NCBI GenBank assembly: GCA_002281535.1
Contig: NCGD01000016.1
Coordinates: forward strand, 150,311-214,310
DNA: 64,000 nucleotides
Source of the DNA: Sphingomonas sp. 28-63-12
GTDB taxonomy: Bacteria; Pseudomonadota; Alphaproteobacteria; Sphingomonadales; Sphingomonadaceae
Reading direction: 5' to 3'
Positions within the stretch are counted from its first letter, which is position 1; each line of letters opens with the position of its first letter. The notes beneath the pieces are model-generated. The model was not told the DNA's origin. It searched no databases and saw only the letters and a program-made list of their open reading frames with translations. This document shows positions 1 to 64,000 of this stretch, in pieces. Both the position numbers and the translations under genes were made by a program.

Positions 1-7
1 CAGTGAT

Positions 8-658
8 ATGGTCGCGTTGATGGAAGAGCATCGGGTCGACACCGGTTCGACGCTCAACCTCTTCGCGCGCCGCCTTCGCGAGGCGGGCCGGATATCGAAG
101 GCCGGTCGCGGGCGCGGCGCGGCCTCGATGACATTCACGGACGCGTCACGGTTCGCGATCGGTTGCTTCGCGACTGATCACCCCGAGCAAGCGCCGATTG
201 CCGAAGCCGCCTTTAGCGCCACGGTGCTGACCGACATCGGCATTGTGACGGGGCAGTGGCAGCTTGAAGCAAGCGAGGGCGAACCGTTCGACCGCGCATT
301 GGCGAAGCTGCTGCAGGCCCTGTCCAGAAACGAGCCTGCAGCAGAGCGAGCCGCAAAAGCTGCCGAAGCGAAGGCTGAAGGGAAGGGGGGCCTTTATCTC
401 CGCCCCCAGTTCGACGTCGAGATCAGTCGCAGCGGCGTCAGCGCCGCCATCCGGGGCGGCGGATCGCATTGGATATTCCACCATCCGAAAATGGCCGCGA
501 TGATCAGCGCCGAGACTTACCTTGAGGCTGCTGCACTCGAGGCAGAATTCAATAGCGCGACCCTGCCCTTTCGCACCGGGAAGAACGTGAAGGTCGGCAT
601 GGACGCCAGGCTCCTTTACGCGCTCGCCGACCTTGTCGGTCCGGACGCCGCGCTATGA
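8..658 (+). CDS. Unknown protein of the integrated element, possibly 5'-partial
   Basis: I do not recognise a characterised family. The 216-residue reading has a basic N-terminal third (residues 15-45, rich in Arg and Gly, with an FARRLREAG segment) that could be a nucleic-acid-binding helical region. An Ala/Glu-rich linker follows around residues 108-126, then a C-terminal part without recognisable catalytic motifs. The reading frame is open to the left edge of the window, so the ATG at 8 may not be the real start. Its stop overlaps the start of the next small ORF (ATGA). Position just upstream of the capsid gene suggests a regulatory or packaging accessory role, but that is a guess. Confidence 0.6.
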   Translation: MVALMEEHRVDTGSTLNLFARRLREAGRISKAGRGRGAASMTFTDASRFAIGCFATDHPEQAPIAEAAFSATVLTDIGIVTGQWQLEASEGEPFDRALAKLLQALSRNEPAAERAAKAAEAKAEGKGGLYLRPQFDVEISRSGVSAAIRGGGSHWIFHHPKMAAMISAETYLEAAALEAEFNSATLPFRTGKNVKVGMDARLLYALADLVGPDAAL

Positions 659-858
659 CGACACCCGCCCCATTTCCTGCGGCCGACGCGACGCGGCCAA
701 AAACGAGAAGTCCGATGCCAGGGGCGGACGGCGCTGGATGCATGCCGTTTCATGGGGTTCAATCGGGCAACGTCGCACCAATCCATCGCCGTGAGGCTGA
801 AGGTGATCACCGCGCGGGGGGCAGCGTGCCCCCCGCCAGCATGAAGGACGACCAATGA
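655..858 (+). CDS. Small hypothetical ORF coupled to the capsid gene
   Basis: This 67-residue ORF begins with an ATG overlapping the stop of the preceding gene and ends with a TGA overlapping the capsid ATG, so both junctions are ATGA. Such double overlap is typical of translationally coupled phage genes. The protein is Pro/Ala-rich and has no recognisable domain or membrane segment. It could equally be a non-coding spacer that happens to stay open, as the sequence is GC-rich. Its only support is its position and the exact overlaps. Confidence 0.35.
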   Translation: MTTPAPFPAADATRPKTRSPMPGADGAGCMPFHGVQSGNVAPIHRREAEGDHRAGGSVPPASMKDDQ

Positions 859-2111
859 AAACGAGTGACTTGATCGAACAGCGAGGGGCGATCGTCGCTC
901 GCATGACTGCCGCCCACGAGGCCGACGACAATGGCGCGTTCACCTCTGCGGAAACTGAGTTGCGGACCATCGACGAGAAGCTGAGCCGCGCGCGGACCAT
1001 CGACGCGCTCGACCGTGCCGAACCCGGCAATGTCATCACCGGGGACGGGAAGCTGGAAAGCGAGCTGCGTTCGCGCTTCTCAATCGTCCGCGCCATGGCG
1101 ATGCAGGCCGGTATCGGCGGGCACGACTATGGCTTCGAACGCGAAGTGCAGCCCGACCTCGTGAAGCGCGCGGGCCGCGTTGCAGAGGGCGTGCTCGTCC
1201 CCACCGAAATCTTCCTCGAAAAGCGCGTTCTCACCACGGCCGCACCGAGCGGCGGGCCAGGCGGCAACCTGATCGCGACCGAGCTGCACGGCGAAATGTA
1301 TTTCGACCGGCTGCGCGCCGCGCTCAAGGTCGGCTCGCTTGGCGCTACGGTGCTCAACGGCCTGGTCGGCAACATCGATATCCCCGGCCTCAAGACGAGC
1401 GTGACGGCGGGCTGGGTTGCCGAGAACAGCGCGCTTTCGACGTCGGATGCCGAGTTCCGCAAGGTATCGATGACGCCAAAGCACGCGGGCGGCATCACGG
1501 AAATGAGCCGCAACATGCTCCAACAAACCAGCCGTGATGTTGAGCAGCTCGTGCGCAATGACTTCGCTCAAGTTCTGGCCAGCATCGTCGATATCGCCGC
1601 CATTGCGGGCACCGGATCGAGTAACCAGCCGCGCGGCATCCTGAACACGTCGGGCATTGGCAGCGTGGCGATGGGCACGAACGGCGGGGCCTTCACGGCG
1701 GACGCGTCCCGCGACCTTATCGGCAAGATCGATATCGCCGATGGCCCGATGACCTCGCGGGCATTTCTCACCAACAACAAGGTGAAGGTCGCCACGTCGA
1801 AGCTGAAGGATGGCCAGGGCAACTATCTCGGATACGGCCCTGAGGGCGTCTTTGCCGGGGAGCGGGTCGAGTTTTCCGGCAACGTGCCGAGCAACCTCAC
1901 CAAGGGCACCGGGACGGCACTGAGTGCCATCCTCTATGGTGATTGGTCTCAATTGCTGATCGGCTATTGGTCGGCATTCGACTTGCTCGTGAACCCCTAT
2001 GAATCGACCGCCTACAGCAAGGGCAACGTGTCCGTTCGGGCAATGCTCACCTGCGATACCGCGGTGCGCTACGCCGAGGCGTTCGCGGCCGTCACGGACG
2101 CGGTGGCGTGA
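855..2111 (+). CDS. HK97-family phage major capsid protein
   Basis: The 418-residue protein has the layout of HK97-fold capsid proteins. The first 65-70 residues are charged and helical (the delta/scaffolding region normally removed by the prohead protease). The coat domain follows, with the family-typical block around residues 245-265 containing GTGSSNQPRGI. Length matches the family (about 380-430). It would form the procapsid shell. The gene overlaps the small ORF upstream by ATGA and its stop overlaps the start of the protease gene, so the head genes are very probably co-translated. A second internal domain with GNVPSNL near residue 340 is also typical of HK97-like coat proteins. Confidence 0.93.
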   Translation: MKTSDLIEQRGAIVARMTAAHEADDNGAFTSAETELRTIDEKLSRARTIDALDRAEPGNVITGDGKLESELRSRFSIVRAMAMQAGIGGHDYGFEREVQPDLVKRAGRVAEGVLVPTEIFLEKRVLTTAAPSGGPGGNLIATELHGEMYFDRLRAALKVGSLGATVLNGLVGNIDIPGLKTSVTAGWVAENSALSTSDAEFRKVSMTPKHAGGITEMSRNMLQQTSRDVEQLVRNDFAQVLASIVDIAAIAGTGSSNQPRGILNTSGIGSVAMGTNGGAFTADASRDLIGKIDIADGPMTSRAFLTNNKVKVATSKLKDGQGNYLGYGPEGVFAGERVEFSGNVPSNLTKGTGTALSAILYGDWSQLLIGYWSAFDLLVNPYESTAYSKGNVSVRAMLTCDTAVRYAEAFAAVTDAVA

Positions 2112-2662
2112 TGGGGGCCGGGGGCGATATGGAGCGGCGGACCTTCAGCGAGGTCCGCACTGCGGGGCGGCGTATCGAAGGATATGCCGCCACCTTCAAC
2201 AGCGATGCGCAGATCGGCGACTTTGTCGAGCGTATCGCCCCCGGCGCTTTCACGGACGCGCTGGCTGGCGACGTGCTGGCGCTGCTGGATCATGACACCG
2301 GCAAGGTGCTCGGTCGCACGCGATCGGGCACCTTGCGCCTGTCCCAGGACAGCCGTGGCCTAGCATTCTCGCTGGACGTCCCCGACACTCAGGCAGGGCG
2401 CGACGTGCTTGAGCTGGCACAGCGTAACGACCTTGGCGGCATGTCTTTCGGCTTCCGTATCCCCGCCGGTGGCGAGGTCTGGCAGGACAACACCCGGACG
2501 CTTCGTTCGATCGACCTGAAGGAGATCAGCGTGGTGTCGGCATGGCCAGCCTACCCGGACACATCGATCGCGCTGCGGGCACGCGGTGGAGACCCGTCTA
2601 AGACGGCCCGCCATCGTGCCCGCGCGATCCGCATTGCGGAGGCTATGCAATGGGCATCATGA
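2111..2662 (+). CDS. HK97-family prohead protease
   Basis: This is a small serine protease of the U35/HK97 gp4 type that trims the capsid scaffold domain during head maturation. The sequence shows the family signature RIEGYAATFN, then IAPGAFTDAL, a His in LLDHD (about residue 61) and the Ser in GGMSFGF (about residue 112). These are the expected catalytic His and Ser. Length of about 180 residues is normal. The start is uncertain: GTG 2108, ATG 2111 (chosen, overlapping the capsid stop) and ATG 2129 (giving MERRTFSE, closest to the family N-terminus) are all in frame. The 3' end overlaps the portal gene by 13 bp. Confidence 0.9.
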   Translation: MGAGGDMERRTFSEVRTAGRRIEGYAATFNSDAQIGDFVERIAPGAFTDALAGDVLALLDHDTGKVLGRTRSGTLRLSQDSRGLAFSLDVPDTQAGRDVLELAQRNDLGGMSFGFRIPAGGEVWQDNTRTLRSIDLKEISVVSAWPAYPDTSIALRARGGDPSKTARHRARAIRIAEAMQWAS

Positions 2663-3810
2663 ACAGCCTTGCGGCGATGCTGCGTATCGAGAAGCGCAGC
2701 ACCTCCGAACCCTCTTGGGCTGCACTGGCCCCCGGCGTTGGATACTTCGCTGGGGTTTCAGCGCGGACGGCGGAAAACCTCTCCTCCGTGCTGGCGTGCG
2801 TCAATGTGATCGCCGATTCTCTCGCCAGCATCCCGGCGCTCGTCTATCTCCGCGATGGCGATGGACGGATCGAGGCACCCAGCCATCCGCTCCAGCGCCT
2901 CACCCGCGACGGCGTCAATGTCAGCATGAGCTGGCCCGACTTCATCTCACACTTCGTCGCGTCGACGTTGCTGACCGGCAACGGACTTGCAGAGATTGTC
3001 CGCACCGGCAACGGGCAGTTGGCGGGGCTGGTCTATATCCCGTGGGGCATGGTGACGGTGTCCCAGTTGGCCAGCGGACGGCTTGCCTATGATGTCAGCA
3101 ATCCGCGCGGCGAGCGTCGCCGATTGCTGCAGGGCGAAGTGCTCCACCTTCGCGACCGCACCGATGACGGCCTGATCGGCCGATCGCGGTTGAGCCGTGC
3201 CGCCGACGTCGTCGGGGGCGTGTCGGCGTCCAACGGCTTCGCGAAGAGCTTTCTCGAAAAAGGGGCAGCGCCTAGCGGCATTCTGAAGTTCGACGGCACG
3301 ATCACAAAGGAGCAGATCACCCAGCTGCGCGAGCAAATGGCGTCGCGCAATCAGGGCGTCGACAATGCGGGCCAGGTGATGATCCTCGACGGCGGGATGG
3401 AGTGGACTGCGACCCAGATCAGCCCTGAGGACGCGGAGCTGCTGGAAACCCGGAAGTTCGGCGTCGAGGAAATCTGCCGCCTGTTCCAGGTACCGCCCCC
3501 GCTGGTGCAGGACTATAGCCACAACACCTTCACCAACTCCGAAACGGCGGGCCGATGGTTCGCCATGTTCACCCTCGCACCGTGGGCGCGCAAGATCGAG
3601 GCGGAGTTCGCCCGTAGCGTGTTCGCCGCCGGCGGAAGCTACGAGGTGGAATTCGACCTGTCGGGCTTCCTGCGCGGGGATCCTCAAACGCGCTGGGCCT
3701 CGCACAAGATCGCGATCGACGCAGGCGTCCTGGACGCCGAAGAAGTCCGCGTGATCGAGGGCTGGAACAAGCGCGCAACGCCTGCGGAGGTGCCCAATGG
3801 CAACGCCTGA
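2650..3810 (+). CDS. HK97-family phage portal protein
   Basis: The portal forms the dodecameric ring at one capsid vertex through which DNA enters and leaves. The 386-residue protein carries family hallmarks: ENLSSVLACVNVIADSLAS near the N-terminus, a central region with AKSFLEKGAAPSGIL (around residue 200), and the FGVEEICRLFQVPPPLVQ segment followed by THNTFTNSET-like sequence (around residues 270-300). Length is typical of the 380-430 residue class. The gene starts inside the end of the protease gene and its last codons overlap the connector gene, so it belongs to the same coupled head-gene cluster. Confidence 0.93.
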   Translation: MGIMNSLAAMLRIEKRSTSEPSWAALAPGVGYFAGVSARTAENLSSVLACVNVIADSLASIPALVYLRDGDGRIEAPSHPLQRLTRDGVNVSMSWPDFISHFVASTLLTGNGLAEIVRTGNGQLAGLVYIPWGMVTVSQLASGRLAYDVSNPRGERRRLLQGEVLHLRDRTDDGLIGRSRLSRAADVVGGVSASNGFAKSFLEKGAAPSGILKFDGTITKEQITQLREQMASRNQGVDNAGQVMILDGGMEWTATQISPEDAELLETRKFGVEEICRLFQVPPPLVQDYSHNTFTNSETAGRWFAMFTLAPWARKIEAEFARSVFAAGGSYEVEFDLSGFLRGDPQTRWASHKIAIDAGVLDAEEVRVIEGWNKRATPAEVPNGNA

Positions 3811-4075
3811 AATCGTCACGCTCTATCAGACGAAGGAATTCCTTCGCGTCATCGCCGACGACGAGGACGGGATGATCATGGATTTGATCGTTGCCGCCAC
3901 GGAAGCCGTTTTGACCGTCGCGGACGGCTTCAACCCGGAAGGGGAGCCATCGGCCCGCATTCGGTTGGCGATCATGACGCACGTGGCGCAAGCCTATCTC
4001 AACCGTGAGGATGGCGCTGATTTGCCCAAGTCGGCAGCACGCCTGGTGCACCCACTGCGGAGCTTGACGGTCTAA
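3797..4075 (+). CDS. Phage head-tail connector protein (gp6-like)
   Basis: This 92-residue, largely helical protein resembles the short gp6/YqbG-type connectors that bind below the portal ring. It has the TLYQTKEFLRVIADDEDGMIMDLI opening pattern and a second helical half with ARIRLAIMTHVAQAYLNRE, as seen in this family. It starts within the last codons of the portal gene and its stop overlaps the ATG of the next small ORF. In a complete phage, neck and tail genes would follow. None do here, which is the main reason to think of a tailless satellite. Confidence 0.8.
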   Translation: MATPEIVTLYQTKEFLRVIADDEDGMIMDLIVAATEAVLTVADGFNPEGEPSARIRLAIMTHVAQAYLNREDGADLPKSAARLVHPLRSLTV

Positions 4076-4254
4076 TGGCGACGCGCCCCGCCTCCTTCCG
4101 GCAGTCCGACCTGACGCGCGCCGTGAAGGGCGTTGCAGCAGCCGGGGTGCGTGTGGGGCGGGTCGAGATCGACCCGAACGGCAAGATCATCGTTATGGCC
4201 GAGACGCTGCTGCAGGCGACATCGTCGGGTAGCTGGGACGAGGTGCTGCGGTGA
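4075..4254 (+). CDS. Small conserved-looking hypothetical protein before the integrase
   Basis: The ORF encodes 59 residues beginning MATRPASFRQSDLTRAVKG and continuing with VGRVEIDPNGKII. It starts on the connector's stop codon (TAATG) and overlaps the integrase GTG start by 4 bp. I recall similar short proteins, with an A/P-S-F-x-Q-x-D-x-T-R-A core and an EIDxxGKI strand, being common beside integrases in alphaproteobacterial prophages, but no function is known to me. The size and position would suit a small DNA-binding or recombination directionality factor. That is speculation. Confidence 0.65.
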   Translation: MATRPASFRQSDLTRAVKGVAAAGVRVGRVEIDPNGKIIVMAETLLQATSSGSWDEVLR

Positions 4255-5351
4255 AGAAGCGTGCCCTGCCTCAACATGTCAGCGAATTCACGGATAGTCG
4301 GGGAAAGCGGCGGCTTCGCTATAGGCGCAAGGGCTGCAAAACCTATTACTTCAAGTGTCTGCTGTGGTCGCAAGGGTTCATGGAGGAGCTGCGCGCCTGC
4401 ACGGAAGGAGATGCAGCGACCCCAGCCGCGATTGGTGCCGACCGCATAGTGCCAGGCTCGTTCAACGCACTGATCGCGCAATACCTTCGAAGCTCGAAAT
4501 ACGCGAACCTCAAGCCCTCCACCAAGACGACTTACAAGGGCATCATTCGTCGATTCCGTGAGCAGCACGGCCACCGGATGGTCGCGGAGCTACAATTTCA
4601 GCACGTCGAGGCGATCTTGACGAAGATGGCGGACACCCCATCGGCCGCCAACAACCTGCGAAAATTCCTGCGCATGCTCGTCAACTATGGCTGCAGGCTT
4701 GGCATGCGGAAAGACAATCCGGTGTCCCTCACGGAGCCGTTGAAGGTCGATAGCGACGGCTTCCACGCGTGGACCGAGGAGGAGGTCGTGCAATTTGAGG
4801 AGCGTTGGGCGATCGGCACCAAGCCGCGCCTTGCGCTCGGGTTGCTGGTTAACACCGGCCAGCGCCGATCCGACGTGGTTGTCATGGGACGCCAGCATCG
4901 CAAGAACGGCCGCATTCGCGTCAAGCAGGTGAAGACCGGAAAGGAACTCCTAATCCCCGAGCATCCCGACCTCACGGCTATGCTCAACGCGCTCCCTGTC
5001 GATAACATGACGTTCCTGCTCACGTCGCATGGCAAGCCGTTCACGCCAGCCGGGTTCGGCAATTGGTTCCGCGAGGCCTGTGACGAGGCCGGACTCCCCC
5101 AGTGTGCCGCCCATGGCCTGCGAAAGGTGATGACGCGTCGGCTGGCGGAGCTGGGCCTTTCGCATCAAGTCATCAAGTCGATCACCGGCCATGAGACTGA
5201 CAAGGAGATTGAGCGCTATTCGAAATCGGCTGAGCAGACCCGACTTGCCGATCAGGCGATGAGCGCTCTCACACAATCAACGTTGGCTAACCGAAAAATT
5301 TCGTTAGCCAAACCGAGCCATAAGTCCCTCAAAGGAAAGCATAAACTATGA
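4251..5351 (+). CDS. Tyrosine-type site-specific integrase
   Basis: This recombinase integrates and excises the element. With the GTG start at 4251 it is 366 residues long. An Arg-rich N-terminal arm-binding part precedes a SAM-like core-binding domain (about residues 70-165) and the catalytic domain. The catalytic set is visible: Arg205 in TGQRRSD, a Lys in the KTGKELL strand, His288 and Arg291 in AHGLRK, His314 in ITGHET, and nucleophile Tyr323 in IERYSK. It overlaps the small ORF upstream and ends 4 bp from the 3' end of tRNA-Ser, pointing towards it, as expected for an integrase adjacent to its own attachment site. A basic C-terminal tail follows the active-site Tyr. Confidence 0.95.
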   Translation: MKKRALPQHVSEFTDSRGKRRLRYRRKGCKTYYFKCLLWSQGFMEELRACTEGDAATPAAIGADRIVPGSFNALIAQYLRSSKYANLKPSTKTTYKGIIRRFREQHGHRMVAELQFQHVEAILTKMADTPSAANNLRKFLRMLVNYGCRLGMRKDNPVSLTEPLKVDSDGFHAWTEEEVVQFEERWAIGTKPRLALGLLVNTGQRRSDVVVMGRQHRKNGRIRVKQVKTGKELLIPEHPDLTAMLNALPVDNMTFLLTSHGKPFTPAGFGNWFREACDEAGLPQCAAHGLRKVMTRRLAELGLSHQVIKSITGHETDKEIERYSKSAEQTRLADQAMSALTQSTLANRKISLAKPSHKSLKGKHKL

Positions 5352-5355
5352 GGGG

Positions 5356-5400
5356 TGGCGGAGCGGGAGGGATTCGAACCCTCGATACGCTTTTGACGTA
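5356..5400. other. Candidate attachment site (attR/attL) at the 3' end of tRNA-Ser
   Basis: The integrase stop codon is immediately followed by the reverse complement of the tRNA-Ser 3' end, CCA included. Tyrosine integrases of this type usually recombine within the T-arm/3' end of tRNA genes and rebuild an intact tRNA on one side. The exact crossover and the partner repeat at the other end of the element cannot be seen, because the left end is outside the window. Confidence 0.55.
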
Positions 5401-5446
5401 TACTCACTTTCCAGGCGAGCGCCTTCGACCACTCGGCCACCGCTCC
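5356..5446 (-). tRNA. tRNA-Ser(GGA)
   Basis: Read on the minus strand, the sequence folds as a class II tRNA. The acceptor stem is GGAGCGG/CCGCTCC with discriminator G and an encoded CCA. The D-arm is GTGGCCGAGTGGTC, the anticodon stem-loop has a CTGGAAA loop giving anticodon GGA, there is a long variable arm containing a TACG...CGTA stem, and the T-arm is GGGTTCGAATCCC. The 91-nt length and long variable arm are diagnostic of tRNA-Ser. It reads UCC/UCU codons. The integrated element lies against its 3' end and a cyclophilin gene starts 2 bp beyond its 5' end on the other strand. Confidence 0.97.
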
Positions 5447-5448
5447 GC

Positions 5449-6318
5449 ATGCACTCGCCACCGCCCGCACCGGTTCAAACGCCGACCGCGGCGCCCCCCA
5501 CGGCCACCCAGATCGCCGATGCCGCGCCGTTATCGGCCTGGGCAGCGATCGCCGATGACGACCTGATGCTGATCGACTTTGCCGATGGCAAGCGCGTCGC
5601 GATCTGGCTGGCGAGCGGCTTTGCGCCGGTGCATGTCGCCAATATGCGCAGAATCGCCCGGGCAGGCTGGTGGAACGATGCCAGCGTCTACCGCGTGCAG
5701 GACAATTACGTCACGCAGTGGGGCGACGCGACCGAGGCCAAGCCGCCGGCGGCTGGCATCGCGCTCACCCCGCCGCCAGAATATGAATGGCCTGCGGCGG
5801 GCCGTTCGATCGTGCTGAATCGCTATCGCGATGCCTATGCCAGCGTGACCGGCTTTTCAGCCGATGGCTGGCCGCTGGCGGGCGACGGCAAGCAGCAATG
5901 GTTGCCGCATTGCTATGGCATGGTCGGCGTTGCGCGCAATCTGGCGCCCGATACTGGCACCGGCGGCGATCTCTATACTGTGATCGGCCATGCGCCGCGT
6001 CATCTTGATCGCAACATCGCGCTGGTCGGCCGGGTGATCGAAGGGATGGGCGCGCTGTCGGCATTGCCGCGCGGCACCGGCGGCGGGCTTGGCCTGTACG
6101 AGGACCCGGCCCAGCGCGTGCCGATCATCCGGGTGACGATCGCCAGCGATCTGCCGGGCGCCGAGCGGCCGCATTTCGACTATATGAAGCCGACCTCCCC
6201 CGATTTCGCGCGCTATCTGGAGGCGCGCGCCAATCGCGCGCCGCCCTTTTTCACGGTGCCCGCGCATGCCGTGGATCTGTGCAACCTGCCGGTGCCCGTG
6301 CGCGCCGCCAAGCGCTAG
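5449..6318 (+). CDS. Cyclophilin-type peptidyl-prolyl cis-trans isomerase, N-terminus probably shortened
   Basis: The protein (289 residues as read) has cyclophilin-like features: GKRVAIWLASGFAPVHVANMRRIARAGWWNDASVYRVQDNYVTQWGD and a C-terminal Arg/His-containing lobe with TGGDLYTVIGHAPRHLDRNIALVGRVIEGM. These correspond to the usual strand order of the family, in which the protein speeds proline isomerisation during folding. Related sphingomonad proteins normally begin with a signal peptide before the PPPAPVQTP-like linker. Here the first ATG sits at that linker and 2 bp from the tRNA 5' end, leaving no room for a ribosome binding site or signal peptide. The gene may therefore be a truncated copy or may use an unrecognised start. 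It converges with the lipoprotein gene downstream. Confidence 0.8.
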   Translation: MHSPPPAPVQTPTAAPPTATQIADAAPLSAWAAIADDDLMLIDFADGKRVAIWLASGFAPVHVANMRRIARAGWWNDASVYRVQDNYVTQWGDATEAKPPAAGIALTPPPEYEWPAAGRSIVLNRYRDAYASVTGFSADGWPLAGDGKQQWLPHCYGMVGVARNLAPDTGTGGDLYTVIGHAPRHLDRNIALVGRVIEGMGALSALPRGTGGGLGLYEDPAQRVPIIRVTIASDLPGAERPHFDYMKPTSPDFARYLEARANRAPPFFTVPAHAVDLCNLPVPVRAAKR

Positions 6319-6328
6319 CACGCGCCCG

Positions 6329-6925
6329 TTATTTTCCCACCCAGTCGGCAACCTCGCTGGCGATGCGGTTGGCCGCACGGTTGAGGCCTTCACTGGTGCT
6401 TTGCGGGGTGACGGTGCCAATCGGTTCGCGCGCTTCGAAAATGCGCTTTTCAAAGACCTTGGCGTCGCTGCGGCTGAGCGTGGCGTCATAGGTGACGACG
6501 GCGTCGCCGGTCATCGCATCGACCCCGAAATTGCGGAGTTCGCCGCCGAGCCGGGCGCCGGGATCATAAAAGGACTGGGCCGGCGTCAGCACCACGCGGC
6601 CGGTCTTGGCGCCGATCGTATCGGCCAGCAGCCGGGCGAACAGCCGCGCCGGCGGTTCTGACCATTGCGCGTCCTTCACATAGGCAATTGAGGTTGGCGA
6701 GGTCTGAACGGGCACCCGCACCGTGGCGATGGCGGCGGGAACGCTGGGCAGCTGGATGGTGATCGTCGCCGCGCTCGCCGAATTGCTGGTCTGGCCCGGG
6801 GTGAGCGGGGTCGCGGCGGTCAGCGTGAGCAACATCGGCGGCGGCGTTGCGCCGAAACTGATGCAGCCGGTGAGAGAGGCCATCGCCAGCAGCGCTGGCA
6901 GGAGCTTGATCGATCGGTGATTCAT
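6329..6925 (-). CDS. ABC-type transport auxiliary lipoprotein of the Mla/MCE system
   Basis: This is the last gene of a four-gene minus-strand operon with MlaE-, MlaF- and MlaD-like proteins. The 198-residue product begins with a lipoprotein signal and lipobox LTGC (Cys at about residue 21 from the ATG at 6925). The mature part resembles the PqiC/ABC-type transport auxiliary lipoprotein family (PF03886-like), with segments such as VRVPVQTSPTSIAYVKDAQWSEPPARLFARLLADTIG and AQSFYDPGARLGGELRNFGVDA. It probably sits on the periplasmic face of the outer membrane and links the MCE protein to it for phospholipid movement. A GTG 12 bp upstream is an alternative start that overlaps the mlaD stop. Confidence 0.85.
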   Translation of the reverse strand: MNHRSIKLLPALLAMASLTGCISFGATPPPMLLTLTAATPLTPGQTSNSASAATITIQLPSVPAAIATVRVPVQTSPTSIAYVKDAQWSEPPARLFARLLADTIGAKTGRVVLTPAQSFYDPGARLGGELRNFGVDAMTGDAVVTYDATLSRSDAKVFEKRIFEAREPIGTVTPQSTSEGLNRAANRIASEVADWVGK

Positions 6926-6933
6926 CGCGGGCC

Positions 6934-7923
6934 TCACTTTTTCGACGCTTTGGGGGCTTTGCCCGGCGTGTAATTGGGCAATTTGGGTGCGCCGAGGATC
7001 GATCCTGCACCCCCTTGGTCGATCTTTTCGGCGACTGAGGTGAGCGAGGCCGCCATGATTCGAAGATCATGGACCAGCTGGCCGACCTCGGGGACGGTCT
7101 GCTTGGAAAAGGCCTGCACGCCGGGCCGCGCGTCGCTGACCAGGGCATCGAGCTGCTCGAGGCTGTGCTGGGCGGACGCGATCGCCTTGTTGAGATTGGC
7201 GGTGACGGGCTTGATGTCGCTTTTCAGCACCCCGTCGGCCGAATTGGCGAGCCTGGTGATGGCCGCGGCGGCTTCGCCGGTCTGCTTGATCGTCACCCGC
7301 GTCTCGGCAATCGTCGCGCCCAGATCGCCCGACCGGTCGGCCAGCGCCTTGGTCACACGATTGGTGTTGTCGAGGATGCCAGTGAGCGAGGCCATGTTCT
7401 TGTCCGACAGCACATCGGTCAGCCGTTCGGCGAGGTTGGAGAGCCGTTCGAGCAATTGCGGTGCCGAACTGAGGAGCGCGCCGAGCCCGCCCTGGCGCGT
7501 CGGGATGACGGGTACCCCGAACGGGCAGGCGCTTTGCGGCCTGACGCTGGGGCAGCTGATCGGCGGCTGATTCTTGATCGCGCCGTCGAGCAGGATTTCG
7601 CTGACCCCGGTAAAGCCGACACCCTGGATCGTCGCGGTGGTACCCTGCAGCACCGGCGTTTCCTGGTTCACGCTGATCCGCACGCGCACGAATTGCGGAT
7701 CCTCCTTGAATAGCGCGATTTCCTTCACCTGGCCCGAGGCAACCCCGCTGAACGAGACGTTCGAGCCCTTGTTGATGCCGTTGACCGACTGTTTGAAGAA
7801 GATGTCATATTCCTTGTCGGCAGTTCCGCTCAATCGGGCGAGCCAGACGATGAACAGCGCCATCACGGTGAGCAGAATCAGTACCACGGAGCCGACAAGG
7901 ACGTGGTTCGAGCGGGTTTCCAT
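6934..7923 (-). CDS. mlaD: MCE-family periplasmic lipid-binding protein (MlaD-like)
   Basis: The protein carries lipids between membranes as part of the MlaFEDB-type ABC complex. With the ATG at 7921-7923, which overlaps the stop of the ATPase gene, it is 329 residues long. It has one N-terminal transmembrane helix (about residues 8-30, HVLVGSVVLILLTVMALFIVWLA) and an MCE domain (about 38-120) with the NGINKGSNVSFSGVASGQV and TATIQGVGFTGVSEILLDG signatures. A long helical C-terminal region ends in a Lys-rich tail. The long helical region is typical of alphaproteobacterial MCE proteins. Upstream in-frame codons exist but would overlap the ATPase gene and lack similarity, so the shorter start is preferred. 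Confidence 0.92.
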   Translation of the reverse strand: METRSNHVLVGSVVLILLTVMALFIVWLARLSGTADKEYDIFFKQSVNGINKGSNVSFSGVASGQVKEIALFKEDPQFVRVRISVNQETPVLQGTTATIQGVGFTGVSEILLDGAIKNQPPISCPSVRPQSACPFGVPVIPTRQGGLGALLSSAPQLLERLSNLAERLTDVLSDKNMASLTGILDNTNRVTKALADRSGDLGATIAETRVTIKQTGEAAAAITRLANSADGVLKSDIKPVTANLNKAIASAQHSLEQLDALVSDARPGVQAFSKQTVPEVGQLVHDLRIMAASLTSVAEKIDQGGAGSILGAPKLPNYTPGKAPKASKK

Positions 7924-8744
7924 CAGTTGGCCGTCCCTGACTGTGCGTGCGCGGCGGCACGTCGATCTGCATTTTCCTGGGTCGCGGTAGCGGCGCGACC
8001 GCGCGGTCCATTGAAATATTCCTGGATCCATGGATGGTCCAGCGCGAGCAATTCATCGATCGTGCCAACGGCGATCACCTTTTTGTCGGCGAGTACCGCG
8101 ACGCGATCGCAAATCGCGTAGAGCGTATCGAGATCATGCGTGATCAGGAACACCGTCAGCCCCATCGTGCGCTGCAGCGACAGCGTCAGCTCGTCAAAGG
8201 CGGCGGCACCGATCGGATCGAGCCCGGCGGTCGGTTCGTCGAGGAACAATAATTCGGGATCGAGTGCGAGCGCGCGGGCCAGGCCGGCGCGCTTGCGCAT
8301 GCCGCCTGACAGCTCGGCGGGATATTTGGGGCCAGCCTCAGCGGGCAGGCCGGTCATCACCACCTTGTAGGCGGCAATCTCGTCGAGCAGGCCCTGGTCG
8401 AGCTTGTGATAGAATTCACGCAGCGGCACCTGGACATTTTCAGCAACGGTCAGCGTTGAGAACAAGGCGCCACCCTGAAACAGCACGCCCCAGCGCCGGC
8501 GAATATCGATCGTCTCGCCTTCGTCGCGGTCAACAGTCGATTCGCCGAACACCTTCACCTCGCCGGAATCGGGGCGATGCAAGCCGATGATGGCGCGCAT
8601 CAGCACCGATTTGCCGGTGCCCGAACCACCGACAACGCCAAAGATCTCCCCGCGACGGACCTGCAGGTCTAGCCCGTCATGGACGACTTGCTCGCCAAAA
8701 CTGGTCTTGAGGCCCTTGACCGAGATGATCACATCGCCCGCCAT
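7923..8744 (-). CDS. mlaF: ABC transporter ATP-binding protein (MlaF-like)
   Basis: This cytoplasmic ATPase powers the Mla-type phospholipid transporter. From the ATG at 8742-8744 the protein is 273 residues. It shows Walker A GGSGTGKS (residues 39-46), the Q-loop in LFQGGALFSTLTVAENVQ, an ABC signature LSGGMRKRAGLARALA, Walker B LLFLDEPTAGLDP and the switch His in LITHDLDT. The LFQGGALFS and PLRE patterns are characteristic of the MlaF subfamily. It overlaps mlaE by ATGA at its start and mlaD at its end, so the subunits are probably co-translated. Confidence 0.94.
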   Translation of the reverse strand: MAGDVIISVKGLKTSFGEQVVHDGLDLQVRRGEIFGVVGGSGTGKSVLMRAIIGLHRPDSGEVKVFGESTVDRDEGETIDIRRRWGVLFQGGALFSTLTVAENVQVPLREFYHKLDQGLLDEIAAYKVVMTGLPAEAGPKYPAELSGGMRKRAGLARALALDPELLFLDEPTAGLDPIGAAAFDELTLSLQRTMGLTVFLITHDLDTLYAICDRVAVLADKKVIAVGTIDELLALDHPWIQEYFNGPRGRAATATQENADRRAAAHAQSGTAN

Positions 8745-9853
8745 CAGATCCAGCCCAGCCAGGTGAAGAACACCGCGAAAAACGCATCGAGCACGATCAC
8801 CAGGAAGATGGCCTGCACCACCGCTGATGTGGTGCGTTGGCCGACTTGCTCGGCGTCGGATTCGACAAGCATGCCCTGGAAACACCCGGCGATAGCGATA
8901 ATCGCGCCAAAGACCGGTGCCTTGACGAGGCCGACATACAGATCGGTGATCGGCACGACTTCACGCAGCCGTTGGATGAAGGTGACGGGCGGAATCCCGA
9001 GCGAAATCCAGCATAGCAGCCCCCCACCGATGATCGCGACGACTGAGGCGTAGAACCCGAGCAGCGGCATCATCAGCACCGCCGCCAGCACGCGCGGCAG
9101 CACCAGCGCCTCCATCGGCGACACGCCGATCGTGCGCATCGCATCGATTTCCTCCGTCAGCTTCATCGTGCCAATCTGTGCCGCAAATGCCGACCCAGAG
9201 CGGCCCGCCACCATGATCGCTGTCATCAGCACGCCCAACTCGCGCAGCGTAATGCGGCCGACCAGATTGATGGTGAATACCTCGGCCCCGAACTGGCGCA
9301 GCTGCACGGCGCCCTGCTGGGCGATCACCAGCCCAATCAGAAAGCTCATCAGCCCGATAATCCCGAGCGCCGAGACGCCGACCACTTCGAAGCGCTGCAC
9401 CGTTGCGTTGAAGCGAAAGCGCTTGGGATGGGTGATGACGTTGAAAAAAGCGAGGCAGGTCGCACCGAAAAAGCCGAGCAGCCCATACATCGTCTTGAAC
9501 GCGATCATGGTCGCTTCGCCGATTTCACCGAGCACGCGGACCAGCGGACCGGCGGATTCGGGGCGCATCGCCACTTGCTGGTCTGCGGCGGAAACCTGAT
9601 CGAGCAGATGCGTGGCATCGCGGCTGAGCCCCTCGACCCGGGCCCCATGTTCCGCCGCGAAACGGTGAATCAGCCAGGCGCCAACAGTATCGATACGTTC
9701 GACCTTGCTCAGATCGAGGCGATCGACCTTGCCCTCATAATTGCGCAGTCGATTGGGAAAATCGCCGAGCTTGGCCAACGACAAGCTGCCACTAAAGCGC
9801 AGCGTGTCGGCCCCGCCGACATTTTCATGCGAAAATTCAGCCATGGCGCTCAT
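8744..9853 (-). CDS. mlaE: MlaE-family ABC transporter permease with N-terminal STAS-like domain
   Basis: This is the inner-membrane permease of the lipid transporter and the first gene of its operon. The 369-residue protein has an N-terminal domain of about 100 residues resembling STAS/MlaB, with the NRLRNYEGKVDRLDLSKVERIDTVGAWL pattern. The permease domain follows, with about five hydrophobic segments and family motifs such as FEVVGVSALGIIGLMSFLIGLVIAQQGAVQLRQFGAE and GRSGSAFAAQIGTMKLTEEIDAMRTIGVSPMEALVLPR. The fused STAS domain probably replaces the separate MlaB protein of E. coli. The gene is divergent from the HAD hydrolase, 62 bp away. Confidence 0.94.
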   Translation of the reverse strand: MSAMAEFSHENVGGADTLRFSGSLSLAKLGDFPNRLRNYEGKVDRLDLSKVERIDTVGAWLIHRFAAEHGARVEGLSRDATHLLDQVSAADQQVAMRPESAGPLVRVLGEIGEATMIAFKTMYGLLGFFGATCLAFFNVITHPKRFRFNATVQRFEVVGVSALGIIGLMSFLIGLVIAQQGAVQLRQFGAEVFTINLVGRITLRELGVLMTAIMVAGRSGSAFAAQIGTMKLTEEIDAMRTIGVSPMEALVLPRVLAAVLMMPLLGFYASVVAIIGGGLLCWISLGIPPVTFIQRLREVVPITDLYVGLVKAPVFGAIIAIAGCFQGMLVESDAEQVGQRTTSAVVQAIFLVIVLDAFFAVFFTWLGWI

Positions 9854-9915
9854 CGCGCCCTTCTTTGCTGCAAACAGGCTGGATCGGCAAGAACATAGCT
9901 GTCTATGGGTGGGAC

Positions 9916-10590
9916 ATGCAGCACATCGCCATTTACGACATGGATAAGACGATCACCCGGTCCGCGACCTGGACGCCGTTTTTGCGCCATGCTGCCGGTC
10001 ACCGCGCGCCGTGGCGGCTTGCCATGCTGCCGTTGCTCGGCGGGGCTGGGGTTGCTTATCTCGCCGGACTGCTCGGCCGCGGCCCGTTGAAGCAGCTCGC
10101 CTTCCGGCTGATGCTCGGCCCCATGGTGCCCGCCGCCGCGATGGCCGATCTGGCCCAGAGCTTTGCCGAACAGATCGGTGCCAACGGGGTTTGGGCGCAG
10201 GCCCGCGCCCAGATCGCCCGCGATCGGGCAGATGGCTGTCGGCTGATACTGGCGACCGCGTCGTTTCGTTTCTATGTCGCGCCGATCGCCGCGTTGCTCG
10301 GGTTCGATGCGGTGATCGCTACCAATTCGCAGCGGGGACCCGATGGCGCGTTGTGCGCCGGGATTGCCGGTGAGAATTGCTACGGCCCGGCCAAATTGCG
10401 GATGATCGAAACATGGCTTGCCGATCAGGGGATCGCACGCGGGCAGGCGACGATATCCTTCTATTCCGATCACGTCTCCGATGCGCCGACGCTGGCCTGG
10501 GCGGATCGGCCCTTCGCCGTCAATCCGCACGCGCCGCTCCGGCGGCTGGCGGGTACGATGGGGTGGCCCGTACTCCACTGGACGACATAG
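9916..10590 (+). CDS. HAD-superfamily subfamily IB hydrolase
   Basis: Likely a small-molecule phosphatase. The 224-residue protein starts at the ATG at 9916 (MQHIAIYDMDKTITR), where motif I DxD is residues 8-10 and the DMDKTIT core is typical of subfamily IB (SerB/CicA-like). Motif II lies in ILATAS, and motif III/IV in SFYSDHVSDAPTLAWADRPFAVNP, the common end of this family. The cap domain is helical with hydrophobic stretches. The substrate cannot be read from the sequence. The gene converges with the DUF445 gene, with only 8 bp between stops, and is divergent from the Mla operon. Confidence 0.85.
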   Translation: MQHIAIYDMDKTITRSATWTPFLRHAAGHRAPWRLAMLPLLGGAGVAYLAGLLGRGPLKQLAFRLMLGPMVPAAAMADLAQSFAEQIGANGVWAQARAQIARDRADGCRLILATASFRFYVAPIAALLGFDAVIATNSQRGPDGALCAGIAGENCYGPAKLRMIETWLADQGIARGQATISFYSDHVSDAPTLAWADRPFAVNPHAPLRRLAGTMGWPVLHWTT

Positions 10591-10598
10591 CCGCCACG

Positions 10599-11864
10599 TC
10601 AGAGCAGCAAATCGACACTGTGGATTACGAGCCCGACCAGCCCGCCGACAATGGTGCCGTTGATGCGGATGAACTGCAGATCGCGGCCGACGGCATTTTC
10701 GACGCGCCGGGTGATCGTGTTGGCATCCCAGGCGCGAATGGTTTCGGAAACGAGCCGGACGATCGAATCGCCATAATCGGCCGCCGTGCCCACCGCAGCG
10801 CGCCGGACGAACCGGTTGATCGTGGCCCGAAGCCGGGCATCGTCCTGCAGCGTTGTGCCGAGCTGCTGCAGCGCCTCACCCAGTTTACCCTGGCGACCGG
10901 CATCGGGATCGCGCGCGATCCGGAGCATGGCGTGGCGCGCCGATTCCCACAGGCCATCAAGCCAGTTCTGCATCGCAGGATTGTCGATGATCTCCAGCTT
11001 CAGCAGTTCGATGCGCAACTGCATCGGCGCATCGAACTGGAGATCAAAGGCAAGCTTTGCCAGCCCTTCCTCGGCCTTGGCCCGCAACGGATGGCCAGGA
11101 TCTTCGGCCATGTCCGCCAGCATCTGGTCGAGCCCGTCGATGATCTTGTTGGCGAGCGTTTCGTCCAGGCCGGTCCAGCGCATGATCGATCCGGCGCGCT
11201 CGTGCACCATTGCCCGAATCAGGTGCTCGTTGGCGGAAAGCGTGCGCCCCGCCCAGCGGACGATGCCATTGAGCAGCGGTAAATGGCGGTCCTTGGCGAT
11301 CGCCGCCTCGAGCGCCTGGCCAAGCAGCGGCGCGATATCGAGCGTGCGCAGCCGCTGGCCGATCGTCGCCTTGACCATGCCGCCGAGCCGCTTCTGATCA
11401 AAGGCTTCAAGCAAATCGGCGGCAAGCCGCGAGGCACCGCGCCGCAGCCGGCCATCGCCGCCCGAGGGGCTGGCCAGCCAGCGCCCCGCCGATGACGCCA
11501 GGTCAAGCCGCCGCATGCGGCGCGCGACGACGCCGGGCACCAAAAAATTGTCGCGCAGGAACGCGGCGAGATTGTCGCCGATCCGGTCCTTGTTGCGCGG
11601 AATGATTGCGGTGTGCGGAATCGGCAGGCCAAGCGGATGGCGGAACAACGCCGTGACCGCGAACCAATCGGCCAGCCCGCCGACCATGGCGGCTTCGGCA
11701 AAGGCACGAACAAAGCCAAATGCCGGCTGCACCCCTTCAAGGTTGCGCGCGGCCAGATAGACCAGCGCCATGCCAAACAGCAGCCCTGTCGCAATGGCAC
11801 GCATCCGAATCAGCGCGGCCGGGGGGGCTTGATCGAGGCGGGCAGGGCGGGCGAACAGGTTCAT
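10599..11864 (-). CDS. DUF445-family membrane protein
   Basis: The 421-residue protein matches the DUF445/YjiN architecture. An N-terminal hydrophobic region has the family pattern FVRAFAEAAMVGGLADWFAVTALFRHPLGLPIPHTAIIP followed by NKDRIGDNLAAFLRDNFL. A long helical middle follows, and a C-terminal hydrophobic hairpin with the FIRINGTIVGGLVGLVIHSVDLLL end. These are strong family signatures. The function is not established in bacteria; it is thought to be an inner-membrane protein. It is a single gene, convergent with the HAD hydrolase and 55 bp downstream of the RND permease on the same strand. Confidence 0.9.
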   Translation of the reverse strand: MNLFARPARLDQAPPAALIRMRAIATGLLFGMALVYLAARNLEGVQPAFGFVRAFAEAAMVGGLADWFAVTALFRHPLGLPIPHTAIIPRNKDRIGDNLAAFLRDNFLVPGVVARRMRRLDLASSAGRWLASPSGGDGRLRRGASRLAADLLEAFDQKRLGGMVKATIGQRLRTLDIAPLLGQALEAAIAKDRHLPLLNGIVRWAGRTLSANEHLIRAMVHERAGSIMRWTGLDETLANKIIDGLDQMLADMAEDPGHPLRAKAEEGLAKLAFDLQFDAPMQLRIELLKLEIIDNPAMQNWLDGLWESARHAMLRIARDPDAGRQGKLGEALQQLGTTLQDDARLRATINRFVRRAAVGTAADYGDSIVRLVSETIRAWDANTITRRVENAVGRDLQFIRINGTIVGGLVGLVIHSVDLLL

Positions 11865-11919
11865 TGCCGAAACAATCCCTCAGCGGCCGGATTGTTCACA
11901 AGCAAATTCGTCCGACCGC

Positions 11920-14900
11920 TCACTCGGCGGGCTGCGGTTCGCCATCCCCGGAGGCATAGCCAATCGGCCGCGGGCCAGTTGGCTTGATATCGATCACTGG
12001 CACGCCGTCATCGCCCGCCTTGTAGGTCAGCAGGCGACGGCCAAGCCGTGGCCCGATCCATTCCTCAATCCCGACGGCGATGCTGAAGCCCGCCGGCACG
12101 ATCACGAGGGTGAGCAAGGTGGACAGGATCAGCCCGCCGATCACGGTAACGCCCATCGGCGCACGGAAGCTGCCGTCCCCGGTCAAGGACAGCGCGATCG
12201 GCACCATGCCGGCAACCATTGCGATCGTGGTCATCACGATCGGCTGAGCGCGCTTGTGGCCGGCATCAAGGATGGCAACCGTCTTGTCGACGCCCTTGTG
12301 CATTTCCTCCAATGCGAAATCGACCAGCAGAATCGAGTTCTTGGCGACGATCCCGAGCAGCATCAGCAGACCGATGAACACCGGCATCGAGACCGGGTCC
12401 CCCGTGAGCCGCAGAGCGATCGCGCTGCCGAGCGGTGCGAGAATCAGCGACCCCATGTTAACGAGCGGGGGCATCACCCGCTTGTAGAGCAGCACCAGTA
12501 CCGCAAAGACGAGCATGACGCCGGCAATGACGGCGATCACGAAGTTAAGCAGCAATTCGGCCTGCCATTTGGCCTCGCCAATCTTGAGCTGCGTGATGCC
12601 GATCGGCAGGTTCTTGAGCGCGGGCAGTTCCTGGATCTTGGGCATCGCGTCGCCGGAGACCTTGCCTGGTGCAAGATCGGCGCCGACGGTGATCCGCCGG
12701 GTCTGATTGGCGCGCTGGATCAAGGTAGGCCCGGCGCCGAAGCCGATATCGGCGATAACCTTGAGCGGCACCGAGCCGCCATTGGCCGTCGGCACCGGCA
12801 AATTCTCGATCGTGGACAAATTGCGCCGTGAATCTTCGGACAGCGCGACACGGATCGGAATCTGCCGATCGGACAGCGAGAATTTCGCGACATTCTGGTC
12901 GATATCGCCGAGCGTGGCGATTCGGATAGACTGGCTGAGCGCCGCCGTGGTCACGCCCATATTGGCAGCAAGATCCATCCGTGGCCGGATCGTGATCTCG
13001 GGGCGCTTGAGATCGCCGTTGACCCGCGCAGCGCGAAGTTCTGGCAAGCCGTTCATCTCGGTGACGAGCCGGTTGGCGACATCGTTCAACTGGACCGGAT
13101 CGGTGCCGCCAAGCGTGATCGTAATGTCGCGTCCCGAACCGCCCCCACCGCCGCCATTTTGCGACTGGAAATTGACCCGGGCATCAGCGATCCTGGTCAG
13201 CTGCGGCGCATAGGCACGTTCGAATTCAACGCTGGTGCGGCTGCGGTTGTGCTTCAAGGTGATGAAAACGCTGGCGCTGCCGATGTTGATGTTGGTGAAG
13301 GCATTGGCAACTTCAGGCGCGTTTTTGATGACGTTGGTAACGCGTAGCGCGACCTCCTGTGTTTGCTTGAGTGTCGATCCCGGCGCGAGCTGGATGCGGA
13401 TTCGACTATAATCGGTGTTGATCGTTGGCTGAAAAGTCAGCGGAATCGGTTTGAGCAGCCCGGGCACGCCGGCAAAGGCGACGAACGTCCCCAGCAGCGC
13501 CAAGCCACCGATGCCGACGGTCTTCCAGCGATGGCTGACCGACCAGCGCAGCGCCTCCATATAGCGGTCCATCCACCAGCCTTCGCCGTGGCTGGCGCTG
13601 CCCTTGGCCTTCAGGAAATAGGCGGCAAGCATTGGCGTGATCAGGCGCGCGACGGCCAGGCTGATCAGCACGGCGGCCACCACCGTGAGCCCGAAATTCT
13701 TGAAGAACTGGCCTGACACGCCGGGCATCAGGCCCACGGGCAGGAACACGGCGACGATCGACATCGTCGTTGCCAGCACGGCGAGGCCGATTTCGTCGGC
13801 GGCGTCGATCGCGGCCTGATACGCAGATTTACCCATCCGCATATGACGCACGATATTTTCGATTTCCACGATCGCATCATCGACCAGCACGCCCGCGACC
13901 AGGCTGAGCGCTAGCAGGCTCAGGGAGTTGAGCGAAAAGCCCATCAGATCCATGAACCAGAAGGTCGGGATCGCCGAGAGCGGAATGGCGATCGCCGAGA
14001 TGATCGTTGCGCGCCAGTCGCGCAGGAAGATGAACACGACGATGACGGCCAGGATCGCGCCCTCAATCATCGCCTCAATTGCCGAGTGATATTGGGTACG
14101 GGTGTAATCGACGCTGTTGAACAGCTCGGTGAACTTGACCTTGGGGTTCTCCTTTTCGAGATCCTTGATCGCCTTGGTCGCTGCGTCATAGACGGTAACG
14201 TCGGAAGAGCCCTTGGCCTTTTCGATGCTGAAAGCCAGCACCTGGTGCCCGTTCTGAATCGCGAGCGAACGCTGCTCGGCATAGAGATCGCGGACGGTGG
14301 CGATATCGGATAACTTGACCGTTCGGCCACTACCGGTGGCGATGTCGGTATCGCCGAGCGCAAAGGCGTTATGCGCGTTGCCGAGCACTCGCACCGATTG
14401 CTCCGAGCCTGCAATCTGCGCGCGACCGCCCGCCGCATTCAGGTTCGTCTGGCGCAACTGCTGATTCACCTGGACGGCGGTGAGCCCGCGCGACTGGAGC
14501 TTGACCGGATCGAGGATCACGCGAATCTCACGGCTGACGCCGCCATTGCGGCTGACCGCAGCAAGGCCCGGCACCGCGAGCAGGCGCTTCGACACGGTAT
14601 TATCGACATACCAGCTCAGTTCCTCGAGCGTCATGTCAGACGTCGATGCCGAGAGGTAGGCGATCGCATCGCCGCCAATGTCGACGCGCTGGACCTGGGG
14701 TTCCAGAATGCCGTCGGGCAAGTCGCTGCGGATCTGCGAGATCGCGTTGCGGACATCGTTTACGGCGCGATCGATCGGCGTGCCGATCGCGAATTGCACG
14801 AAGGTCGAGCTCGATCCCTCGCTGACGCTGGAATTGATCTCGTCGACGCCGTTGATACTGCGAATCGCCGATTCGATCCGCTGGGTGACCTGGGTTTCCA

Positions 14901-15084
14901 TCTCGGTCGGCGCGGCGCCGGGTTGCGACACCTGGACCTGCGCCGCCGGGAAATCGATATCCGGATTATCGTTGACGTCCATCGTCATGAAGCTGCCGAT
15001 GCCGAGCACCAGCAGCGCAATGAACAGGACGATCGGCGGCACCGGGTTGCGGATCGCCCAAGCGGAGATGTTGCGGAAACCCAT
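11920..15084 (-). CDS. RND-family efflux transporter permease (HAE1-type)
   Basis: The 1054-residue protein is a proton-driven inner-membrane efflux pump. It has the RND layout: TM1 near residues 15-35, a large periplasmic loop, TM2-7, a second loop, then TM8-12. The TM4 block [20 protein letters not shown] carries the paired Asp of the proton relay. The start block [32 protein letters not shown] resembles the multidrug/heavy-substrate HAE1 class. The partner adaptor gene lies 6 bp upstream in the same operon. No outer-membrane factor gene is adjacent, so it would borrow a TolC-like protein from elsewhere. The substrates cannot be deduced. Confidence 0.94.
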
Positions 15085-15090
15085 GACGTG

Positions 15091-16278
15091 TCAGCCTTGT
15101 GCGTTTTTGGTGACGGGGATCACCTTCTGCCCCGGATTGAGGAACGCGCCGGCCGAGATCACGACGCGTTCGGTGCCGGTCAAGCCCTCGGCAATCGCCA
15201 CGCCGGCATCGGAAACCTGGCCGACCTTGATCGACTGGCGGGCGACTTCGTTCTTGGCATTGACGACATAGACATAATTGCCCTTGTCGTCGCTCTGGAC
15301 AGCCGATTGCGGCAGCAACGGCACATCGCTGGTGCCGCTGGCGATCACAGCGGCTGCAAAGCCACCGGGCCGCAGCGAGGAATCATAGCCGAGTGCAATC
15401 CGGGCAATGCCCTGGCGGGTTTGCGGATCGATGACTGGCGACACCTGCCAGATGTGGCCAGCAAAGCTGCGATCGCTGCCAACCGGCGTCACCTTGGCCG
15501 AGACGCCAACGCTGATCGCGCTCATATCCGAATCGCTGAGCGCGGCGCGCAATTCAAGCTCGCCGCCCTTGGCGAGACGGAACAGTGTGCCCGAACCGGT
15601 GCCGACGACCTGGCCGGGCTCGACACTCCTGGTCAGCACCAGGCCAGCGGCCGGCGCACGGATATTGAGCCGGCCCGTACGGGCATTGGCTTCTGCCAGC
15701 TGGGCCTGGGCGACCCTGACGCGCGCATTGGCGGCGTCGCGCGTGGCGCCCTTGCGATCGAGATCGGCTTTTGAGATGAAACCACGCTCAACCAGCGTCG
15801 CGGCCCGATCAAGCTCGGCCTGGGCGATCCGCGCATCGGAACGGGCGACATTGATCTGCGCGGCCAGCGACGCTGCCGTCTGGACCTGGACCGACCGGTC
15901 GATCGTCGCCAGCACCTGACCGGCGCGGACCCATTGGCCCGGCTGCACCAGTACCTGGGTGACCAGACCGCCTTCGCCGACCACGCCGACGGGCATATCG
16001 ATCTTGGCCGCAAGCGTGCCGGTCGCCGAAATGAACCGACCAACTTGCTGACGCCCCGGCACGGCGACCGTTACGGTCGGCGCCTGTGACCCGCTGGATG
16101 ATGCAGCCGCCTTTTGGTCGGCCTTGTCGGTGCCGCGCGCCGATACGAAATAGAGGACGGCCAGCACCACAGCGGCAACTGCCAGCGCACCGAGCCACCA
16201 TCGCCGTGGGCGGGGCGCAGCGTCACCTGAAAAGGACAGCCGCCCGTCATTGCCAATCGTGCCCGGTTCGTAGTTCAT
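15091..16278 (-). CDS. RND efflux periplasmic adaptor (membrane fusion protein)
   Basis: This protein links the RND permease to an outer-membrane channel. The 395-residue reading from the ATG at 16276-16278 has a TM anchor at about residues 27-45, a lipoyl/hairpin region with GQWVRAGQVLATIDRS and AELDRAATLVERGFISKADLDRKGATRDAANARVRVAQAQLAEA, and beta-barrel plus membrane-proximal domains ending GTERVVISAGAFLNPGQKV. This is the usual MFP layout. A TTG three codons upstream is also in frame but less likely. It is the first gene of the operon, with a candidate promoter and palindrome just upstream. Confidence 0.92.
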   Translation of the reverse strand: MNYEPGTIGNDGRLSFSGDAAPRPRRWWLGALAVAAVVLAVLYFVSARGTDKADQKAAASSSGSQAPTVTVAVPGRQQVGRFISATGTLAAKIDMPVGVVGEGGLVTQVLVQPGQWVRAGQVLATIDRSVQVQTAASLAAQINVARSDARIAQAELDRAATLVERGFISKADLDRKGATRDAANARVRVAQAQLAEANARTGRLNIRAPAAGLVLTRSVEPGQVVGTGSGTLFRLAKGGELELRAALSDSDMSAISVGVSAKVTPVGSDRSFAGHIWQVSPVIDPQTRQGIARIALGYDSSLRPGGFAAAVIASGTSDVPLLPQSAVQSDDKGNYVYVVNAKNEVARQSIKVGQVSDAGVAIAEGLTGTERVVISAGAFLNPGQKVIPVTKNAQG

Positions 16279-16317
16279 GTGGCTCAATCTCTCGCGTACG
16301 GGCTTGGTGCCGCGCCG

Positions 16318-16352
16318 TTTCCAAATACTGTATTATATAAATAACGCACCGA
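16318..16352 (-). promoter_or_regulatory. Candidate promoter with palindromic operator for the RND efflux operon
   Basis: An AT-rich stretch in an otherwise GC-rich gap lies about 40-75 bp upstream of the adaptor start. On the minus strand a TTGAGG box is followed after 17 bp by TAATAC (a TATAAT also overlaps it). The perfect palindrome AATAC-T-GTATT (16324-16334) covers the -10 region. A repressor binding there could block transcription, as TetR-family regulators do for RND pumps, but no regulator gene is next to it. Confidence 0.45.
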
Positions 16353-16512
16353 CCTCAAGCGGTCGTTTCGACGCAGCGCCATTGCCCACTTTAACCCCAC
16401 CCCGCAAGACCGCCTAACGGGCATAGCCGCGATGGGCCGCCAAGAATCGGTTGCAACAATCGCGTCGGCAGGCGAGGTAATCACCAGGGGCGAACAATTG
16501 CCGCCGGGGAGA

Positions 16513-16785
16513 ATGATGATGCTCTTGCAGAACAGCTTTCTAGGGTGGATCCTGATCGGACTTGTTGCTGGCGTGCTTGGAAAGATCATTTTGCCCGGCA
16601 AGGATCCTGGCGGTTTCATCGTCACCATCTTGATCGGTATCGCAGGAGCATTGCTAGCGGGTTTCATCGCGCAGTCAATGGGTTGGCAGATTGCCAATGG
16701 CTGGCAAAGCTATGCCGCAGCAACCGGCGGTGCGATTGTATTGCTGATCCTTTACCGGGTGGTCGTCACGCGCCGCACGCGCTGA
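16513..16785 (+). CDS. GlsB/YeaQ/YmgE-family small membrane protein
   Basis: A small integral membrane protein of the transglycosylase-associated/GlsB family, often linked to stress. The 90-residue protein starts at the run of ATG codons at 16513, after GGGGAGA. It shows three hydrophobic segments with family glycines: LGWILIGLVAGVLGKIILPGKDPGGF, VTILIGIAGALLAGFIA and AAATGGAIVLLILYRVVV. The longer in-frame reading from 16432 has no similarity and lacks a good ribosome binding site. A second member of the same family is at 17659-17913 on the other strand. Confidence 0.88.
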   Translation: MMMLLQNSFLGWILIGLVAGVLGKIILPGKDPGGFIVTILIGIAGALLAGFIAQSMGWQIANGWQSYAAATGGAIVLLILYRVVVTRRTR

Positions 16786-16883
16786 GCTGGCCGGGTCAGC
16801 AGTTATCGTTCAGCTAGCGTTGCGACTGATCCTGCATAGGGGGTCGCAGCGCAGCCGACTCGGTTGCTGATGGGAGAAACTTG

Positions 16884-17591
16884 ATGCGCTCGTTGATTTT
16901 GGCCGGGCTAGCCACTGCTTTGCCGCTGGCCCCGGCGTATGCCCAATCGGCCCCGCCTGCGTTGCTGGTGGACGGCACGATTTTGGATGTGGTGGCCGAA
17001 GGCACCACCACCCGCGTGCCCGATCTGGCGACGATCCGCACCGGCGTCGTCACTCAGGCGGCGACCGCGTCGGGCGCGCTTGCCGACAATGCATCCCGGA
17101 TGACGCGCGTGCTCGCCGCGCTCAGCCGGGCCGGGGTCGCCGCCCGCGACGTGACGACAACGGCGGCCACGCTCAGCCCGCAATATCGTTATGCCGACAA
17201 CCAGCCACCGGTGATCACCGGCTATCAGGCGAGCAACACCGTGTCGGTGCGGTTTCGCTCGATCGGCGCGAGTGGTGCCATTCTCGATGCGCTTGTCGCG
17301 CAGGGGGCCAACCAGATCGACGGCCCGAGCCTGTCGCTTGCCGATCCCGACTCCGCCCTTGACGAGGCACGGATTGACGCGGTCAAACGCGCCAGGGCAC
17401 GTGCGGCTCTCTATGCGCGCGCCGCCGGCCTGACGGTCGTGCGGATCGTGTCGATCAGCGAAAGCGGTGAGCAATCCACCCCGCCCGGCCCGATCATGTA
17501 CGCGCGCGCCAAGGAATCGGCGAGCACCGCCATCCTGCCGGGCGAATCGCAAATCACAGCAACGATTGCCGTTCGCTTCTTGTTGAAATGA
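16884..17591 (+). CDS. SIMPL-domain (DUF541) periplasmic protein
   Basis: The 235-residue protein starts at ATG 16884 behind GGGAGA and has a cleavable signal peptide (ending near AYAQS, residues 16-20). The SIMPL/DUF541 domain follows: VVAEGTTTRVPDLATIRTGVVTQAATASGALADNASRMTRVLAALSRAGVAARDVTTTAATLSPQY, then GYQASNTVSVRFRSIGASGAILDALVAQGANQIDG. This block order is diagnostic for the family. Members are exported, sometimes cell-surface or stress-related, but have no defined biochemical role. A strong hairpin follows, on the other strand's terminator side. Confidence 0.88.
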   Translation: MRSLILAGLATALPLAPAYAQSAPPALLVDGTILDVVAEGTTTRVPDLATIRTGVVTQAATASGALADNASRMTRVLAALSRAGVAARDVTTTAATLSPQYRYADNQPPVITGYQASNTVSVRFRSIGASGAILDALVAQGANQIDGPSLSLADPDSALDEARIDAVKRARARAALYARAAGLTVVRIVSISESGEQSTPPGPIMYARAKESASTAILPGESQITATIAVRFLLK

Positions 17592-17592
17592 C

Positions 17593-17627
17593 AAAAAATG
17601 AGCCGCCCGGCGTGCAGCGGGCGGCTC
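17593..17627 (-). terminator. Rho-independent terminator of the minus-strand GlsB-family gene
   Basis: A 10-bp perfect stem (GAGCCGCCCG / CGGGCGGCTC, 17600-17609 and 17618-17627) with an 8-nt loop is followed, on the minus strand, by a run of six T (17593-17598). It lies 31 bp after the stop of the gene at 17659-17913 and may also block read-through from the SIMPL gene. Confidence 0.8.
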
Positions 17628-17658
17628 AAAGGGGAGCTTGGTAGGGAAACGCGCTGGG

Positions 17659-17913
17659 TTAGCGCACGGTTCCCCGGCGGACGAGGTTGACGAGCGCCAG
17701 AAGAATGATTGCGCCGATCAGCGAATAGACAAACGTCGTCACGGTAATGACCTGGTTGATGCCACCGCCAAACAGGAATGAGGCGATCACCGAGCCGATG
17801 ATGCCGACCACAACGTTGAGCAGGATGCCCTGCTGTCCGTCGGTGCGCATCACCATGCTGGCCAGCCAGCCAACGACACCACCAACCACGAGCCAAACGA
17901 TAAGACCGACCAT
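17659..17913 (-). CDS. GlsB/YeaQ/YmgE-family small membrane protein
   Basis: An 84-residue membrane protein of the same family as the one at 16513-16785. From MVGLIVWL it has three hydrophobic segments with the family pattern GLIVWLVVGGVVGWLASMVMRTDGQQGILLNVVVGIIGSVIASFLFGG. The start at 17911-17913 follows a GGAGGGT-like sequence. In-frame codons upstream to 17967 are less likely. It is monocistronic and ends at a clear terminator. Confidence 0.88.
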   Translation of the reverse strand: MVGLIVWLVVGGVVGWLASMVMRTDGQQGILLNVVVGIIGSVIASFLFGGGINQVITVTTFVYSLIGAIILLALVNLVRRGTVR

Positions 17914-18004
17914 ATTACCCTCCGTTATGCCCGTTATCGGGCGTACGGAGGGAATACTCGTCAGCAATGCACTTTGTTCCGGGCAGTTGCCGTCCTGGTC
18001 GCGA

Positions 18005-18304
18005 TCAATATTTCTGCTGACGCTCGTAGAGTGAGCGATAATGCTGGATACGCGTCACGCGCAGGCCGGGCATGCCTGATCGATCGATCGCGCGTTGCCA
18101 GCCGGCAAATTCCTCCATTGTCAGATTATAGCGCTGGCATACCTCGTCCACCGTCAGCAGCCCGCCATTGACGGCAGCCACGACTTCCGCCTTGCGACGG
18201 ACGACCCAACGCGTCGTTTCGGGCGGCGGCAGCGAATCGAGCGTCAGCGGTTCGCCGAGGGGCCCGATTACCTTAGCTGGCCTAATTTTCTGGTTTTCGA
18301 TCAT
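18005..18304 (-). CDS. sciP: SciP-like CtrA inhibitor (DUF1153)
   Basis: The 99-residue protein matches the DUF1153 family, whose Caulobacter member SciP binds CtrA and DNA and blocks CtrA-activated transcription in G1. The sequence has the conserved opening VIGPLGEPLTL, the TTRWVVRRKAEVVAAVNGGLLTVDEVCQRYNLTMEEFAGWQRAI helix-turn-helix block, and the conserved GLRVTRIQHYR end. The start at 18304 gives MIENQKIRP, the usual N-terminus. A longer in-frame reading exists but is not conserved. In sphingomonads this gene is often beside mnmA, as here, where it is divergent from it. Confidence 0.92.
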   Translation of the reverse strand: MIENQKIRPAKVIGPLGEPLTLDSLPPPETTRWVVRRKAEVVAAVNGGLLTVDEVCQRYNLTMEEFAGWQRAIDRSGMPGLRVTRIQHYRSLYERQQKY

Positions 18305-18351
18305 GCTTACCTCGATCGGGGCGGGGGCCCCCTGAAACTCATAAACGACCA

Positions 18352-18405
18352 TTAGCAGCCGGACTTGAACATGGACTGAAACGGCGCGGTAAACGGCGCG
18401 TTCAT
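18352..18405 (-). CDS. Possible 17-residue peptide ORF upstream of sciP
   Basis: The reading MNAPFTAPFQSMFKSGC starts at ATG 18403-18405, 8 bp after GGAGAG, and stops at 18352, 47 bp before the sciP start. It overlaps the larger small ORF by ATGA. It could be a leader peptide controlling sciP expression, or chance. The good ribosome binding site is the only positive evidence. Confidence 0.22.
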   Translation of the reverse strand: MNAPFTAPFQSMFKSGC

Positions 18406-18629
18406 TCCTCTCTCCATCGACAGATCGTCGCTGCCATTGCTCGGTTGAACGCACCATGGGCTGGCCGGAGCCATTCCTGCGGCCTGTTCGGCATCGCTGC
18501 GCAGGCGCCGATCATCGCGGTCGGGCTGGTGGCCTGCCGCGCGGCGATGCCAACCAGCAGCACTGCCAAATCGCCTGGCAGGGCAATGGCCGCGCCATCG
18601 GGTTCAAATCGGGAAAAGCTAAGATCCAC
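18402..18629 (-). CDS. Possible small ORF upstream of sciP
   Basis: A 75-residue GTG-started reading with one moderately hydrophobic segment (AIALPGDLAVLLVGIAA) lies upstream of sciP on the same strand. Its codons are GC-rich at third positions like real genes here. Its TGA overlaps the ATG of a 17-codon ORF that has a GGAGAG ribosome binding site. I recognise no family. It may be a chance open frame or a degraded gene. Confidence 0.25.
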   Translation of the reverse strand: MDLSFSRFEPDGAAIALPGDLAVLLVGIAARQATSPTAMIGACAAMPNRPQEWLRPAHGAFNRAMAATICRWREE

Positions 18630-18778
18630 AACGCTACTTTCACAAAACGACTCAATTCGTTCGCCGGGTATAGCGGGCGGGTCTGAAGGTCCGGTAAAGC
18701 CCGGGGCAAGCTGTGTGAAAGAATTGTCAGCGGGCGCCTGCTTTGCATCCGCGCCGCCAAGCGCCTATCTGCGCGGCC

Positions 18779-19885
18779 ATGATCGAGGGTGAATTCCAGC
18801 TGGGCCAGGGTGCCGAGACCAAACGAATCGTCGTTGCCATGTCGGGCGGGGTCGACAGTTCCGTGGTGGCGGCGCTCGCCGTGGGGACGGGTGCCGAGGT
18901 GATCGGGATCACGCTCCAGCTCTATGACCATGGCGAGGCGGTGGGACGGGCAGGCAGCTGTTGCGCCGGCCGCGACATTCGCGATGCCCGCGCGGTTTGC
19001 GATCGGCTCGGTATCGCGCATTATGTCTTCGATCATGAAAGCAGCTTTCGCGATCAGGTGATTGACGATTTTGCCGATGAGTATCTCGCCGGCCGCACCC
19101 CCATTCCGTGCATCAAGTGCAATATGGGCCCGAAATTCACCGATCTGTTCAAGTTGGCCCGCGATCTGGGGGCGGATTGCCTGGCGACCGGCCATTATGT
19201 CCGCCGCGTCGAAGGCACGGACGGTGCCGAACTCCACCGCGCGATCGATCCGGCGCGCGACCAGAGCTATTTCCTGTTCGCGACGACAGCCGCACAGCTC
19301 GATTATCTGCGCTTTCCGCTCGGCGGCATGCCCAAGGCGCGGGTGCGCGCGATCGCCGCCGAGATCGGCCTGGGCGTTGCCGCCAAGCCCGACAGCCAGG
19401 ATATCTGCTTTGTGCCCGATGGCAATTATGCCGCGCTGGTCAAGAAGCTCCGGCCAGAAGCGGATAGCAGCGGGGCGATCGTCGATGAAAGCGGGCGGGT
19501 GCTCGGCCAGCACAAGGGGCTGATCCACTTCACCGTCGGCCAGCGCCGCGGGCTGGAGATTGGCGGCACACCCGAACCGCTTTATGTCATTCGGCTCGAG
19601 CCGGGCGAAAAGCGCGTTGTCGTCGGGCCGAAGCGCGCGTTGGCCGTGGGGGCGGCTCGGTTGAGCGGGATCAACTGGATCGGCGGCGATCATGCCGGAC
19701 CGGTCACCGCCAAGGTACGCTCGCTTGCCAAGCCTGTGCCGGCGATGCTGATCGGCGATCGTGTGGCGTTCGATTCGCCGGAATATGGCGTGGCGCCCGG
19801 GCAGGCCGCCGTGCTTTATGCCGGCGAGCGCGTGCTGGGCGGTGGCTGGATTGCCGAGACGGAGCGGGCTCTGGCGCTCGCCTAA
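18779..19885 (+). CDS. mnmA: tRNA-specific 2-thiouridylase MnmA
   Basis: MnmA thiolates U34 of tRNA-Lys, -Glu and -Gln using ATP and sulfur passed from a cysteine desulfurase relay. The 368-residue protein has the PP-loop SGGVDSS (about residues 23-29), the first catalytic Cys region PIPCIKCN, the [12 protein letters not shown] block with the second active Cys, [17 protein letters not shown], and the C-terminal [10 protein letters not shown] barrel. Length and order are those of the family. The ATG at 18779 is preferred; a TTG at 18743 would add 12 residues without similarity. It is divergent from sciP. Confidence 0.96.
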
Positions 19886-19966
19886 AGTCGAATTCCCTAT
19901 GCTGAGCCGGCGCCGTACGCTGGGCTCGCGCGTTCGCGGGCGAGAGATTCTGGGGGAAAAGCGGCG

Positions 19967-20293
19967 CTAGCGCCGTTGCAGCGGCGCTGGCTGGCAGCCC
20001 AGCAGCGGATCGAATGTCACCGACCGGCTGGCGATGAACGGCACCGAGGCGGTTACCGTCCGGGTTGCGGGATTATCGCTCAGCTGGATCCGCTCCATGC
20101 CAGGTTCGAAATCCTTGTAGCAGCTGCCCAGCGGGCGATTGCCGATATAGCGGCAGGCGCAGGCGACACGGGCACCATAGCCGACGCCGAGTTCAAGCTG
20201 GGGCTGCAGCGCCCGGACATAAAGCCAGGCGGTGAGGGCGGCGGCGGCGATCAGAAACAGGCCGATCGGCAGCATCAGGCGTCTTGCGTTCAT
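19967..20293 (-). CDS. Small Cys-rich membrane-anchored hypothetical protein
   Basis: The 108-residue protein from the ATG at 20291-20293 has an N-terminal hydrophobic helix (about residues 6-26, LMLPIGLFLIAAAALTAWLYV). A predicted periplasmic part follows with five Cys residues (CACRYIG, GSCYKD, GCQPA), suggesting disulfides. I do not recognise a characterised family. The next gene, a serine hydrolase, is divergent with 24 bp between starts, so the promoters must overlap. Confidence 0.7.
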   Translation of the reverse strand: MNARRLMLPIGLFLIAAAALTAWLYVRALQPQLELGVGYGARVACACRYIGNRPLGSCYKDFEPGMERIQLSDNPATRTVTASVPFIASRSVTFDPLLGCQPAPLQRR

Positions 20294-20317
20294 CGCTGGC
20301 CAGCCTAGGCTGCGGCC

Positions 20318-21403
20318 ATGCAAATAAAAAGCCTTCTTCTTGCCGGGGCCGCCGTCCTGATGCTCGCCGGGACCAGCTGGGCCCTCGCCGCCGATGATGC
20401 AGGGCCGCTCAAGCCGTTGTTCACGCCCGATCAGGCCGAGGCGCGCGCCGCTCTGCTGATCGAGGACGGGCGGGTGATCGCCAAACATTATGCGCCCGGA
20501 TATTCCGACGCGAACCGCTTCATCAGCTGGTCGATGGCGAAAACCATCACGGCGATGCTGGTTGGCGAGCTGGTGACGGACGGCAAGCTGCAGCTTGATG
20601 CGCCAGCGCCGATCGCCGAATGGCAAAAGCCCGGCGATCCCCGCGGCAAGATCACGCTGCGCCAGCTGCTCAACATGGCCTCCGGGCTCGACCATACGGA
20701 AGTCGGCGAGCCGGTCGAAAAATCCGACACCAATCAGGTTCTGTTCGTCACCGGTACCCAGGGCATGGCGGCGCGCGCGATCGGCCAGCCGCTAGAGGCC
20801 AAGCCGGGCGAGAAGTTCGAATATAGCTCGCTGACGACGATCATCCTGTCCGAAATCATCACCCGGACGCTTACCGACAGCCGTGATCCGCGCGTGCGGG
20901 CCAAGGCGTATCGCGATTTCGAATATGCCCGGCTGTTCACGCCGATCGGCGTCACCACCGCTTTCCCGGAATTTGACGGCGCGGGCACGCAGATCGGCGG
21001 GTCACTGATCCATATGTCGCTCGACGATTTCGGCCGGATCGGCGGGTTGTTGCTCGACGGTAAGGCGCCCGACGGCACTCAGGTGATCGCCCCTGACTGG
21101 CTGGCCTTCATGAAATCGCCGTCTCCGACCAATGCCGAATATGGCGGGCAGACCTGGCTCAATCTGCCGGGCGGCGCCGACGGGACGCCATCGCTTTTCC
21201 CCGACAAGGGGCCGGCCAATCTGGTGTCGATGAACGGGCATCTCGGCCAATATGTCATGGCATTTGATGGTAATGGCACCGACGCTAAGGTGCATCATTA
21301 TGTGCTGGTCCGCCTTGGCAAGACGCAGGACACGAAACTGCGCGGTGTGATCGACCGGATTGGCGATGTCGTGAACGGTCTGATCAAGCCAATGGCGGGC
21401 TGA
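20318..21403 (+). CDS. Serine hydrolase of the beta-lactamase/class C-related family
   Basis: A secreted or periplasmic serine hydrolase (361 residues) with an N-terminal signal peptide (about 1-24, ending SWALA). The catalytic Ser-x-x-Lys is SMAK in FISWSMAKTITAM, and the Tyr motif is YSS in FEYSSLTT, as in the beta-lactamase/transpeptidase-like family. LRQLLNMASGLDH is a typical companion motif. C-terminal segments (NGHLGQYVMAFDG) fit the esterase/6-aminohexanoate-hydrolase-like branch. Substrate cannot be inferred; this is not evidence of beta-lactam resistance. Confidence 0.9.
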   Translation: MQIKSLLLAGAAVLMLAGTSWALAADDAGPLKPLFTPDQAEARAALLIEDGRVIAKHYAPGYSDANRFISWSMAKTITAMLVGELVTDGKLQLDAPAPIAEWQKPGDPRGKITLRQLLNMASGLDHTEVGEPVEKSDTNQVLFVTGTQGMAARAIGQPLEAKPGEKFEYSSLTTIILSEIITRTLTDSRDPRVRAKAYRDFEYARLFTPIGVTTAFPEFDGAGTQIGGSLIHMSLDDFGRIGGLLLDGKAPDGTQVIAPDWLAFMKSPSPTNAEYGGQTWLNLPGGADGTPSLFPDKGPANLVSMNGHLGQYVMAFDGNGTDAKVHHYVLVRLGKTQDTKLRGVIDRIGDVVNGLIKPMAG

Positions 21404-21467
21404 TCGGGCAACAGGCACGGGCTTAAGCCCAGCCTGACAGCCGTGATCGACTGGCATATGAGGCAGT

Positions 21468-21824
21468 GTGGCAAGGCTGATCATCTGGTTCGACGGTGCG
21501 TGCCCGCTGTGCCGCCGTGAGATTGCGCTGGTTCGCCGGCTCGATCGGGCGCGTCGCATTGACTTCATCGATGTCTCCGGCCCCGATTCGGTCTGTCCGA
21601 TCGATCGCGACGCGCTGCTCGCGCGCTTCCATGCCTGTGAGGACGGCGTGATGCTGTCGGGCGCGGCAGCATTTGCGGCAATGTGGCGGGCGGTGCCGAT
21701 ATTGCGGCCGCTCGGGCTGGCCGCGCGTAGCGGCTTGGTGCTGGCCGTGCTTGAATGGGCCTATCGGCGCTTTTTGCGCTGGCGACCGGTGCTGCAGCGA
21801 TTGGCCGGCGGCGGCGCGGGTTAG
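21468..21824 (+). CDS. DCC-family thiol-disulfide oxidoreductase-like protein (DUF393)
   Basis: The 118-residue protein begins with the DUF393/DCC hallmark WFDGACPLCRREIALVRRLDRARRIDFIDV. This carries a thioredoxin-like CxxC (residues 12-15) that gives the family its name. Further family features are the ALLARFH and WRAVPILRPLGLAAR segments. It starts with GTG at 21468 and its stop overlaps the stop region of the convergent PhzF gene. The partner is unknown. Confidence 0.88.
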   Translation: MARLIIWFDGACPLCRREIALVRRLDRARRIDFIDVSGPDSVCPIDRDALLARFHACEDGVMLSGAAAFAAMWRAVPILRPLGLAARSGLVLAVLEWAYRRFLRWRPVLQRLAGGGAG

Positions 21825-22618
21825 AGCAGGAAAACGCCCTCCAGCACGGTCACGCAGCGGCCGCCCAGGATCACCCGGTCGCCGTCGAGCCTGCACGCGA
21901 CATGGCCGCCGCGCTGGCTCGCCTGATAGGCGCTGAACGTATCGCGACCCAGCCGGGCGGCCCAATAGGGCGTCATCACCGCATGCGCCGATCCCGTCAC
22001 CGGGTCTTCGGGGATGTCATAATGCGGCGTGAAGACCCTGCTGATCACGTCGCTGGTGTCACCTGGCGCCGTGACGACAGCGACAAGCGGGCCGAGCGCG
22101 GCGAGCGCACGCTGATCGGGGACCAAAGTGCGGACCTGCTCGGCTGTTTCGAGCACGATCAGCGCATAGCCGGTTTCATACCAGCGCGTCTCGACAGCGC
22201 TGGCGAGACCGAGTGCGGTCACGATTTCCGGCAACGGCTTCGGGTGTGGCGCCCAGGCCGGCAGCGCCAGTTGATAGCCTTCGCCGTCGCGCGTGACCGA
22301 CAGGATGCCGGCCTTGCGTGTGCGGAAGCTGATGCTGTCCAGCGCCGGATCGGCCTGCAGCAGATAATGGCCGCTGGCCAAGGTCGCATGGCCGCAAAGC
22401 GCGACTTCCGCCGCCGGGGTGAACCAGCGCAGTTCATAATCGGCCGCGCCGCTGGCGTCGGGCAGCAGAAAGGCGGTTTCGCTGAGATTATTTTCCGCCG
22501 CGATCGCCAGAAGAGTCTCATCCGCCAGCCAGGTCACCAGCGGCATCACGGCGGCGGGATTGCCGGTGAAGGGCCGGTCGGCAAAGGCGTCGATCTGGGT
22601 GAGCGGCAGGCGGATCAT
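21821..22618 (-). CDS. PhzF-family isomerase-like protein
   Basis: The 265-residue protein matches the PhzF/YddE epimerase fold of two similar halves. It has QIDAFADRPFTGNPAAVMPL at the N-terminus and the catalytic Glu in AAENNLSETAFLLPD. It also has ELRWFTPAAEVALCGHATLA and the second-half block EDPVTGSAHAVMTPYWAARLG. Such proteins isomerise small molecules; the substrate is unknown. It overlaps the CDF gene upstream by 4 bp (ATGA), so they probably form one transcript with pdxH. Confidence 0.93.
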   Translation of the reverse strand: MIRLPLTQIDAFADRPFTGNPAAVMPLVTWLADETLLAIAAENNLSETAFLLPDASGAADYELRWFTPAAEVALCGHATLASGHYLLQADPALDSISFRTRKAGILSVTRDGEGYQLALPAWAPHPKPLPEIVTALGLASAVETRWYETGYALIVLETAEQVRTLVPDQRALAALGPLVAVVTAPGDTSDVISRVFTPHYDIPEDPVTGSAHAVMTPYWAARLGRDTFSAYQASQRGGHVACRLDGDRVILGGRCVTVLEGVFLL

Positions 22619-23592
22619 CGGGCGTCGTCCTTCAGCTTGGCGATTTCATCGGCTTCGACCAGATCGTTGCCGGGATGGTCCACTTGCCCTTCGGGATCGA
22701 TATGAATCAGAACCTCGGTGCCGGGAAATTCCTGCGCCAAGCTATGTTCGATCCGGTCGGTTACGACATGCGCGTCGGCGATCGTCATGCGCGGGTCCAT
22801 CCAGATGTGAAACTGCACGAAATCGGTTGCCCCGCTTGTGCGGGTGCGCAGATCGTGAAGGCCCCGGAGTTCGGGATGGCGGCCGGCCACCTCGACAAAG
22901 CGGCGGCGCTTTTCGGGGGGCCATTCCTTGTCCATCAACTGGTCGATCGCCGCGCTGGAGGCTCGCCATGCGCCCCAGAGCAGCCAGGCAGCAATCGCAA
23001 TGCCGAACAGCGGATCAGCCCCGGCGATACCGAGATATTGATCCAGGACCAAAGCCGCGATCACGGCAATGTTGAGCAGGATGTCGGACTGGTAATGGAC
23101 ATGATCGGCGCCGATCGCGACCGATCCAGTCCGGGCGATGACGTGGCGCTGATAGGCAAGCAGGCCAATCGTCACGGCGATCGCGATCACCGAAGCGGCG
23201 ATGCCCAATTCGGCATCCGCCGTCACCTGATGTGCGGTCAGCCGGTCGACCGCGCGGCCGAAGATGGCAACTGCCGAGACGGCGATAACAGCGACCTGGA
23301 ACAGCGCGACCAGCGATTCGGCCTTGCCGTGGCCAAAGCGGTGATCGTGATCGGCAGGCTGGGCGGCGAGACGGACGCCAAATAGCGTCATCAGTGATGC
23401 GACCAGATCAAGACCGGTATCGGCGAGCGACCCCAGCATCGCGACCGAGCCTGTATGCCAGGCGGCATAGCTTTTTATCGCCATCAGCACCGTTGCGGCC
23501 GATACGCTGGCGATTGCCGCACGGGTGGTCAGCGCGCCACTGGCGTGATGATGCGCTGCCCGGGCATGATGATGGTTGTGCGCATCGCTCAT
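22615..23592 (-). CDS. Cation diffusion facilitator family metal transporter
   Basis: A metal/proton antiporter in the inner membrane, probably exporting Zn, Fe or similar divalent ions. From ATG 23590-23592 (MSDAHNHHHARAAHHHAS) it is 325 residues. The N-terminus is His-rich. The TM domain has DTGLDLVASLMTLFGVRLAAQPADHDHRFGHGKAESLVAL and a second HYQSDILLNIAVIAALVLDQYLGIAGADPL block with the transport Asp/His positions. The cytoplasmic tail resembles the ferritin-like CDF C-terminal domain. A longer ATG at 23616 overlaps pdxH and is less likely. Confidence 0.93.
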   Translation of the reverse strand: MSDAHNHHHARAAHHHASGALTTRAAIASVSAATVLMAIKSYAAWHTGSVAMLGSLADTGLDLVASLMTLFGVRLAAQPADHDHRFGHGKAESLVALFQVAVIAVSAVAIFGRAVDRLTAHQVTADAELGIAASVIAIAVTIGLLAYQRHVIARTGSVAIGADHVHYQSDILLNIAVIAALVLDQYLGIAGADPLFGIAIAAWLLWGAWRASSAAIDQLMDKEWPPEKRRRFVEVAGRHPELRGLHDLRTRTSGATDFVQFHIWMDPRMTIADAHVVTDRIEHSLAQEFPGTEVLIHIDPEGQVDHPGNDLVEADEIAKLKDDAR

Positions 23593-24167
23593 GGGTAGAG
23601 CATGCCCTCGATCCATCCGTCGCCGGCGCGAGTAAACAGCCGGCGTTCGTGCAGCCGATGTTCGCGATCCTGCCAGAATTCAATTGTATCGGCGGTGACG
23701 CGATATCCCGACCAATGCGGCGGCCGTGGCACGTCGACGCCCTCGAAGCGCGCCTGCATGGCAGCGAAGCGCGCTTCAAAGGTCGCGCGACTGTCCAGCG
23801 GGCGTGACTGGTCGGACGCCCAGGCGCCCAGTTGCGAATCGCGACCGCGGGTGGCGAAATAGGCATCGGCTTCGCCCGGACTGACCGTGGAGACCCCCCC
23901 CTCGATCCGGATCTGGCGCCGGAGCGACTTCCAGTGGAACAGCAAGGCGGCCTGCGGATTGGCGGCGAGATCGGCCGCCTTGCGGCCTTCCTGGTTGGTG
24001 TAGAAGACGAAACCGTCGGGACCATGACCTTTGAGCAGCACCATCCGCAGCCCGAGCCGGCCGACAGCGTCGCTGGTTGCGAGCGCCATCGCGTTCGAAT
24101 CGTTGATTTCGGTCACGCGTGCCTCGGCGTACCAGGCGGCGAACAGATCGAGTGGGTCGGTGGTCAT
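23589..24167 (-). CDS. pdxH: Pyridoxamine 5'-phosphate oxidase
   Basis: This FMN enzyme oxidises PNP/PMP to pyridoxal 5'-phosphate. The 192-residue protein has AMALATSDAVGRLGLRMVLLKGHGPDGFVFYTNQEGRKAADLAANPQAALLFHWKSLRRQIRIEG and the C-terminal signature FWQDREHRLHERRLF. It is slightly shorter than the E. coli enzyme, as is common in alphaproteobacteria. Its stop overlaps the ATG of the CDF transporter (ATGA), so pdxH, the CDF gene and PhzF seem to be one operon. Confidence 0.96.
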   Translation of the reverse strand: MTTDPLDLFAAWYAEARVTEINDSNAMALATSDAVGRLGLRMVLLKGHGPDGFVFYTNQEGRKAADLAANPQAALLFHWKSLRRQIRIEGGVSTVSPGEADAYFATRGRDSQLGAWASDQSRPLDSRATFEARFAAMQARFEGVDVPRPPHWSGYRVTADTIEFWQDREHRLHERRLFTRAGDGWIEGMLYP

Positions 24168-24375
24168 GCGCGGTCCTTATCGTGTCGGCTGGTCTCCGTC
24201 ACCTTGCAAGCCGGCCGCTGCAGCTGAATTGCCGCAGTGATCGGCGCGACGGCGCGCTTGGTTGTTGCACGGCAGCATCGATTGTGGTGACCATACCCGC
24301 GCATCATCGGCAGGGGGAATCATTGGCGGCAATTGGACGATCATTGCCGCAAGGGCACAACAGGCGGGCGTACTG

Positions 24376-26853
24376 ATGGCGACCGTGTCGACCGCCATAC
24401 TCGATCCCGCCCTGCAGGCTGCGCGCTGGATTGCCGATTATTGTCGCGATCACCCCAAGGGTGACGTGATGGACGCTGGTGGCGATGCCTGGGCATCGAT
24501 GCTCGAGGAGCTAGCGGGCGCGGTCGGCGACGATCTGGGCCATGCCCGCGAGCGGGTGCAGCGTCAGGCCGAGGACATTGGCACGGGATTTCGCATCATT
24601 GGCGAAAGCGAAGAGCGGCCCTGGCCGGTATCGCCGGTGCCGCTGTTGATCGACGAGGCCGAATGGGCAGCGATTGCCGCGGGTGTCGAGCAGCGCGCGG
24701 TGCTGATGGAAATGATCCTCGCCGATCTTTATGGCCCCGGCAACCTGACCGCGGGCGGATCGATCCCGGCGGCGTTGGTCAACGGCAGCCCGTTTTTCCT
24801 GCGGCCGCTTGTCGGACTCGAGCCGCCGGGCGGGCACCACCTGCATTTCGTGGCGATGGATCTGGGGCGTGGCCCGGGTGGCGAATGGCGCGTGCTGGCC
24901 GATCATCTGCGTGCCCCGGCCGGGGCCGGCTATGCCCTGGAGAACCGGCTGGCGGTTTCGCGCACGATCGGCGGGTTGCAGACGCGGCTCAATATCCAGC
25001 GTCACGCGCCATTTTTCGCCGATTTCCGCGCCGGGCTGGCGGCGGCGTGCAAGCGCACCGAACCGCGCATCGGGCTGTTGACGCCGGGGCGCTATAATCC
25101 CAGCTATACCGAACAAGCCCATCTGGCGCGCTATCTCGGGCTGTTGCTGGTCGAGGGTGCCGATCTCGCGGTGCTGGAGGACAAGCTCTATATCCGCACG
25201 ATCGCCGGCCTAAAGCGCGTCGATGCTTTGTGGCGGCGGATCGATCCACGGCTGATCGATCCGCTGGCGTTCGATTCGCATTCGACGATCGGCGTCGCCG
25301 GCCTGATCGATGCGATGGCGGCGGGCAATGTCGTCGTCAGCAACGCGCCGGGTTCGGCCGTCCTCGAAAGCCCGGCTTTCGAAGCCTTTATGCCGCGACT
25401 CGCCCGCGAACTGCTTGGCGCACCACTGAAAATCCCCAATATCGCGACTTGGTGGTGTGGGCAGGATGCCGCGCAGGCGCATGTCGCCGCTCATGTCGAT
25501 TCGCTGCTGATCGGTCCCGCCTTTACCGCCGCTCCGCTTGGCCTGCCCGACGGCAAGCCGGTGATGGCCGGCGATCTCTCGCCCGAAGACCGCGCGGCCT
25601 TGCTGGCGGATATGGTGCGCCGCCCGCAGGATTATGTCGGCCAGGAAAATGTCCGCCTGTCGACAATGCCGGTTGTGACCGAAGACCGGCTGGTGGCGCG
25701 TCCCTTCACCCTGCGCGTCTTCGCTGCGCGCTGCGCCAATGGCGGCTGGACGGTGATGCCGGGCGGCTTTGCCCGGATCGGCGAACATCCCGATCCGCGC
25801 GCCTCGATGATCGGGGAGGGCAGCTGGTCGGCCGATGTCGCCGTATTCGGCGACACACCGGTCGCGCCGGTATCGCTGCTGCCCGATGCGGCGGCGGTCA
25901 ATATCCGGCGCAACCCGGGCACCTTGCCGAGCCGGGTTGCGGATAATTTCTACTGGCTCGGCCGCTATCTCGAGCGTGGCGAGGCGTTGCTGAGCGTGAT
26001 CCGGGTGATGCTGGGCAATTCGATCACCGCCGATGCTGGCGCCGCACTGGCGCCCGACACCATTGCGCGCCTCGTCGGGATCATCGTTGAGGATGGCGCG
26101 GCGCCGCGCCCGCCCAGCCTGCGCCGCACCGATCTGATCACGCTCGCGCGCACCGCGATGGAAGAAGGCGAGGGCGGCTGGAACAGCGTGCGCGCGATCA
26201 ACCGCACCGCGCGGGCGATCGGTGCCGGGTCGCGCGACCGGCTGTCGGCCGATATGACTCGCTTGCTCGATGCGCCGGCGCCGGCCGGCGGCGCGCTGCT
26301 CGATCGCGCTGGATCGCTCCAGCGGCGATTTGCGGCGCTTGCCGGATTGTCGACCGAACATATGGGCCGCACCGATGCCTGGCGCTTCCACGATCTCGGC
26401 CGCCGGATCGAGCGTGCTACCGCGGTTGCCCGGGCGGTGCGCGTCTTTGGGTGTGGCGCGGCCACCGCGGACGATCTGTCGACCTTGCTCGACGTGGCGG
26501 ATAGCCAGATCAGCTATCGGCAACGCTATCTGGGCGGGTTGGCGCATGACCCGGTGGTCGATCTGGTCGCACTCGATCCAGGCAATCCCCGCGCGATCGC
26601 CTATCAGGTCGCGGCGATCAGCCAGCATCTGCGCGAACTGCCGGTGCTGGCCGATGATGGCATGGCCGAAGCGCAACAGGTTGAAGCGACGGCGCTGGCG
26701 GCGCTGGTCTCGACAGCCACCGCTGCCACGCTTGATGAGGCGAGACTGCGCGAGATCGAACGCCGATTGTCGCGCCTGTCAGAGGCCATTGCCCGGCGGT
26801 ATTTTCTGCAAGGGGGGGAACCACTGCGCGCGGGCGGCCTTACGCTTGCATGA
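24376..26853 (+). CDS. Circularly permuted type 2 ATP-grasp protein fused to an alpha-E domain
   Basis: The 825-residue product (ATG 24376) joins two domains that are often separate genes. The N-terminal part (about residues 1-470) is a circularly permuted ATP-grasp domain with LLTPGRYNPSYTEQAHLARYLGLLLVEGADL and DNAPGSAVLESPAFEAFMPRLAREL-type blocks. The C-terminal part (about 520-825) is an alpha-E helical domain starting LPSRVADNFYWLGRYLERGE. It is followed 14 bp later by a transglutaminase-like protease. Comparative genomics has linked these families to synthesis and trimming of an unknown small peptide or peptide tag; the product is unproven. The conserved fold is confidently recognised. 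Confidence 0.92.
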   Translation: MATVSTAILDPALQAARWIADYCRDHPKGDVMDAGGDAWASMLEELAGAVGDDLGHARERVQRQAEDIGTGFRIIGESEERPWPVSPVPLLIDEAEWAAIAAGVEQRAVLMEMILADLYGPGNLTAGGSIPAALVNGSPFFLRPLVGLEPPGGHHLHFVAMDLGRGPGGEWRVLADHLRAPAGAGYALENRLAVSRTIGGLQTRLNIQRHAPFFADFRAGLAAACKRTEPRIGLLTPGRYNPSYTEQAHLARYLGLLLVEGADLAVLEDKLYIRTIAGLKRVDALWRRIDPRLIDPLAFDSHSTIGVAGLIDAMAAGNVVVSNAPGSAVLESPAFEAFMPRLARELLGAPLKIPNIATWWCGQDAAQAHVAAHVDSLLIGPAFTAAPLGLPDGKPVMAGDLSPEDRAALLADMVRRPQDYVGQENVRLSTMPVVTEDRLVARPFTLRVFAARCANGGWTVMPGGFARIGEHPDPRASMIGEGSWSADVAVFGDTPVAPVSLLPDAAAVNIRRNPGTLPSRVADNFYWLGRYLERGEALLSVIRVMLGNSITADAGAALAPDTIARLVGIIVEDGAAPRPPSLRRTDLITLARTAMEEGEGGWNSVRAINRTARAIGAGSRDRLSADMTRLLDAPAPAGGALLDRAGSLQRRFAALAGLSTEHMGRTDAWRFHDLGRRIERATAVARAVRVFGCGAATADDLSTLLDVADSQISYRQRYLGGLAHDPVVDLVALDPGNPRAIAYQVAAISQHLRELPVLADDGMAEAQQVEATALAALVSTATAATLDEARLREIERRLSRLSEAIARRYFLQGGEPLRAGGLTLA

Positions 26854-26866
26854 CCGCGACCACGCC

Positions 26867-27745
26867 ATGATCTACGCCATCCGCCACGTCACGCGCTTCG
26901 ATTACGGCGCCCAGGTGCGGTTTGCGCGCTGCAATTTGCGGTTGCGACCGATCTTATGGTCGGGCCAGACGCTTGACGATTATCAGCTGACGATCAGTCC
27001 AACCGGCCGGATCGCCCCGGCCCGGGCAGAGGCCGGGTTGGCCAATGTCGTGCGGCTGACGGTGGAAGAGCCGGTGCGCTTTCTAACAATCGAGAGTGTT
27101 TCGCGCGTAACTGTCGACCGGCTGATTCCGGTGCCCGGCCCCGATGATCCGACCCTGGCCGAGGTCGCCCATGCCGCCAGGCGCAGCCGTGACGGATCGG
27201 CCGCTGGCCCCAGCGCCTATCTTTTTCCGTCGCCGCTGATCCCGCTCGATCCCGATATCGCCGCCTATTGCGCGGCGGATCTAGCGCCCGATCGCCCTGC
27301 GCTTGAGGCGGCGATCGCCCTGGCGCAGCGCATCCAGCGTGATTTCGATTTCGATCCGACCGCGACGCTGGTCGATACGCCGCCGCGTGAGGCGTTCATG
27401 AAGCGTGGCGGGGTTTGCCAGGATTTCGCCCAGATCATGATCACCGGGCTGCGTGCCGCCGGGCTGCCCGCCGCCTATGCCTCGGGCTATATCCGCACCA
27501 TTCCGCCGCCGGGGATGGAGCGGCTGGTCGGCGCCGATGCGACCCATGCCTGGGTATTGCTCTGGTGCGGCGAGCAGATCGGCTGGGTCGGGGTCGATCC
27601 GACCAACGGCATCTGGATGGCGGGCGATCATATCATCATGGCGATAGGCCGCGATTATGCCGAAATCGCGCCGATCGACGGCATCGTGCTCGGCTCTGGC
27701 GCGCAGAAGCTCGAAGTCAGCGTGGACGTTGCGCCGATCGGCTAG
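26867..27745 (+). CDS. Transglutaminase-family protein (bacterial transglutaminase-like N-terminal domain)
   Basis: The 292-residue protein begins MIYAIRHVTRFDYGAQVRFARCNLRLRP, the typical N-terminal beta domain of this family. The core papain-like triad follows: Cys in KRGGVCQDFAQIMITGLRAAGLPAAYASGY, His in ADATHAWVLLW and Asp in VGVDPTNG. The family acts as a peptidase or transglutaminase and is usually beside the ATP-grasp/alpha-E protein, as here. The ATG at 26867 is chosen because the frame upstream overlaps the ATP-grasp gene. A proteasome-like (Anbu) gene often found in such clusters is absent from the immediate neighbourhood. Confidence 0.93.
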   Translation: MIYAIRHVTRFDYGAQVRFARCNLRLRPILWSGQTLDDYQLTISPTGRIAPARAEAGLANVVRLTVEEPVRFLTIESVSRVTVDRLIPVPGPDDPTLAEVAHAARRSRDGSAAGPSAYLFPSPLIPLDPDIAAYCAADLAPDRPALEAAIALAQRIQRDFDFDPTATLVDTPPREAFMKRGGVCQDFAQIMITGLRAAGLPAAYASGYIRTIPPPGMERLVGADATHAWVLLWCGEQIGWVGVDPTNGIWMAGDHIIMAIGRDYAEIAPIDGIVLGSGAQKLEVSVDVAPIG

Positions 27746-27826
27746 CATCATAACGCGCTCATGGGTTTGCGCTTCCAGTGCTGATACCCCAAATAGACGG
27801 CAACTGACCAACCAATCGGGAACCCA

Positions 27827-28774
27827 ATGGCCGATCCGTATCAATTGCTGGGTGTCGCGCGCGGGGCGAGCGAGGCCGAAATCAAAAAGGCCTATCGCAA
27901 GCTTGCCAAGGAGCTCCATCCTGATCGCAACAAGGATAATCCCAAGGCATCCGAGAAATTCTCGCAGGTCACCAATGCCTATGACCTGCTGAGCGACAAG
28001 GACAAGCGCGCCCGTTTCGATCGCGGCGAGATCGATGGCGACGGCAATCCTGCCTCGCCATTCGGCTTCAATCCGGGGCAGGGCGGCGGTGGCGGCGGTT
28101 TCCGCCCCGGGCCCGGCGGGGGTGGCGCCAATTTCGATTTTGGGGGTGGCGATCCGGGCGATATCGGCGATATCTTTGAAGGCCTGTTCGGTGGCAAGCG
28201 TGGTGGCGGTGGGGGCTTTGCCAGCGGTTTTGGCCGCCGGCCCTCCCCGAAGGGCGCCAATATCGCCTATAAGCTGGCCGTGCCCTTTGCCGACGCCGCG
28301 ACGCTGGCGCCGCAGCGGATCACGCTGGGTGATGGCAAGACGATCGATCTGAAATTGCCCGCCGGGGTCGATACCGGCACGCAAATGCGGCTTGCCGGCA
28401 AGGGCCAGCCCGGCCCGGGCGGTGCCGGCGATGCGATCGTGACGATCGAGGTTCAGCCGCACCGGTTCTTCGAGCGCGTTGGCGACGATGTCCGGCTCGA
28501 CCTGCCGGTCAGCCTGGCCGAGGCGGTGCTTGGTGCATCGGTACGCGTGCCGACGGTGGAGGGGGCGGTGATGCTGTCGGTGCCGCGCGGATCGACGTCG
28601 GGCAAGGTGCTCCGGTTGAAGGGGCGGGGCTTTCACAAAAAGGCGGGCGAGCGCGGCGATCAATTGGTGACGTTGCTGGTCGACCTGCCGGTCGATGACG
28701 ATGCCCTGATCGAATTTGCCCAGAACTGGGCAACCAAGGACAAATGGAACCCACGCGGCAAGCTGGACCTCTGA
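27827..28774 (+). CDS. DnaJ/CbpA-like J-domain co-chaperone
   Basis: The 315-residue protein has an N-terminal J domain (about 1-68) with [39 protein letters not shown]. The HPD that stimulates DnaK ATPase is visible. A Gly/Phe-rich linker (about 80-145, with [14 protein letters not shown]) and two substrate-binding C-terminal beta domains follow, ending [19 protein letters not shown]. It lacks the zinc-finger CxxCxGxG repeats, so it is a type II/CbpA-like protein rather than DnaJ itself. It is followed 6 bp later by the BrkB-like gene. Confidence 0.93.
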
Positions 28775-28780
28775 CGCCCG

Positions 28781-29740
28781 GTGCAGGACGTATCGCCCGA
28801 ATCCCCTGAGGAACGGCGGCGCCATCCCGGCCGGGCACCGCGGCTAGACCGGCGCTTCGCGTTCATGCGGCCAGGCAGTTATGTCCGCGAAGTGGTGAAA
28901 CGCGTGGTGATCGGGGTGTTCAGCGATGGCTTCATCCATGCCGGCAATCTCGCCTATCTCTCCTTGCTGACCCTGTTTCCGTTCTTCATCGTGGCCGCCG
29001 CGATCGCCCGGCTGTTCGGGCGAACCGATGCCGGCATTCATACCGTCAATGCTTTTCTGCGCACCGTGCCGCCCAGCGTCGGGAGCTTGCTGCAAACCCC
29101 GATCGCCGATGTCCTGACGGCGCGATCCGGGTCCCTGCTATGGTTCGGGGCGATTGTCGGGCTGTGGACCACGGCGAGCTTTGTTGAGACGATCCGAGAC
29201 ATTCTGCGTCGCGCCTATGGCGTTACGTCGGTGCGGCCGTTCTGGCATTATCGGCTCTGGTCGATGGGACTGACGCTGGCATCGCTGGTCCTGGTGCTGA
29301 TCGCGTTCAGCTTTCAGGTCGCCATGGTAGCGGTCGAACAGTTTATTTTGCAGGTGATGCCCTTTGCCACCGGCGCGGCGACAACCGTATCGCTGTCACG
29401 CATTGCGCCGGCGATCGCCCTGTTCGTTGCGCTCTATATGGTCTTTTATTCGCTCACTCCCAGCCAGTATCGCGACCGGGCCTTTCCAAAATGGCCGGGC
29501 GCCGCCTTTACCGCGAGCTGGTGGCTGCTGGTAACGGCGCTGATGCCGAAAATCCTGGCGAATTTGACCAATTACGATCTGACCTATGGCAGTCTTGCCG
29601 GGGTGATGATCGCGCTGATTTTCTTCTTCCTGGTCGGGCTTGGCCTCGTCGTTGGTGCGCAATTAAACGCGGCACTGGCGGAAGGCGATGCGGACGGAGT
29701 AGAGGGACCCGACGAAGCAATAGAGGCGATAGGCGTGTGA
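28781..29740 (+). CDS. YihY/BrkB-family inner-membrane protein
   Basis: The 319-residue protein has about six transmembrane segments in the YihY/BrkB pattern, including GNLAYLSLLTLFPFFIVAAAIARLFG, LWFGAIVGLWTTASFVETIRDILRRAYGV, and FTASWWLLVTALMPKILANLTNYDLTYGSLAGVMIALIFFFLVGLGLVVGAQLNAALAEG. The last block is a family signature. The function is not settled. The chosen start is GTG 28781 (VQDVSPES). Its stop overlaps the GTG start of fabI (GTGA), so the two are probably co-translated. Confidence 0.9.
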   Translation: MQDVSPESPEERRRHPGRAPRLDRRFAFMRPGSYVREVVKRVVIGVFSDGFIHAGNLAYLSLLTLFPFFIVAAAIARLFGRTDAGIHTVNAFLRTVPPSVGSLLQTPIADVLTARSGSLLWFGAIVGLWTTASFVETIRDILRRAYGVTSVRPFWHYRLWSMGLTLASLVLVLIAFSFQVAMVAVEQFILQVMPFATGAATTVSLSRIAPAIALFVALYMVFYSLTPSQYRDRAFPKWPGAAFTASWWLLVTALMPKILANLTNYDLTYGSLAGVMIALIFFFLVGLGLVVGAQLNAALAEGDADGVEGPDEAIEAIGV

Positions 29741-30540
29741 CAGGATTGATGGCGGGAAAGCGCGGGCTGATCATGGGGCTCGCCAATGATCGTTCACTGG
29801 CATGGGGGATTGCGAAAAAGCTGAGCGAGGCGGGCGCCGAGCTCGCCTTCAGCTATCAGGGCGAGGCGATGGAAAAGCGCGTGCGTCCGCTCGCCGAGAG
29901 CCTGGGCGCGCAGAATCTGTTCGATTGCGACGTCAGCGACATGGCCTCGCTCGACGCATTGTTCGCAGGGCTGAAGACGCGCTGGGAGACGATCGACTTC
30001 CTCGTCCACGCGATCGGCTTTTCGGACAAGAACGAGCTGCGCGGCGGCTATGTCGATACCAGTCTCGACAATTTCCTGATGACGATGAACATCAGCGTCT
30101 ATTCCTTCGTCGCTTGCGCCAAGCGCGCGAGCGCGATGATGCCCAATGGCGGCGCGCTGCTGACGCTCAGCTATTATGGCGCCGAAAAGGTGATCCCGCA
30201 TTACAATGTGATGGGCGTGGCGAAGGCGGCACTCGAGACCAGCGTGCAATATCTCGCGGTCGATCTGGGGCGTGATAATATCCGGGTGAACGCGATCTCG
30301 GCCGGGCCGATCAAGACGCTGGCGGCCAGTGGCATTGGCGATTTCCGCCTGATCCTGAAGTGGAACGAATATAATTCCCCGCTGAAGCGCAACGTGACGA
30401 TCGAGGATGTCGGCGGGTCAGCACTCTACCTGCTGAGCGACCTGTCGAGCGGCGTGACGGGCGAAACGCACCATGTCGATGCCGGGTATAACGTCATCGG
30501 CATGAAGGCGGAGGATGCGCCGGATATTACGCTGGGATGA
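29737..30540 (+). CDS. fabI: Enoyl-[acyl-carrier-protein] reductase (NADH) FabI
   Basis: FabI carries out the last reduction of each fatty-acid elongation cycle. The 267-residue reading from GTG 29737 starts MTGLMAGKRGLIMGLANDRSLAWGIAKKLSEAGAELAFSYQ. That N-terminus and the GLANDRSLAWGIA nucleotide-binding block are typical. The active-site Tyr-x6-Lys pair is in SYYGAEKVIPHYNVMGVAKAAL (Y at LSYYG, K at GVAKA), with GPIKTLAASGI and the GVTGETHHVDAGYNV end. An ATG at 29749 gives a shorter N-terminus but the MTGLM version is more usual. It overlaps the BrkB-like gene by 4 bp. Confidence 0.96.
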   Translation: MTGLMAGKRGLIMGLANDRSLAWGIAKKLSEAGAELAFSYQGEAMEKRVRPLAESLGAQNLFDCDVSDMASLDALFAGLKTRWETIDFLVHAIGFSDKNELRGGYVDTSLDNFLMTMNISVYSFVACAKRASAMMPNGGALLTLSYYGAEKVIPHYNVMGVAKAALETSVQYLAVDLGRDNIRVNAISAGPIKTLAASGIGDFRLILKWNEYNSPLKRNVTIEDVGGSALYLLSDLSSGVTGETHHVDAGYNVIGMKAEDAPDITLG

Positions 30541-30604
30541 GATCATAAAGATAAATAACACTTTACGGCACTCCAGAGAATCTTTAAAGGACTTCTAAGC
30601 ACGG

Positions 30605-30617
30605 ATGCACTGTGCAT
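30605..30617. promoter_or_regulatory. Short perfect palindrome upstream of the RAMA-like gene
   Basis: The 13-bp sequence ATGCAC-T-GTGCAT is perfectly palindromic and lies 12 bp before the ATG at 30630, in an AT-richer gap (30541-30629). A self-binding or other regulator might use it as an operator. This is only suggestive. Confidence 0.3.
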
Positions 30618-30629
30618 AGGGGACATGGC

Positions 30630-31043
30630 ATGCCCACGATCGAGATTGATTTTGAATCATTTAAGGCGATCACCCTTCGTCGCGCTGACGAGTCTGTATC
30701 GGAAGGTGACGTTGTCCGGGACCTGCTTGGACTAAACTCCAAGCCGACCGATAAGCTGGAAACTACTGGAGCTGCCACAGAAGCTTCAACGGAGGTCCAA
30801 GACTTTTGGAACAGTGAGGGCGTACAATTTCCCGTTGGAATGGAATTGGAACACGCCTTTAGGGATGGGCGGATCGCTAAAGCAAAGATTGTGCGCAACG
30901 GCGTTATGGTCGACGGCAAAGTTTATGGTGGGCTCTCTCCCGCCGGGGTCGCCACAGCGGGCTATCAGCTAAACGGATGGCGGTTTTGGTTTGTTAGAAA
31001 CAAGCGTGGACGCTGGGTCACCGCTGACTCGCTGCGGGAATAG
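30630..31043 (+). CDS. Small RAMA-like domain protein
   Basis: The 137-residue protein (ATG 30630) has a helical N-terminus (MPTIEIDFESFKAITLRRA) with a proline/Thr-rich linker. The C-terminal domain resembles RAMA (restriction enzyme and adenine methylase associated), with GVMVDGKVYGGLSPAGVATAGYQLNGWRFWFVRNKRGRWVTADSL. The SPAG..TAGY..NGW.FW pattern is the recognisable part, and such domains are found with modification or DNA-binding proteins. It is more AT-rich than neighbouring genes, separates fabI and aroC, and looks like an accessory insertion. I cannot assign a partner or function. Confidence 0.6.
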   Translation: MPTIEIDFESFKAITLRRADESVSEGDVVRDLLGLNSKPTDKLETTGAATEASTEVQDFWNSEGVQFPVGMELEHAFRDGRIAKAKIVRNGVMVDGKVYGGLSPAGVATAGYQLNGWRFWFVRNKRGRWVTADSLRE

Positions 31044-31046
31044 ATT

Positions 31047-32114
31047 ATGAGCCACAACAGCTTCGGCCACCTCTTCCGCTTTACCACCTGGGGCGAGTCG
31101 CACGGGCCTGCCATCGGCGCGGTCGTTGATGGCTGCCCGCCGGGACTGGCGCTGAGCGAGGCCGATATTCAGCCTTTCCTCGACAAGCGCCGTCCGGGCA
31201 CCTCGCGCTTCACCACGCAGCGGCAGGAGCCCGATGTGGTGCGCATCCTCTCCGGCGTGTTCGAGGGGAAGACGACGGGGACACCGATCAGCCTGATGAT
31301 CGACAATGTCGACCAGCGCTCCAAGGATTATTCGGATGTCGCCAAGGCCTATCGCCCCGGCCATGCCGATTATGCGTACGACGCGAAATATGGCTTTCGC
31401 GATTATCGCGGCGGTGGGCGATCCTCGGCGCGCGAAACGGCGATGCGGGTGGCGGCGGGTGCGGTCGCGCGGCTGGTGATCCACGAGGTGACGATCACGG
31501 CCTGGGTCGAGGCGATCGGTGGCGATGCCATCGACCCCGCCAATTTCGATTTGGCGCAGATCGACCAGAACCCGTTCTTCTGCCCCGACGCCGTTGCCGC
31601 GGCACGCTGGGAAAAACTGGTCGATGACGCGCGCAAGGCAGGGTCCTCGCTTGGCGCAGTGATTGCGTGCGAGGCCACCGGCGTGCCCGCCGGTTGGGGC
31701 GCACCGCTTTACGCCAAGCTCGACGCCGATCTGGCAAGCGCCTGCATGAGCATCAACGCGGTCAAGGGCGTCGAGATCGGCGACGGTTTCAGCGCCGGAC
31801 GGTTGCGTGGTGAAGACAATGCCGATGCGATGCGCCCCGGCGCGGACGGTCCGGAATTCCTGACAAATCATGCGGGCGGCATTGCGGGCGGCATTTCCAC
31901 TGGCCAGCCGGTGCTGGTGCGCGTCGCGTTCAAGCCGACCAGCTCGATCCTCACCCCCGTCGAGACAATCGACCGCGAGGGCAACGCTACCGAGATCATG
32001 ACCAAGGGCCGCCACGACCCCTGTGTCGGCATCCGCGGGGCACCAGTGGTTGAGGCAATGGTCGCGCTTGTGCTGGCGGACCACAAGCTGCGCCACCGGG
32101 GACAAATGGGCTGA
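31047..32114 (+). CDS. aroC: Chorismate synthase
   Basis: AroC converts EPSP to chorismate, the common aromatic precursor, with a reduced flavin. The 355-residue protein has [66 protein letters not shown] and [13 protein letters not shown], all family signatures. The start lies 3 bp after the RAMA-like gene stop. Its TGA is directly followed by the TCA (stop on the other strand) of purA, so the two stop codons together form TGATCA. Confidence 0.97.
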
Positions 32115-33404
32115 TCAGTCTGCGAACGGATCGCGGACCAGGATCGTGTCGTCGCGTTCGGGACTGGTGGAGACCAGGGCCACCGGGCAGCGGATCAGTT
32201 CTTCGATGCGCTTGATATATTTGATCGCCGCTGCCGGCAGATCGGCCCAGCTGCGCGCACCGGCGGTCGATTCGTGCCAGCCGGGTAGCGTTTCGTAGAT
32301 CGGCTCGACGGCCGCCTGATCGGCATAATGCGCCGGGAAATAATCCAGCTCGGTGCCGTTCAGCCGGTAACCGGTGCAGATCTTCACTTCGTCAAACCCG
32401 TCGAGGACGTCGATCTTGGTCAGCGCAATGCCGGTGATTCCGCCGACCGCCGCCGACTGCCGCACCAGCACCGCATCGAACCAGCCGCAGCGCCGCTTGC
32501 GGCCGGTGACGGTGCCGAATTCATGGCCGCGCTCGCCGAGCCGCTCGCCGGTCGCATCCGCCAGTTCGGTCGGGAAGGGGCCGCTGCCTACCCGCGTCGT
32601 ATAGGCCTTGGCGATGCCGAGCACGAAGCCGACCGCGCTTGGCCCCAGCCCCGATCCGCCCGCGGCCGTGCCCGCGATCGTGTTCGATGAGGTGACGAAG
32701 GGATAGGTGCCATGATCGACATCGAGCAGCACGCCCTGCGCGCCTTCGAACAGGATACGCTTGCCGGCGGACCGCGCCTCGCCCAGCATCCGCCAGACGG
32801 GTTGCGCATAGGGCAGCACGAAGGCGGCAATCCCGCGCAATTGCTCGATCAGCGCGGCCCGATCGATCGGCGGCTCGCCAAAACCGGCGCGCAGCGCATC
32901 ATGATGCGCAGTCAGCCGGTCCATCTGGGGCCCAAGGTCATCGAGATGGGCGAGGTCGCACACCCGGATCGCGCGCCGGCCGACCTTGTCCTCATAGGCC
33001 GGGCCGATTCCGCGTCGCGTCGTGCCGATCTTGCCGTCGCCGCTGGCATCTTCGCGCAGTGCATCAAGATCGCGGTGAAAGGGCAGGATCAGCGCGCAAT
33101 TATCCGCGACCATCAACGTGTCAGGCGTGATCGTAACGCCCTGGCCGCGCAGCTTTTCCACTTCGGCCTTGAGCGCCCAGGGATCGAGCACGACGCCGTT
33201 GCCGATGACGCTGGGCGTGCCGCGGACAATGCCCGAGGGCAGCAGCGAAAGCTTGTAAACCATATTGCCAACGACGAGCGTATGCCCGGCATTGTGCCCG
33301 CCCTGAAAGCGCACGACGACATCGGCGCGCTCGGCAAGCCAGTCGACGATCTTGCCCTTGCCTTCATCGCCCCATTGGGCGCCGATTACTGCTACGTTTG
33401 CCAA
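32115..33404 (-). CDS. purA: Adenylosuccinate synthetase
   Basis: PurA makes adenylosuccinate from IMP, aspartate and GTP, the first step to AMP. The 429-residue length from TTG 33402-33404 ([18 protein letters not shown]) equals the usual family length and begins exactly at the conserved N-terminus. The GTP-binding [30 protein letters not shown] and [11 protein letters not shown] blocks are present. An ATG at 33452 would add 16 unconserved residues. It lies 137 bp downstream of hisZ on the same strand and converges with aroC. Confidence 0.95.
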
Positions 33405-33541
33405 TTCGCCTGCCCGTTCATGATTATGGTCGTGTTCCCGACCGCCGTTCATCCCGAGCGCCGTCGAGTGACATGCCTTATGCGCTGCGCCAAGGTGTAT
33501 CGACTTCGCACGACACGAACGGTGAGGGGATGGGAGTATCC

Positions 33542-34648
33542 CTAGAGTTGCCGCGGCCCGCCTGCCATTAAAATATGCGTACAAAGCTGCGCTGCAGGCG
33601 TGTCGCCATCGTCGAGTGCCGCCACCGTTACCCAGCCCTCGCCGCGCATCCGCGCCGCCAGCGCCGGATCGCTGCCGATCGGCACGAACAACCGCCGTCG
33701 CTGGGTCGGCGCGAAGCCGCCATTGACAATAGCGTCGGCATAGAGCGAAAAGCCGATCGCCGGCTCCTCGCGGCCATCCTCATGCATCACAGTGTAGCTG
33801 CCGCCCCTGCCGATTTCGCCGCGAACGCCGCCGGCAAAGATCGAAAAGCCAATCCAGCTCTGATATTCGAAGCCGTGCCGCTCGGTCGGATCAAGTGTGA
33901 GCGCGACCTTGCCCTTCAGGCTTTCGGCGATCGCCCAGAGACCGTCGAGCCGCGACGTCAGCGCCCCGCCGGCATCAAAGGCGCAGAGCCGGTCATGCGC
34001 CGCCTCGAACGGGCCCGCTGCCTCGATCAGCGGCAGATAGGCCGGGGCGATTGCCGCGACGGCTGCGGCATCCTTGGCATCGAGCCGATCCTTCAAGGCC
34101 GCGATCTTGTCAGACGCGACCGGGAAGGGCCCCGCTGCCAAAATGTCGACCAGATCGGGCAGGGTGAAATCGATCGAAATGTCGGCAACGCCCGCCGCTG
34201 TGAGCGCTTCCACCGCCACGCCGGCGATTTCCCTGGCCGCCGCCACGCTGTCGAGCCCGATCAGCTCGCACCCCATCTGGCGCTGTTCGCGTTCGGGCGC
34301 GAGTTCGGCGGCGCGCAGCTTCACCACCGGCCCGGCATAGCTCAGTCGTACCGGGCGCGGGTGGTGCGCCATGCGCGTTGCGGCGATCCGCCCAACCTGC
34401 GCGGTCATGTCGGGCCGGATCGCCAGCGTGCGCTGCGACACCGGATCGACATAGCGAACCGCATCGATCGTCCGCGATGCCTTTAGCCGCTGGGCGAGCC
34501 CTTCGAAGAACTCGACCAGCGGCGGATCGATCCGCTCATAGCCATGCGCGAACGCGGCTTCCATCACGCGCGCCTCCAGCCGCGCTGCCACATCGGCGAA
34601 CGGCGGCAGGCGATCGTGAAAGCCTTCGGGAAGGAGGGAGAGCGTCAC
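33542..34648 (-). CDS. hisZ: ATP phosphoribosyltransferase regulatory subunit HisZ
   Basis: HisZ is a class II aminoacyl-tRNA synthetase-like subunit needed with short-form HisG for the first step of histidine synthesis. The 368-residue protein shows [77 protein letters not shown], and the motif-3 like region [11 protein letters not shown]. hisG is not in the window. The start is GTG 34646-34648, overlapped by the DUF559 stop. The ribosome binding site seems to come from the inverted repeat just upstream, so its expression could be affected by that cassette. Confidence 0.93.
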
Positions 34649-35031
34649 TTAAAGCCCTCTCCCCTTTGGGGAGAGGGTTGGGAGAGGGGCGCCGCAAGCG
34701 CAAGGCTGATGGCGGTCAAGACACCCTCTAAGTTGCTGGAAACATCACTATTGGTGAACCGGATCACACTATATCCTTTGGATTCAAGCCAGCTCGATCG
34801 CAATTCATCATAGGCCTCGTTGCCTGCGTGCGTGTCGCCGTCAAGCTCGATCACCAGCTTTTGAGAACGACAAACAAAATCCATAATGTATCGACCGACG
34901 ACAACTTGGCGAGAGAATTTTATACCGCTGAAGCGCCTCGCGCGAAGTTCGAACCAGAGTTTCTGTTCGATTGGCGAGGGCGCTCGGCGCATCGCCTTTG
35001 CTCTATCCAAAAGCAGCGGATCTTGTTGCAC
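34645..35031 (-). CDS. DUF559-family nuclease-like protein inside an inverted-repeat cassette
   Basis: The 128-residue protein belongs to the DUF559/Vsr-related group of PD-(D/E)xK-like small nucleases. The visible core is GIKFSRQVVVGRYIMDFVCRSQKLVIELDGDTHAG, giving the catalytic Asp (IMDF) and Glu-x-Asp (IELDG). The conserved C-terminal GYSVIRFTNSDVSSNLEGVL block follows. The start is GTG at 35029-35031, 7 bp after a GGAG in the right repeat arm. The last 15 residues ([14 protein letters not shown]) are translated repeat sequence, and the TGA overlaps the hisZ start. It sits between serA and hisZ, as if inserted into that operon. The role is unknown. Confidence 0.85.
   Translation of the reverse strand: MQQDPLLLDRAKAMRRAPSPIEQKLWFELRARRFSGIKFSRQVVVGRYIMDFVCRSQKLVIELDGDTHAGNEAYDELRSSWLESKGYSVIRFTNSDVSSNLEGVLTAISLALAAPLSQPSPQRGEGFK
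34655..34689. repeat. Left arm of 35-bp inverted repeat flanking DUF559
   Basis: The 35-bp arm contains a perfect 10-bp hairpin (CCCTCTCCCC / GGGGAGAGGG, 3-nt loop) and continues with TTGGGAGAGGGG. It is the inverted copy of 35034-35068, with 33 of 35 positions identical. On the minus strand the hairpin's 3' arm, GGGGAGAGGG, lies about 7-8 bp from the hisZ GTG and could serve as, or hide, its ribosome binding site. It also encodes the C-terminus of the DUF559 protein. Confidence 0.9.
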
Positions 35032-35033
35032 GA

Positions 35034-35068
35034 CCCCTCTCCCAACCCTCTCCCCGGAGGGGAGAGGG
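35034..35068. repeat. Right arm of 35-bp inverted repeat flanking DUF559
   Basis: Inverted copy of 34655-34689, differing at two positions in the hairpin loop. It begins 13 bp past the serA stop, and on the minus strand its GGGAGAGGGG end is 2 bp before the DUF559 GTG start, so it supplies that gene's ribosome binding site. Together the arms delimit a 414-bp unit. Confidence 0.9.
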
Positions 35069-35081
35069 CTAGTTAGCCATG

Positions 35082-36659
35082 TCAGAAGCTCAATCCCATC
35101 ACCGTTTTCACCCCCGGCAGCGCGCGGACATTGGCGATGAGCGCGGGCGTTACGGCTTCGTCGAGCGACAGCAGCACGATCGCCTCGCCCCCGGCCGAGC
35201 GGCGGCCGAGGTGGAAGGTGCCGATGTTGACGCCCGATTCGCCAAGCGTGGTGCCCAAGCGACCGATGAACCCAGGCGCATCCTCGTTGACGACATAGAG
35301 CATGTGCCCGGCCAGGTCGGCCTCGACCTTGATGCCGAACAGCTCGACCAGCCGCGGGGCGGCGTCGCCGAACAGCGTGCCAGCGACCGATTTGTCGCCC
35401 GCGTCGGTCTTCACCGTCACACGCACCATCGTGTGGTAATCGCCCTCGCGGTCATGGCGGATTTCGCGGACATCAATGCCGCGTTCCTTGGCGAGGAAAG
35501 GCGCGTTGACCATGTTCACGATGTCCGAATGCACCCGCATCATGCCCGCAAGCACCGCCGACGTAATCGGCTTCTGGTTGAGCTGCGCGGCGGCGCCTTC
35601 GACCTCGACCGAAATCCCCGACAGCGCGCCGTGCGCCAGCTGGCCGACCAGCGAGCCGAGCTTTTCGGCAAGCGTCATATATGGCTTCAGCTTGGGCGCT
35701 TCCTCGGCCGAAAGCGAGGGAACGTTGAGCGCGTTGGTAATGCCGCCGGTGACCAGGAAATCGGCCATCTGCTCGGCGACCTGAAGCGCCACATTGACCT
35801 GCGCCTCGGTGGTCGAGGCACCCAGATGCGGGGTCGAAACAAAGCCGGGCGTCCCGAACAGCGGCGACTCCTTGGCCGGTTCGGTCTGGAACACGTCGAG
35901 CGCGGCGCCGCCGATATGCCCCGAATCGAGGCCCGCCTTGAGCGCTGCCTCATCGATCAGCCCGCCACGCGCGCAGTTGATGATGCGAACGCCCTTCTTG
36001 GTCTTGGCGAGGTTTTCCTCGGACAGGATATTGCGGGTCTGGTCGGTCAGCGGCGTGTGCAGCGTGATGAAATCGGCGCGCGCGAGCAGATCGTCGAGCG
36101 TCACCTTCTCGACGCCCATTTCCAGCGCGCGCTCCGGGGTGAGGAAGGGATCATAGGCGATCACCTTCATCTTCAGGCCCAGCGCACGGTCCGCCACGAT
36201 CGAGCCGATATTGCCCGCCCCGATCAGGCCCAGCGTCTTGCTGGTCAGCTCGACGCCCATGAAGCGGTTCTTTTCCCACTTGCCGGCCTGGGTGCTGGCA
36301 TCGGCCTCGGGCAATTGCCGCGCCAGCGCGAACATCAGCGCGATGGCGTGCTCGGCGGTGGTGATCGAATTGCCGAACGGGGTGTTCATGACGACCACGC
36401 CCTTGGCCGAGGCGGCAGGGATATCGACATTGTCGACACCGATCCCGGCGCGACCGATCACCTTCAAATTGGTCGCGTGCTCGAGGATCGCCTTGGTGAC
36501 CTTGGTCGAGCTGCGGATGGCGAGGCCGTCATATTGGCCGATGATCGCCATCAGCTCTTCGGGCGTCTGGCCGGTGATTTCGTCGACCTCGACGCCGCGT
36601 GCACGGAAGATGGCGGCGGCGTTGGGGTCCATTTTGTCGGAGATGAGGACTTTGGGCAT
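35082..36659 (-). CDS. serA: D-3-phosphoglycerate dehydrogenase
   Basis: SerA catalyses the first committed step of serine synthesis. The 525-residue length is the long form, with an intervening ASB domain and a C-terminal ACT domain. Features are the NAD-binding GLIGAGNIGSIVADRALGLKMKVIAYDPF, the catalytic Arg/Glu/His in CARGGLIDEAAL and STPHLGASTTEAQVNVALQVAEQ, and ACT sequence GHMLYVVNEDAPGFIGRLGTTLGESGVNIGTFHLGR. It is 108 bp downstream of serC on the same strand, separated by a hairpin-forming repeat. Confidence 0.97.
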   Translation of the reverse strand: MPKVLISDKMDPNAAAIFRARGVEVDEITGQTPEELMAIIGQYDGLAIRSSTKVTKAILEHATNLKVIGRAGIGVDNVDIPAASAKGVVVMNTPFGNSITTAEHAIALMFALARQLPEADASTQAGKWEKNRFMGVELTSKTLGLIGAGNIGSIVADRALGLKMKVIAYDPFLTPERALEMGVEKVTLDDLLARADFITLHTPLTDQTRNILSEENLAKTKKGVRIINCARGGLIDEAALKAGLDSGHIGGAALDVFQTEPAKESPLFGTPGFVSTPHLGASTTEAQVNVALQVAEQMADFLVTGGITNALNVPSLSAEEAPKLKPYMTLAEKLGSLVGQLAHGALSGISVEVEGAAAQLNQKPITSAVLAGMMRVHSDIVNMVNAPFLAKERGIDVREIRHDREGDYHTMVRVTVKTDAGDKSVAGTLFGDAAPRLVELFGIKVEADLAGHMLYVVNEDAPGFIGRLGTTLGESGVNIGTFHLGRRSAGGEAIVLLSLDEAVTPALIANVRALPGVKTVMGLSF

Positions 36660-36683
36660 GGGAGTATCCTTTCGGAGAATGCT

Positions 36684-36759
36684 GTGCTCCGGCGAAGGCC
36701 GGAGCGCTGGATCGACCGCGAGACGCCTGCGGCCAAGGCTCCGGCCTCCGCCGGAGCAC
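36684..36759. repeat. Inverted-repeat pair between serC and serA
   Basis: Two 22-nt arms (36684-36705 and 36738-36759, 21 of 22 positions complementary) can pair, and each arm is itself a small palindrome of the CTCCGGC...GCCGGAG type found as dispersed repeats in sphingomonads. In the serC-serA transcript this would form a large stem-loop with 32 nt between the arms. It could stabilise the upstream mRNA or tune serA levels. Confidence 0.75.
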
Positions 36760-36767
36760 AGGTGGAG

Positions 36768-37925
36768 TTAAGCCGCCTTCGCGGCCGCATAGGCCCAGTC
36801 GAGCCAGGGTCCGAGTGCCACGATATCGGCGGTATCGACGGTCGCGCCGCACCAGATGCGCAGGCCCGGCGGCGCGTCGCGATAGCCCGCCACGTCGAAC
36901 GCCGCGCCTTCTTTTTCGAGCGCACCGGCCATTGTCTTGATGAAGGCTTCATCCGACCCTGCGACCGTCAAGCAAACGCTGGTCTTCGAGCGCGACGCCG
37001 GATCGGCGGCGAGATGGCCGAGCCACGAACGGTCTTCAACAATTTTATCGAGTGCTGCGGCATTGGCATCCGAGCGGGCCATCAGCCCGGCAAGGCCGCC
37101 GACGCTTTCCGCCCATTCCAGCGCGAAAATGACGTCTTCCACCGCCAGCATCGACGGGGTGTTGATCGTCTCGCCCTTGAACACGCCCTCAGCAAGCGCG
37201 CCCTTTGATACCAACCGGAAAATCTTCGGCAGCGGCCAGGCGGGGGTGTAGCTGGTCAGCCGCTCGACCGCGCGGGGGCCGAGGATGATCACGCCGTGCG
37301 CGCCCTCGCCGCCCAGCACCTTTTGCCAGGAGAAGGTCGTCACATCGAGCTTGTCCCACGGCATGCCATAGGCGAACACCGCCGACGTCGCGTCGTTGAC
37401 GCTCAGCCCTTCGCGGTCGTCAGCGATCCAGTCGCCATTCGGCACGCGCACGCCACTCGTGGTGCCGTTCCAGGTGAATAGCACGTCGGTCGACCAATCA
37501 ACTGCGTGCAGATCGGGCAGCTGGCCATAATCGGCGCGGATCACGGTAGGATCGAGCTTCAGCTGCTTGACCGCATCGGTCACCCAGCCTTCGCCGAAGC
37601 TTTCCCAGGCGAGCGTAGTGACGGGCCGCGCCCCGAGCATCGTCCACATCGCCATTTCATAGGCGCCGGTGTCGGAAGCGGGCACGATGCCGATGCGGTG
37701 CGTATCGGGAACGCCCAGAATCTTGCGGGTCAGGTCTATCGCGTGCTGCAATCGCGCCTTACCGATTTTCGAGCGGTGCGAGCGGCCAAGCGACTCGGTC
37801 GCAAGTTTGCTGGCGTCCCAGCCCGGCGGTTTGGCGCACGGGCCCGACGAGAAAAATGGACGGGCAGGTTTGGTATGGGGTTTCGCAGGCGCAATTGTGG
37901 CGTCAAGCGCAGTCTTATCAGTCAT
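36768..37925 (-). CDS. serC: Phosphoserine aminotransferase
   Basis: SerC makes phosphoserine from phosphohydroxypyruvate and glutamate with PLP. The 385-residue protein belongs to the long alphaproteobacterial branch, with FFSSGPCAKPPGW at the N-terminus, SDTGAYEMAMWTMLG, and the PLP-lysine block VTTFSWQKVLGGEGAHGVIILGPRAVERL (Lys in SWQKV). The C-terminus ends DTADIVALGPWLDWAYAAA. It begins the serC-serA run and its leader contains several hairpins. Confidence 0.96.
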   Translation of the reverse strand: MTDKTALDATIAPAKPHTKPARPFFSSGPCAKPPGWDASKLATESLGRSHRSKIGKARLQHAIDLTRKILGVPDTHRIGIVPASDTGAYEMAMWTMLGARPVTTLAWESFGEGWVTDAVKQLKLDPTVIRADYGQLPDLHAVDWSTDVLFTWNGTTSGVRVPNGDWIADDREGLSVNDATSAVFAYGMPWDKLDVTTFSWQKVLGGEGAHGVIILGPRAVERLTSYTPAWPLPKIFRLVSKGALAEGVFKGETINTPSMLAVEDVIFALEWAESVGGLAGLMARSDANAAALDKIVEDRSWLGHLAADPASRSKTSVCLTVAGSDEAFIKTMAGALEKEGAAFDVAGYRDAPPGLRIWCGATVDTADIVALGPWLDWAYAAAKAA

Positions 37926-37926
37926 T

Positions 37927-38009
37927 TAGTCTCTCCTCACAGAGAGCACGCGCGGCGTTGGGACCGCGTGGCCCGTCGACGGCCCTAGCGATGCGTGCGC
38001 CGCTGTCAA
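37927..38009 (-). promoter_or_regulatory. serC promoter and structured leader (serC RNA motif candidate)
   Basis: On the minus strand a TTGACA box (38004-38009) is followed after 15-17 bp by a weak TAGGGC/CTAGGG region. The leader can form three small stems: CCGTCGACGG (self-complementary), CACGCG...CGCGTG (37947-37970), and CTCTC...GAGAG (37931-37946). The last has GGAGAG, the likely serC ribosome binding site, in its 3' arm. A conserved two-hairpin serC RNA motif upstream of serC has been described in alphaproteobacteria; I could not align to it. Confidence 0.5.
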
Positions 38010-38076
38010 TAAAATCCGTGTGCAGCGCAGCGCAAAATCATTGGCTCGAAGGGCCGGCGCGCTTTAACGATCGGTT

Positions 38077-38736
38077 ATGCGGCGCCTTGCACTGATGCTG
38101 TTTTTGCCTTTGGCCGGCTGCCAGCTTGGCGGTGATGATCGGCCGCCGCCGCGACCCGCTGCAAATCGGCCCGCAATGTCGGCATTTCCCTCGAGCCGCG
38201 AGACATCGGCCTGTCTCGCTGAGCTCAATCGCGACCGGATCGGCTACATACCGCTGCCCGATCAGAATTTCGGTGGCGGCTGCACTATTGTTGGCGCGGT
38301 GCAACTGACCAATATCGGTGTACCGGTCACCGGGCTGAAGGCGATGCGCTGCGGGCAGGCGCTTGCCTTTTCGGGCTGGGCGCGCAACGCCGTTGCCCCG
38401 GCGGCACGGCAGATACTGGGTAGCGATCTCGTCCGGATCGAAACCTATGGCAGCTATGCGTGCCGGAATGTCATCGGCAATCCGGCTTCGGCCGGGCGGC
38501 GATCGGGCCATGCCATTGCCAACGCCGTCGACGTGGCCGGCTTTGTGCTGGCGGATGGTCGCCGCGTGACGATTGAGGCCGGCTGGCAATCGGTTGATGC
38601 CGACGAGCGCCGCTTTCTCGCCGCCATCCACCGCTCGGCCTGCCGACGATTTGGCACGGTTTTGAGCCCTGATTACAACGCGGCGCATCGTGATCACCTG
38701 CATCTTGAGGATGATCATGCCGGGTTTTGCCGCTGA
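38077..38736 (+). CDS. Extensin-family lipoprotein
   Basis: The 219-residue protein starts with a short lipoprotein signal (lipobox PLAGC, Cys about residue 15). It then matches the extensin-like C-terminal family found in alphaproteobacteria: CLAELNRDRIGYIPLPDQNFGGGCTIVGAVQL, FSGWARNAVAPAARQILG, SYACRNVIGNPASAGRRSGHAIANAVDVAGF and SPDYNAAHRDHLHLEDD. The His/Asp-containing SGHAIANAVDV and HRDHLHLE motifs look like a metal-binding peptidase-like site. Its role at the cell envelope is not established. Confidence 0.9.
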   Translation: MRRLALMLFLPLAGCQLGGDDRPPPRPAANRPAMSAFPSSRETSACLAELNRDRIGYIPLPDQNFGGGCTIVGAVQLTNIGVPVTGLKAMRCGQALAFSGWARNAVAPAARQILGSDLVRIETYGSYACRNVIGNPASAGRRSGHAIANAVDVAGFVLADGRRVTIEAGWQSVDADERRFLAAIHRSACRRFGTVLSPDYNAAHRDHLHLEDDHAGFCR

Positions 38737-38761
38737 GGCGACTTTGGGTTAGGGCGGACCC

Positions 38762-39634
38762 ATGACAGACCCAAAAGTACCCGCCCGCGTCTTCGCGCCA
38801 GCCGCCCAGGATGCCGAAACGGCCAAAGGCCAGGTATCCACCCCGCAAACCCAGGATCCGTCCTACAAACTTGCCTTTCAGGACATGGACTTCCTGCTGC
38901 GGGAAGATTTGCGGCCGGTGCGTTTCCAGCTTGAGCTGCTCAAGCCCGAATTGGTGTTCCAGGAAGCCAATATCGGATCGACCTTCGTCTTTTACGGCTC
39001 GGCCCGCATCCCCGAGCCGAGCCATGCCCAGGCCCTGCTCGACCGCGCCGAAGGCGAACAGGCGCGCCGCATCGCCGAAAGCCTGGTCGCCAAATCAAAA
39101 TATTACGACGTCGCCCGCGATCTCGCCCGGCTCGTCAGCAAATGCCCGGATGACGAGAATGGCATGCGCCAATTCGTTGTCTGTTCGGGCGGCGGGCCAT
39201 CGATCATGGAAGCGGCCAATCGCGGCGCAGCCGATGTCGGCGCCGAATCGATCGGACTCAACATCGTCCTGCCGCACGAGCAGGCGCCCAACCCCTATGT
39301 GACGCCGTCACTGAGCCTGCAGTTCCACTATTTCGCGCTGCGCAAGATGCACTTCCTGCTCCACGCCCGCGCGCTGGCGGCATTTCCGGGCGGCTTTGGG
39401 ACGTTTGACGAGCTGTTCGAGCTACTGACCTTGATCCAGACCGGCAAGATCAAGCCGATCCCGGTGCTGCTGTTCGGCCGCGCGTTCTGGAACCGGGTCG
39501 TCAATTTCGAAGCGCTGGTCGAAGAAGGCGTTGTTTCCGCCCGCGACCTCAGCATCTTCACCTTTGTTGAAACCGCCGAAGAGGCGTGGGACGTGGTCCG
39601 TGCGTTCTACCGCAACAACCCGGATAGCGACTAA
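38762..39634 (+). CDS. LOG-family protein (TIGR00730-like)
   Basis: The 290-residue protein carries the LOG/Rossmann-like fold with FYGSARIPEP, VVCSGGGPSIMEAANRGAADVGAESIGLNI and the signature FPGGFGTFDELFELLTLIQTGK. Proteins with PGGxGTxxE-type motifs act as cytokinin-activating phosphoribohydrolases (LOG) in some organisms or as other nucleotide-binding hydrolases. Here the motif ends GTFDEL. It has a longer N-terminus (about 80 residues) than short LOG proteins. It is monocistronic. Confidence 0.9.
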   Translation: MTDPKVPARVFAPAAQDAETAKGQVSTPQTQDPSYKLAFQDMDFLLREDLRPVRFQLELLKPELVFQEANIGSTFVFYGSARIPEPSHAQALLDRAEGEQARRIAESLVAKSKYYDVARDLARLVSKCPDDENGMRQFVVCSGGGPSIMEAANRGAADVGAESIGLNIVLPHEQAPNPYVTPSLSLQFHYFALRKMHFLLHARALAAFPGGFGTFDELFELLTLIQTGKIKPIPVLLFGRAFWNRVVNFEALVEEGVVSARDLSIFTFVETAEEAWDVVRAFYRNNPDSD

Positions 39635-39668
39635 TAGCCATTCGGGCGGTTGAGGAGCGCCTTGTTCC

Positions 39669-40301
39669 TTACTTCGACGCCACCGGCGCCGCTGCATTGG
39701 CCGGCGCCGCTGCATTGCCGTCGAGCGGGGGATCGTTCGGCGTGGTCAGCGTGTTGGCAGCCGCGGCAGCCGGCACCGGTGGCAGCGGGATGTTGGAGCC
39801 CTGTGCGTTAAGATAGGCGATGACGTTGGCGCGGGCCGCTGGATCGGCGAGGCCGGCAAAGCTCATCTTGGTGCCCGATGCGAATTTGCGCGGATTGGTG
39901 ATCCATTCGTTGAGCGTGGCGAAATCCCATTTGCCGCCCTTGGCCTTCAGCGCGTCGGAAAAGGCATAGCCGGCCTTGCCGACCGCGATCGCTTCGCCAA
40001 CGGTTGCCCAGAGGTTCGGGCCAATGCCGTTGGCGCCGCCCTGCGTGATCGTGTGGCACGACGCGCACTTCTTGAACACCTCTGCGCCCTTCGACACATC
40101 GGCGCTGGCCATCATCACTTCGATTGGCACTTCGGGCGCGGCGGGGCCGGCAGCGCCGGCTTCGACGGCGCCTTCAATCGGATAGCCCGGCTTTTCGAGC
40201 GGTTCGGCCTTGAAATACAGGTGGCTGATATTGCCCAGGCCCAGCGCCACGAGCACCGCCGCCAGAATCCATCCTGCAATCGTATTGGTCCGAATATCCA
40301 T
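39669..40301 (-). CDS. Membrane-anchored c-type cytochrome
   Basis: The 210-residue protein (ATG 40299-40301) has an N-terminal uncleaved hydrophobic helix (about residues 9-28) followed by an Ala/Pro-rich linker. A single class I cytochrome c domain follows, with the haem motif CASCH (residues 79-83) and the sixth ligand Met146 in SGTKMSFAGL. The C-terminal tail is Pro/Ala-rich. This is the layout of CycM-like cytochromes that shuttle electrons to the terminal oxidase. The pheA gene is divergent, 121 bp away. Confidence 0.93.
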   Translation of the reverse strand: MDIRTNTIAGWILAAVLVALGLGNISHLYFKAEPLEKPGYPIEGAVEAGAAGPAAPEVPIEVMMASADVSKGAEVFKKCASCHTITQGGANGIGPNLWATVGEAIAVGKAGYAFSDALKAKGGKWDFATLNEWITNPRKFASGTKMSFAGLADPAARANVIAYLNAQGSNIPLPPVPAAAAANTLTTPNDPPLDGNAAAPANAAAPVASK

Positions 40302-40422
40302 CTTGGGGTCACGCCTCGATCTTGAAGGTGGGATTTTTGAAAGTGGCCCCCCTTTAGGTTCGCAAGTGCAGCACCGCAAGCACGCTTGCCGCGACGCGTG
40401 CGTCTCGATAGGCGCGGCCATC

Positions 40423-41313
40423 ATGGAAAATTTCGCAGCCCCCGCCCGCCCGATCGTGGCGTCAATGATCGCCCTGGCCGCCGCGCATCCCGATCGGGCC
40501 GTCGCCTTTCAGGGCGCGCCGGGCGCAAACTCCCATGTGGCAGCGGTTCAGGCCTTTCCTGACGGGCTGCCGGTGCCTTGCTTTGATTTCGCCGATGCGA
40601 TCGAAGCGGTGCAGGACGGACGCGCCGATTGCGCGATCATTCCGATCGAAAATTCGCTCCATGGCCGGGTCGCGGACATGCATTTCCTGTTACCCGAATC
40701 GGGTCTGGTGATCACTGGTGAGCATTTCTTGCCGATTCGTCACGCGCTGATGGGAGTCGGTAGTCGCGAGCAGGTCCGCGAGGCGATGAGCCACCCGCAG
40801 GCGCTCGGCCAGTGCCGTCATTGGCTACGTGAACATGGCATCGCGCCGGTCGCCTATCCCGACACGGCCGGCGCAGCAGCCATGGTGGCGGCACGTGGCG
40901 AGCCCGGGCTGGCGGCGCTGGCCCCACCGGGTGCGGCGGCGATCTATGGGCTCAATCTGCTCGCCCAGGATATCGCCGATGCCGATCATAATATGACGCG
41001 CTTCGTTGTGCTGGCGCGGGCGGGCCGGCCGGTCGAGGGCGAAGGCCCGTTCATGACGACGCTGATTTTCGAAGTGCGTAACGTCCCGGCTGCACTGTAC
41101 AAGGCGCTCGGCGGCTTTGCGACCAATGGCGTCAACATCACCAAGCTGGAAAGCTATCAGCGCGGCGGCAGTTTTGCCGCAAGCGAATTCTACGCCGATA
41201 TTGTCGGCAAGCCCGGCGATCCGGCGGTCGACCGCGCGCTTGAGGAGCTTGGCTTCCATTCGAAATGGCTGCGGCTGCTGGGGACTTACAAGCAGGCGCG
41301 CAAGCGCGGATAA
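40423..41313 (+). CDS. pheA: Prephenate dehydratase
   Basis: This protein makes phenylpyruvate in phenylalanine synthesis. The 296-residue stand-alone PDT has VAFQGAPGANSHVAAVQAFPDGLPVPCFDF, ADCAIIPIENSLHGRVADMHFLL, and the TRF catalytic block DADHNMTRFVVLA. A C-terminal ACT domain (about 205-290) has FEVRNVPAALYKALGGFATNGVNITKLESYQRGGSFAASEFYADI, where ESYQ replaces the usual ESRP. The latter suggests feedback control by phenylalanine. ATG 40423 is preferred over longer in-frame readings. Confidence 0.95.
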   Translation: MENFAAPARPIVASMIALAAAHPDRAVAFQGAPGANSHVAAVQAFPDGLPVPCFDFADAIEAVQDGRADCAIIPIENSLHGRVADMHFLLPESGLVITGEHFLPIRHALMGVGSREQVREAMSHPQALGQCRHWLREHGIAPVAYPDTAGAAAMVAARGEPGLAALAPPGAAAIYGLNLLAQDIADADHNMTRFVVLARAGRPVEGEGPFMTTLIFEVRNVPAALYKALGGFATNGVNITKLESYQRGGSFAASEFYADIVGKPGDPAVDRALEELGFHSKWLRLLGTYKQARKRG

Positions 41314-41352
41314 GCTGGCGTCCTTAGCGCCAAGGCGCAGCGGTCGCTCAGA

Positions 41353-42216
41353 TTATGCCGCAGCCCAGGCTGTCAGCAGCGTGTGCGCGATGGCATAGGG
41401 TGGGGGCGGCAGGAAGGGGCCGGGTTCGCCGGCCAGCACAGCGCGGACAACATTACGCTCCACCCAGATCGCGTCTTCCAGCTCATTGGTGTCGACGGTC
41501 AGCGCATCGTCCTCCGCCTCGGCGATGCAGGCCATCATCAGCGATGAGGGGAAAGGCCAGGGCTGGCTCGCGATGTACCGCACATTGGCGACGCGCACGC
41601 CCGCTTCCTCGAAAATCTCGCGCGCGACGGCTTCTTCCATCGATTCGCCTGGCTCGAGAAAGCCGGCCAGCGCTGAATAACGCCCGGCCGGCCAGCCGGG
41701 GCCGCGGCCGAGCAAGGCGCGGCCCTGATGCTCGGCGATCATGATGACGACGGGGTCGACCCGCGGGAAATGTTCGGTCTGGCACTGGCCGCATTTGCGC
41801 GCCCAGCCGGCACGGAACATCGCGGTCTGGGTCCCGCAATTGGCGCAGAACTGGTGGCGGCTATGCCAGTCGAGCACGCTGCGCGCCGCCGCATAGGTGG
41901 CTGCCTCGCCCGGCGCGAACCGATCGAGCATCGCAAACAACCGCATCGATCGACCGGCCGGTGCCTTCATGCCGGGCAGATAGGCGGCGAAATGCGGGCG
42001 ATCACCGTCGAGGCCGAGCAACACCAACTCGGCTTCATCGGGCAGATCGGCCATGCTGGTCCAGCCAAGCAGACCTTCCGCCGTCAATTCTGGCTCGAAA
42101 TTGTCGAGCTTCAGGACGCGCGCGCGCCAGTTGCTCGTCGCGGCCGCGAGCGCGGCTTCATCCTGACGCAGGCGATCGGCGCGATCGAGCAGGCCGCCCG
42201 TGAAACCGGGGGCCAT
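41353..42216 (-). CDS. nudC: NAD+ diphosphatase/decapping NADH pyrophosphatase NudC
   Basis: NudC hydrolyses NADH/NAD+ and can remove NAD caps from RNA. The 287-residue protein has a Cys4 zinc ribbon (CANCGTQTAMFRAGWARKCGQC), the Nudix box GFLEPGESMEEAVAREIFEEAGV (consensus GX5EX7REUXEEXGU) and the NudC-specific SQPWPFPSS. The start ATG at 42214-42216 overlaps the stop of the upstream serine hydrolase. Confidence 0.96.
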   Translation of the reverse strand: MAPGFTGGLLDRADRLRQDEAALAAATSNWRARVLKLDNFEPELTAEGLLGWTSMADLPDEAELVLLGLDGDRPHFAAYLPGMKAPAGRSMRLFAMLDRFAPGEAATYAAARSVLDWHSRHQFCANCGTQTAMFRAGWARKCGQCQTEHFPRVDPVVIMIAEHQGRALLGRGPGWPAGRYSALAGFLEPGESMEEAVAREIFEEAGVRVANVRYIASQPWPFPSSLMMACIAEAEDDALTVDTNELEDAIWVERNVVRAVLAGEPGPFLPPPPYAIAHTLLTAWAAA

Positions 42217-43535
42217 TATTGCGCGAGATCGGCGTAAAAGGCCTTGGTGAAATCCTTGCGTAACGGCCATTTTTCGCCCGGCAGGTAATTGACCATCACC
42301 GTCGCCCGGACATGGCGAACCGGATCGACCCAGGCGATTGTGCCGGCGGCACCGCCCCAGCCATAGGTGCCTTTTGACGGGCCACCGGGGATGTCGACCA
42401 GATAGACCGACCCGCCGGCGCCAAAGCCCTGCGATTGCCCCGTCGCGCCGCCGGTATTGGCGACTGCGCCGCCATAGGTGACGCCTTCGGGCAGCAGGTT
42501 CGACATGGCGAGCGCGACGGTCGCCGGCTTGAGGATCCGCACGCCGTCCAATGTGCCGCCATCCTGCAGCATGTGGAGGAAGCGATCATAATCATGCGCC
42601 GACATCACCAGCCCGGCACCGCCATAGGGAAAGCTGGGCGGCTGGAGGAACACCGATGTCGCGCCCGGATCGAGCGGCACGCGGTTCGCGCCGATCCAGG
42701 TATAGCCGGTAGCGAGGCGCTTGGCGTCGTTGGCGGGCACGGTGAAATAGGTGGAGTGCATCTTCAGCGGCGTGAAAATCCGCTTTTGCAGGAACGCATC
42801 GAATTTCATGCCGCTGGCGACTTCGATCACCCGGCCCAGCACGTCGAGGCCGATTGAATAGCTCCATTTGGTGCCGGGATCAGCGATCAGTGGCAGGCCC
42901 GCGACGCGGTTGGCGAACTCCTCGAGCGTCTTGGGGCGGACCAGCCGCATTTGCGCCTCGATCTGGGCATTGGCGGTGAAGGGGGTGATGCCCTGCCGCT
43001 CATATTCCTTGAGCAGGGGACCGGTGGTGATGATCGTATATCCAAGCCCGGCGGTGTGGGTCAGCAGGTTGCGGATCGTGATCGGGCGGGTGGCAGGGCG
43101 CGCCGTCAGGTCCTTGGTCGGATCCACCAAAACGGTCATGCTTTTGAACGCGGGGATGAAATCCGACACCGGCTGATCGAGCTTGATCTTGCCCTCTTCG
43201 ATCAGGATCATCGCCGCCATCGCGGTGATCGGCTTGGTCATCGAATAAACCCGCCACAGCGAATCGGCGTCAACCTTGGCGGCACCATCCTCGGCGGCGA
43301 GCTTGCCGGCAGCGAGAACGGTCGAAGGGCCGTCACCGCGACCGACGACCGCAACAATGCCGGGTGTCTTGTCGGTGGCAGGATAGCTGTCGATTAACGC
43401 GGTCGATTGCGGCAGCGCAGCAGCCTCGATCGCCATCGGCATCGGCTGGTGTTGCGCCTGGCCAGCCAGGGCGCCGCCGGCCGACAACGCCAGTAATGCG
43501 CTGCTGAGGGCGAGGGTCCGTATCTTGGTCGCCAT
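42216..43535 (-). CDS. Exported serine hydrolase of the beta-lactamase fold
   Basis: The 439-residue protein from ATG 43533-43535 (behind GGAG) has a signal peptide (ending near ALAGQA). It has the active Ser-x-x-Lys in YSMTKPITAM (SMTK), Tyr motif WSYSIGLDVLG, LLTHTAGLGY and a C-terminal GWGGAAGTIAW block, as in the class C beta-lactamase-related/esterase EstB family. It could be an esterase, D-aminopeptidase or other hydrolase. Resistance cannot be inferred. It overlaps nudC by 1 bp. Confidence 0.9.
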   Translation of the reverse strand: MATKIRTLALSSALLALSAGGALAGQAQHQPMPMAIEAAALPQSTALIDSYPATDKTPGIVAVVGRGDGPSTVLAAGKLAAEDGAAKVDADSLWRVYSMTKPITAMAAMILIEEGKIKLDQPVSDFIPAFKSMTVLVDPTKDLTARPATRPITIRNLLTHTAGLGYTIITTGPLLKEYERQGITPFTANAQIEAQMRLVRPKTLEEFANRVAGLPLIADPGTKWSYSIGLDVLGRVIEVASGMKFDAFLQKRIFTPLKMHSTYFTVPANDAKRLATGYTWIGANRVPLDPGATSVFLQPPSFPYGGAGLVMSAHDYDRFLHMLQDGGTLDGVRILKPATVALAMSNLLPEGVTYGGAVANTGGATGQSQGFGAGGSVYLVDIPGGPSKGTYGWGGAAGTIAWVDPVRHVRATVMVNYLPGEKWPLRKDFTKAFYADLAQ

Positions 43536-43551
43536 GCACATCTCCATCATC

Positions 43552-44598
43552 TCAATGTCCTAACCGCGCTACCTTGGCGAACACGGTCGGCAGTCCGGCC
43601 GAATCGAGCGACTCAATCGCCCACCATTCGCCCCCCGCCGGCGCTGAATGCCCCTCGACGCGGCCAACCGCAAGCGCGAGTTCAAGGCTGAAATGCGTAA
43701 AGAGATGAACAGCGCGTTCGGGCCCGATCTGCCAGTCGATCGCCGCGCCCGGGGCGCCTTCGAGTCCGGGCGCCACATCGGTCCATGGCCCGGTCGGCAG
43801 CGCCCGCATCCCGCCGAGCAACCCCTTGTCGGGGCGGCGGACGAGCAGTACCTGCCCTGCCTGTTCGAGCCAGAAGACGGTGCCATAACGTTGCGGCTTG
43901 GCGCTTTTGGGCGGCTTGACCGGAAAGGCGGTGGGTGTGCCGGCCGCCGTCGCGCTGCACATCGCACGCAGCGGGCAGAGCAGGCACTGGGTTGCACGTG
44001 GGCCGCACAGGCTCGATCCCAGATCCATCATCGCCTGGGCAAAATCGCCGGCGCGCGCAACCGGGGTGATCCGGTCGGTCAGTGCGCGAACAAGCGGCTT
44101 GGCGGCGGGCAAGGGGGTGTCTAGGGCGAACAGCCGGGCAACGACGCGTTCGACATTGCCGTCCACCACCACGGCGCGCTTGCCAAAGGCGATCGCGGCG
44201 ATGGCAGCCGCGGTATAATCGCCGATTCCCGGGAGCTGGCGCAAAGCCGCCTCATCGGCCGGGAAGGCGCCACCATGCGTTGTCATGATCGCGCGGGCGC
44301 AGGACAGCAGGTTGCGGGCGCGCGCATAATAGCCAAGCCCCGCCCATGCTGCCATCAGATCGGCATCGTCAGCGGCGGCAAGCGCCGCCACGCTCGGCCA
44401 GCGCGTGACGAATTCGGTAAAGCGCGGGCGCACCGTCGCCACCGTCGTCTGCTGCAGCATGATTTCCGAAAGCCAGACGCGATAGGGATCGGCGGCCACG
44501 CCCGGCTTGCTGCGCCAGGGCAGATCGCGGGCATGGGCGTCATACCAGTCGAGCAACGCGTTGCCATATGCGCCAGGATCGGTTGGGGTGGGGACCAT
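43552..44598 (-). CDS. mutY: A/G-specific adenine glycosylase MutY
   Basis: MutY removes adenine opposite 8-oxoguanine. The 348-residue protein has the catalytic Glu in WLSEIMLQQTTVATV, the helix-hairpin-helix LPGIGDYTAAAIAAIAFG with Asp in VVDGNVERV, and the [4Fe-4S] cluster CGPRATQCLLCPLRAMC (Cys-x6-Cys-x2-Cys-x5-Cys). A C-terminal Nudix-like recognition domain follows. An in-frame GTG at 44628 would add 10 residues; the ATG at 44596-44598 is chosen. The DciA-like gene is divergent, 56 bp away. Confidence 0.95.
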   Translation of the reverse strand: MVPTPTDPGAYGNALLDWYDAHARDLPWRSKPGVAADPYRVWLSEIMLQQTTVATVRPRFTEFVTRWPSVAALAAADDADLMAAWAGLGYYARARNLLSCARAIMTTHGGAFPADEAALRQLPGIGDYTAAAIAAIAFGKRAVVVDGNVERVVARLFALDTPLPAAKPLVRALTDRITPVARAGDFAQAMMDLGSSLCGPRATQCLLCPLRAMCSATAAGTPTAFPVKPPKSAKPQRYGTVFWLEQAGQVLLVRRPDKGLLGGMRALPTGPWTDVAPGLEGAPGAAIDWQIGPERAVHLFTHFSLELALAVGRVEGHSAPAGGEWWAIESLDSAGLPTVFAKVARLGH

Positions 44599-44654
44599 GC
44601 TGTCCTGTTTGCGGGCCTTGGCGTTCACCGCGTCGCTATGGCATGAGAGTCGGC

Positions 44655-45209
44655 ATGAGCAAAAGCGGCGTCCGCGCCCCCCGTCCCAAGCAGGCCACCC
44701 CGGTGGCGGAAATCAGGCGCGGCGGCCCCGCCAGGGCGGTCGCTGACCTGCTCCCCGATGTAGGCGGCGCGGCGTTCCGCCGATTCGGCTTTGTGCAAAG
44801 CTCAATCGTTAGCCGCTGGGCAGAGATTGTCGGCCCGCGCTACGCCGCCGTCTCGGCTCCCGAATCGATCAAATTCCCACACGGCAAGCGCGCCGAAGGC
44901 ACGCTGGCGCTGGTGGTCCGCGGCGCGCATGGCCCGATGATGCAGCATATCGCGCCCGAGATTATCGAGCGGGTCAATCGCTTCTTCGGCTATGAAGCGA
45001 TCGCCCGGGTGGCGATCCGGCAGGGCGATGTGCCCGCGCCCCGGGTCGCCAAGGCGCCGCCGTCGATCCGCCCGGTGCCGATCGAACTGGGCGATAGCTT
45101 GCGGGCGATCGCCGATCCCGAATTCAAGGCGGTGCTGGAAGCCCTTGCCGCCGGCGTCGCCGCCACGCGCGGGCCGCCAATCATCGAACCGCCGGAGCGC
45201 GAAGAATGA
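44655..45209 (+). CDS. DciA-like DUF721 protein
   Basis: The 184-residue protein matches the DUF721 family that includes DciA, the ancestral DnaB helicase operator/loader. The family block is visible around residues 25-100: LLPDVGGAAFRRFGFVQSSIVSRWAEIVGPRYAAVSAPESIKFPHGKRAEGTLALVVRGAHGPMMQHIAPEIIERVNRFFGY. A low-complexity C-terminal tail follows. The start is ATG 44655 (MSKSG). Its end overlaps the next gene (ATGA), placing replication-related and thiol-oxidase genes in one transcript. Confidence 0.88.
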   Translation: MSKSGVRAPRPKQATPVAEIRRGGPARAVADLLPDVGGAAFRRFGFVQSSIVSRWAEIVGPRYAAVSAPESIKFPHGKRAEGTLALVVRGAHGPMMQHIAPEIIERVNRFFGYEAIARVAIRQGDVPAPRVAKAPPSIRPVPIELGDSLRAIADPEFKAVLEALAAGVAATRGPPIIEPPEREE

Positions 45210-45967
45210 AGGTGCAGGTTGTGGTGGCGGTCCTGGGCGGCATTCTGGCAGCGACGATGGCGTCGGCAGCGCCGCCGACCAAGCATTCTGGCAAAACCTT
45301 GCCCAAGCCGCCGACCAAACAAGCCACGCAGTCGGCTGCCAGCCGTGCGCCGATCCAGCGCGACTGGACGACGACCGTGTCGACCACGCCGGCCGGCAAT
45401 GTCATCCTGGGCAATCCGCGGGCGCGGGTGAAGCTGGTCGAATATCTCAGCTTCACCTGTTCGCATTGCGCAGCGTTTGCCAATGAGTCGAAATCGGTCC
45501 TCAAGGACCAGTTGATCCGATCAGGATCGACCTCCATCGAATATCGGCCGATCGGGCGTGACCTGATCGATCTTGGCGCAACCATCCTGGTCCGCTGTGC
45601 CGGCGGGCTTGGCTTTGCCACCGCCGCAGAAGAGTTGTTTGCGCGCCAATCAGAATGGCTGCCGCTCGGCTTTGGGTTCATGGAACGCGATGCCAAACGG
45701 TTCGCGCTCGATACGCCGCTCGAACAGATTCGCGCTGGTACCCAGGCAAGCGGGCTGATCGACCTGATGCTGGCGCGTGGACTGCCGCCGGCGCGGATCG
45801 ATGCCTGTTTCGCCGATGAGAAATTGCTCGCGAGCATTGTCGCCAATGGCAATGCGGCGCGAAAGGTGATCAAGGGGACCCCGTCAATCGTCATCAACGG
45901 CGTGAAGCGTGACGAATTTACTTGGGCGGCCGTGGAGCCGTTGCTCCGCGCCCAGGGAGCCCGCTAA
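45206..45967 (+). CDS. DsbA-like thioredoxin-fold protein (CSHC)
   Basis: An exported thiol oxidoreductase of the DsbA family with thioredoxin fold. The 253-residue protein has a signal peptide (about 1-21, ATMASA), a Lys/Pro/Thr-rich linker, and the active site CxxC in SFTCSHCAAFA (CSHC). It ends IKGTPSIVINGVKRDEFTWAAVEPLL, the usual cis-Pro region. It starts 4 bp before the end of the DciA-like gene and is followed by a second DsbA-like gene. Confidence 0.9.
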   Translation: MKVQVVVAVLGGILAATMASAAPPTKHSGKTLPKPPTKQATQSAASRAPIQRDWTTTVSTTPAGNVILGNPRARVKLVEYLSFTCSHCAAFANESKSVLKDQLIRSGSTSIEYRPIGRDLIDLGATILVRCAGGLGFATAAEELFARQSEWLPLGFGFMERDAKRFALDTPLEQIRAGTQASGLIDLMLARGLPPARIDACFADEKLLASIVANGNAARKVIKGTPSIVINGVKRDEFTWAAVEPLLRAQGAR

Positions 45968-46038
45968 GATCACCCCGACCCCGGCCGGCACTATCTCCTC
46001 AAAAGCCCCCGGCCAAAACGACCAAGGAGTCTCGTGTA

Positions 46039-46776
46039 ATGAAGCTGCGTCTCATGATCGCCGTCCTGCCCGCCCTGGCGCTTGTCGCCTGTAACAAGGG
46101 GACAGACAGCACCGTTGTCGCACCGACGAAAAGCGCCGCTGTCGCGCCTGCCCCGGCGGGTACCGCCTGGGTCGACGTCGTGTCGGCAACGCCGGAGGGT
46201 GGCATGCGGATGGGCAATCCCGATGCGCCGATCAAGCTGGTCGAATATGGCGCCCGCACCTGCCCGACCTGTGCGCGCTTCGATGTGGAAGGATTGCCAG
46301 CGCTGAAATCCGGCATGATTACCGCCGGCAAGGTTTCCTATGAGTTCCGCGATTTTCCCGTCCATGGTCCGCTCGATATCGGCCCGATCCTGCTGGGCCA
46401 CTGCGTCGAGCCCGCCGCCTTTTTCCCGATGCTCGATGACATGATGCATAACCAGGAGACGCTGCTCGCCAAGGAGCAACAGGTGGCCGAAGCTGGCCAA
46501 GCGCTGCAAGGCAAGCCGCCGACCGAGGTTGCCCGCTATTTTGCCGAAAATCTTGGCTATATCGATTTCGTCAAGCAGCGCGGCGTGCCGGAGAGCAAGG
46601 CACTGGCCTGCCTGGCCGATCAGGCTGCGATCGAGCGGCTCGCGACCAATCTGCAACAGGCCGATACCCAATATAAGATCAGCGGCACGCCAACCTTCAT
46701 CATCAACGGCAAGGTCGTTGACGGCGTGCTTGATTGGGCCGGGCTGGAACGCGCGCTCAAGGCGGCCGGCGCCTAA
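46039..46776 (+). CDS. DsbA-like lipoprotein (CPTC)
   Basis: A second thioredoxin-fold protein, 245 residues from ATG 46039 behind AAGGAG. The N-terminus has a lipobox (VACN, Cys about residue 18) so it is probably membrane-anchored in the periplasm. The active site is CPTC in RTCPTCARFD, with cis-Pro in ISGTPTFIINGKVVDG at the end. Its layout resembles the protein at 45206, so they are probable paralogues with different anchoring. It is followed 19 bp later by smc. Confidence 0.9.
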   Translation: MKLRLMIAVLPALALVACNKGTDSTVVAPTKSAAVAPAPAGTAWVDVVSATPEGGMRMGNPDAPIKLVEYGARTCPTCARFDVEGLPALKSGMITAGKVSYEFRDFPVHGPLDIGPILLGHCVEPAAFFPMLDDMMHNQETLLAKEQQVAEAGQALQGKPPTEVARYFAENLGYIDFVKQRGVPESKALACLADQAAIERLATNLQQADTQYKISGTPTFIINGKVVDGVLDWAGLERALKAAGA

Positions 46777-46795
46777 CGAGAGAGGCAGCGGTTCG

Positions 46796-49700
46796 GTGCA
46801 GATCAAGCGGCTTCGGCTGACCGGGTTCAAAAGCTTCGTCGATCCAGCGGATCTTCGGATCGAACCCGGCCTGACCGGAATCGTCGGCCCCAATGGCTGC
46901 GGCAAATCAAACCTGCTCGAAGCGCTGCGCTGGACGATGGGCGAAAACAGCGCCAAATCGATGCGTGGTGCCGGCATGGAAGACGTGATCTTCGCCGGCA
47001 CCGCCACCCGGCCGCAGCGGGATTTTGCCGAGGTGTCGATCCTGCTGGATAGTGCGGGCGATACTGGGCAGGAGGGAGACGAGACCGAAATCGTTCGCCG
47101 AATCGAGCGTGGGGCGGGCTCCGCCTATCGCATCAACGGCCGCGATGTGCGCGCCAAGGACGTCTCGCTGTTGTTCGCCGATGCCGCAACCGGTGCGCAT
47201 TCACCGGCGTTGGTGAGCCAGGGACGGATCAGCGCAGTGATCGCCGCCAAGCCTGCCGAACGCAGGGCGATGCTGGAAGAAGCGGCGGGGATCGCTGGCT
47301 TGCACGTCCGCCGCCGCGATGCTGAACAGAAATTGCGCGCGACCGAGGCCAATCTCACCCGGCTCGATGAGGTGATCGTCGATCAGGAAGCGCGCGCTGC
47401 TGCGCTGCGCCGCCAGGCCAAGCAGGCCGAGCGTTATCGGGCGCTGTCCGATCAGATTCGCGTCGCCGAGGCGCGGATGATCTTTGCGCGCTGGCGCGAT
47501 GCCGCCGCCGCCGCCGATCTCGCCCGCGCCGAGGCGAGCGAGGCCGAAGCGCGCGTCGCCGAAGCGGCCGAGGCGCAACGCGCGGCGGCGGCACATCAGA
47601 TGGCGGCGACCGATCGGCTGGCGGTAGCGCGCGCCACCTCGCTGGCCGCGCGCGACCGGGCGAGCGAGGCAGGCCACAGCCTCGCCACCTTGCGCACCGA
47701 GCGCGCGACCGTCGATCGCCGCATCACCGAACTCGCCGAAGCCCAAGCCCGCATCCTTGCCGATCGCGACCGCGAAGGCGCGCTCGCGCATGACGCTGCT
47801 GAGGCGCTGGCGCGGCTGGCGGCGGAGGGCAAGGCACTTGAGGCGCGGATCGCCGAAGCCATTACCCGCCAGCCCGCGCTCGAGCGGCTGCTCGCCGATG
47901 CCGAAGGGCAGGCGCGCGATGCCGAAGTCGCGCTTGCCCAGGCGCTTGCCGCGCAGGCCAGCGAAGCCGCTGAATCGCGGGTGGCGCAGGCAGCGCTGGC
48001 GGCGGCACGTACCCGGCTCGACCGCGCCAGTCGTGACGCCGCCCGGGTGCAGGCTGAGGCAAGTGCCCTCAGCGACGATGCACCGCTCCAGGCCCAGCGC
48101 CAGGCAGCGGCCGTGGCGCGCGATCAGGCGCAGCGTCATGCCGAGGCGGCACGCAGTGCGCTCGCCGGTGCCGATGCCGCCGAACGCGCCGCGATCGAGT
48201 CGCGCGATCGCGCCCAATCGGCGCGTGCCACCGCCCATGCCGAACTCGCCGCGATCGACAGCGAAAGTGCCGCGCTGGCCAAGGCGACGCGCAGCACAGG
48301 CAAGGATCGCGTGCTCGATCAGCTTCGTCCCGATCCCGGCTATGAACGCGCGCTGGCAGCGGCATTGGGCGATGATCTTGAAGCCGGGCTCGATCCGGCA
48401 GCGGCGCATTTTTGGGGCGGGGCTGCAGCGATCGACACCGATCCGGCAGCGCCCGCCGATCTTGTGCCGCTTGCCCGCCATGTTGCCGCTCCTCCCGCGC
48501 TCGCGCGCCGGCTCGCCCAGATATTGGTGGCGCAAAGCGATGGCGGCCAGCCGCTGGCGGTCGGCCAAAGGCTGGTAACGCTGGCCGGCGTGCTGCGGCG
48601 CTGGGACGGCTATGTCGCCAAATCGGGCGGCGCCGCGGCGGCCGAGCGGCTCGAACGGATGAACCGGCTCCGCGCGCTTGAGGCGTCGCGCGGTGCCGCC
48701 GTGCGCGCTGTTGAGGCGAGCGACGCCGAGCTGGCCCGGATTGACGCAGCGATTGGCAATTCCCGCCGCACGGCGAGCGAGGCCCGACGACTGCTCGAAG
48801 TCGCCGAGGCAAGCGGGCGCGACGCGCTGCGGGCCGAGGATCGCGCCGCCTCGGCAATCGAACGGATCGAGGCGCAGCGCGCCGACCTCGACAGCCGCGG
48901 CCGGCGGATCGCCGCCGATCAGGAAGAGGCTGCGGGCGACGTTGGTCGCGCCGAGGCCCATCTCGCCAGCCTGCCCGATGGCAGCGCCACGCGCGACCGC
49001 GTCGCCACCCTGCAGCGCGAGGCAGAGGCACGGCGGACGGCAGTCGCACAGGCGCGTGCCGATCGTGCCGCGCTCGATCGCGATCTGGCGGCAGACCGCG
49101 AGCGAATCGCCGTCGGCCAGGCCGATGCCAAAAGCTGGCGCGCGCGCGCTGGCGAGGCGGCGCGGCGGATCGCCGACATGGCCAAACGCGCAGAGCACCT
49201 CGCGGAGGAAGCCGCGATCCTCGCCGCACGCCCCGCCATCCTCGATCGCCAGATCGCGGAAGGCGAGGCTACCCATCATGCGGCGCGCACTGATGCTGAG
49301 GCCGCACTTGCCGCCGAACAGGCCGGCGAGGCGCTGCTGCGCGAGACCGAGGCGGTCGCGCGCCAGGCTGCCGAGGCGCTGTCCCAAGCGCGCGAAACCC
49401 GGGCCGGCGCCGCCGCCCGCGCGGAAAATCAGGAACTGCGCCGGGTCGAAATGGGCCGCCTGTCGGGCGAACGTTTTGAATGCCCGCCGCCAGTGCTGCC
49501 CGAGCGCGTCGGCTTCAAGACCGATGAGATCCGCACCCCGGCCGATGAATCCGCCCGGCATGAGCGGCTGTCGATCGAGCGTGAGCGGATCGGCCCGGTC
49601 AATTTGGTCGCCGATACCGAACTTGCCGAGCTTGAGGCCGCCAGCGCCAGCAATGCCGCCGAGCGCGATGAGCTGGGCCAGGCGGTCAACCGGCTGCGCG

Positions 49701-50212
49701 GCTCGATCGGCACCTTGAACCGTGAAGGGCGCCAGCGGCTGCTCGCCGCGTTCCAGGCTGTCGACGGCCATTTCCGGCGGCTGTTCACCACGCTCTTCAA
49801 TGGCGGCCAGGCGCATCTTGAAATGATCGATTCAGACGATCCGCTGGAGGCCGGGTTGGAGATCATGGCCCAACCCCCCGGCAAGAAGCTACAATCGCTG
49901 ACATTATTGTCGGGCGGCGAACAGGCGCTGACCGCGGTCGCGCTGATCTTCGGCCTGTTCCTCACCAACCCCGCGCCGATCTGCGTGCTCGACGAAGTCG
50001 ATGCCCCGCTGGACGACGCCAATATCGAGCGCTTCTGCGACCTGCTCGACGCGATGACCCGCGAAACGCGCACCCGCTATCTGATCGTCACCCACAATGC
50101 GGTCACGATGAGCCGCATGCACCGGCTGTTCGGCGTGACCATGATCGAACAGGGGGTCAGTCGGCTGGTGTCTGTAGATCTGGGCGGGGCGGTGGGACTG
50201 CTGGCGGCCTGA
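46796..50212 (+). CDS. smc: Chromosome segregation protein SMC
   Basis: SMC compacts and separates sister chromosomes with ScpAB. The 1138-residue protein starts with GTG 46796 at the canonical VQIKRLRLTGFKSFV. It has Walker A GPNGCGKSN (about residues 29-37), a long coiled coil rich in Ala, Arg and Glu, and a hinge (about 500-640). The C-terminal head has signature LTLLSGGEQALTAVALIFGL and Walker B PICVLDEVDAPLDDAN. A long antisense reading is only a GC-rich shadow. It is preceded by the DsbA-like pair. Confidence 0.97.
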   Translation: MQIKRLRLTGFKSFVDPADLRIEPGLTGIVGPNGCGKSNLLEALRWTMGENSAKSMRGAGMEDVIFAGTATRPQRDFAEVSILLDSAGDTGQEGDETEIVRRIERGAGSAYRINGRDVRAKDVSLLFADAATGAHSPALVSQGRISAVIAAKPAERRAMLEEAAGIAGLHVRRRDAEQKLRATEANLTRLDEVIVDQEARAAALRRQAKQAERYRALSDQIRVAEARMIFARWRDAAAAADLARAEASEAEARVAEAAEAQRAAAAHQMAATDRLAVARATSLAARDRASEAGHSLATLRTERATVDRRITELAEAQARILADRDREGALAHDAAEALARLAAEGKALEARIAEAITRQPALERLLADAEGQARDAEVALAQALAAQASEAAESRVAQAALAAARTRLDRASRDAARVQAEASALSDDAPLQAQRQAAAVARDQAQRHAEAARSALAGADAAERAAIESRDRAQSARATAHAELAAIDSESAALAKATRSTGKDRVLDQLRPDPGYERALAAALGDDLEAGLDPAAAHFWGGAAAIDTDPAAPADLVPLARHVAAPPALARRLAQILVAQSDGGQPLAVGQRLVTLAGVLRRWDGYVAKSGGAAAAERLERMNRLRALEASRGAAVRAVEASDAELARIDAAIGNSRRTASEARRLLEVAEASGRDALRAEDRAASAIERIEAQRADLDSRGRRIAADQEEAAGDVGRAEAHLASLPDGSATRDRVATLQREAEARRTAVAQARADRAALDRDLAADRERIAVGQADAKSWRARAGEAARRIADMAKRAEHLAEEAAILAARPAILDRQIAEGEATHHAARTDAEAALAAEQAGEALLRETEAVARQAAEALSQARETRAGAAARAENQELRRVEMGRLSGERFECPPPVLPERVGFKTDEIRTPADESARHERLSIERERIGPVNLVADTELAELEAASASNAAERDELGQAVNRLRGSIGTLNREGRQRLLAAFQAVDGHFRRLFTTLFNGGQAHLEMIDSDDPLEAGLEIMAQPPGKKLQSLTLLSGGEQALTAVALIFGLFLTNPAPICVLDEVDAPLDDANIERFCDLLDAMTRETRTRYLIVTHNAVTMSRMHRLFGVTMIEQGVSRLVSVDLGGAVGLLAA

Positions 50213-50255
50213 GCAGCAGGCGTCGTCGGACATCCCGGTCCGGTGCATGATGCCT

Positions 50256-53138
50256 TTACGCCAGCGCAAAACCAGCGTGATCGGGCACCAGAAGATCGAA
50301 GCCAGAGCCCGTGAACATGGCGGCGCTGGTCATGCCGGCAGGCGATTCGGGCAACAGGGCGCCATGGCCGATATGGGAGAAATCGGAATCGTCGGTGCCG
50401 AAGTCAAAATTGATCGAATCCGAAGACTGATCGAGGAGATCGGCGAAATCGTCCATCGCTGAAAATTCGGGGTCGGACAGATCTGCTGATGTGCCGAGCT
50501 GCGACAGGGCAAAGATGGTGTCCTTTGCGGCGAGCGACGCTTCCGGAGAAGCCGTTGCGGCAGATGCGCCGAGCGCGGCAAGCTGCGGTGCGGCGGCGTG
50601 CGCAGCGTCGAAATCAGTTGCCGCTGAATAATATTGCGCGCCGATGCTGCCGAGCGAGAAGTTCAGCGGGGTGTTGAACGCGCTGCTGGTGTTGTAGCGC
50701 TCGGCATGGACATATTGGGCTTGGCCGTCCGCGAGGATGCCGACGCCCAGCGAGAATCCAAGCACCTGGCTGGTATGTTCACCGGGCCAGAATTGCGGGC
50801 CTTCAGGATCGCCAACCGTGTGATAGGCTATCCGGGCCGTCGCGCCCTTGATGACGATCGATCCGCCACCGGCGATCTTGATCAGCACATCACCCGTAAC
50901 CTGCCATTCAGCCGCCACGCCGTCCAGCACCCGGCCGCGATATTCGGGGGTTCCCTGCACGTCGAACCGGTAACTGATTGCCGAAGGCGCGATGCCGACC
51001 AGATTGATGAAGGGCGCAAACACATCGGCGCCAAGCGTCACCAGGTCGCGCCCGTCACCGGCCGCAAAGTCTAGCGATACATTGGTGGCCGACTTGATCT
51101 CGATCAGGTCGTTGCCATGGCCGCCGGTGATCCGGATATCGCCAACGGTTGCTGCTTCAATGGTGATCTTGTCGTGGCCAGCGCCGCCAATGATCGTGGT
51201 GGTGTGGAAAAGGGCAAAGAGGTCGGGTTCACCCTCATGCGCGATGACGATCAGATCGGCGCCATTGCCGCCGTCGATCCGCAGATCGGCATCACCACCA
51301 TAGATCGTATCATTGCCGCTGCCGCCGATGATCGTGTCGGCTCCGGCGCCGCCCCACAGGAAATCGGCGCCCGCGCCACCGTTCAGTGTGTCGTTGCCGG
51401 CCTGGCCCAGCAGGATGTCACTGCCGCCGCCGCCCTTCAGATCATCGTCGTTTGTGCCAGCGATGACGAAGTCCGTCCCGGCGGTCGTGCTGATCCGGCT
51501 GCCGCCATCGTTGAGAACCGCGAGCAACACGCCTGCGCCGGGTTCGACGGCGAGTTTGGTGTCGGGGCTGACCGCGATCGCGATCCGGTCGATGTCCTGG
51601 ACGACATTGCCTGACCCCGACGTGACGGTCTGCGCATACCAATTGGTGATCTTGCCCAGGAGCGACAGCCCGATCGCGGCGGGATCGAGAAAGGCACGGA
51701 CCAGATCATTGCGGGTTGCGATCGCGTGCAAGCCGTCATCGCCGATGCTCCAGGTGGCGTCGCGCAGATCGAGCAGCAAGGTCTCACTCCCTGATCGGGC
51801 GTTTTTGTCATAGCTGAGCACGCCTTTATGGGCTTCCGCATCATTGGCGTCGAGAATTTGTCTCGTGGCGAGTAGCCCGGCATATTCGGCGATAAAGCGG
51901 CCAACCTGGTCACTCGCCGCCAGCAGCGAATTTGGCGCAGCACCGTTCAGCGCGCGGCCCAGATCGCTGGCATCGTCAAACAGCGCACGGATACCGGTAT
52001 CGCCGAACGGGCGTGTCTCACCTTCGTCGATCGCCGAATAGGCGATGATCCTGGCGAGCTGCTCGCCACGTGGTGCGAAGCCGGTCCCGTTATCAGCGGC
52101 CGTAGACTCCGACCTTCCGAGCGATCTAGCAATTGCATCGTCAGTGGTGGCAGGAAGGACATACTTCAGGGCGTCCTGCCATTCCGAACTGCCGGTCCAC
52201 TGTTTCTCGCCATACAACACGATCGTCGCGAGCGCTGGGCTGTGCAAAGCGATGGCTCCGAGTGAATCAGAAGAGCCATGGTTGGACAGCGTCGCAATGT
52301 GGGACTGGTCCTCCAGCAGTGCATTGATCACACTGTTCGTGAACAAAGCGATGCCGAAGCTGGTAAAGCCGGCCAGGGTAAGTTGGCTACCCACCGTCCC
52401 TTGGGTTGAAGTGATGCTGGCCGCGATTTCGCCTTCCAATGAATAGCCTCGAATGCGCGCGAGATCAGGGATCCGAGCATTGATTTCGCGGTCGAAGGTT
52501 GCGACGAAGGCTTCGATCGGGACGGCAGTACCGGGAATAAGCTGTCCAAGCACGAGTGTGCCAATCCCGACCAAGGGATTTGACGTCGCCGTAATGGCCA
52601 GATCGGCCAGTGTGGCCTCGAATGCTTCGCTGATCGCGCTCAGCCACGCTGTTGCGCCATAAGGGATCGGATCGATCACCACTGTTTCGCCCGTCTTTGC
52701 CAGCGCGCCAACATAGCCCGCCAATGCGCCGCCAAGCGAGTGTCCGGTCAGGATCACATTGGCTGGGTCGATTGCAAGCCCGGTTGCTGGGTCAGTACTT
52801 GTGACAGTGTTATGGAAAGTACGTGCAAACCCGAATTGACTGTTCGTTCCAATTCCAGTGAAAGTACTCCAACCGTTTAATACATCTTTAACTAGCTCAA
52901 TTCCAAAGTCAAAATTTGTACCCCTATACGAAACTACCGTTTTATTCTCCCATTGATAGGCGATAGAATAAAAACCGAAAATGTCATTTGGTATATTTCC
53001 TATCTTTGATATTGAATCATATAGTATTTGAGCATCTCCTAATTTACCAGATACTGGTAAATTCAATAAACCTGGAAATGGACCACGATTATAGGAATCC
53101 ATTGCCAGAATAGATAAAAATACATCCCGATCCATCAT
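50256..53138 (-). CDS. Large RTX protein with a lipase class 3-like domain
   Basis: The 960-residue protein has an N-terminal alpha/beta-hydrolase region with [12 protein letters not shown] (oxyanion area) and the nucleophile elbow GHSLGG (Ser134 at residues 132-137). Together they resemble the lipase 3/phospholipase family. RTX calcium-binding repeats lie around residues 560-620 ([29 protein letters not shown] and more) with a further [12 protein letters not shown] block. The C-terminus is acidic and hydrophobic, as in type I secretion signals. No transporter is nearby. The N-terminal ~95 codons are in an AT-rich patch unlike the rest. It lies downstream of two lipoprotein genes and probably forms an operon with them. 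Lipase activity is inferred. Confidence 0.85.
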
Positions 53139-53911
53139 TAAAGACCCTTTATAAAATCGCCAGAGTTTAGAGATGCACCTAGTGGCAATGTATCAATTGG
53201 AGTAGTCGGCCCGCCTTTTATAAATGATCCCGTTACAGAGTCCAGCCAAGTCAGCCGTTTACGAATTACTTTCGTCACTGGATCATCGGTACGTTCAGTA
53301 ATGATGCGGCGCAGCTTCACACCTTTGCCGAACGCGGCTGCAAGATTGTCTGGATCGACTTCCTCGACGGTCTTTGGGTTGGCGATATTGCGGAATTTGA
53401 CCAGCATCGGATAAGCGCTGCGGATCTCGGGATGACCAAGATCGGCCGGGAACCAGCGCGGGATGGTGTGCGGACCGCGCAGCGCCAGAATGCGCTGCAT
53501 CTCCAGATCAAATTCCGGGTCGATGTCGGCGTCGCGCGGCAGGCGCCGACTTTCCTCCAGCGTCACTTTCTTTGCCGCTATCCCGAAGGCACCAGAGGCC
53601 CAGTCTTCTCCGGCCGCATTGCGGAGCAGCGCGAACATCACGCCGCGCCGTCCAAGGTCCACCGCCACCGCTTCGCCCCGCGCACTCGCGCCCGCGTCGG
53701 CAAAAGGGCCAAACACGCGCTTGCTGGCGATTGAGACCGATACCTCGATCACGCTCGATCCGGTGCGCAGCCCCTCCGGCGTCTCGACTTCCACCGTCAC
53801 CCGGTACCGATAAGGGGGATATTGCTTGCCCAATATATTGCCGCAGCCCGGCAGCGCCGCCATCATTGGCCCGGCAAGCAGCATGGCGGCAATGGCCCGT
53901 CGGTTGATCAT
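53138..53911 (-). CDS. Lipoprotein A of unknown function, paralogue of the next gene
   Basis: The 257-residue protein from ATG 53909-53911 has a signal with a lipobox (LPGC, Cys about residue 23), then [40 protein letters not shown] and [32 protein letters not shown]. The same motifs occur in the gene at 53967-54770, so the two are paralogues. Its TAA overlaps the lipase-RTX ATG. No Shine-Dalgarno is visible; the start overlaps the stop of a micro-ORF, suggesting translational coupling. The last ~45 codons are in AT-rich DNA. I do not recognise the family; the location suggests an envelope partner for the lipase. Confidence 0.7.
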
Positions 53912-53970
53912 GCGACGGCCCAATTGGTGATGTCGATCGCTGTGCTGAAACAGACGGCATCGCTGTTCAT
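53908..53970 (-). CDS. 20-codon ORF between the two lipoproteins
   Basis: The ORF starts at ATG 53968-53970, which overlaps the TGA of the upstream lipoprotein, and ends at 53908, overlapping the start of the next lipoprotein (both ATGA). A GGAA ribosome binding site lies 8 bp before it. The peptide reads [20 protein letters not shown]. It may be a true leader or coupling peptide, or the remnant of a lost gene that lay between the duplicates. It is too short to assign. Confidence 0.45.
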   Translation of the reverse strand: MNSDAVCFSTAIDITNWAVA

Positions 53971-54770
53971 TTGCCAATTCCTTTTGTGAAATCGCCATTG
54001 GTGAGTTGGACGCTCAGATGTGTGTCAGCCAGTGGAACTAATTGCCCTGTCCTGCGGTCACGCGGCTGCTTAGTCAGCGAGCCCTGCGCATGGGCGAGCC
54101 AGGGCAATCGCGCCAAAATACCTGAAGTTACGGAGTCTTCGGTGCGTTCGGCGGTGATGCGCCGCAGCTTGACCCCTGCACCGAAGCTCGCCGAGAGATC
54201 GTCGGGATTGATCTTCTCGACCGATTTGGGATCGGCGAGATTGCGGAAGCGGACCATCATCGGCCATGCGCTTGGCGGGTCGCCGGGCTTGTGCCTTGAT
54301 CCGATCCTGTCCGGATAATCGCGGGGGATGACCTGGGGACCGACCAGCGCAAGCGCTGCCTTGAAGCGGATATCAAAGGCGACCTGGCTTGAATTTGGCA
54401 AGCCCCGCGTTACGGAAAGCGGCACTGGCGAGGCTTTGAGAAACAACACCGTCGACGCCCAGTCGATCAATTGCTCCGAGCGCAATAGCGCGAACAGGAT
54501 GCCGCGCCTGCCAAGATCGACGGCAACGGCCTCGCCGCGAATGGAGTGGATCACCTGCCCCGGGTTGGGGATGCTGTACCGGCCCGAAATGCGCGTGCGG
54601 ACCTCGATCACACTCGACCCGGTCCGCAAGCCCTCTGGCGTGTCCACCTCCACCGTCAGCCGATAGCGATAGGTGGGATAGCGACTGCCCAAAGCCTCAC
54701 CGCAACCCGGCAGGATCGCAAGCACCGATCCCGCGAGCATCATCTTTGCGGCTTTTCTTCGGGTCATCAT
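53967..54770 (-). CDS. Lipoprotein B of unknown function, paralogue of lipoprotein A
   Basis: The 267-residue protein shows the same design as lipoprotein A: signal with lipobox LPGC (Cys about 23), [47 protein letters not shown], and later RFRNLADPKSVEKINPDDLSASFGAGVKLRRITAERTEDSVT. Identity with A is visible along its length, with the middle regions diverging most, which fits an old tandem duplication. The start is ATG 54768-54770 (or 54765); no strong ribosome binding site is visible. It heads the operon of two lipoproteins and the lipase-like RTX protein. Confidence 0.7.
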   Translation of the reverse strand: MMTRRKAAKMMLAGSVLAILPGCGEALGSRYPTYRYRLTVEVDTPEGLRTGSSVIEVRTRISGRYSIPNPGQVIHSIRGEAVAVDLGRRGILFALLRSEQLIDWASTVLFLKASPVPLSVTRGLPNSSQVAFDIRFKAALALVGPQVIPRDYPDRIGSRHKPGDPPSAWPMMVRFRNLADPKSVEKINPDDLSASFGAGVKLRRITAERTEDSVTSGILARLPWLAHAQGSLTKQPRDRRTGQLVPLADTHLSVQLTNGDFTKGIGK

Positions 54771-55497
54771 TGCTCAATGCCGATACACATTGGAATGCCT
54801 CCGAACGGCGAAAGATCGATCAGGCTGGACGTTATTAGGCTCGGCTATATTTGGCAATCATTATACTATATTTATGGTTAGGCGGATTTTACCATCACTC
54901 ATATTAAAACGCATGGTATCAGGTAACTTTTTAGGCTGAACTGGTCTGATCTCGCTGCTCTACGGGAAGTATAGCAAGCACCGCGCTCGCTTCTTTCCTA
55001 CAATCCCTTGTTCCGCTAACATCTATCCTCGGCGCGGTCCTTAAAACCGGCCCCCCGCTCTTTATCATAGTCGCATCCCCATCCGGTCGAGCGTTTCGAT
55101 CCGCTCATCCCTCTTGCGCCATGCGCGCCTAAGGTCCCGGTTCCGCGCGTAACGGCGTGGCCTTTCATGACCTTAGCCCGGCGCCGGACACCAAAGTTGC
55201 ACCCTTCCGGCAAAAGCAGATGGCAACCCGCAACTTCCGCAACTTCACCCTGCAACTTCGCCCTCTTTCTTGTCCCGTTCGGGCTGAGTTTGTCGAAGCC
55301 CTGTCCTTCTTTTCCGCCGTCGAAAAGAAGGGCAGCCCCCTTCGGCTGCCTGCCAAGGCAGGCGCTCAGGACAGGCTTCGACAAGCTCAGGGCAAACGGG
55401 CTGAGAGCTTAGCCGGTCAGCTGCTAACACACCCCCAATCTGCTGCACGTGCGAACACCCCTCGCCTCGAACCCCAACCCGTGTTACCCGCGCGGCC
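54771..55497. other. Gene-poor stretch upstream of the lipoprotein operon and the ABC-F gene
   Basis: This 727-bp gap contains no ORF I can support. The first ~190 bp are AT-rich, with a TATAAT-like box on the minus strand at 54859-54864 that may serve the lipoprotein operon. The middle is ordinary GC-rich sequence. The last third holds a nested inverted repeat at 55274-55400. The ABC-F promoter should lie near the right end. Confidence 0.6.
55274..55400. repeat. Nested palindromic repeat element
   Basis: Outer arms 55274-55306 and 55369-55400 are near-perfect inverted copies (GTTCGGGCTGAG... / ...CTCAGGGCAAAC). Inside are CTTCTTTTC/GAAAAGAAG (55306-55314 and 55322-55330), GGCAGCC/GGCTGCC and GCCTGCC/GGCAGGC. 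This is the CTTGTCGAAGCC-type dispersed palindrome common in sphingomonad genomes. It would fold into a large structured RNA if transcribed. Confidence 0.85.
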
Positions 55498-57372
55498 ATG
55501 CTCAATATCAATGGCATCACGGTACGCCTGGGCGGGCGCACGATCCTCGACCGCGCGAGCGCGTCGTTGCCGCCAAAGTCGCGCGTCGGGCTGATCGGGC
55601 GGAACGGCGCGGGCAAGTCCACGCTGATGAAGGTGATGATCGGCCAGCTCGACCCCGATGACGGCGAGATCGAGATGCCGCGCAAGACACGCATCGGCTA
55701 TATCGCGCAGGAAGCGCCGAGCGGCACGACCACCCCGATCGAGGCGGTGCTCGCCGCCGATACCGAGCGCGCCGCGCTGCTCGCCGAAAGCGAAACCTGC
55801 GAGGACCCCGACCGGCTGGGTGAGGTCTATGAGCGGCTGATGGCGATCGACGCCTATACCGCGCCGGCGCGCGCCGCGAGCATCCTGGTCGGGCTTGGCT
55901 TTGACGAGGAAATGCAGAACCGGCCGCTCGACAGCTATTCGGGCGGGTGGAAGATGCGCGTGGCGCTCGCCGCGCTGCTGTTCTCCGAACCGGATCTGCT
56001 GCTGCTCGACGAACCGTCGAACCATCTCGACCTGGAAGCGACGCTCTGGCTGGAAAGCTTCCTGAAAAGCTATCCCGCGATGATGGTCGTGATCAGCCAT
56101 GAGCGCGACCTGCTCAACAATGTCGTCGACACGATCCTGCATCTGGAAGGCGGGAAGGTCACGCTCTACACCGGCGGCTATGACAGTTTCGAGCGGCAAC
56201 GTGCCGAGCGTGCGGCGCAGCTTGCCGCCGCCAAGGCCAGCCAGGATGCACAGCGCGCCAAGCTGCAGGATTATATCGCGCGCAACTCCGCCCGCGCCTC
56301 GACCGCCAAGCAGGCGCAAAGCCGCGCCAAGATGCTGGCCAAGATGCAGCCGATCGCAGCGCTGGCCGAGGACCCGACGCTCAGCTTCGACTTCCCCAGC
56401 CCCGACGAGCTGAAGCCGCCGCTGGTCACGCTCGACATGGCAGCGGTCGGCTATACCGAGGACAAGCCGATCCTGAAGCGGCTGAACCTGCGGCTTGACC
56501 CCGACGACCGGATCGCGCTGCTGGGTCGCAACGGCAATGGCAAGACGACGCTCGCCCGCCTGCTGGCGGCGCAGCTCGCGCCGATGGAGGGCGGCATGAC
56601 CGCATCGGGCAAGATGCGGGTCGGTTATTTCACCCAGTATCAGGTCGAGGAACTCGACGGCGACGATACCCCGCTTGAGCACATGACCCGGATGATGAGC
56701 GGCAAGACCCCGGCGGCGGTGCGCGGCCAGCTCGGGCGGTTCGGCTTTTCGGGGCAGAAGGCGACCACCAAGGTCGGCAAGCTGTCGGGCGGCGAGCGTG
56801 CCCGGCTCGCGCTCGCGCTGATCACGCGCGATGCGCCGCACATGCTGATCCTCGACGAGCCGACCAACCACTTGGACGTCGATGCGCGCGAAGCGTTGGT
56901 CCAGGCGCTCAACGCCTATGACGGCGCCGTCGTCGTCGTCAGCCATGATCGGCACATGATCGAGCTGACCGCCGACCGGTTGGTGCTGGTCGATGGCGGT
57001 ACCGCCAGGGAATATGCCGGCAGCCTCGATGATTATACCGACCTGATCCTCGGCCGGAACCAGCCCAAGGGGGAGGGCAATGCGGCCAAGGGTTCGGCCA
57101 AGAAGGACAAGAAGGCCGCAGCCGCCGAGCGCGAGCGCGCCGTCGCGCTGAAGAAAGCCGCGCATGAAGCCGAGCAGGCGGTGGTCAAACTCACTACACA
57201 GCGCAGCGCGATCGACCGCGCGATGTTCGATCCCTCTGGTGCCGAACCGTGGCTGTCGAAATTGTCGATGAGCGAACTCGGCCAGCGCCGCGGCGAGGTG
57301 GAGGCCAAGCTCGCCCTGGCCGAAGCGGCCTGGCTGGAGGCAAGCGAGGCGCTGGAAACGGTGGCGGCCTGA
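55498..57372 (+). CDS. ABC-F family ATPase
   Basis: Two-domain soluble ABC ATPase (624 residues) of the translation-factor-like ABC-F group (Uup/YheS-like). Domain 1 has Walker A GRNGAGKST (about residues 36-44), signature YSGGWKMRVAL and Walker B LLLLDEPSNHLDLEA. Domain 2 has GRNGNGKTT, LSGGERARLALAL and MLILDEPTNHLDVDA. A linker between the domains (about 240-300) is basic and helical, and a Lys/Ala/Glu-rich C-terminal coiled-coil tail is present. Members act on ribosomes; no transmembrane partner is adjacent. It starts at ATG 55498. Confidence 0.95.
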   Translation: MLNINGITVRLGGRTILDRASASLPPKSRVGLIGRNGAGKSTLMKVMIGQLDPDDGEIEMPRKTRIGYIAQEAPSGTTTPIEAVLAADTERAALLAESETCEDPDRLGEVYERLMAIDAYTAPARAASILVGLGFDEEMQNRPLDSYSGGWKMRVALAALLFSEPDLLLLDEPSNHLDLEATLWLESFLKSYPAMMVVISHERDLLNNVVDTILHLEGGKVTLYTGGYDSFERQRAERAAQLAAAKASQDAQRAKLQDYIARNSARASTAKQAQSRAKMLAKMQPIAALAEDPTLSFDFPSPDELKPPLVTLDMAAVGYTEDKPILKRLNLRLDPDDRIALLGRNGNGKTTLARLLAAQLAPMEGGMTASGKMRVGYFTQYQVEELDGDDTPLEHMTRMMSGKTPAAVRGQLGRFGFSGQKATTKVGKLSGGERARLALALITRDAPHMLILDEPTNHLDVDAREALVQALNAYDGAVVVVSHDRHMIELTADRLVLVDGGTAREYAGSLDDYTDLILGRNQPKGEGNAAKGSAKKDKKAAAAERERAVALKKAAHEAEQAVVKLTTQRSAIDRAMFDPSGAEPWLSKLSMSELGQRRGEVEAKLALAEAAWLEASEALETVAA

Positions 57373-57415
57373 CGCGCGATCGGTGATAAGGTCGGCCCAC
57401 AAGGAGAGCCGGTCG

Positions 57416-58027
57416 ATGTCCCAAGCGAACACCGCGCTCACCGCGCGCCCCGGCCCCTATCGCGGCCATGCCCTCGAACTGTTCCGCTGGCTCTGCCGCG
57501 CCTATCTCAAGCTCGGCGGCTGGACGCTCCGCGGTGACTGGCCGCCGCTCGTAAAGGCGGTGCTGCTGGCGGCGCCGCACACGTCCAATTGGGACGGGAT
57601 CAATATGCTGGCGGCAGCCGGCTATTACCGCGTCACGCTGCGCTGGATGGGCAAGAAAAACCTCACCACGGGCCCGTTCGGTCGGCTGGTCCTGTGGCTG
57701 GGTTGCGTGCCGATCGACCGCGCGGCGAGCCATGATGTCGTTCAGTCGATGACCGAGGCCTTCGCCGTCGAAGAGGCGATGATCCTGGCGATCCCGCCCG
57801 AAGGGACGCGGAGCCTGACCCAGGAGTGGAAAACCGGCTTTTATCACATCGCCGTTCAGGCAGGCGTGCCGATCATCCTGACGGTACTTGATTACGGCAC
57901 CAAGACGATCCGGGTGGCGGGTGTCTTTCACCCCAGCGGCGATTATGCGGCGGATAGTGCGGCGATCCGGGCGCCGTATCGGGATGCTATGGGCAAGGTG
58001 CGTGGGGCGTTTGCCGCCGGCGGGTAA
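57416..58027 (+). CDS. Lysophospholipid acyltransferase family protein
   Basis: The 203-residue protein from ATG 57416 (behind AAGGAG) has the acyltransferase HX4D motif in APHTSNWDG (His to Asp), and the PEGTRS block in AIPPEGTRSLTQ, with the GCVPIDR segment between. This is the PlsC-type catalytic core that transfers acyl chains in phospholipid synthesis; it is on the short side for the family. It is 43 bp from the ABC-F stop and may share its transcript. Confidence 0.88.
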   Translation: MSQANTALTARPGPYRGHALELFRWLCRAYLKLGGWTLRGDWPPLVKAVLLAAPHTSNWDGINMLAAAGYYRVTLRWMGKKNLTTGPFGRLVLWLGCVPIDRAASHDVVQSMTEAFAVEEAMILAIPPEGTRSLTQEWKTGFYHIAVQAGVPIILTVLDYGTKTIRVAGVFHPSGDYAADSAAIRAPYRDAMGKVRGAFAAGG

Positions 58028-58078
58028 CGCGTCCGCCTTCCGCTGGCCCAGCCGGGCTTTTTCTGGCAGCCTTGCGGG

Positions 58079-58492
58079 ATGGCGCGGACGATCATCCTTT
58101 ATGGTCTGGCATTGGCGATCGCGGCAACGTTGCTGCAATGGCTCGATTATCGCCATGCGGTGCGGGCCTTTTCGACTGAGCTTTATATAGCCCTGCTGGC
58201 GATCGGTTTTGTCAGCCTGGGAATCTGGGTCGGTAAGTGCCTGACACCGCGAGCGATCAGGCCCGATTTTATCCGCAATGATGCGGCGGCACGGGCGATC
58301 GGCCTGACGGCGCGCGAGGCGGAGATATTGGCGCTGCTCGCGTCGGGCGGCTCGAACAAGGAACTGGCCCGCAGCCTTGGCATCTCGCCAAATACAGTCA
58401 AAACCCATGTCGCGCGCGTCTATGACAAACTCGGCGTATCGCGGCGGATCGAAGCGATCGAGAAGGCCCGCTTTCTGGCGCTGATCGCTTAG
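58079..58492 (+). CDS. Membrane-anchored LuxR-type regulator
   Basis: The 137-residue protein starts with two hydrophobic segments (about residues 4-20, TIILYGLALAIAATLLQWL, and about 34-51). It ends with a LuxR/GerE helix-turn-helix domain, AIGLTAREAEILALLASGGSNKELARSLGISPNTVKTHVARVYDKLGVSRRIEAI. No receiver or autoinducer domain is visible, so it is probably a DNA-binding protein held at the membrane. It lies 109 bp upstream of a DUF4199 gene. Confidence 0.88.
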   Translation: MARTIILYGLALAIAATLLQWLDYRHAVRAFSTELYIALLAIGFVSLGIWVGKCLTPRAIRPDFIRNDAAARAIGLTAREAEILALLASGGSNKELARSLGISPNTVKTHVARVYDKLGVSRRIEAIEKARFLALIA

Positions 58493-58601
58493 CGACCGGT
58501 TGGATCGGGTGATTTGGCCGAAATCATCCATCCGGGTGATGGTGTAGCGGCCTCACGCTGGCGCACAACGCGGCCTCAAGCTGTCTGGGGGAGTCCATGG
58601 T

Positions 58602-59138
58602 ATGAAACAATTTGCCGCCTTTGCCGCCATCTACGGTCTACTGTCGGGAAGCGTGATCATCGCGATCATCCTGTCGGGCATCGTGCTGGCCGATCATGTC
58701 AGCTTCACCGGATCTGCGTGGTTCGGTTATCTTGTCATGCTTTCGGCCTTCACCTTCATCTTTGTCGGGATAAAGCGTTACCGCGATGTCGATCGCGGTG
58801 GCGTTATCGGCTTTGGCCGGGCGCTCGGGCTCGGACTGGCAATCACCGCGGTTGCCGGGATCATCTACGTCCTCGTGTGGGAAGCCTATCTTGCCGCAAC
58901 CAACTATGCCTTTATCGACGATTATGTCGACGGTATCCGCCGGGCCAAACAGGCGGGCGGGATGACCGGCGCGGCGCTGGCGCGGGCCATGGCGCCGCTG
59001 GAAGCGATGCGGGTGAACTATGCCGATCCGCTGTTCCGCTTGCCGATGACGTTTATCGAAATCGCGCCGGTCGGCCTGGTGGTTGCGCTGGTGTCAGCGG
59101 CGCTGCTCCGCAACCCGCGTTTTATGCCAGCGCGTTAG
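58602..59138 (+). CDS. DUF4199-family membrane protein
   Basis: The 178-residue protein has four hydrophobic segments, with MKQFAAFAAIYGLLSGSVIIAIILSGIVL, WFGYLVMLSAFTFIFVGIKRYRDVDRGGVIGFGRALGLGLAITAVAGIIYVLVWEAYLA and PMTFIEIAPVGLVVALVSAALL. These match the DUF4199 family, whose function is unknown. The membrane LuxR-type gene precedes it, and such pairs are frequent, suggesting functional linkage. It overlaps the stop of the convergent cyclophilin by 4 bp. Confidence 0.85.
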   Translation: MKQFAAFAAIYGLLSGSVIIAIILSGIVLADHVSFTGSAWFGYLVMLSAFTFIFVGIKRYRDVDRGGVIGFGRALGLGLAITAVAGIIYVLVWEAYLAATNYAFIDDYVDGIRRAKQAGGMTGAALARAMAPLEAMRVNYADPLFRLPMTFIEIAPVGLVVALVSAALLRNPRFMPAR

Positions 59139-59809
59139 GGTGCGGTCTCTGACTCGGCCACCCGCCGCGCGGAAATGATCCGCACCGGCGCCGCAATCAT
59201 CTGCCCTTTCATGAATCCCTCGCCCAATGTCGACGAGGTCGGCGCGTCAAAAATTCGCGCGACCACCTCCATGCCGCCCACGACATGACCGAAAGCGGCA
59301 TAGCCGGCATTGTCGCCGGCGGCGTCGGGGTGTGCGTCGAGCCCGGGCATATCGGCGAGCAAGATCGAGAAATCCCCGGTCGCAGTGCCCGGCGCATAGC
59401 GCGCCATCGATATCGTCCCTGCCTTGTGGAGAATACCGGTCTGCGTCGTCGATTCATGCGCGATTGGCTTCAATATATGCTGGGGCTGATTCTGCGTGCC
59501 GCCCTGAATGAGGCCGTTGGGCTGATCGCCCCACGCCAGCCGCATTGCGCGGTAAAAGCTGGTGCCGTCGAACAGCTTCTTGTCGACATAGGCTATAAAA
59601 TTCTCGGTGGTGATGGGCGCATGCAGATGGTCCAGATCAAGCGTGATCACCCCCATATCCGTCGTCAGCGCCACCCGCACCGTGTCTCCCAGCACCGCAG
59701 GCGGCGGCGGGGGCGGGGCAGCCTTCCGGCGGGGACTGGCGGCGGCCGCGCTCGTCAACAGCGCAAGCGCGAGGAATGGGGCAGCGATGCGGGCAAGAAA
59801 TCGGATCAT
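59135..59809 (-). CDS. Exported cyclophilin-type peptidyl-prolyl isomerase
   Basis: The 224-residue protein has a signal peptide (about 1-24, SAAAAS) and a Pro-rich linker, then the cyclophilin domain. Features are VALTTDMGVITLDLDHLHAPITTENFIAYVDKKLFDGTSFYRA, with a Gln/Phe/Met-containing catalytic lobe IQGGTQNQ and later AGTISMARYAPGTATGDFSILLADMPGLDA, then YAAFGHVVGGMEVV. Unlike the cyclophilin at 5449, this copy has a complete exported N-terminus. The ATG at 59807-59809 is chosen over GTG 59812. Confidence 0.93.
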   Translation of the reverse strand: MIRFLARIAAPFLALALLTSAAAASPRRKAAPPPPPPAVLGDTVRVALTTDMGVITLDLDHLHAPITTENFIAYVDKKLFDGTSFYRAMRLAWGDQPNGLIQGGTQNQPQHILKPIAHESTTQTGILHKAGTISMARYAPGTATGDFSILLADMPGLDAHPDAAGDNAGYAAFGHVVGGMEVVARIFDAPTSSTLGEGFMKGQMIAAPVRIISARRVAESETAP

Positions 59810-59856
59810 CACCGCGATTTACCGGCTAAAGCCTCCCCTCGCCACCGCAATCGCGC

Positions 59857-61059
59857 CTAAATCGCCAGCCCCGCTGCATGGCCGCTCGCCCACGCCCATT
59901 GGAAATTATAGCCGCCCAGCCACCCGGTCACATCCACGCCCTCGCCAATCGCGTACAGCCCGGGCATTTTGCGCGCTTCCATCGTCTGCGATGACAGCCC
60001 ATCGGTCGAAATCCCGCCGACCGTTACCTCTGCCTTGGCGAACCCCTCGCTGCCATTGGGCACGAAGCGCCACTCGGCCAGCCGCGCGGCGATGTCGGTC
60101 AGTTCGCGGTCGGTATAGGTCAGCAGCTCACCGCCATGCGGCAGCTTCTCCGCCAGCGTATCGGCCAGCCGCAAAGGCAGTGCGCTCGCCAGGCTGTTGC
60201 GCAGCGTCACCTTGGGCCCGGCGCGCTTGGCCGCGACCAGCCAGTCGCGCGGTCGCCCGGGCAGGAAGTCGATGCCGATCGCCTCGCCGTGCCGCCAATA
60301 GCTCGATACCTGCAGGATCGCCGGGCCAGACAGCCCCCGGTGCGTGAACAGCGCCGCCTCGCGGAACGCTGCCTTGCCGCACCGCGCCACAACCTCGGTC
60401 GCAACCCCCGACAGCGACTGGAACAACGCTTCCTCACCGCCCAGGGTCAGCGGCACCAGCGCCGGGCGCGGCTCGACCACCTTCAGTCCGAATTGCCGGG
60501 CCAGATCATAGGCAAACCCCGTTGCCCCCATTTGCGGGATCGACGGCCCACCGGTCGCGATCACCAGCGCGGGCGCCGCCGCCACCCGGTCGCCAAACGC
60601 CACCCGGTACAGCCCATCGCCATGCTCGACCGAGCGGATCGCCGCCCCCAGCGCGATATCCACCCGCCCCTTGGCGCATTCATCGAGCAGCATGTTGACG
60701 ATCTGTTTCGCCGATCCGTCGCAGAACAGCTGCCCCAGCGTCTTTTCGTGCCACGCAATCCCGTGCGCCTCGACCAGCGCGATGAAATCACCGGGCGTGT
60801 AGCGGCTGAGCGCAGACTTGGCGAAATGCGGGTTGGCGGACAGGAACTGCGCCGGCGTCGTGCCGATATTGGTGAAATTGCACCGCCCGCCGCCCGAGAT
60901 CAGGATCTTCTTGCCCACCGCATCGGCATGGTCGACCAGCAGCACCCGCCGCCCGCGCTGCCCGGCGACCTGCGCACAGAACAGGCCCGCAGCGCCTGCG
61001 CCCAGAATAATCGCATCATAGGCAGGCGGCGTGGTTATTCCGGTTCGCCTGTATACCAC
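59857..61059 (-). CDS. BaiN/RdsA-like NAD(P)/FAD-dependent oxidoreductase
   Basis: The 400-residue protein of the HI0933/BaiN flavoprotein family has AIILGAGAAGLFCAQVAGQRGRRVLLVDHADAVGKKILISGGGRCNFTN (FAD-binding, with the family GGGRCN), a central beta-rich domain with ATGGPSIPQMGATGFAYDLARQFGL, and the C-terminal PGLYAIGEGVDVTGWLGGYNFQWAWASGHAAG signature. The role is not defined. The start is GTG 61057-61059, overlapping the cytochrome b561 stop by 25 bp. Confidence 0.92.
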   Translation of the reverse strand: MVYRRTGITTPPAYDAIILGAGAAGLFCAQVAGQRGRRVLLVDHADAVGKKILISGGGRCNFTNIGTTPAQFLSANPHFAKSALSRYTPGDFIALVEAHGIAWHEKTLGQLFCDGSAKQIVNMLLDECAKGRVDIALGAAIRSVEHGDGLYRVAFGDRVAAAPALVIATGGPSIPQMGATGFAYDLARQFGLKVVEPRPALVPLTLGGEEALFQSLSGVATEVVARCGKAAFREAALFTHRGLSGPAILQVSSYWRHGEAIGIDFLPGRPRDWLVAAKRAGPKVTLRNSLASALPLRLADTLAEKLPHGGELLTYTDRELTDIAARLAEWRFVPNGSEGFAKAEVTVGGISTDGLSSQTMEARKMPGLYAIGEGVDVTGWLGGYNFQWAWASGHAAGLAI

Positions 61060-61607
61060 ATGCGCTGCAACTCGCGCTGCTTGTCGAAAAACTGGTGCTT
61101 CAGCGCGCCCAGCACGTGCAGCCCGACCAGACCATAAATCGCATAGCCGACCGCCTCGTGAAAGCCGCCGAACAGATCATGCATCTGCTCCTTGGTCACG
61201 GGATCAAGGGTCATGATGTAGCTGATCCGCGGAAACGGGATCACGCCGAACAGCGTCAGCGGGTTGTCCGCCGCCGCCTTCCACGCCGAATCATGCATCC
61301 ACCCGGTAATCGGCATCGCAAAGATGATCACATAGAGCAGCACATGCGTCACATGGCTCAGCTGCACTTCCCACTTGGCATAGCCCACCGGCAGCGCGGG
61401 CGGCGTGTGGGTGAAGCGCCACAACAGCCGCATGATCGCCAGCCCCAGCACGGTAATGCCGATCGATTTGTGCAGGTCGATCGCCGGTCGCACTGAATTT
61501 TCAGGATAAAAATCCCAGGTCAGCGCCAGAAACACGTTGACGATAATGCCGATCGCGACAAGCCAGTGGAGCGTAATGGCAAGGCTGGTATAGCGGCGTG
61601 CGTCCAT
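61035..61607 (-). CDS. Cytochrome b561-family protein
   Basis: The 190-residue membrane protein has four hydrophobic segments with conserved His ligands: ITLHWLVAIGIIVNVFLAL (His about residue 14), LHKSIGITVLGLAIMRLLWRF, LSHVTHVLLYVIIFAMPITGW and the last VGLHVLGALKHQF. This is the b561-type cytochrome architecture, likely an electron carrier of the inner membrane, possibly with a periplasmic partner such as YceI. Only the part from ATG 61605-61607 is taken; longer in-frame readings do not fit the family. Confidence 0.9.
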   Translation of the reverse strand: MDARRYTSLAITLHWLVAIGIIVNVFLALTWDFYPENSVRPAIDLHKSIGITVLGLAIMRLLWRFTHTPPALPVGYAKWEVQLSHVTHVLLYVIIFAMPITGWMHDSAWKAAADNPLTLFGVIPFPRISYIMTLDPVTKEQMHDLFGGFHEAVGYAIYGLVGLHVLGALKHQFFDKQRELQRMWYTGEPE

Positions 61608-61712
61608 CGTCTTTTCCCGTCGTAACTTTGTATACCGCTCTGGCGATATAACGAGCTCATCCCTAGCTTGTTGCAAGCCTGTGTTCATCTGAAATCGGAA
61701 TAAGCACCCCGC

Positions 61713-63161
61713 ATGACCTCGATCAGCCAGACGCTCACCGCGCAATCGCCGCGGTTGACGCCGCGACGCGTGCCGATTTCCGCCTATGTTATCGCCGGCG
61801 GTGTCGCCGTCCTGTTCGTCGCCCTGGTCGCGCAGGTGTTTTTCCGCACCGGGCTGGCAAGCTGGTCGGTTGGTATCGCCTATATTGCCTATGACAGCGC
61901 GCTGTTGATCTTCACCGGCACCAAGACCTGGAAACTGATGCGCGCCGGACATGTCACCAACCCCAAGGCCAGCCCAGGCGGGGCGCGGCCGACGCTCGGC
62001 GTGATTATCGCCGCGCATAATGAAGCCGGCGTCCTCGGCATCACCATCGACACATTGGCGAATCAAAGCGATCCGCCCGATCTCATTCTGATCGCCGATG
62101 ACGGATCGATCGACGATACGCCCGCCGAATTGAAGCGACTTTATGGCCTTGAGATGCCAGCGCTTGGCGCGCTCAGTGACCCGGCCCCCGGCCTCGCCAC
62201 GCTCCGCTGGCTGCGCGTCCCCCACGGTGGCAAGGCGCGCGCACTCAATGCGGCGATCCAGCGCGTCGATACCGATATCGTCCTCACCGTCGATGCCGAT
62301 ACCCTGCTCGATGATGGCGCGCTTGCCGCGATGCGCGGGGCATTCGCTGCTGAGCCCCAGCTTGTCGCTGCAACGGGCGTGCTGCGGCCGATCTGCGGCC
62401 CCAGGCTGTCGGGGCGCATCTTCCAGTGGTTTCAGACCTATGAATATGTCCGCAATTTCCTGTCGCGCTATGCCTGGATGCGCGTCGACAGCCTGCTCCT
62501 CATCTCGGGCGCCTTCGCCGCGTTCCGCCGGGATGCGCTGATCGCGGTCGGCGGCTTCGATCCCGCCTGCCTTGTCGAGGATTACGAGCTCATCCACCGC
62601 CTCCACCGCCATTCGACTGACAAGGGGCTCGGCTGGAAGGTCCGCGTCATTGGTGCCGCCACCGCGCGTACTGATGCACCCGCCTCGCTGATGGCGTTCC
62701 TGCGCCAGCGCCGCCGCTGGTTCGGCGGCTATCTGCAGACGCAATATTGGAACCGCGACATGATCGGCAACCCGCGCTTCGGCTCGCTCGGCACCGCGCA
62801 GATGCCGGTCAAGACGCTCGATACGCTCCAGCCGATCTACGGCATCGCTGCCTTCATCATCCTCGCCGTGCTGGTGCTGAGCGGCAAATTCTACCTCGCC
62901 TGGCCCATCCTGCTGGTGATGATCGCCAAGATCATCTTCGATCTCGCCTACCACCTATGGTCGCTGCGCCTCTACGCCCGCTGGACCGGCCAGACCGAAG
63001 GGCTCGGCTGGGGCTGGGCGATTGTCGCTGCGATCCTCGAGCCCTTCACCTTCCAGCTGCTGCGCCACGCCGGCGCGACCTGGGGCTGGTGGATGGTGCT
63101 GACGGGCCGCGAGACCTGGGGTCGGCAGCGAAGGACGGCGATTGAAGGGGTGGGGCGGTAG
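61713..63161 (+). CDS. Family 2 glycosyltransferase, processive type
   Basis: A 482-residue inner-membrane glycosyltransferase resembling cellulose/PNAG/hyaluronan-type synthases. An N-terminal TM segment (about residues 23-45) precedes the cytoplasmic GT-A domain with GVIIAAHNEAGVLGITIDTLANQSDPPDLILIADDGSIDD, TVDADTLL (DxD), DYELIHR region (ED), and QRRRW (the QxxRW of processive enzymes). C-terminal TM segments (TLQPIYGIAAFIILAVLVLSG and more) follow. It probably elongates an exported polysaccharide. No other polysaccharide genes are adjacent. Confidence 0.92.
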   Translation: MTSISQTLTAQSPRLTPRRVPISAYVIAGGVAVLFVALVAQVFFRTGLASWSVGIAYIAYDSALLIFTGTKTWKLMRAGHVTNPKASPGGARPTLGVIIAAHNEAGVLGITIDTLANQSDPPDLILIADDGSIDDTPAELKRLYGLEMPALGALSDPAPGLATLRWLRVPHGGKARALNAAIQRVDTDIVLTVDADTLLDDGALAAMRGAFAAEPQLVAATGVLRPICGPRLSGRIFQWFQTYEYVRNFLSRYAWMRVDSLLLISGAFAAFRRDALIAVGGFDPACLVEDYELIHRLHRHSTDKGLGWKVRVIGAATARTDAPASLMAFLRQRRRWFGGYLQTQYWNRDMIGNPRFGSLGTAQMPVKTLDTLQPIYGIAAFIILAVLVLSGKFYLAWPILLVMIAKIIFDLAYHLWSLRLYARWTGQTEGLGWGWAIVAAILEPFTFQLLRHAGATWGWWMVLTGRETWGRQRRTAIEGVGR

Positions 63162-63346
63162 GGGGTTTCGTTATCGTTGACGACTAGAAGATCCGACCTC
63201 GGCAAAAACCCGATTTAGCGCGATTGACACGCGCTCAACACCCGCATGCGCAGCTTGGGTAGGGCTTGTGTCTTGGAGGCGGATGCGTTCGGATACAGAT
63301 TTATCCGCGAGAGGCGTCTTGTCGCTTAGACTGAAACTGTGTCGAA

Positions 63347-64000
63347 TCATATCGGTCCCCTATCCGAATCGCTTGGCTCGGCATTTCCTGGTGCAGCACC
63401 ATACCGACGATGGAAGTATCTTGGGTTAAGATGCGGCTCAAAAAAATGCTTACGTTTCACCCAAACGAAACCTTCTGCCCGAGTTATCATGGCCACATCA
63501 ATCGGGCCACCCACTGATTCAGCGTCGGCTGAAAATTTCCTTTTCAGCGACGTGATATTCACCAAACTCTCACTCAATGCAGCGAGTTCCTGCTTGGGCA
63601 TCGATCGAATGATATCTGAGAGCTGCGCCTTTGAACTTTGAAGGTGTTCCGGCACGAGTGTTGCTCGAAACTCCATAAGGATTTCACCCGCCGCCTGATC
63701 GAGCGCTTGCTTTAGCTCGGCACTCGCCTGAGGCTCGAAATTTGACAGGCCCTCTTCCAAATTTGACGAAAGGGAAGCAAGTGCCCCTTCAAAGAAGTTT
63801 ATGCATAGGTCAAGAAACTGATTGTCAAGGCCATATATAAATCTATCGACCATTTCCTGTTGAGCAAACGGGATAACAGTCGCTATGGGCGTTAAGCTTC
63901 GATCTACATCAAAGACATTGGTTTTCTTAAATTTTAGGTTTCCCGCAACTAGTCCATATATTTCGTAAGAGACTAACGATGGGAAAATCTCATTTTCTCC
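63347..64000 (-). CDS. Unknown protein, 5'-truncated at the window edge
   Basis: The frame is open from 63347 to the right edge: 217 codons plus stop, with no start codon in the added 49 codons, so the real start is outside the window. Its ATG at 63851-63853 would give 168 residues but the frame continues upstream. The product is hydrophilic, with an acidic/helical middle (EGLSNFEPQASAELKQALDQAAGEIL) and a Lys/Arg-rich C-terminal part. No domain is recognised. Its G+C is lower than neighbours, suggesting acquired DNA. Confidence 0.6.
   Translation of the reverse strand, partial: GENEIFPSLVSYEIYGLVAGNLKFKKTNVFDVDRSLTPIATVIPFAQQEMVDRFIYGLDNQFLDLCINFFEGALASLSSNLEEGLSNFEPQASAELKQALDQAAGEILMEFRATLVPEHLQSSKAQLSDIIRSMPKQELAALSESLVNITSLKRKFSADAESVGGPIDVAMITRAEGFVWVKRKHFFEPHLNPRYFHRRYGAAPGNAEPSDSDRGPI

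Follow-up and report, generated by a model that had tools for sequence, protein, structure and literature searches.

The window analysed here, a stretch of 64,000 nucleotides from Sphingomonas sp. 28-63-12 (contig NCGD01000016.1, positions 150,311 to 214,310), very probably starts within a complete phage satellite of 10.6 kb and carries its right half; the satellite would form its own small head and depend on a helper phage for tail and lysis. From the gene content we infer that tails are borrowed: head parts are present, a recognisable tail is lacking and relatives occur in many related bacteria, and therefore a tail-borrowing phage parasite is the very probable reading. The preliminary description had left the choice between the right end of a satellite and a deleted prophage; the former was supported by an element that is closed, tailless and recurrent, while the latter became very unlikely.

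The complete integrated element measures 10,598 bp and is bounded by two 19-bp copies of the 3′ end of tRNA-Ser(GGA). The right copy, attR, is located at window 5354..5372 and is identical to attL, which was found by leftward extension, as proposed beforehand, at C11:145066-145084. The left half (5,245 bp) extends beyond the window edge to C11:145066, so that the window contains the right half only. The integration target tRNA-Ser(gga) (window 5356..5446, minus strand, tRNA prediction) was left whole and is identical at 91/91 bases in 7/7 relatives compared; the element's major capsid protein (MCP) and integrase genes were not found at the same tRNA-Ser in any of the seven, five of which offered at least 15 kb of sequence on the element's side. 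A fragment of another integrase sits left of attL, and the site therefore has a history of turnover.

From left to right, the element encodes a primase-helicase, a small ORF, HNH, TerL, two small genes on the reverse strand, p121, p222, p67, MCP, protease, portal, connector, p59 and the integrase. Its left part, in which tail genes had been named as the finding that would speak against a satellite, carries primase, HNH, TerL and small genes, and no recognisable tail genes. The packaging genes of the left half were assigned by Pfam profiles (HNH 2.1e-7, TerL_nuclease 8.7e-38). Within the window, all genes of the element lie on the plus strand. The conserved p222 (222–234 aa; 1..658, start 10–46 bp left of the window) is located upstream of the capsid operon, and the small ORF p67 (655..858) overlaps both its end and the start of the MCP gene. 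The HK97-family MCP (855..2111; Phage_capsid 1e-36, phrog_617 5.9e-67) is followed by the prohead serine protease (2108..2662; Peptidase_S78 1.4e-42), the portal protein (2650..3810; Phage_portal 9.9e-95), an Ad1/gp6-like head-tail connector (3797..4075; phrog_40 (Ad1) 6.7e-17, Phage_connect_1 1.1e-4), the 59-codon ORF p59, coding for an integrase-linked small protein (4075..4254), and the tyrosine integrase (4251..5351; Phage_integrase 4.9e-16). Adjacent genes among the six from MCP to integrase overlap by 1–14 bp, and coordinates and profile matches agree with the tightly overlapped head genes, 59-codon ORF, integrase and tRNA-Ser described previously.

Tail and lysis families were searched in 17 complete elements of the same family, using ORFs from 45 codons upward. 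None was detected among 126 unassigned ORFs with PHROGs (18 families matched), a second scan that omitted nine large ORFs, mostly replication genes by size and place, and none among all 135 ORFs with Pfam (17 families matched). The same search recovered tape measure, distal tail, major tail and tail terminator proteins from an ordinary prophage used as control. HTH_17 was matched by 4/135 unassigned ORFs and a TerS family by one ORF across the 17 elements.

For p85, p121, p222, p67, p76 and p59 of the window element, no function was obtained from profile searches, and therefore a highly unusual tail protein could evade such searches. This leaves room for a complete minimal virus with an unrecognisably strange tail or a tail-less entry device, as does p222, for which a confident AlphaFold2 model (pLDDT 89) gave no match at E ≤ 0.001 against PDB and BFVD. 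A tape measure, tube and baseplate require far more than the about 630 residues to which these six proteins add up, however, and the distance from portal end to integrase start leaves little space (median 478.5 bp, maximum 4,693 bp, 92 loci). A lysis gene was not recognised either, and the family has connectors and head-closure proteins like those of tailed phages, so that a minimal virus is highly improbable. The head-closure protein of locus L019 gives a better phage match than the window connector (48% over 80%, to Paracoccus siphophage Pthi1); the window element is without such a protein.

Among the small proteins, p222 matched 23/138 family loci by profile, its own locus counted. A role as tail or terminase protein gained no support from the confident model, which lacked a structural match; p222 is a possible regulator or small-terminase substitute, and either p222 or p85 may be a divergent TerS, a small terminase not being recognised in the window element by profile searches. 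The p67 product is identical to a 67-aa ORF at the same place in locus L065 at 35/67 positions. The p59 profile matched 24/138 loci, own locus counted, and p59 gave no match to Pfam or PHROG; judged by position, it is a candidate excision factor. A ribbon-helix-helix gene was matched weakly (E 7e-4, below the curated cut-off). Defence cargo was discarded, since a PADLOC scan of 8 element proteins matched the primase alone (DnaG-like model, 1e-8).

Relatives were collected by MCP similarity, giving 138 loci, partly redundant because some viral contigs represent the element of a genome locus (L012/L065, L024/L091). By record title, 39/44 genome loci belong to Alphaproteobacteria, and members were found in Sphingobium faniae, Sphingobium wenxiniae, Xanthobacter sp. 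NM-59 and Rhizobium sp. GN54. The search for the same gene order elsewhere, suggested earlier, returned MCP-protease-portal on one strand in 132/132 of these MCP-selected loci with all three genes, an order therefore not due to chance. HNH-TerL was located upstream of MCP in 67/70 loci. Profiles detected TerL in 92/138 loci (27/44 genome loci), HNH in 71/138 (23/44) and the window connector in 33/138; of the loci without a TerL or HNH match, some are cut by contig ends, and the rest may lack these genes or have replaced them. Repeats of at least 16 bp were found at 28/28 tRNA loci vs 19/756 crossed pairs, 11 of these 19 pairing like tRNAs. For members bounded by a tRNA gene, the median size is 10,439 bp (26 sizes, excluding L099 and L103, whose repeats reach 27–28 bp into the tRNA, and including the near copies L019 and L020), with 24/26 between 9.8 and 11.4 kb; for 9/33 tRNA loci, no integrase end was present inside the set distance. 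Contigs longer than 15 kb accounted for 0/23 and 2/80 kept in the family, vs 28/44 for an ordinary sphingomonad phage capsid. One 18-kb family contig, L157, carries two protease-portal sets; a single element repeated was rejected here, no period being found above about 34% identity. Among the open-licence titles listed, none dealt with satellites that encode capsids in Alphaproteobacteria; an earlier mention is possible.

A decayed ordinary prophage with deleted tail genes would also lack recognised tail and lysis genes, and the foreign integrase fragment left of attL, a sign of turnover at the site, would suit it. Gene content, gene order and size are nevertheless repeated, with reading frames open, at various tRNA genes and in many genera, and one shared order is not expected from independent deletions. 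In comparison with L065, dN/dS was 0.11 for MCP, 0.20 for protease and 0.15 for portal, showing purifying selection on the head genes. Four metagenomic contigs carry terminal repeats that give closed lengths of 10,030–10,657 bp; in one such circle, L134, the integrase meets the primase across a single 16-base tRNA-Gln core (joined attP), and the same core flanks the integrated L072 on both sides. Because of the recurrent compact arrangement, the tRNA attachment repeats, the uniform size, the purifying selection and the circles, a deleted prophage is very unlikely.

The position of the head genes in the chromosome could likewise indicate a domesticated head module retained by the host, comparable to a gene transfer agent (GTA), and in the MCP tree the capsids of capsid-forming PICIs (cf-PICIs) of the E. 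coli kind are related to GTA-like capsids, a kinship likewise stated in the part of PMC12846349 consulted. The family MCP, however, lies outside the GTA-like branch of that tree; integrase, attachment repeats, many insertion sites and circular forms argue for mobility; and presence is patchy, an MCP match below 1e-50 occurring in 6/385 class genomes, the window's own included. Domestication is thus extremely unlikely.

The satellite, as its genes suggest by analogy, would work like a cf-PICI: upon infection by a helper phage or induction of a helper prophage it would excise, replicate with its own primase, build and fill its own small head and join this to helper-made tails, and the lysis of the helper would free the particles. 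In the host genome (assembly 94.8% complete), searches for a further PF04860 portal and for a PF13550 tail protein found nothing, and the sole tape-measure match belongs to another small element; a resident helper is therefore not evident. A GTA as tail donor was set aside, as neither a second PF04860 portal nor a PF13550 protein was found in the host. At the joint of head and tail, the element's connector would need to be compatible with the helper. It gave one phage match only, a weak one, and is 45% identical to that of L065, vs 90% for MCP. Tuning of the connector to helpers was discarded as an explanation: TerL (50%), integrase (54%) and HNH (56%) diverge from L065 nearly as much, which points to general mosaicism and is no proof of tuning.

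In the MCP tree, the family was separate from the cf-PICI MCPs sampled, five in number, one from E. coli and the others from four further genomes; cf-PICI capsids are placed in three clades in the section of PMC11389934 used. Portals of inverted gene order formed one group in a quick tree (97) and in a careful tree (89/49, 87% of bootstraps), and the corresponding grouping in the protease tree reached 56/43, so that a single origin appears weaker than first seen. A clade of alphaproteobacterial portals apart from cf-PICI was rejected (p-AU 0.032), cf-PICI portals nesting inside. Tentatively, the family may be a separate, old radiation centred on Alphaproteobacteria, in which a different HK97 capsid sits in the portal-protease framework of the E. 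coli-kind cf-PICI and genomes of about 10.4 kb fill T=3 heads. The prediction of Luque et al. 2020, as given in the excerpt of PMC7762592, is 11.8 kb (8.1–17.1) for T=3 and 13.2–24.5 kb for T=4, with head diameters of about 43 nm and about 50 nm, respectively. Heads as small as T=3 are said to be missing among tailed-phage capsids, and the uniform 10.4-kb size offers a direct test for the existence of tailed-phage-type T=3 heads. Hosts of cf-PICIs are mainly Enterobacteriaceae, Morganellaceae, Pasteurella and several Bacillota groups according to the part of PMC10803314 seen, and cf-PICIs are called widely distributed across Bacteria in that of PMC10690885. With a numerous branch in Alphaproteobacteria, parasitism of phages at the tail stage would extend to a wider range of bacteria, and the head order of satellites would seem to outlast a change of capsid protein; the named member-bearing hosts make both the satellite reading and the T=3 question testable.

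Among known systems, the closest comparison is with E. coli EDL933 NZ_CP008957.1:1680329-1694760, which we take to be the cf-PICI prototype. It encodes MCP, protease, portal, connector, HNH, TerL, primase and integrase without annotated tail genes, and the window element has its own copy of each of these eight; recognisable tail or lysis genes are lacking in the 17 complete family elements. MCP-protease-portal order is common to both, and the EDL933 portal and protease detect 131/138 and 136/138 family loci, respectively. The EDL933 order (integrase, regulators, primase, head, HNH, TerS, TerL) is not that of the family: in EDL933, in Arsenophonus and in four other genomes, HNH-TerL come after the portal, whereas they precede MCP in 67/70 family loci, and the integrase opens the operon in EDL933 but closes it in the window element. 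The family MCP is of another lineage than the five sampled cf-PICI MCPs, and a TerS is not recognisable in the window element, the EDL933 TerS matching 1/138 family loci, weakly. PICI-type regulators are AlpA and Stl. Both are named in the portions of PMC13230959 and PMC10803314 available, the latter giving a cf-PICI average of 14 kb, vs about 10.4 kb for the family.

In HK97, the order is portal-protease-MCP-connectors-tail, which the family inverts to MCP-protease-portal with no recognised tail genes after it; the HK97 order agrees with the earlier statement that HK97-type phages place the portal before protease and capsid and tails thereafter, and portal-protease-MCP was also observed in a Rhizobium prophage-plasmid. 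A gene transfer agent is a chromosomal cluster with tail genes and without integrase and att sites, whereas the window element has integrase and att repeats and no recognised tail genes. The Rhodobacter phage RcRhea has an MCP 32% identical and within the family MCP clade (96/93), but is a 36-kb phage with a full tail operon downstream of the head genes. As described in the sections of PMC10690885 used, the Streptomyces satellites MiniFlayer and MulchRoom likewise encode a terminase, a portal, a capsid and an adaptor of their own, and differ in a scaffolding protein, terminal repeats, virulent helpers and Actinomycetota hosts. The cf-PISP TG54 of Vibrio crassostreae, according to the part of PMC13230959 consulted, is maintained as a plasmid and has a capsid clustering with gammaproteobacterial cf-PICIs, but resembles the window element in combining head and packaging genes without tails in a small genome (15.8 kb).

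The window (C11:150311-214310) opens inside the element. The leftward extension called for in the preliminary description was therefore made on contig C11, and a second attachment repeat was located there; the stretch used, L003, spans C11:138000-157000, and adding 12311 to a window position gives its L003 position. attL (C11:145066-145084) and attR (window 5354-5372) are 19 identical bases corresponding to the tRNA-Ser 3' end, and the element between them is closed at 10,598 bp. To the right of attL, the terminase and primase that had also been sought were present: a primase-helicase (C11:145191-147056; AAA_25 at 5.8e-42, Toprim_2 under its cut-off), an 85-aa ORF (C11:147053-147310), HNH (C11:147222-147716) and TerL (C11:147707-149359). 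Two small reverse-strand genes (76 aa; 58-aa ribbon-helix-helix, E 7e-4), p121 (C11:149847-150212) and p222, which starts at C11:150300 and runs into the window (window 1-658), came next. On the forward strand of the window, clear family matches were obtained for the HK97-family major capsid protein (MCP; 855-2111), protease (2108-2662), portal (2650-3810), connector (3797-4075) and integrase (4251-5351), the last preceded by the 59-codon ORF p59 (4075-4254), for which no family match was found. The integrase end adjoins tRNA-Ser(gga) (5356-5446, reverse strand), and according to gene calling, overlaps of 1-14 bp join neighbours from MCP through integrase. The p222 model was confident (pLDDT 89) with no PDB or BFVD match at E ≤ 0.001; the predicted fold is perhaps undescribed.

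Head genes leading to an integrase without tail genes, as originally proposed, were confirmed by gene calls and family matches, and the family profile search gave no match to tail, lysis or small-terminase families among the element's genes. For the relatives, 135 unassigned ORFs of at least 45 codons, core genes and heavy overlaps left out, were taken from 17 of 28 delimited elements. Pfam assigned 17 families to these ORFs and PHROGs, applied to 126 of the 135, assigned 18, none of them tail or lysis; the PHROGs families comprised regulators, an excisionase family, one small terminase, head closure and adaptor, one "virion structural protein" family, and unknowns. As positive controls, tail tape measure, distal tail, major tail, tail terminator and head closure were recovered from 10 scanned proteins of the ordinary prophage L189, and one more tape measure was detected, in a different element of the window's own genome. 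The portal-integrase gap had a median of 478.5 bp (147 to 4,693; 92 loci).

A viral-contig scan with the window MCP alone yielded 23 relatives; with an alignment of 19 MCPs as second query 168 were confirmed, the best 80 of which were kept. The genome scan gave 44 loci, by title 39 from Alphaproteobacteria (Sphingomonadales, Rhodospirillales, Acetobacteraceae, Rhizobiales, Caulobacterales and others) and five from elsewhere (three Desulfovibrio-type, one Phycisphaerales, one Clostridia; all metagenome-assembled). Within an even draw of the class, the MCP alignment matched 30 of 385 genomes at E ≤ 0.001 and 6 of 385 below 1e-50, the window's own included. The resulting family of 138 partly non-independent loci (window element, 93 viral, 44 genomic) contained MCP, protease and portal together in 132, invariably as MCP-protease-portal on one strand (132/132). 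Of the 103 loci with an integrase match, 92 have it shortly 3' of the portal. TerL was detected by profile search in 92/138 and HNH in 71/138 loci, some of the 138 being cut by contig ends; where both occurred (70 loci), they were upstream of MCP in 67 and downstream of the portal in two (L116 and L132), the fashion of capsid-forming PICIs (cf-PICIs), a kind of phage satellite. Other loci look complete although neither HNH nor TerL is recognised in them; one such member, L094 (3830-14437, Rhizobium sp. GN54), might also borrow packaging enzymes. Two members (L084, L108) with capsid genes approximately 46 kb apart were found in Sphingobium wenxiniae NZ_VLKK01000004.1, and L157, examined as part of an 18,150-bp contig, carries two different protease-portal sets, perhaps two family elements in tandem.

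Using ARAGORN, an opposite-strand tRNA gene was found at the far end of 32 of 50 loci examined; it was within a set distance of the integrase end in 24 of 33 loci, window included, and represented 11 isotypes among these 24. A repeat of at least 16 bp, shared by the tRNA end and the far left side, was present in all 28 loci with enough sequence, vs 19 of 756 crossed-pair controls, 11 of which pair like tRNAs. Median element size was 10,439 bp (26 sizes, 24 within 9.8-11.4 kb), and four viral contigs with terminal direct repeats (24 to 127 bp) close at 10,657, 10,167, 10,030 and 10,498 bp. Of the family contigs, 0 of 23 (window-MCP scan) and 2 of the 80 kept (alignment scan) exceeded 15 kb, as against 28 of 44 when the same collection was searched with the capsid of an ordinary sphingomonad phage. 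In the relative L134, the integrase leads to the primase side across a single copy of a 16-base tRNA-Gln core, the same core that is found at both ends of integrated L072; a 395-codon frame spans the closing joint, at the portal, and no whole tRNA was found. L134 is best read as an excised, circular form.

At the window's own site, all 91 bases of the tRNA-Ser were identical in 7/7 fetched relatives, with the gene on its right in place in each, and neither an MCP nor an integrase of the element was found there; sequence on the element's side extended at least 15 kb in five and ~3 and 0.6 kb in the other two. L293 additionally has ubiA and pmbA, host genes of the left-hand side, within 8 kb of the tRNA. 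Just left of attL, a 153-aa integrase N-terminal fragment (Arm-DNA-bind_3; L003 6493-6954, C11:144492-144953) is a vestige of another element, earlier or neighbouring, that used this tRNA-Ser. A second small element of this genome (L265, C44:~4908-14452) ends at tRNA-Gly(ccc). Its genes include those for a 401-aa major capsid protein of GTA/cf-PICI type, a 694-aa tape measure and an integrase, together with an ORF resembling p59; the only PF04860 portal in the genome is that of the window element, and L265 may be a capsid-plus-tape-measure satellite or a remnant.

Compared with the relative L065, dN/dS was 0.11 for MCP, 0.20 for protease, 0.15 for portal, 0.31 for TerL and 0.35 for integrase; the primase (24% identity, dN/dS 0.61) was too distant to judge and the connector comparison saturated. 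By these values, the head genes are kept functional. Neither a second PF04860 portal nor a PF13550 protein was found in the host genome, so a helper would be external or within the missing 5% of the assembly. The window MCP reached at most 35% identity to phages among the best 20 of 121 phage records, and its connector gave a single weak phage match; for L019, another relative, the head-closure protein matched its counterpart in Paracoccus siphophage vB_PthS_Pthi1 at 48% identity over 80% of its length. Judged by sequence, these head-closure and connector matches would be compatible with siphophage helpers for the family, which is a fit and no proof.

In a published size model, T=3 heads correspond to 8.1-17.1 kb and T=4 heads to 13.2-24.5 kb, with a caution about P4, whose 11.6-kb genome goes with a T=4 head (PMC7762592). 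A 10.4-kb genome falls inside the T=3 and under the T=4 interval; a T=3 head is thus a prediction, not a result. Between the two readings initially offered, capsid-encoding satellite and deleted prophage, the former was upheld: on sequence grounds, the element is very probably a capsid-forming satellite, cf-PICI-like in function and sharing part of the head module. Family members may possibly be listed already in published surveys.

The E. coli EDL933 element (NZ_CP008957.1:1680329-1694760), which we take to be the cf-PICI prototype, has the order integrase - HTH - primase - MCP - protease - portal - head closure - connector - HNH - TerS - TerL, and the inverted head order MCP-protease-portal is common to it and the family. 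The window element was not classed as a cf-PICI, because its gene order, when compared, differed from that of cf-PICIs and the search for a small terminase recognised none. EDL933 queries matched the portal in 131, the protease in 136 and TerS in one of the 138 loci. In the portal tree (69 rows), inverted-order (41) and canonical (28) portals were split by one branch (89/49; 87% of bootstraps), in weak agreement with the protease tree (56/43), and cf-PICI portals were nested among alphaproteobacterial ones, a separate clade being disfavoured at p-AU 0.032. Plasmid pArsFIN15 of Arsenophonus nasoniae (L183, NZ_CP038627.1, 15,977 bp) encodes capsid, protease, portal, connector, HNH, TerS, TerL and a replication initiator, and from its gene content is a putative plasmid-borne capsid satellite with a cf-PICI-type head and packaging module; a Klebsiella plasmid of similar size (NZ_CP069874.1, 15,995 bp) likewise carries a cf-PICI-type portal. 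In the MCP tree, five cf-PICI MCPs (E. coli and four Pseudomonadota outside Alphaproteobacteria) grouped with a sphingomonad GTA-like capsid, taken for a GTA capsid (100/99), and Rhodobacter phage RcRhea joined the family's MCPs (96/93). The cf-PICI/GTA capsid link has already been published (PMC12846349), and three clades of cf-PICI capsids are described in PMC11389934, of which the MCP tree used here covers one. With a shared portal and protease framework and MCPs that group apart, the family and the sampled cf-PICIs use different capsid lineages.
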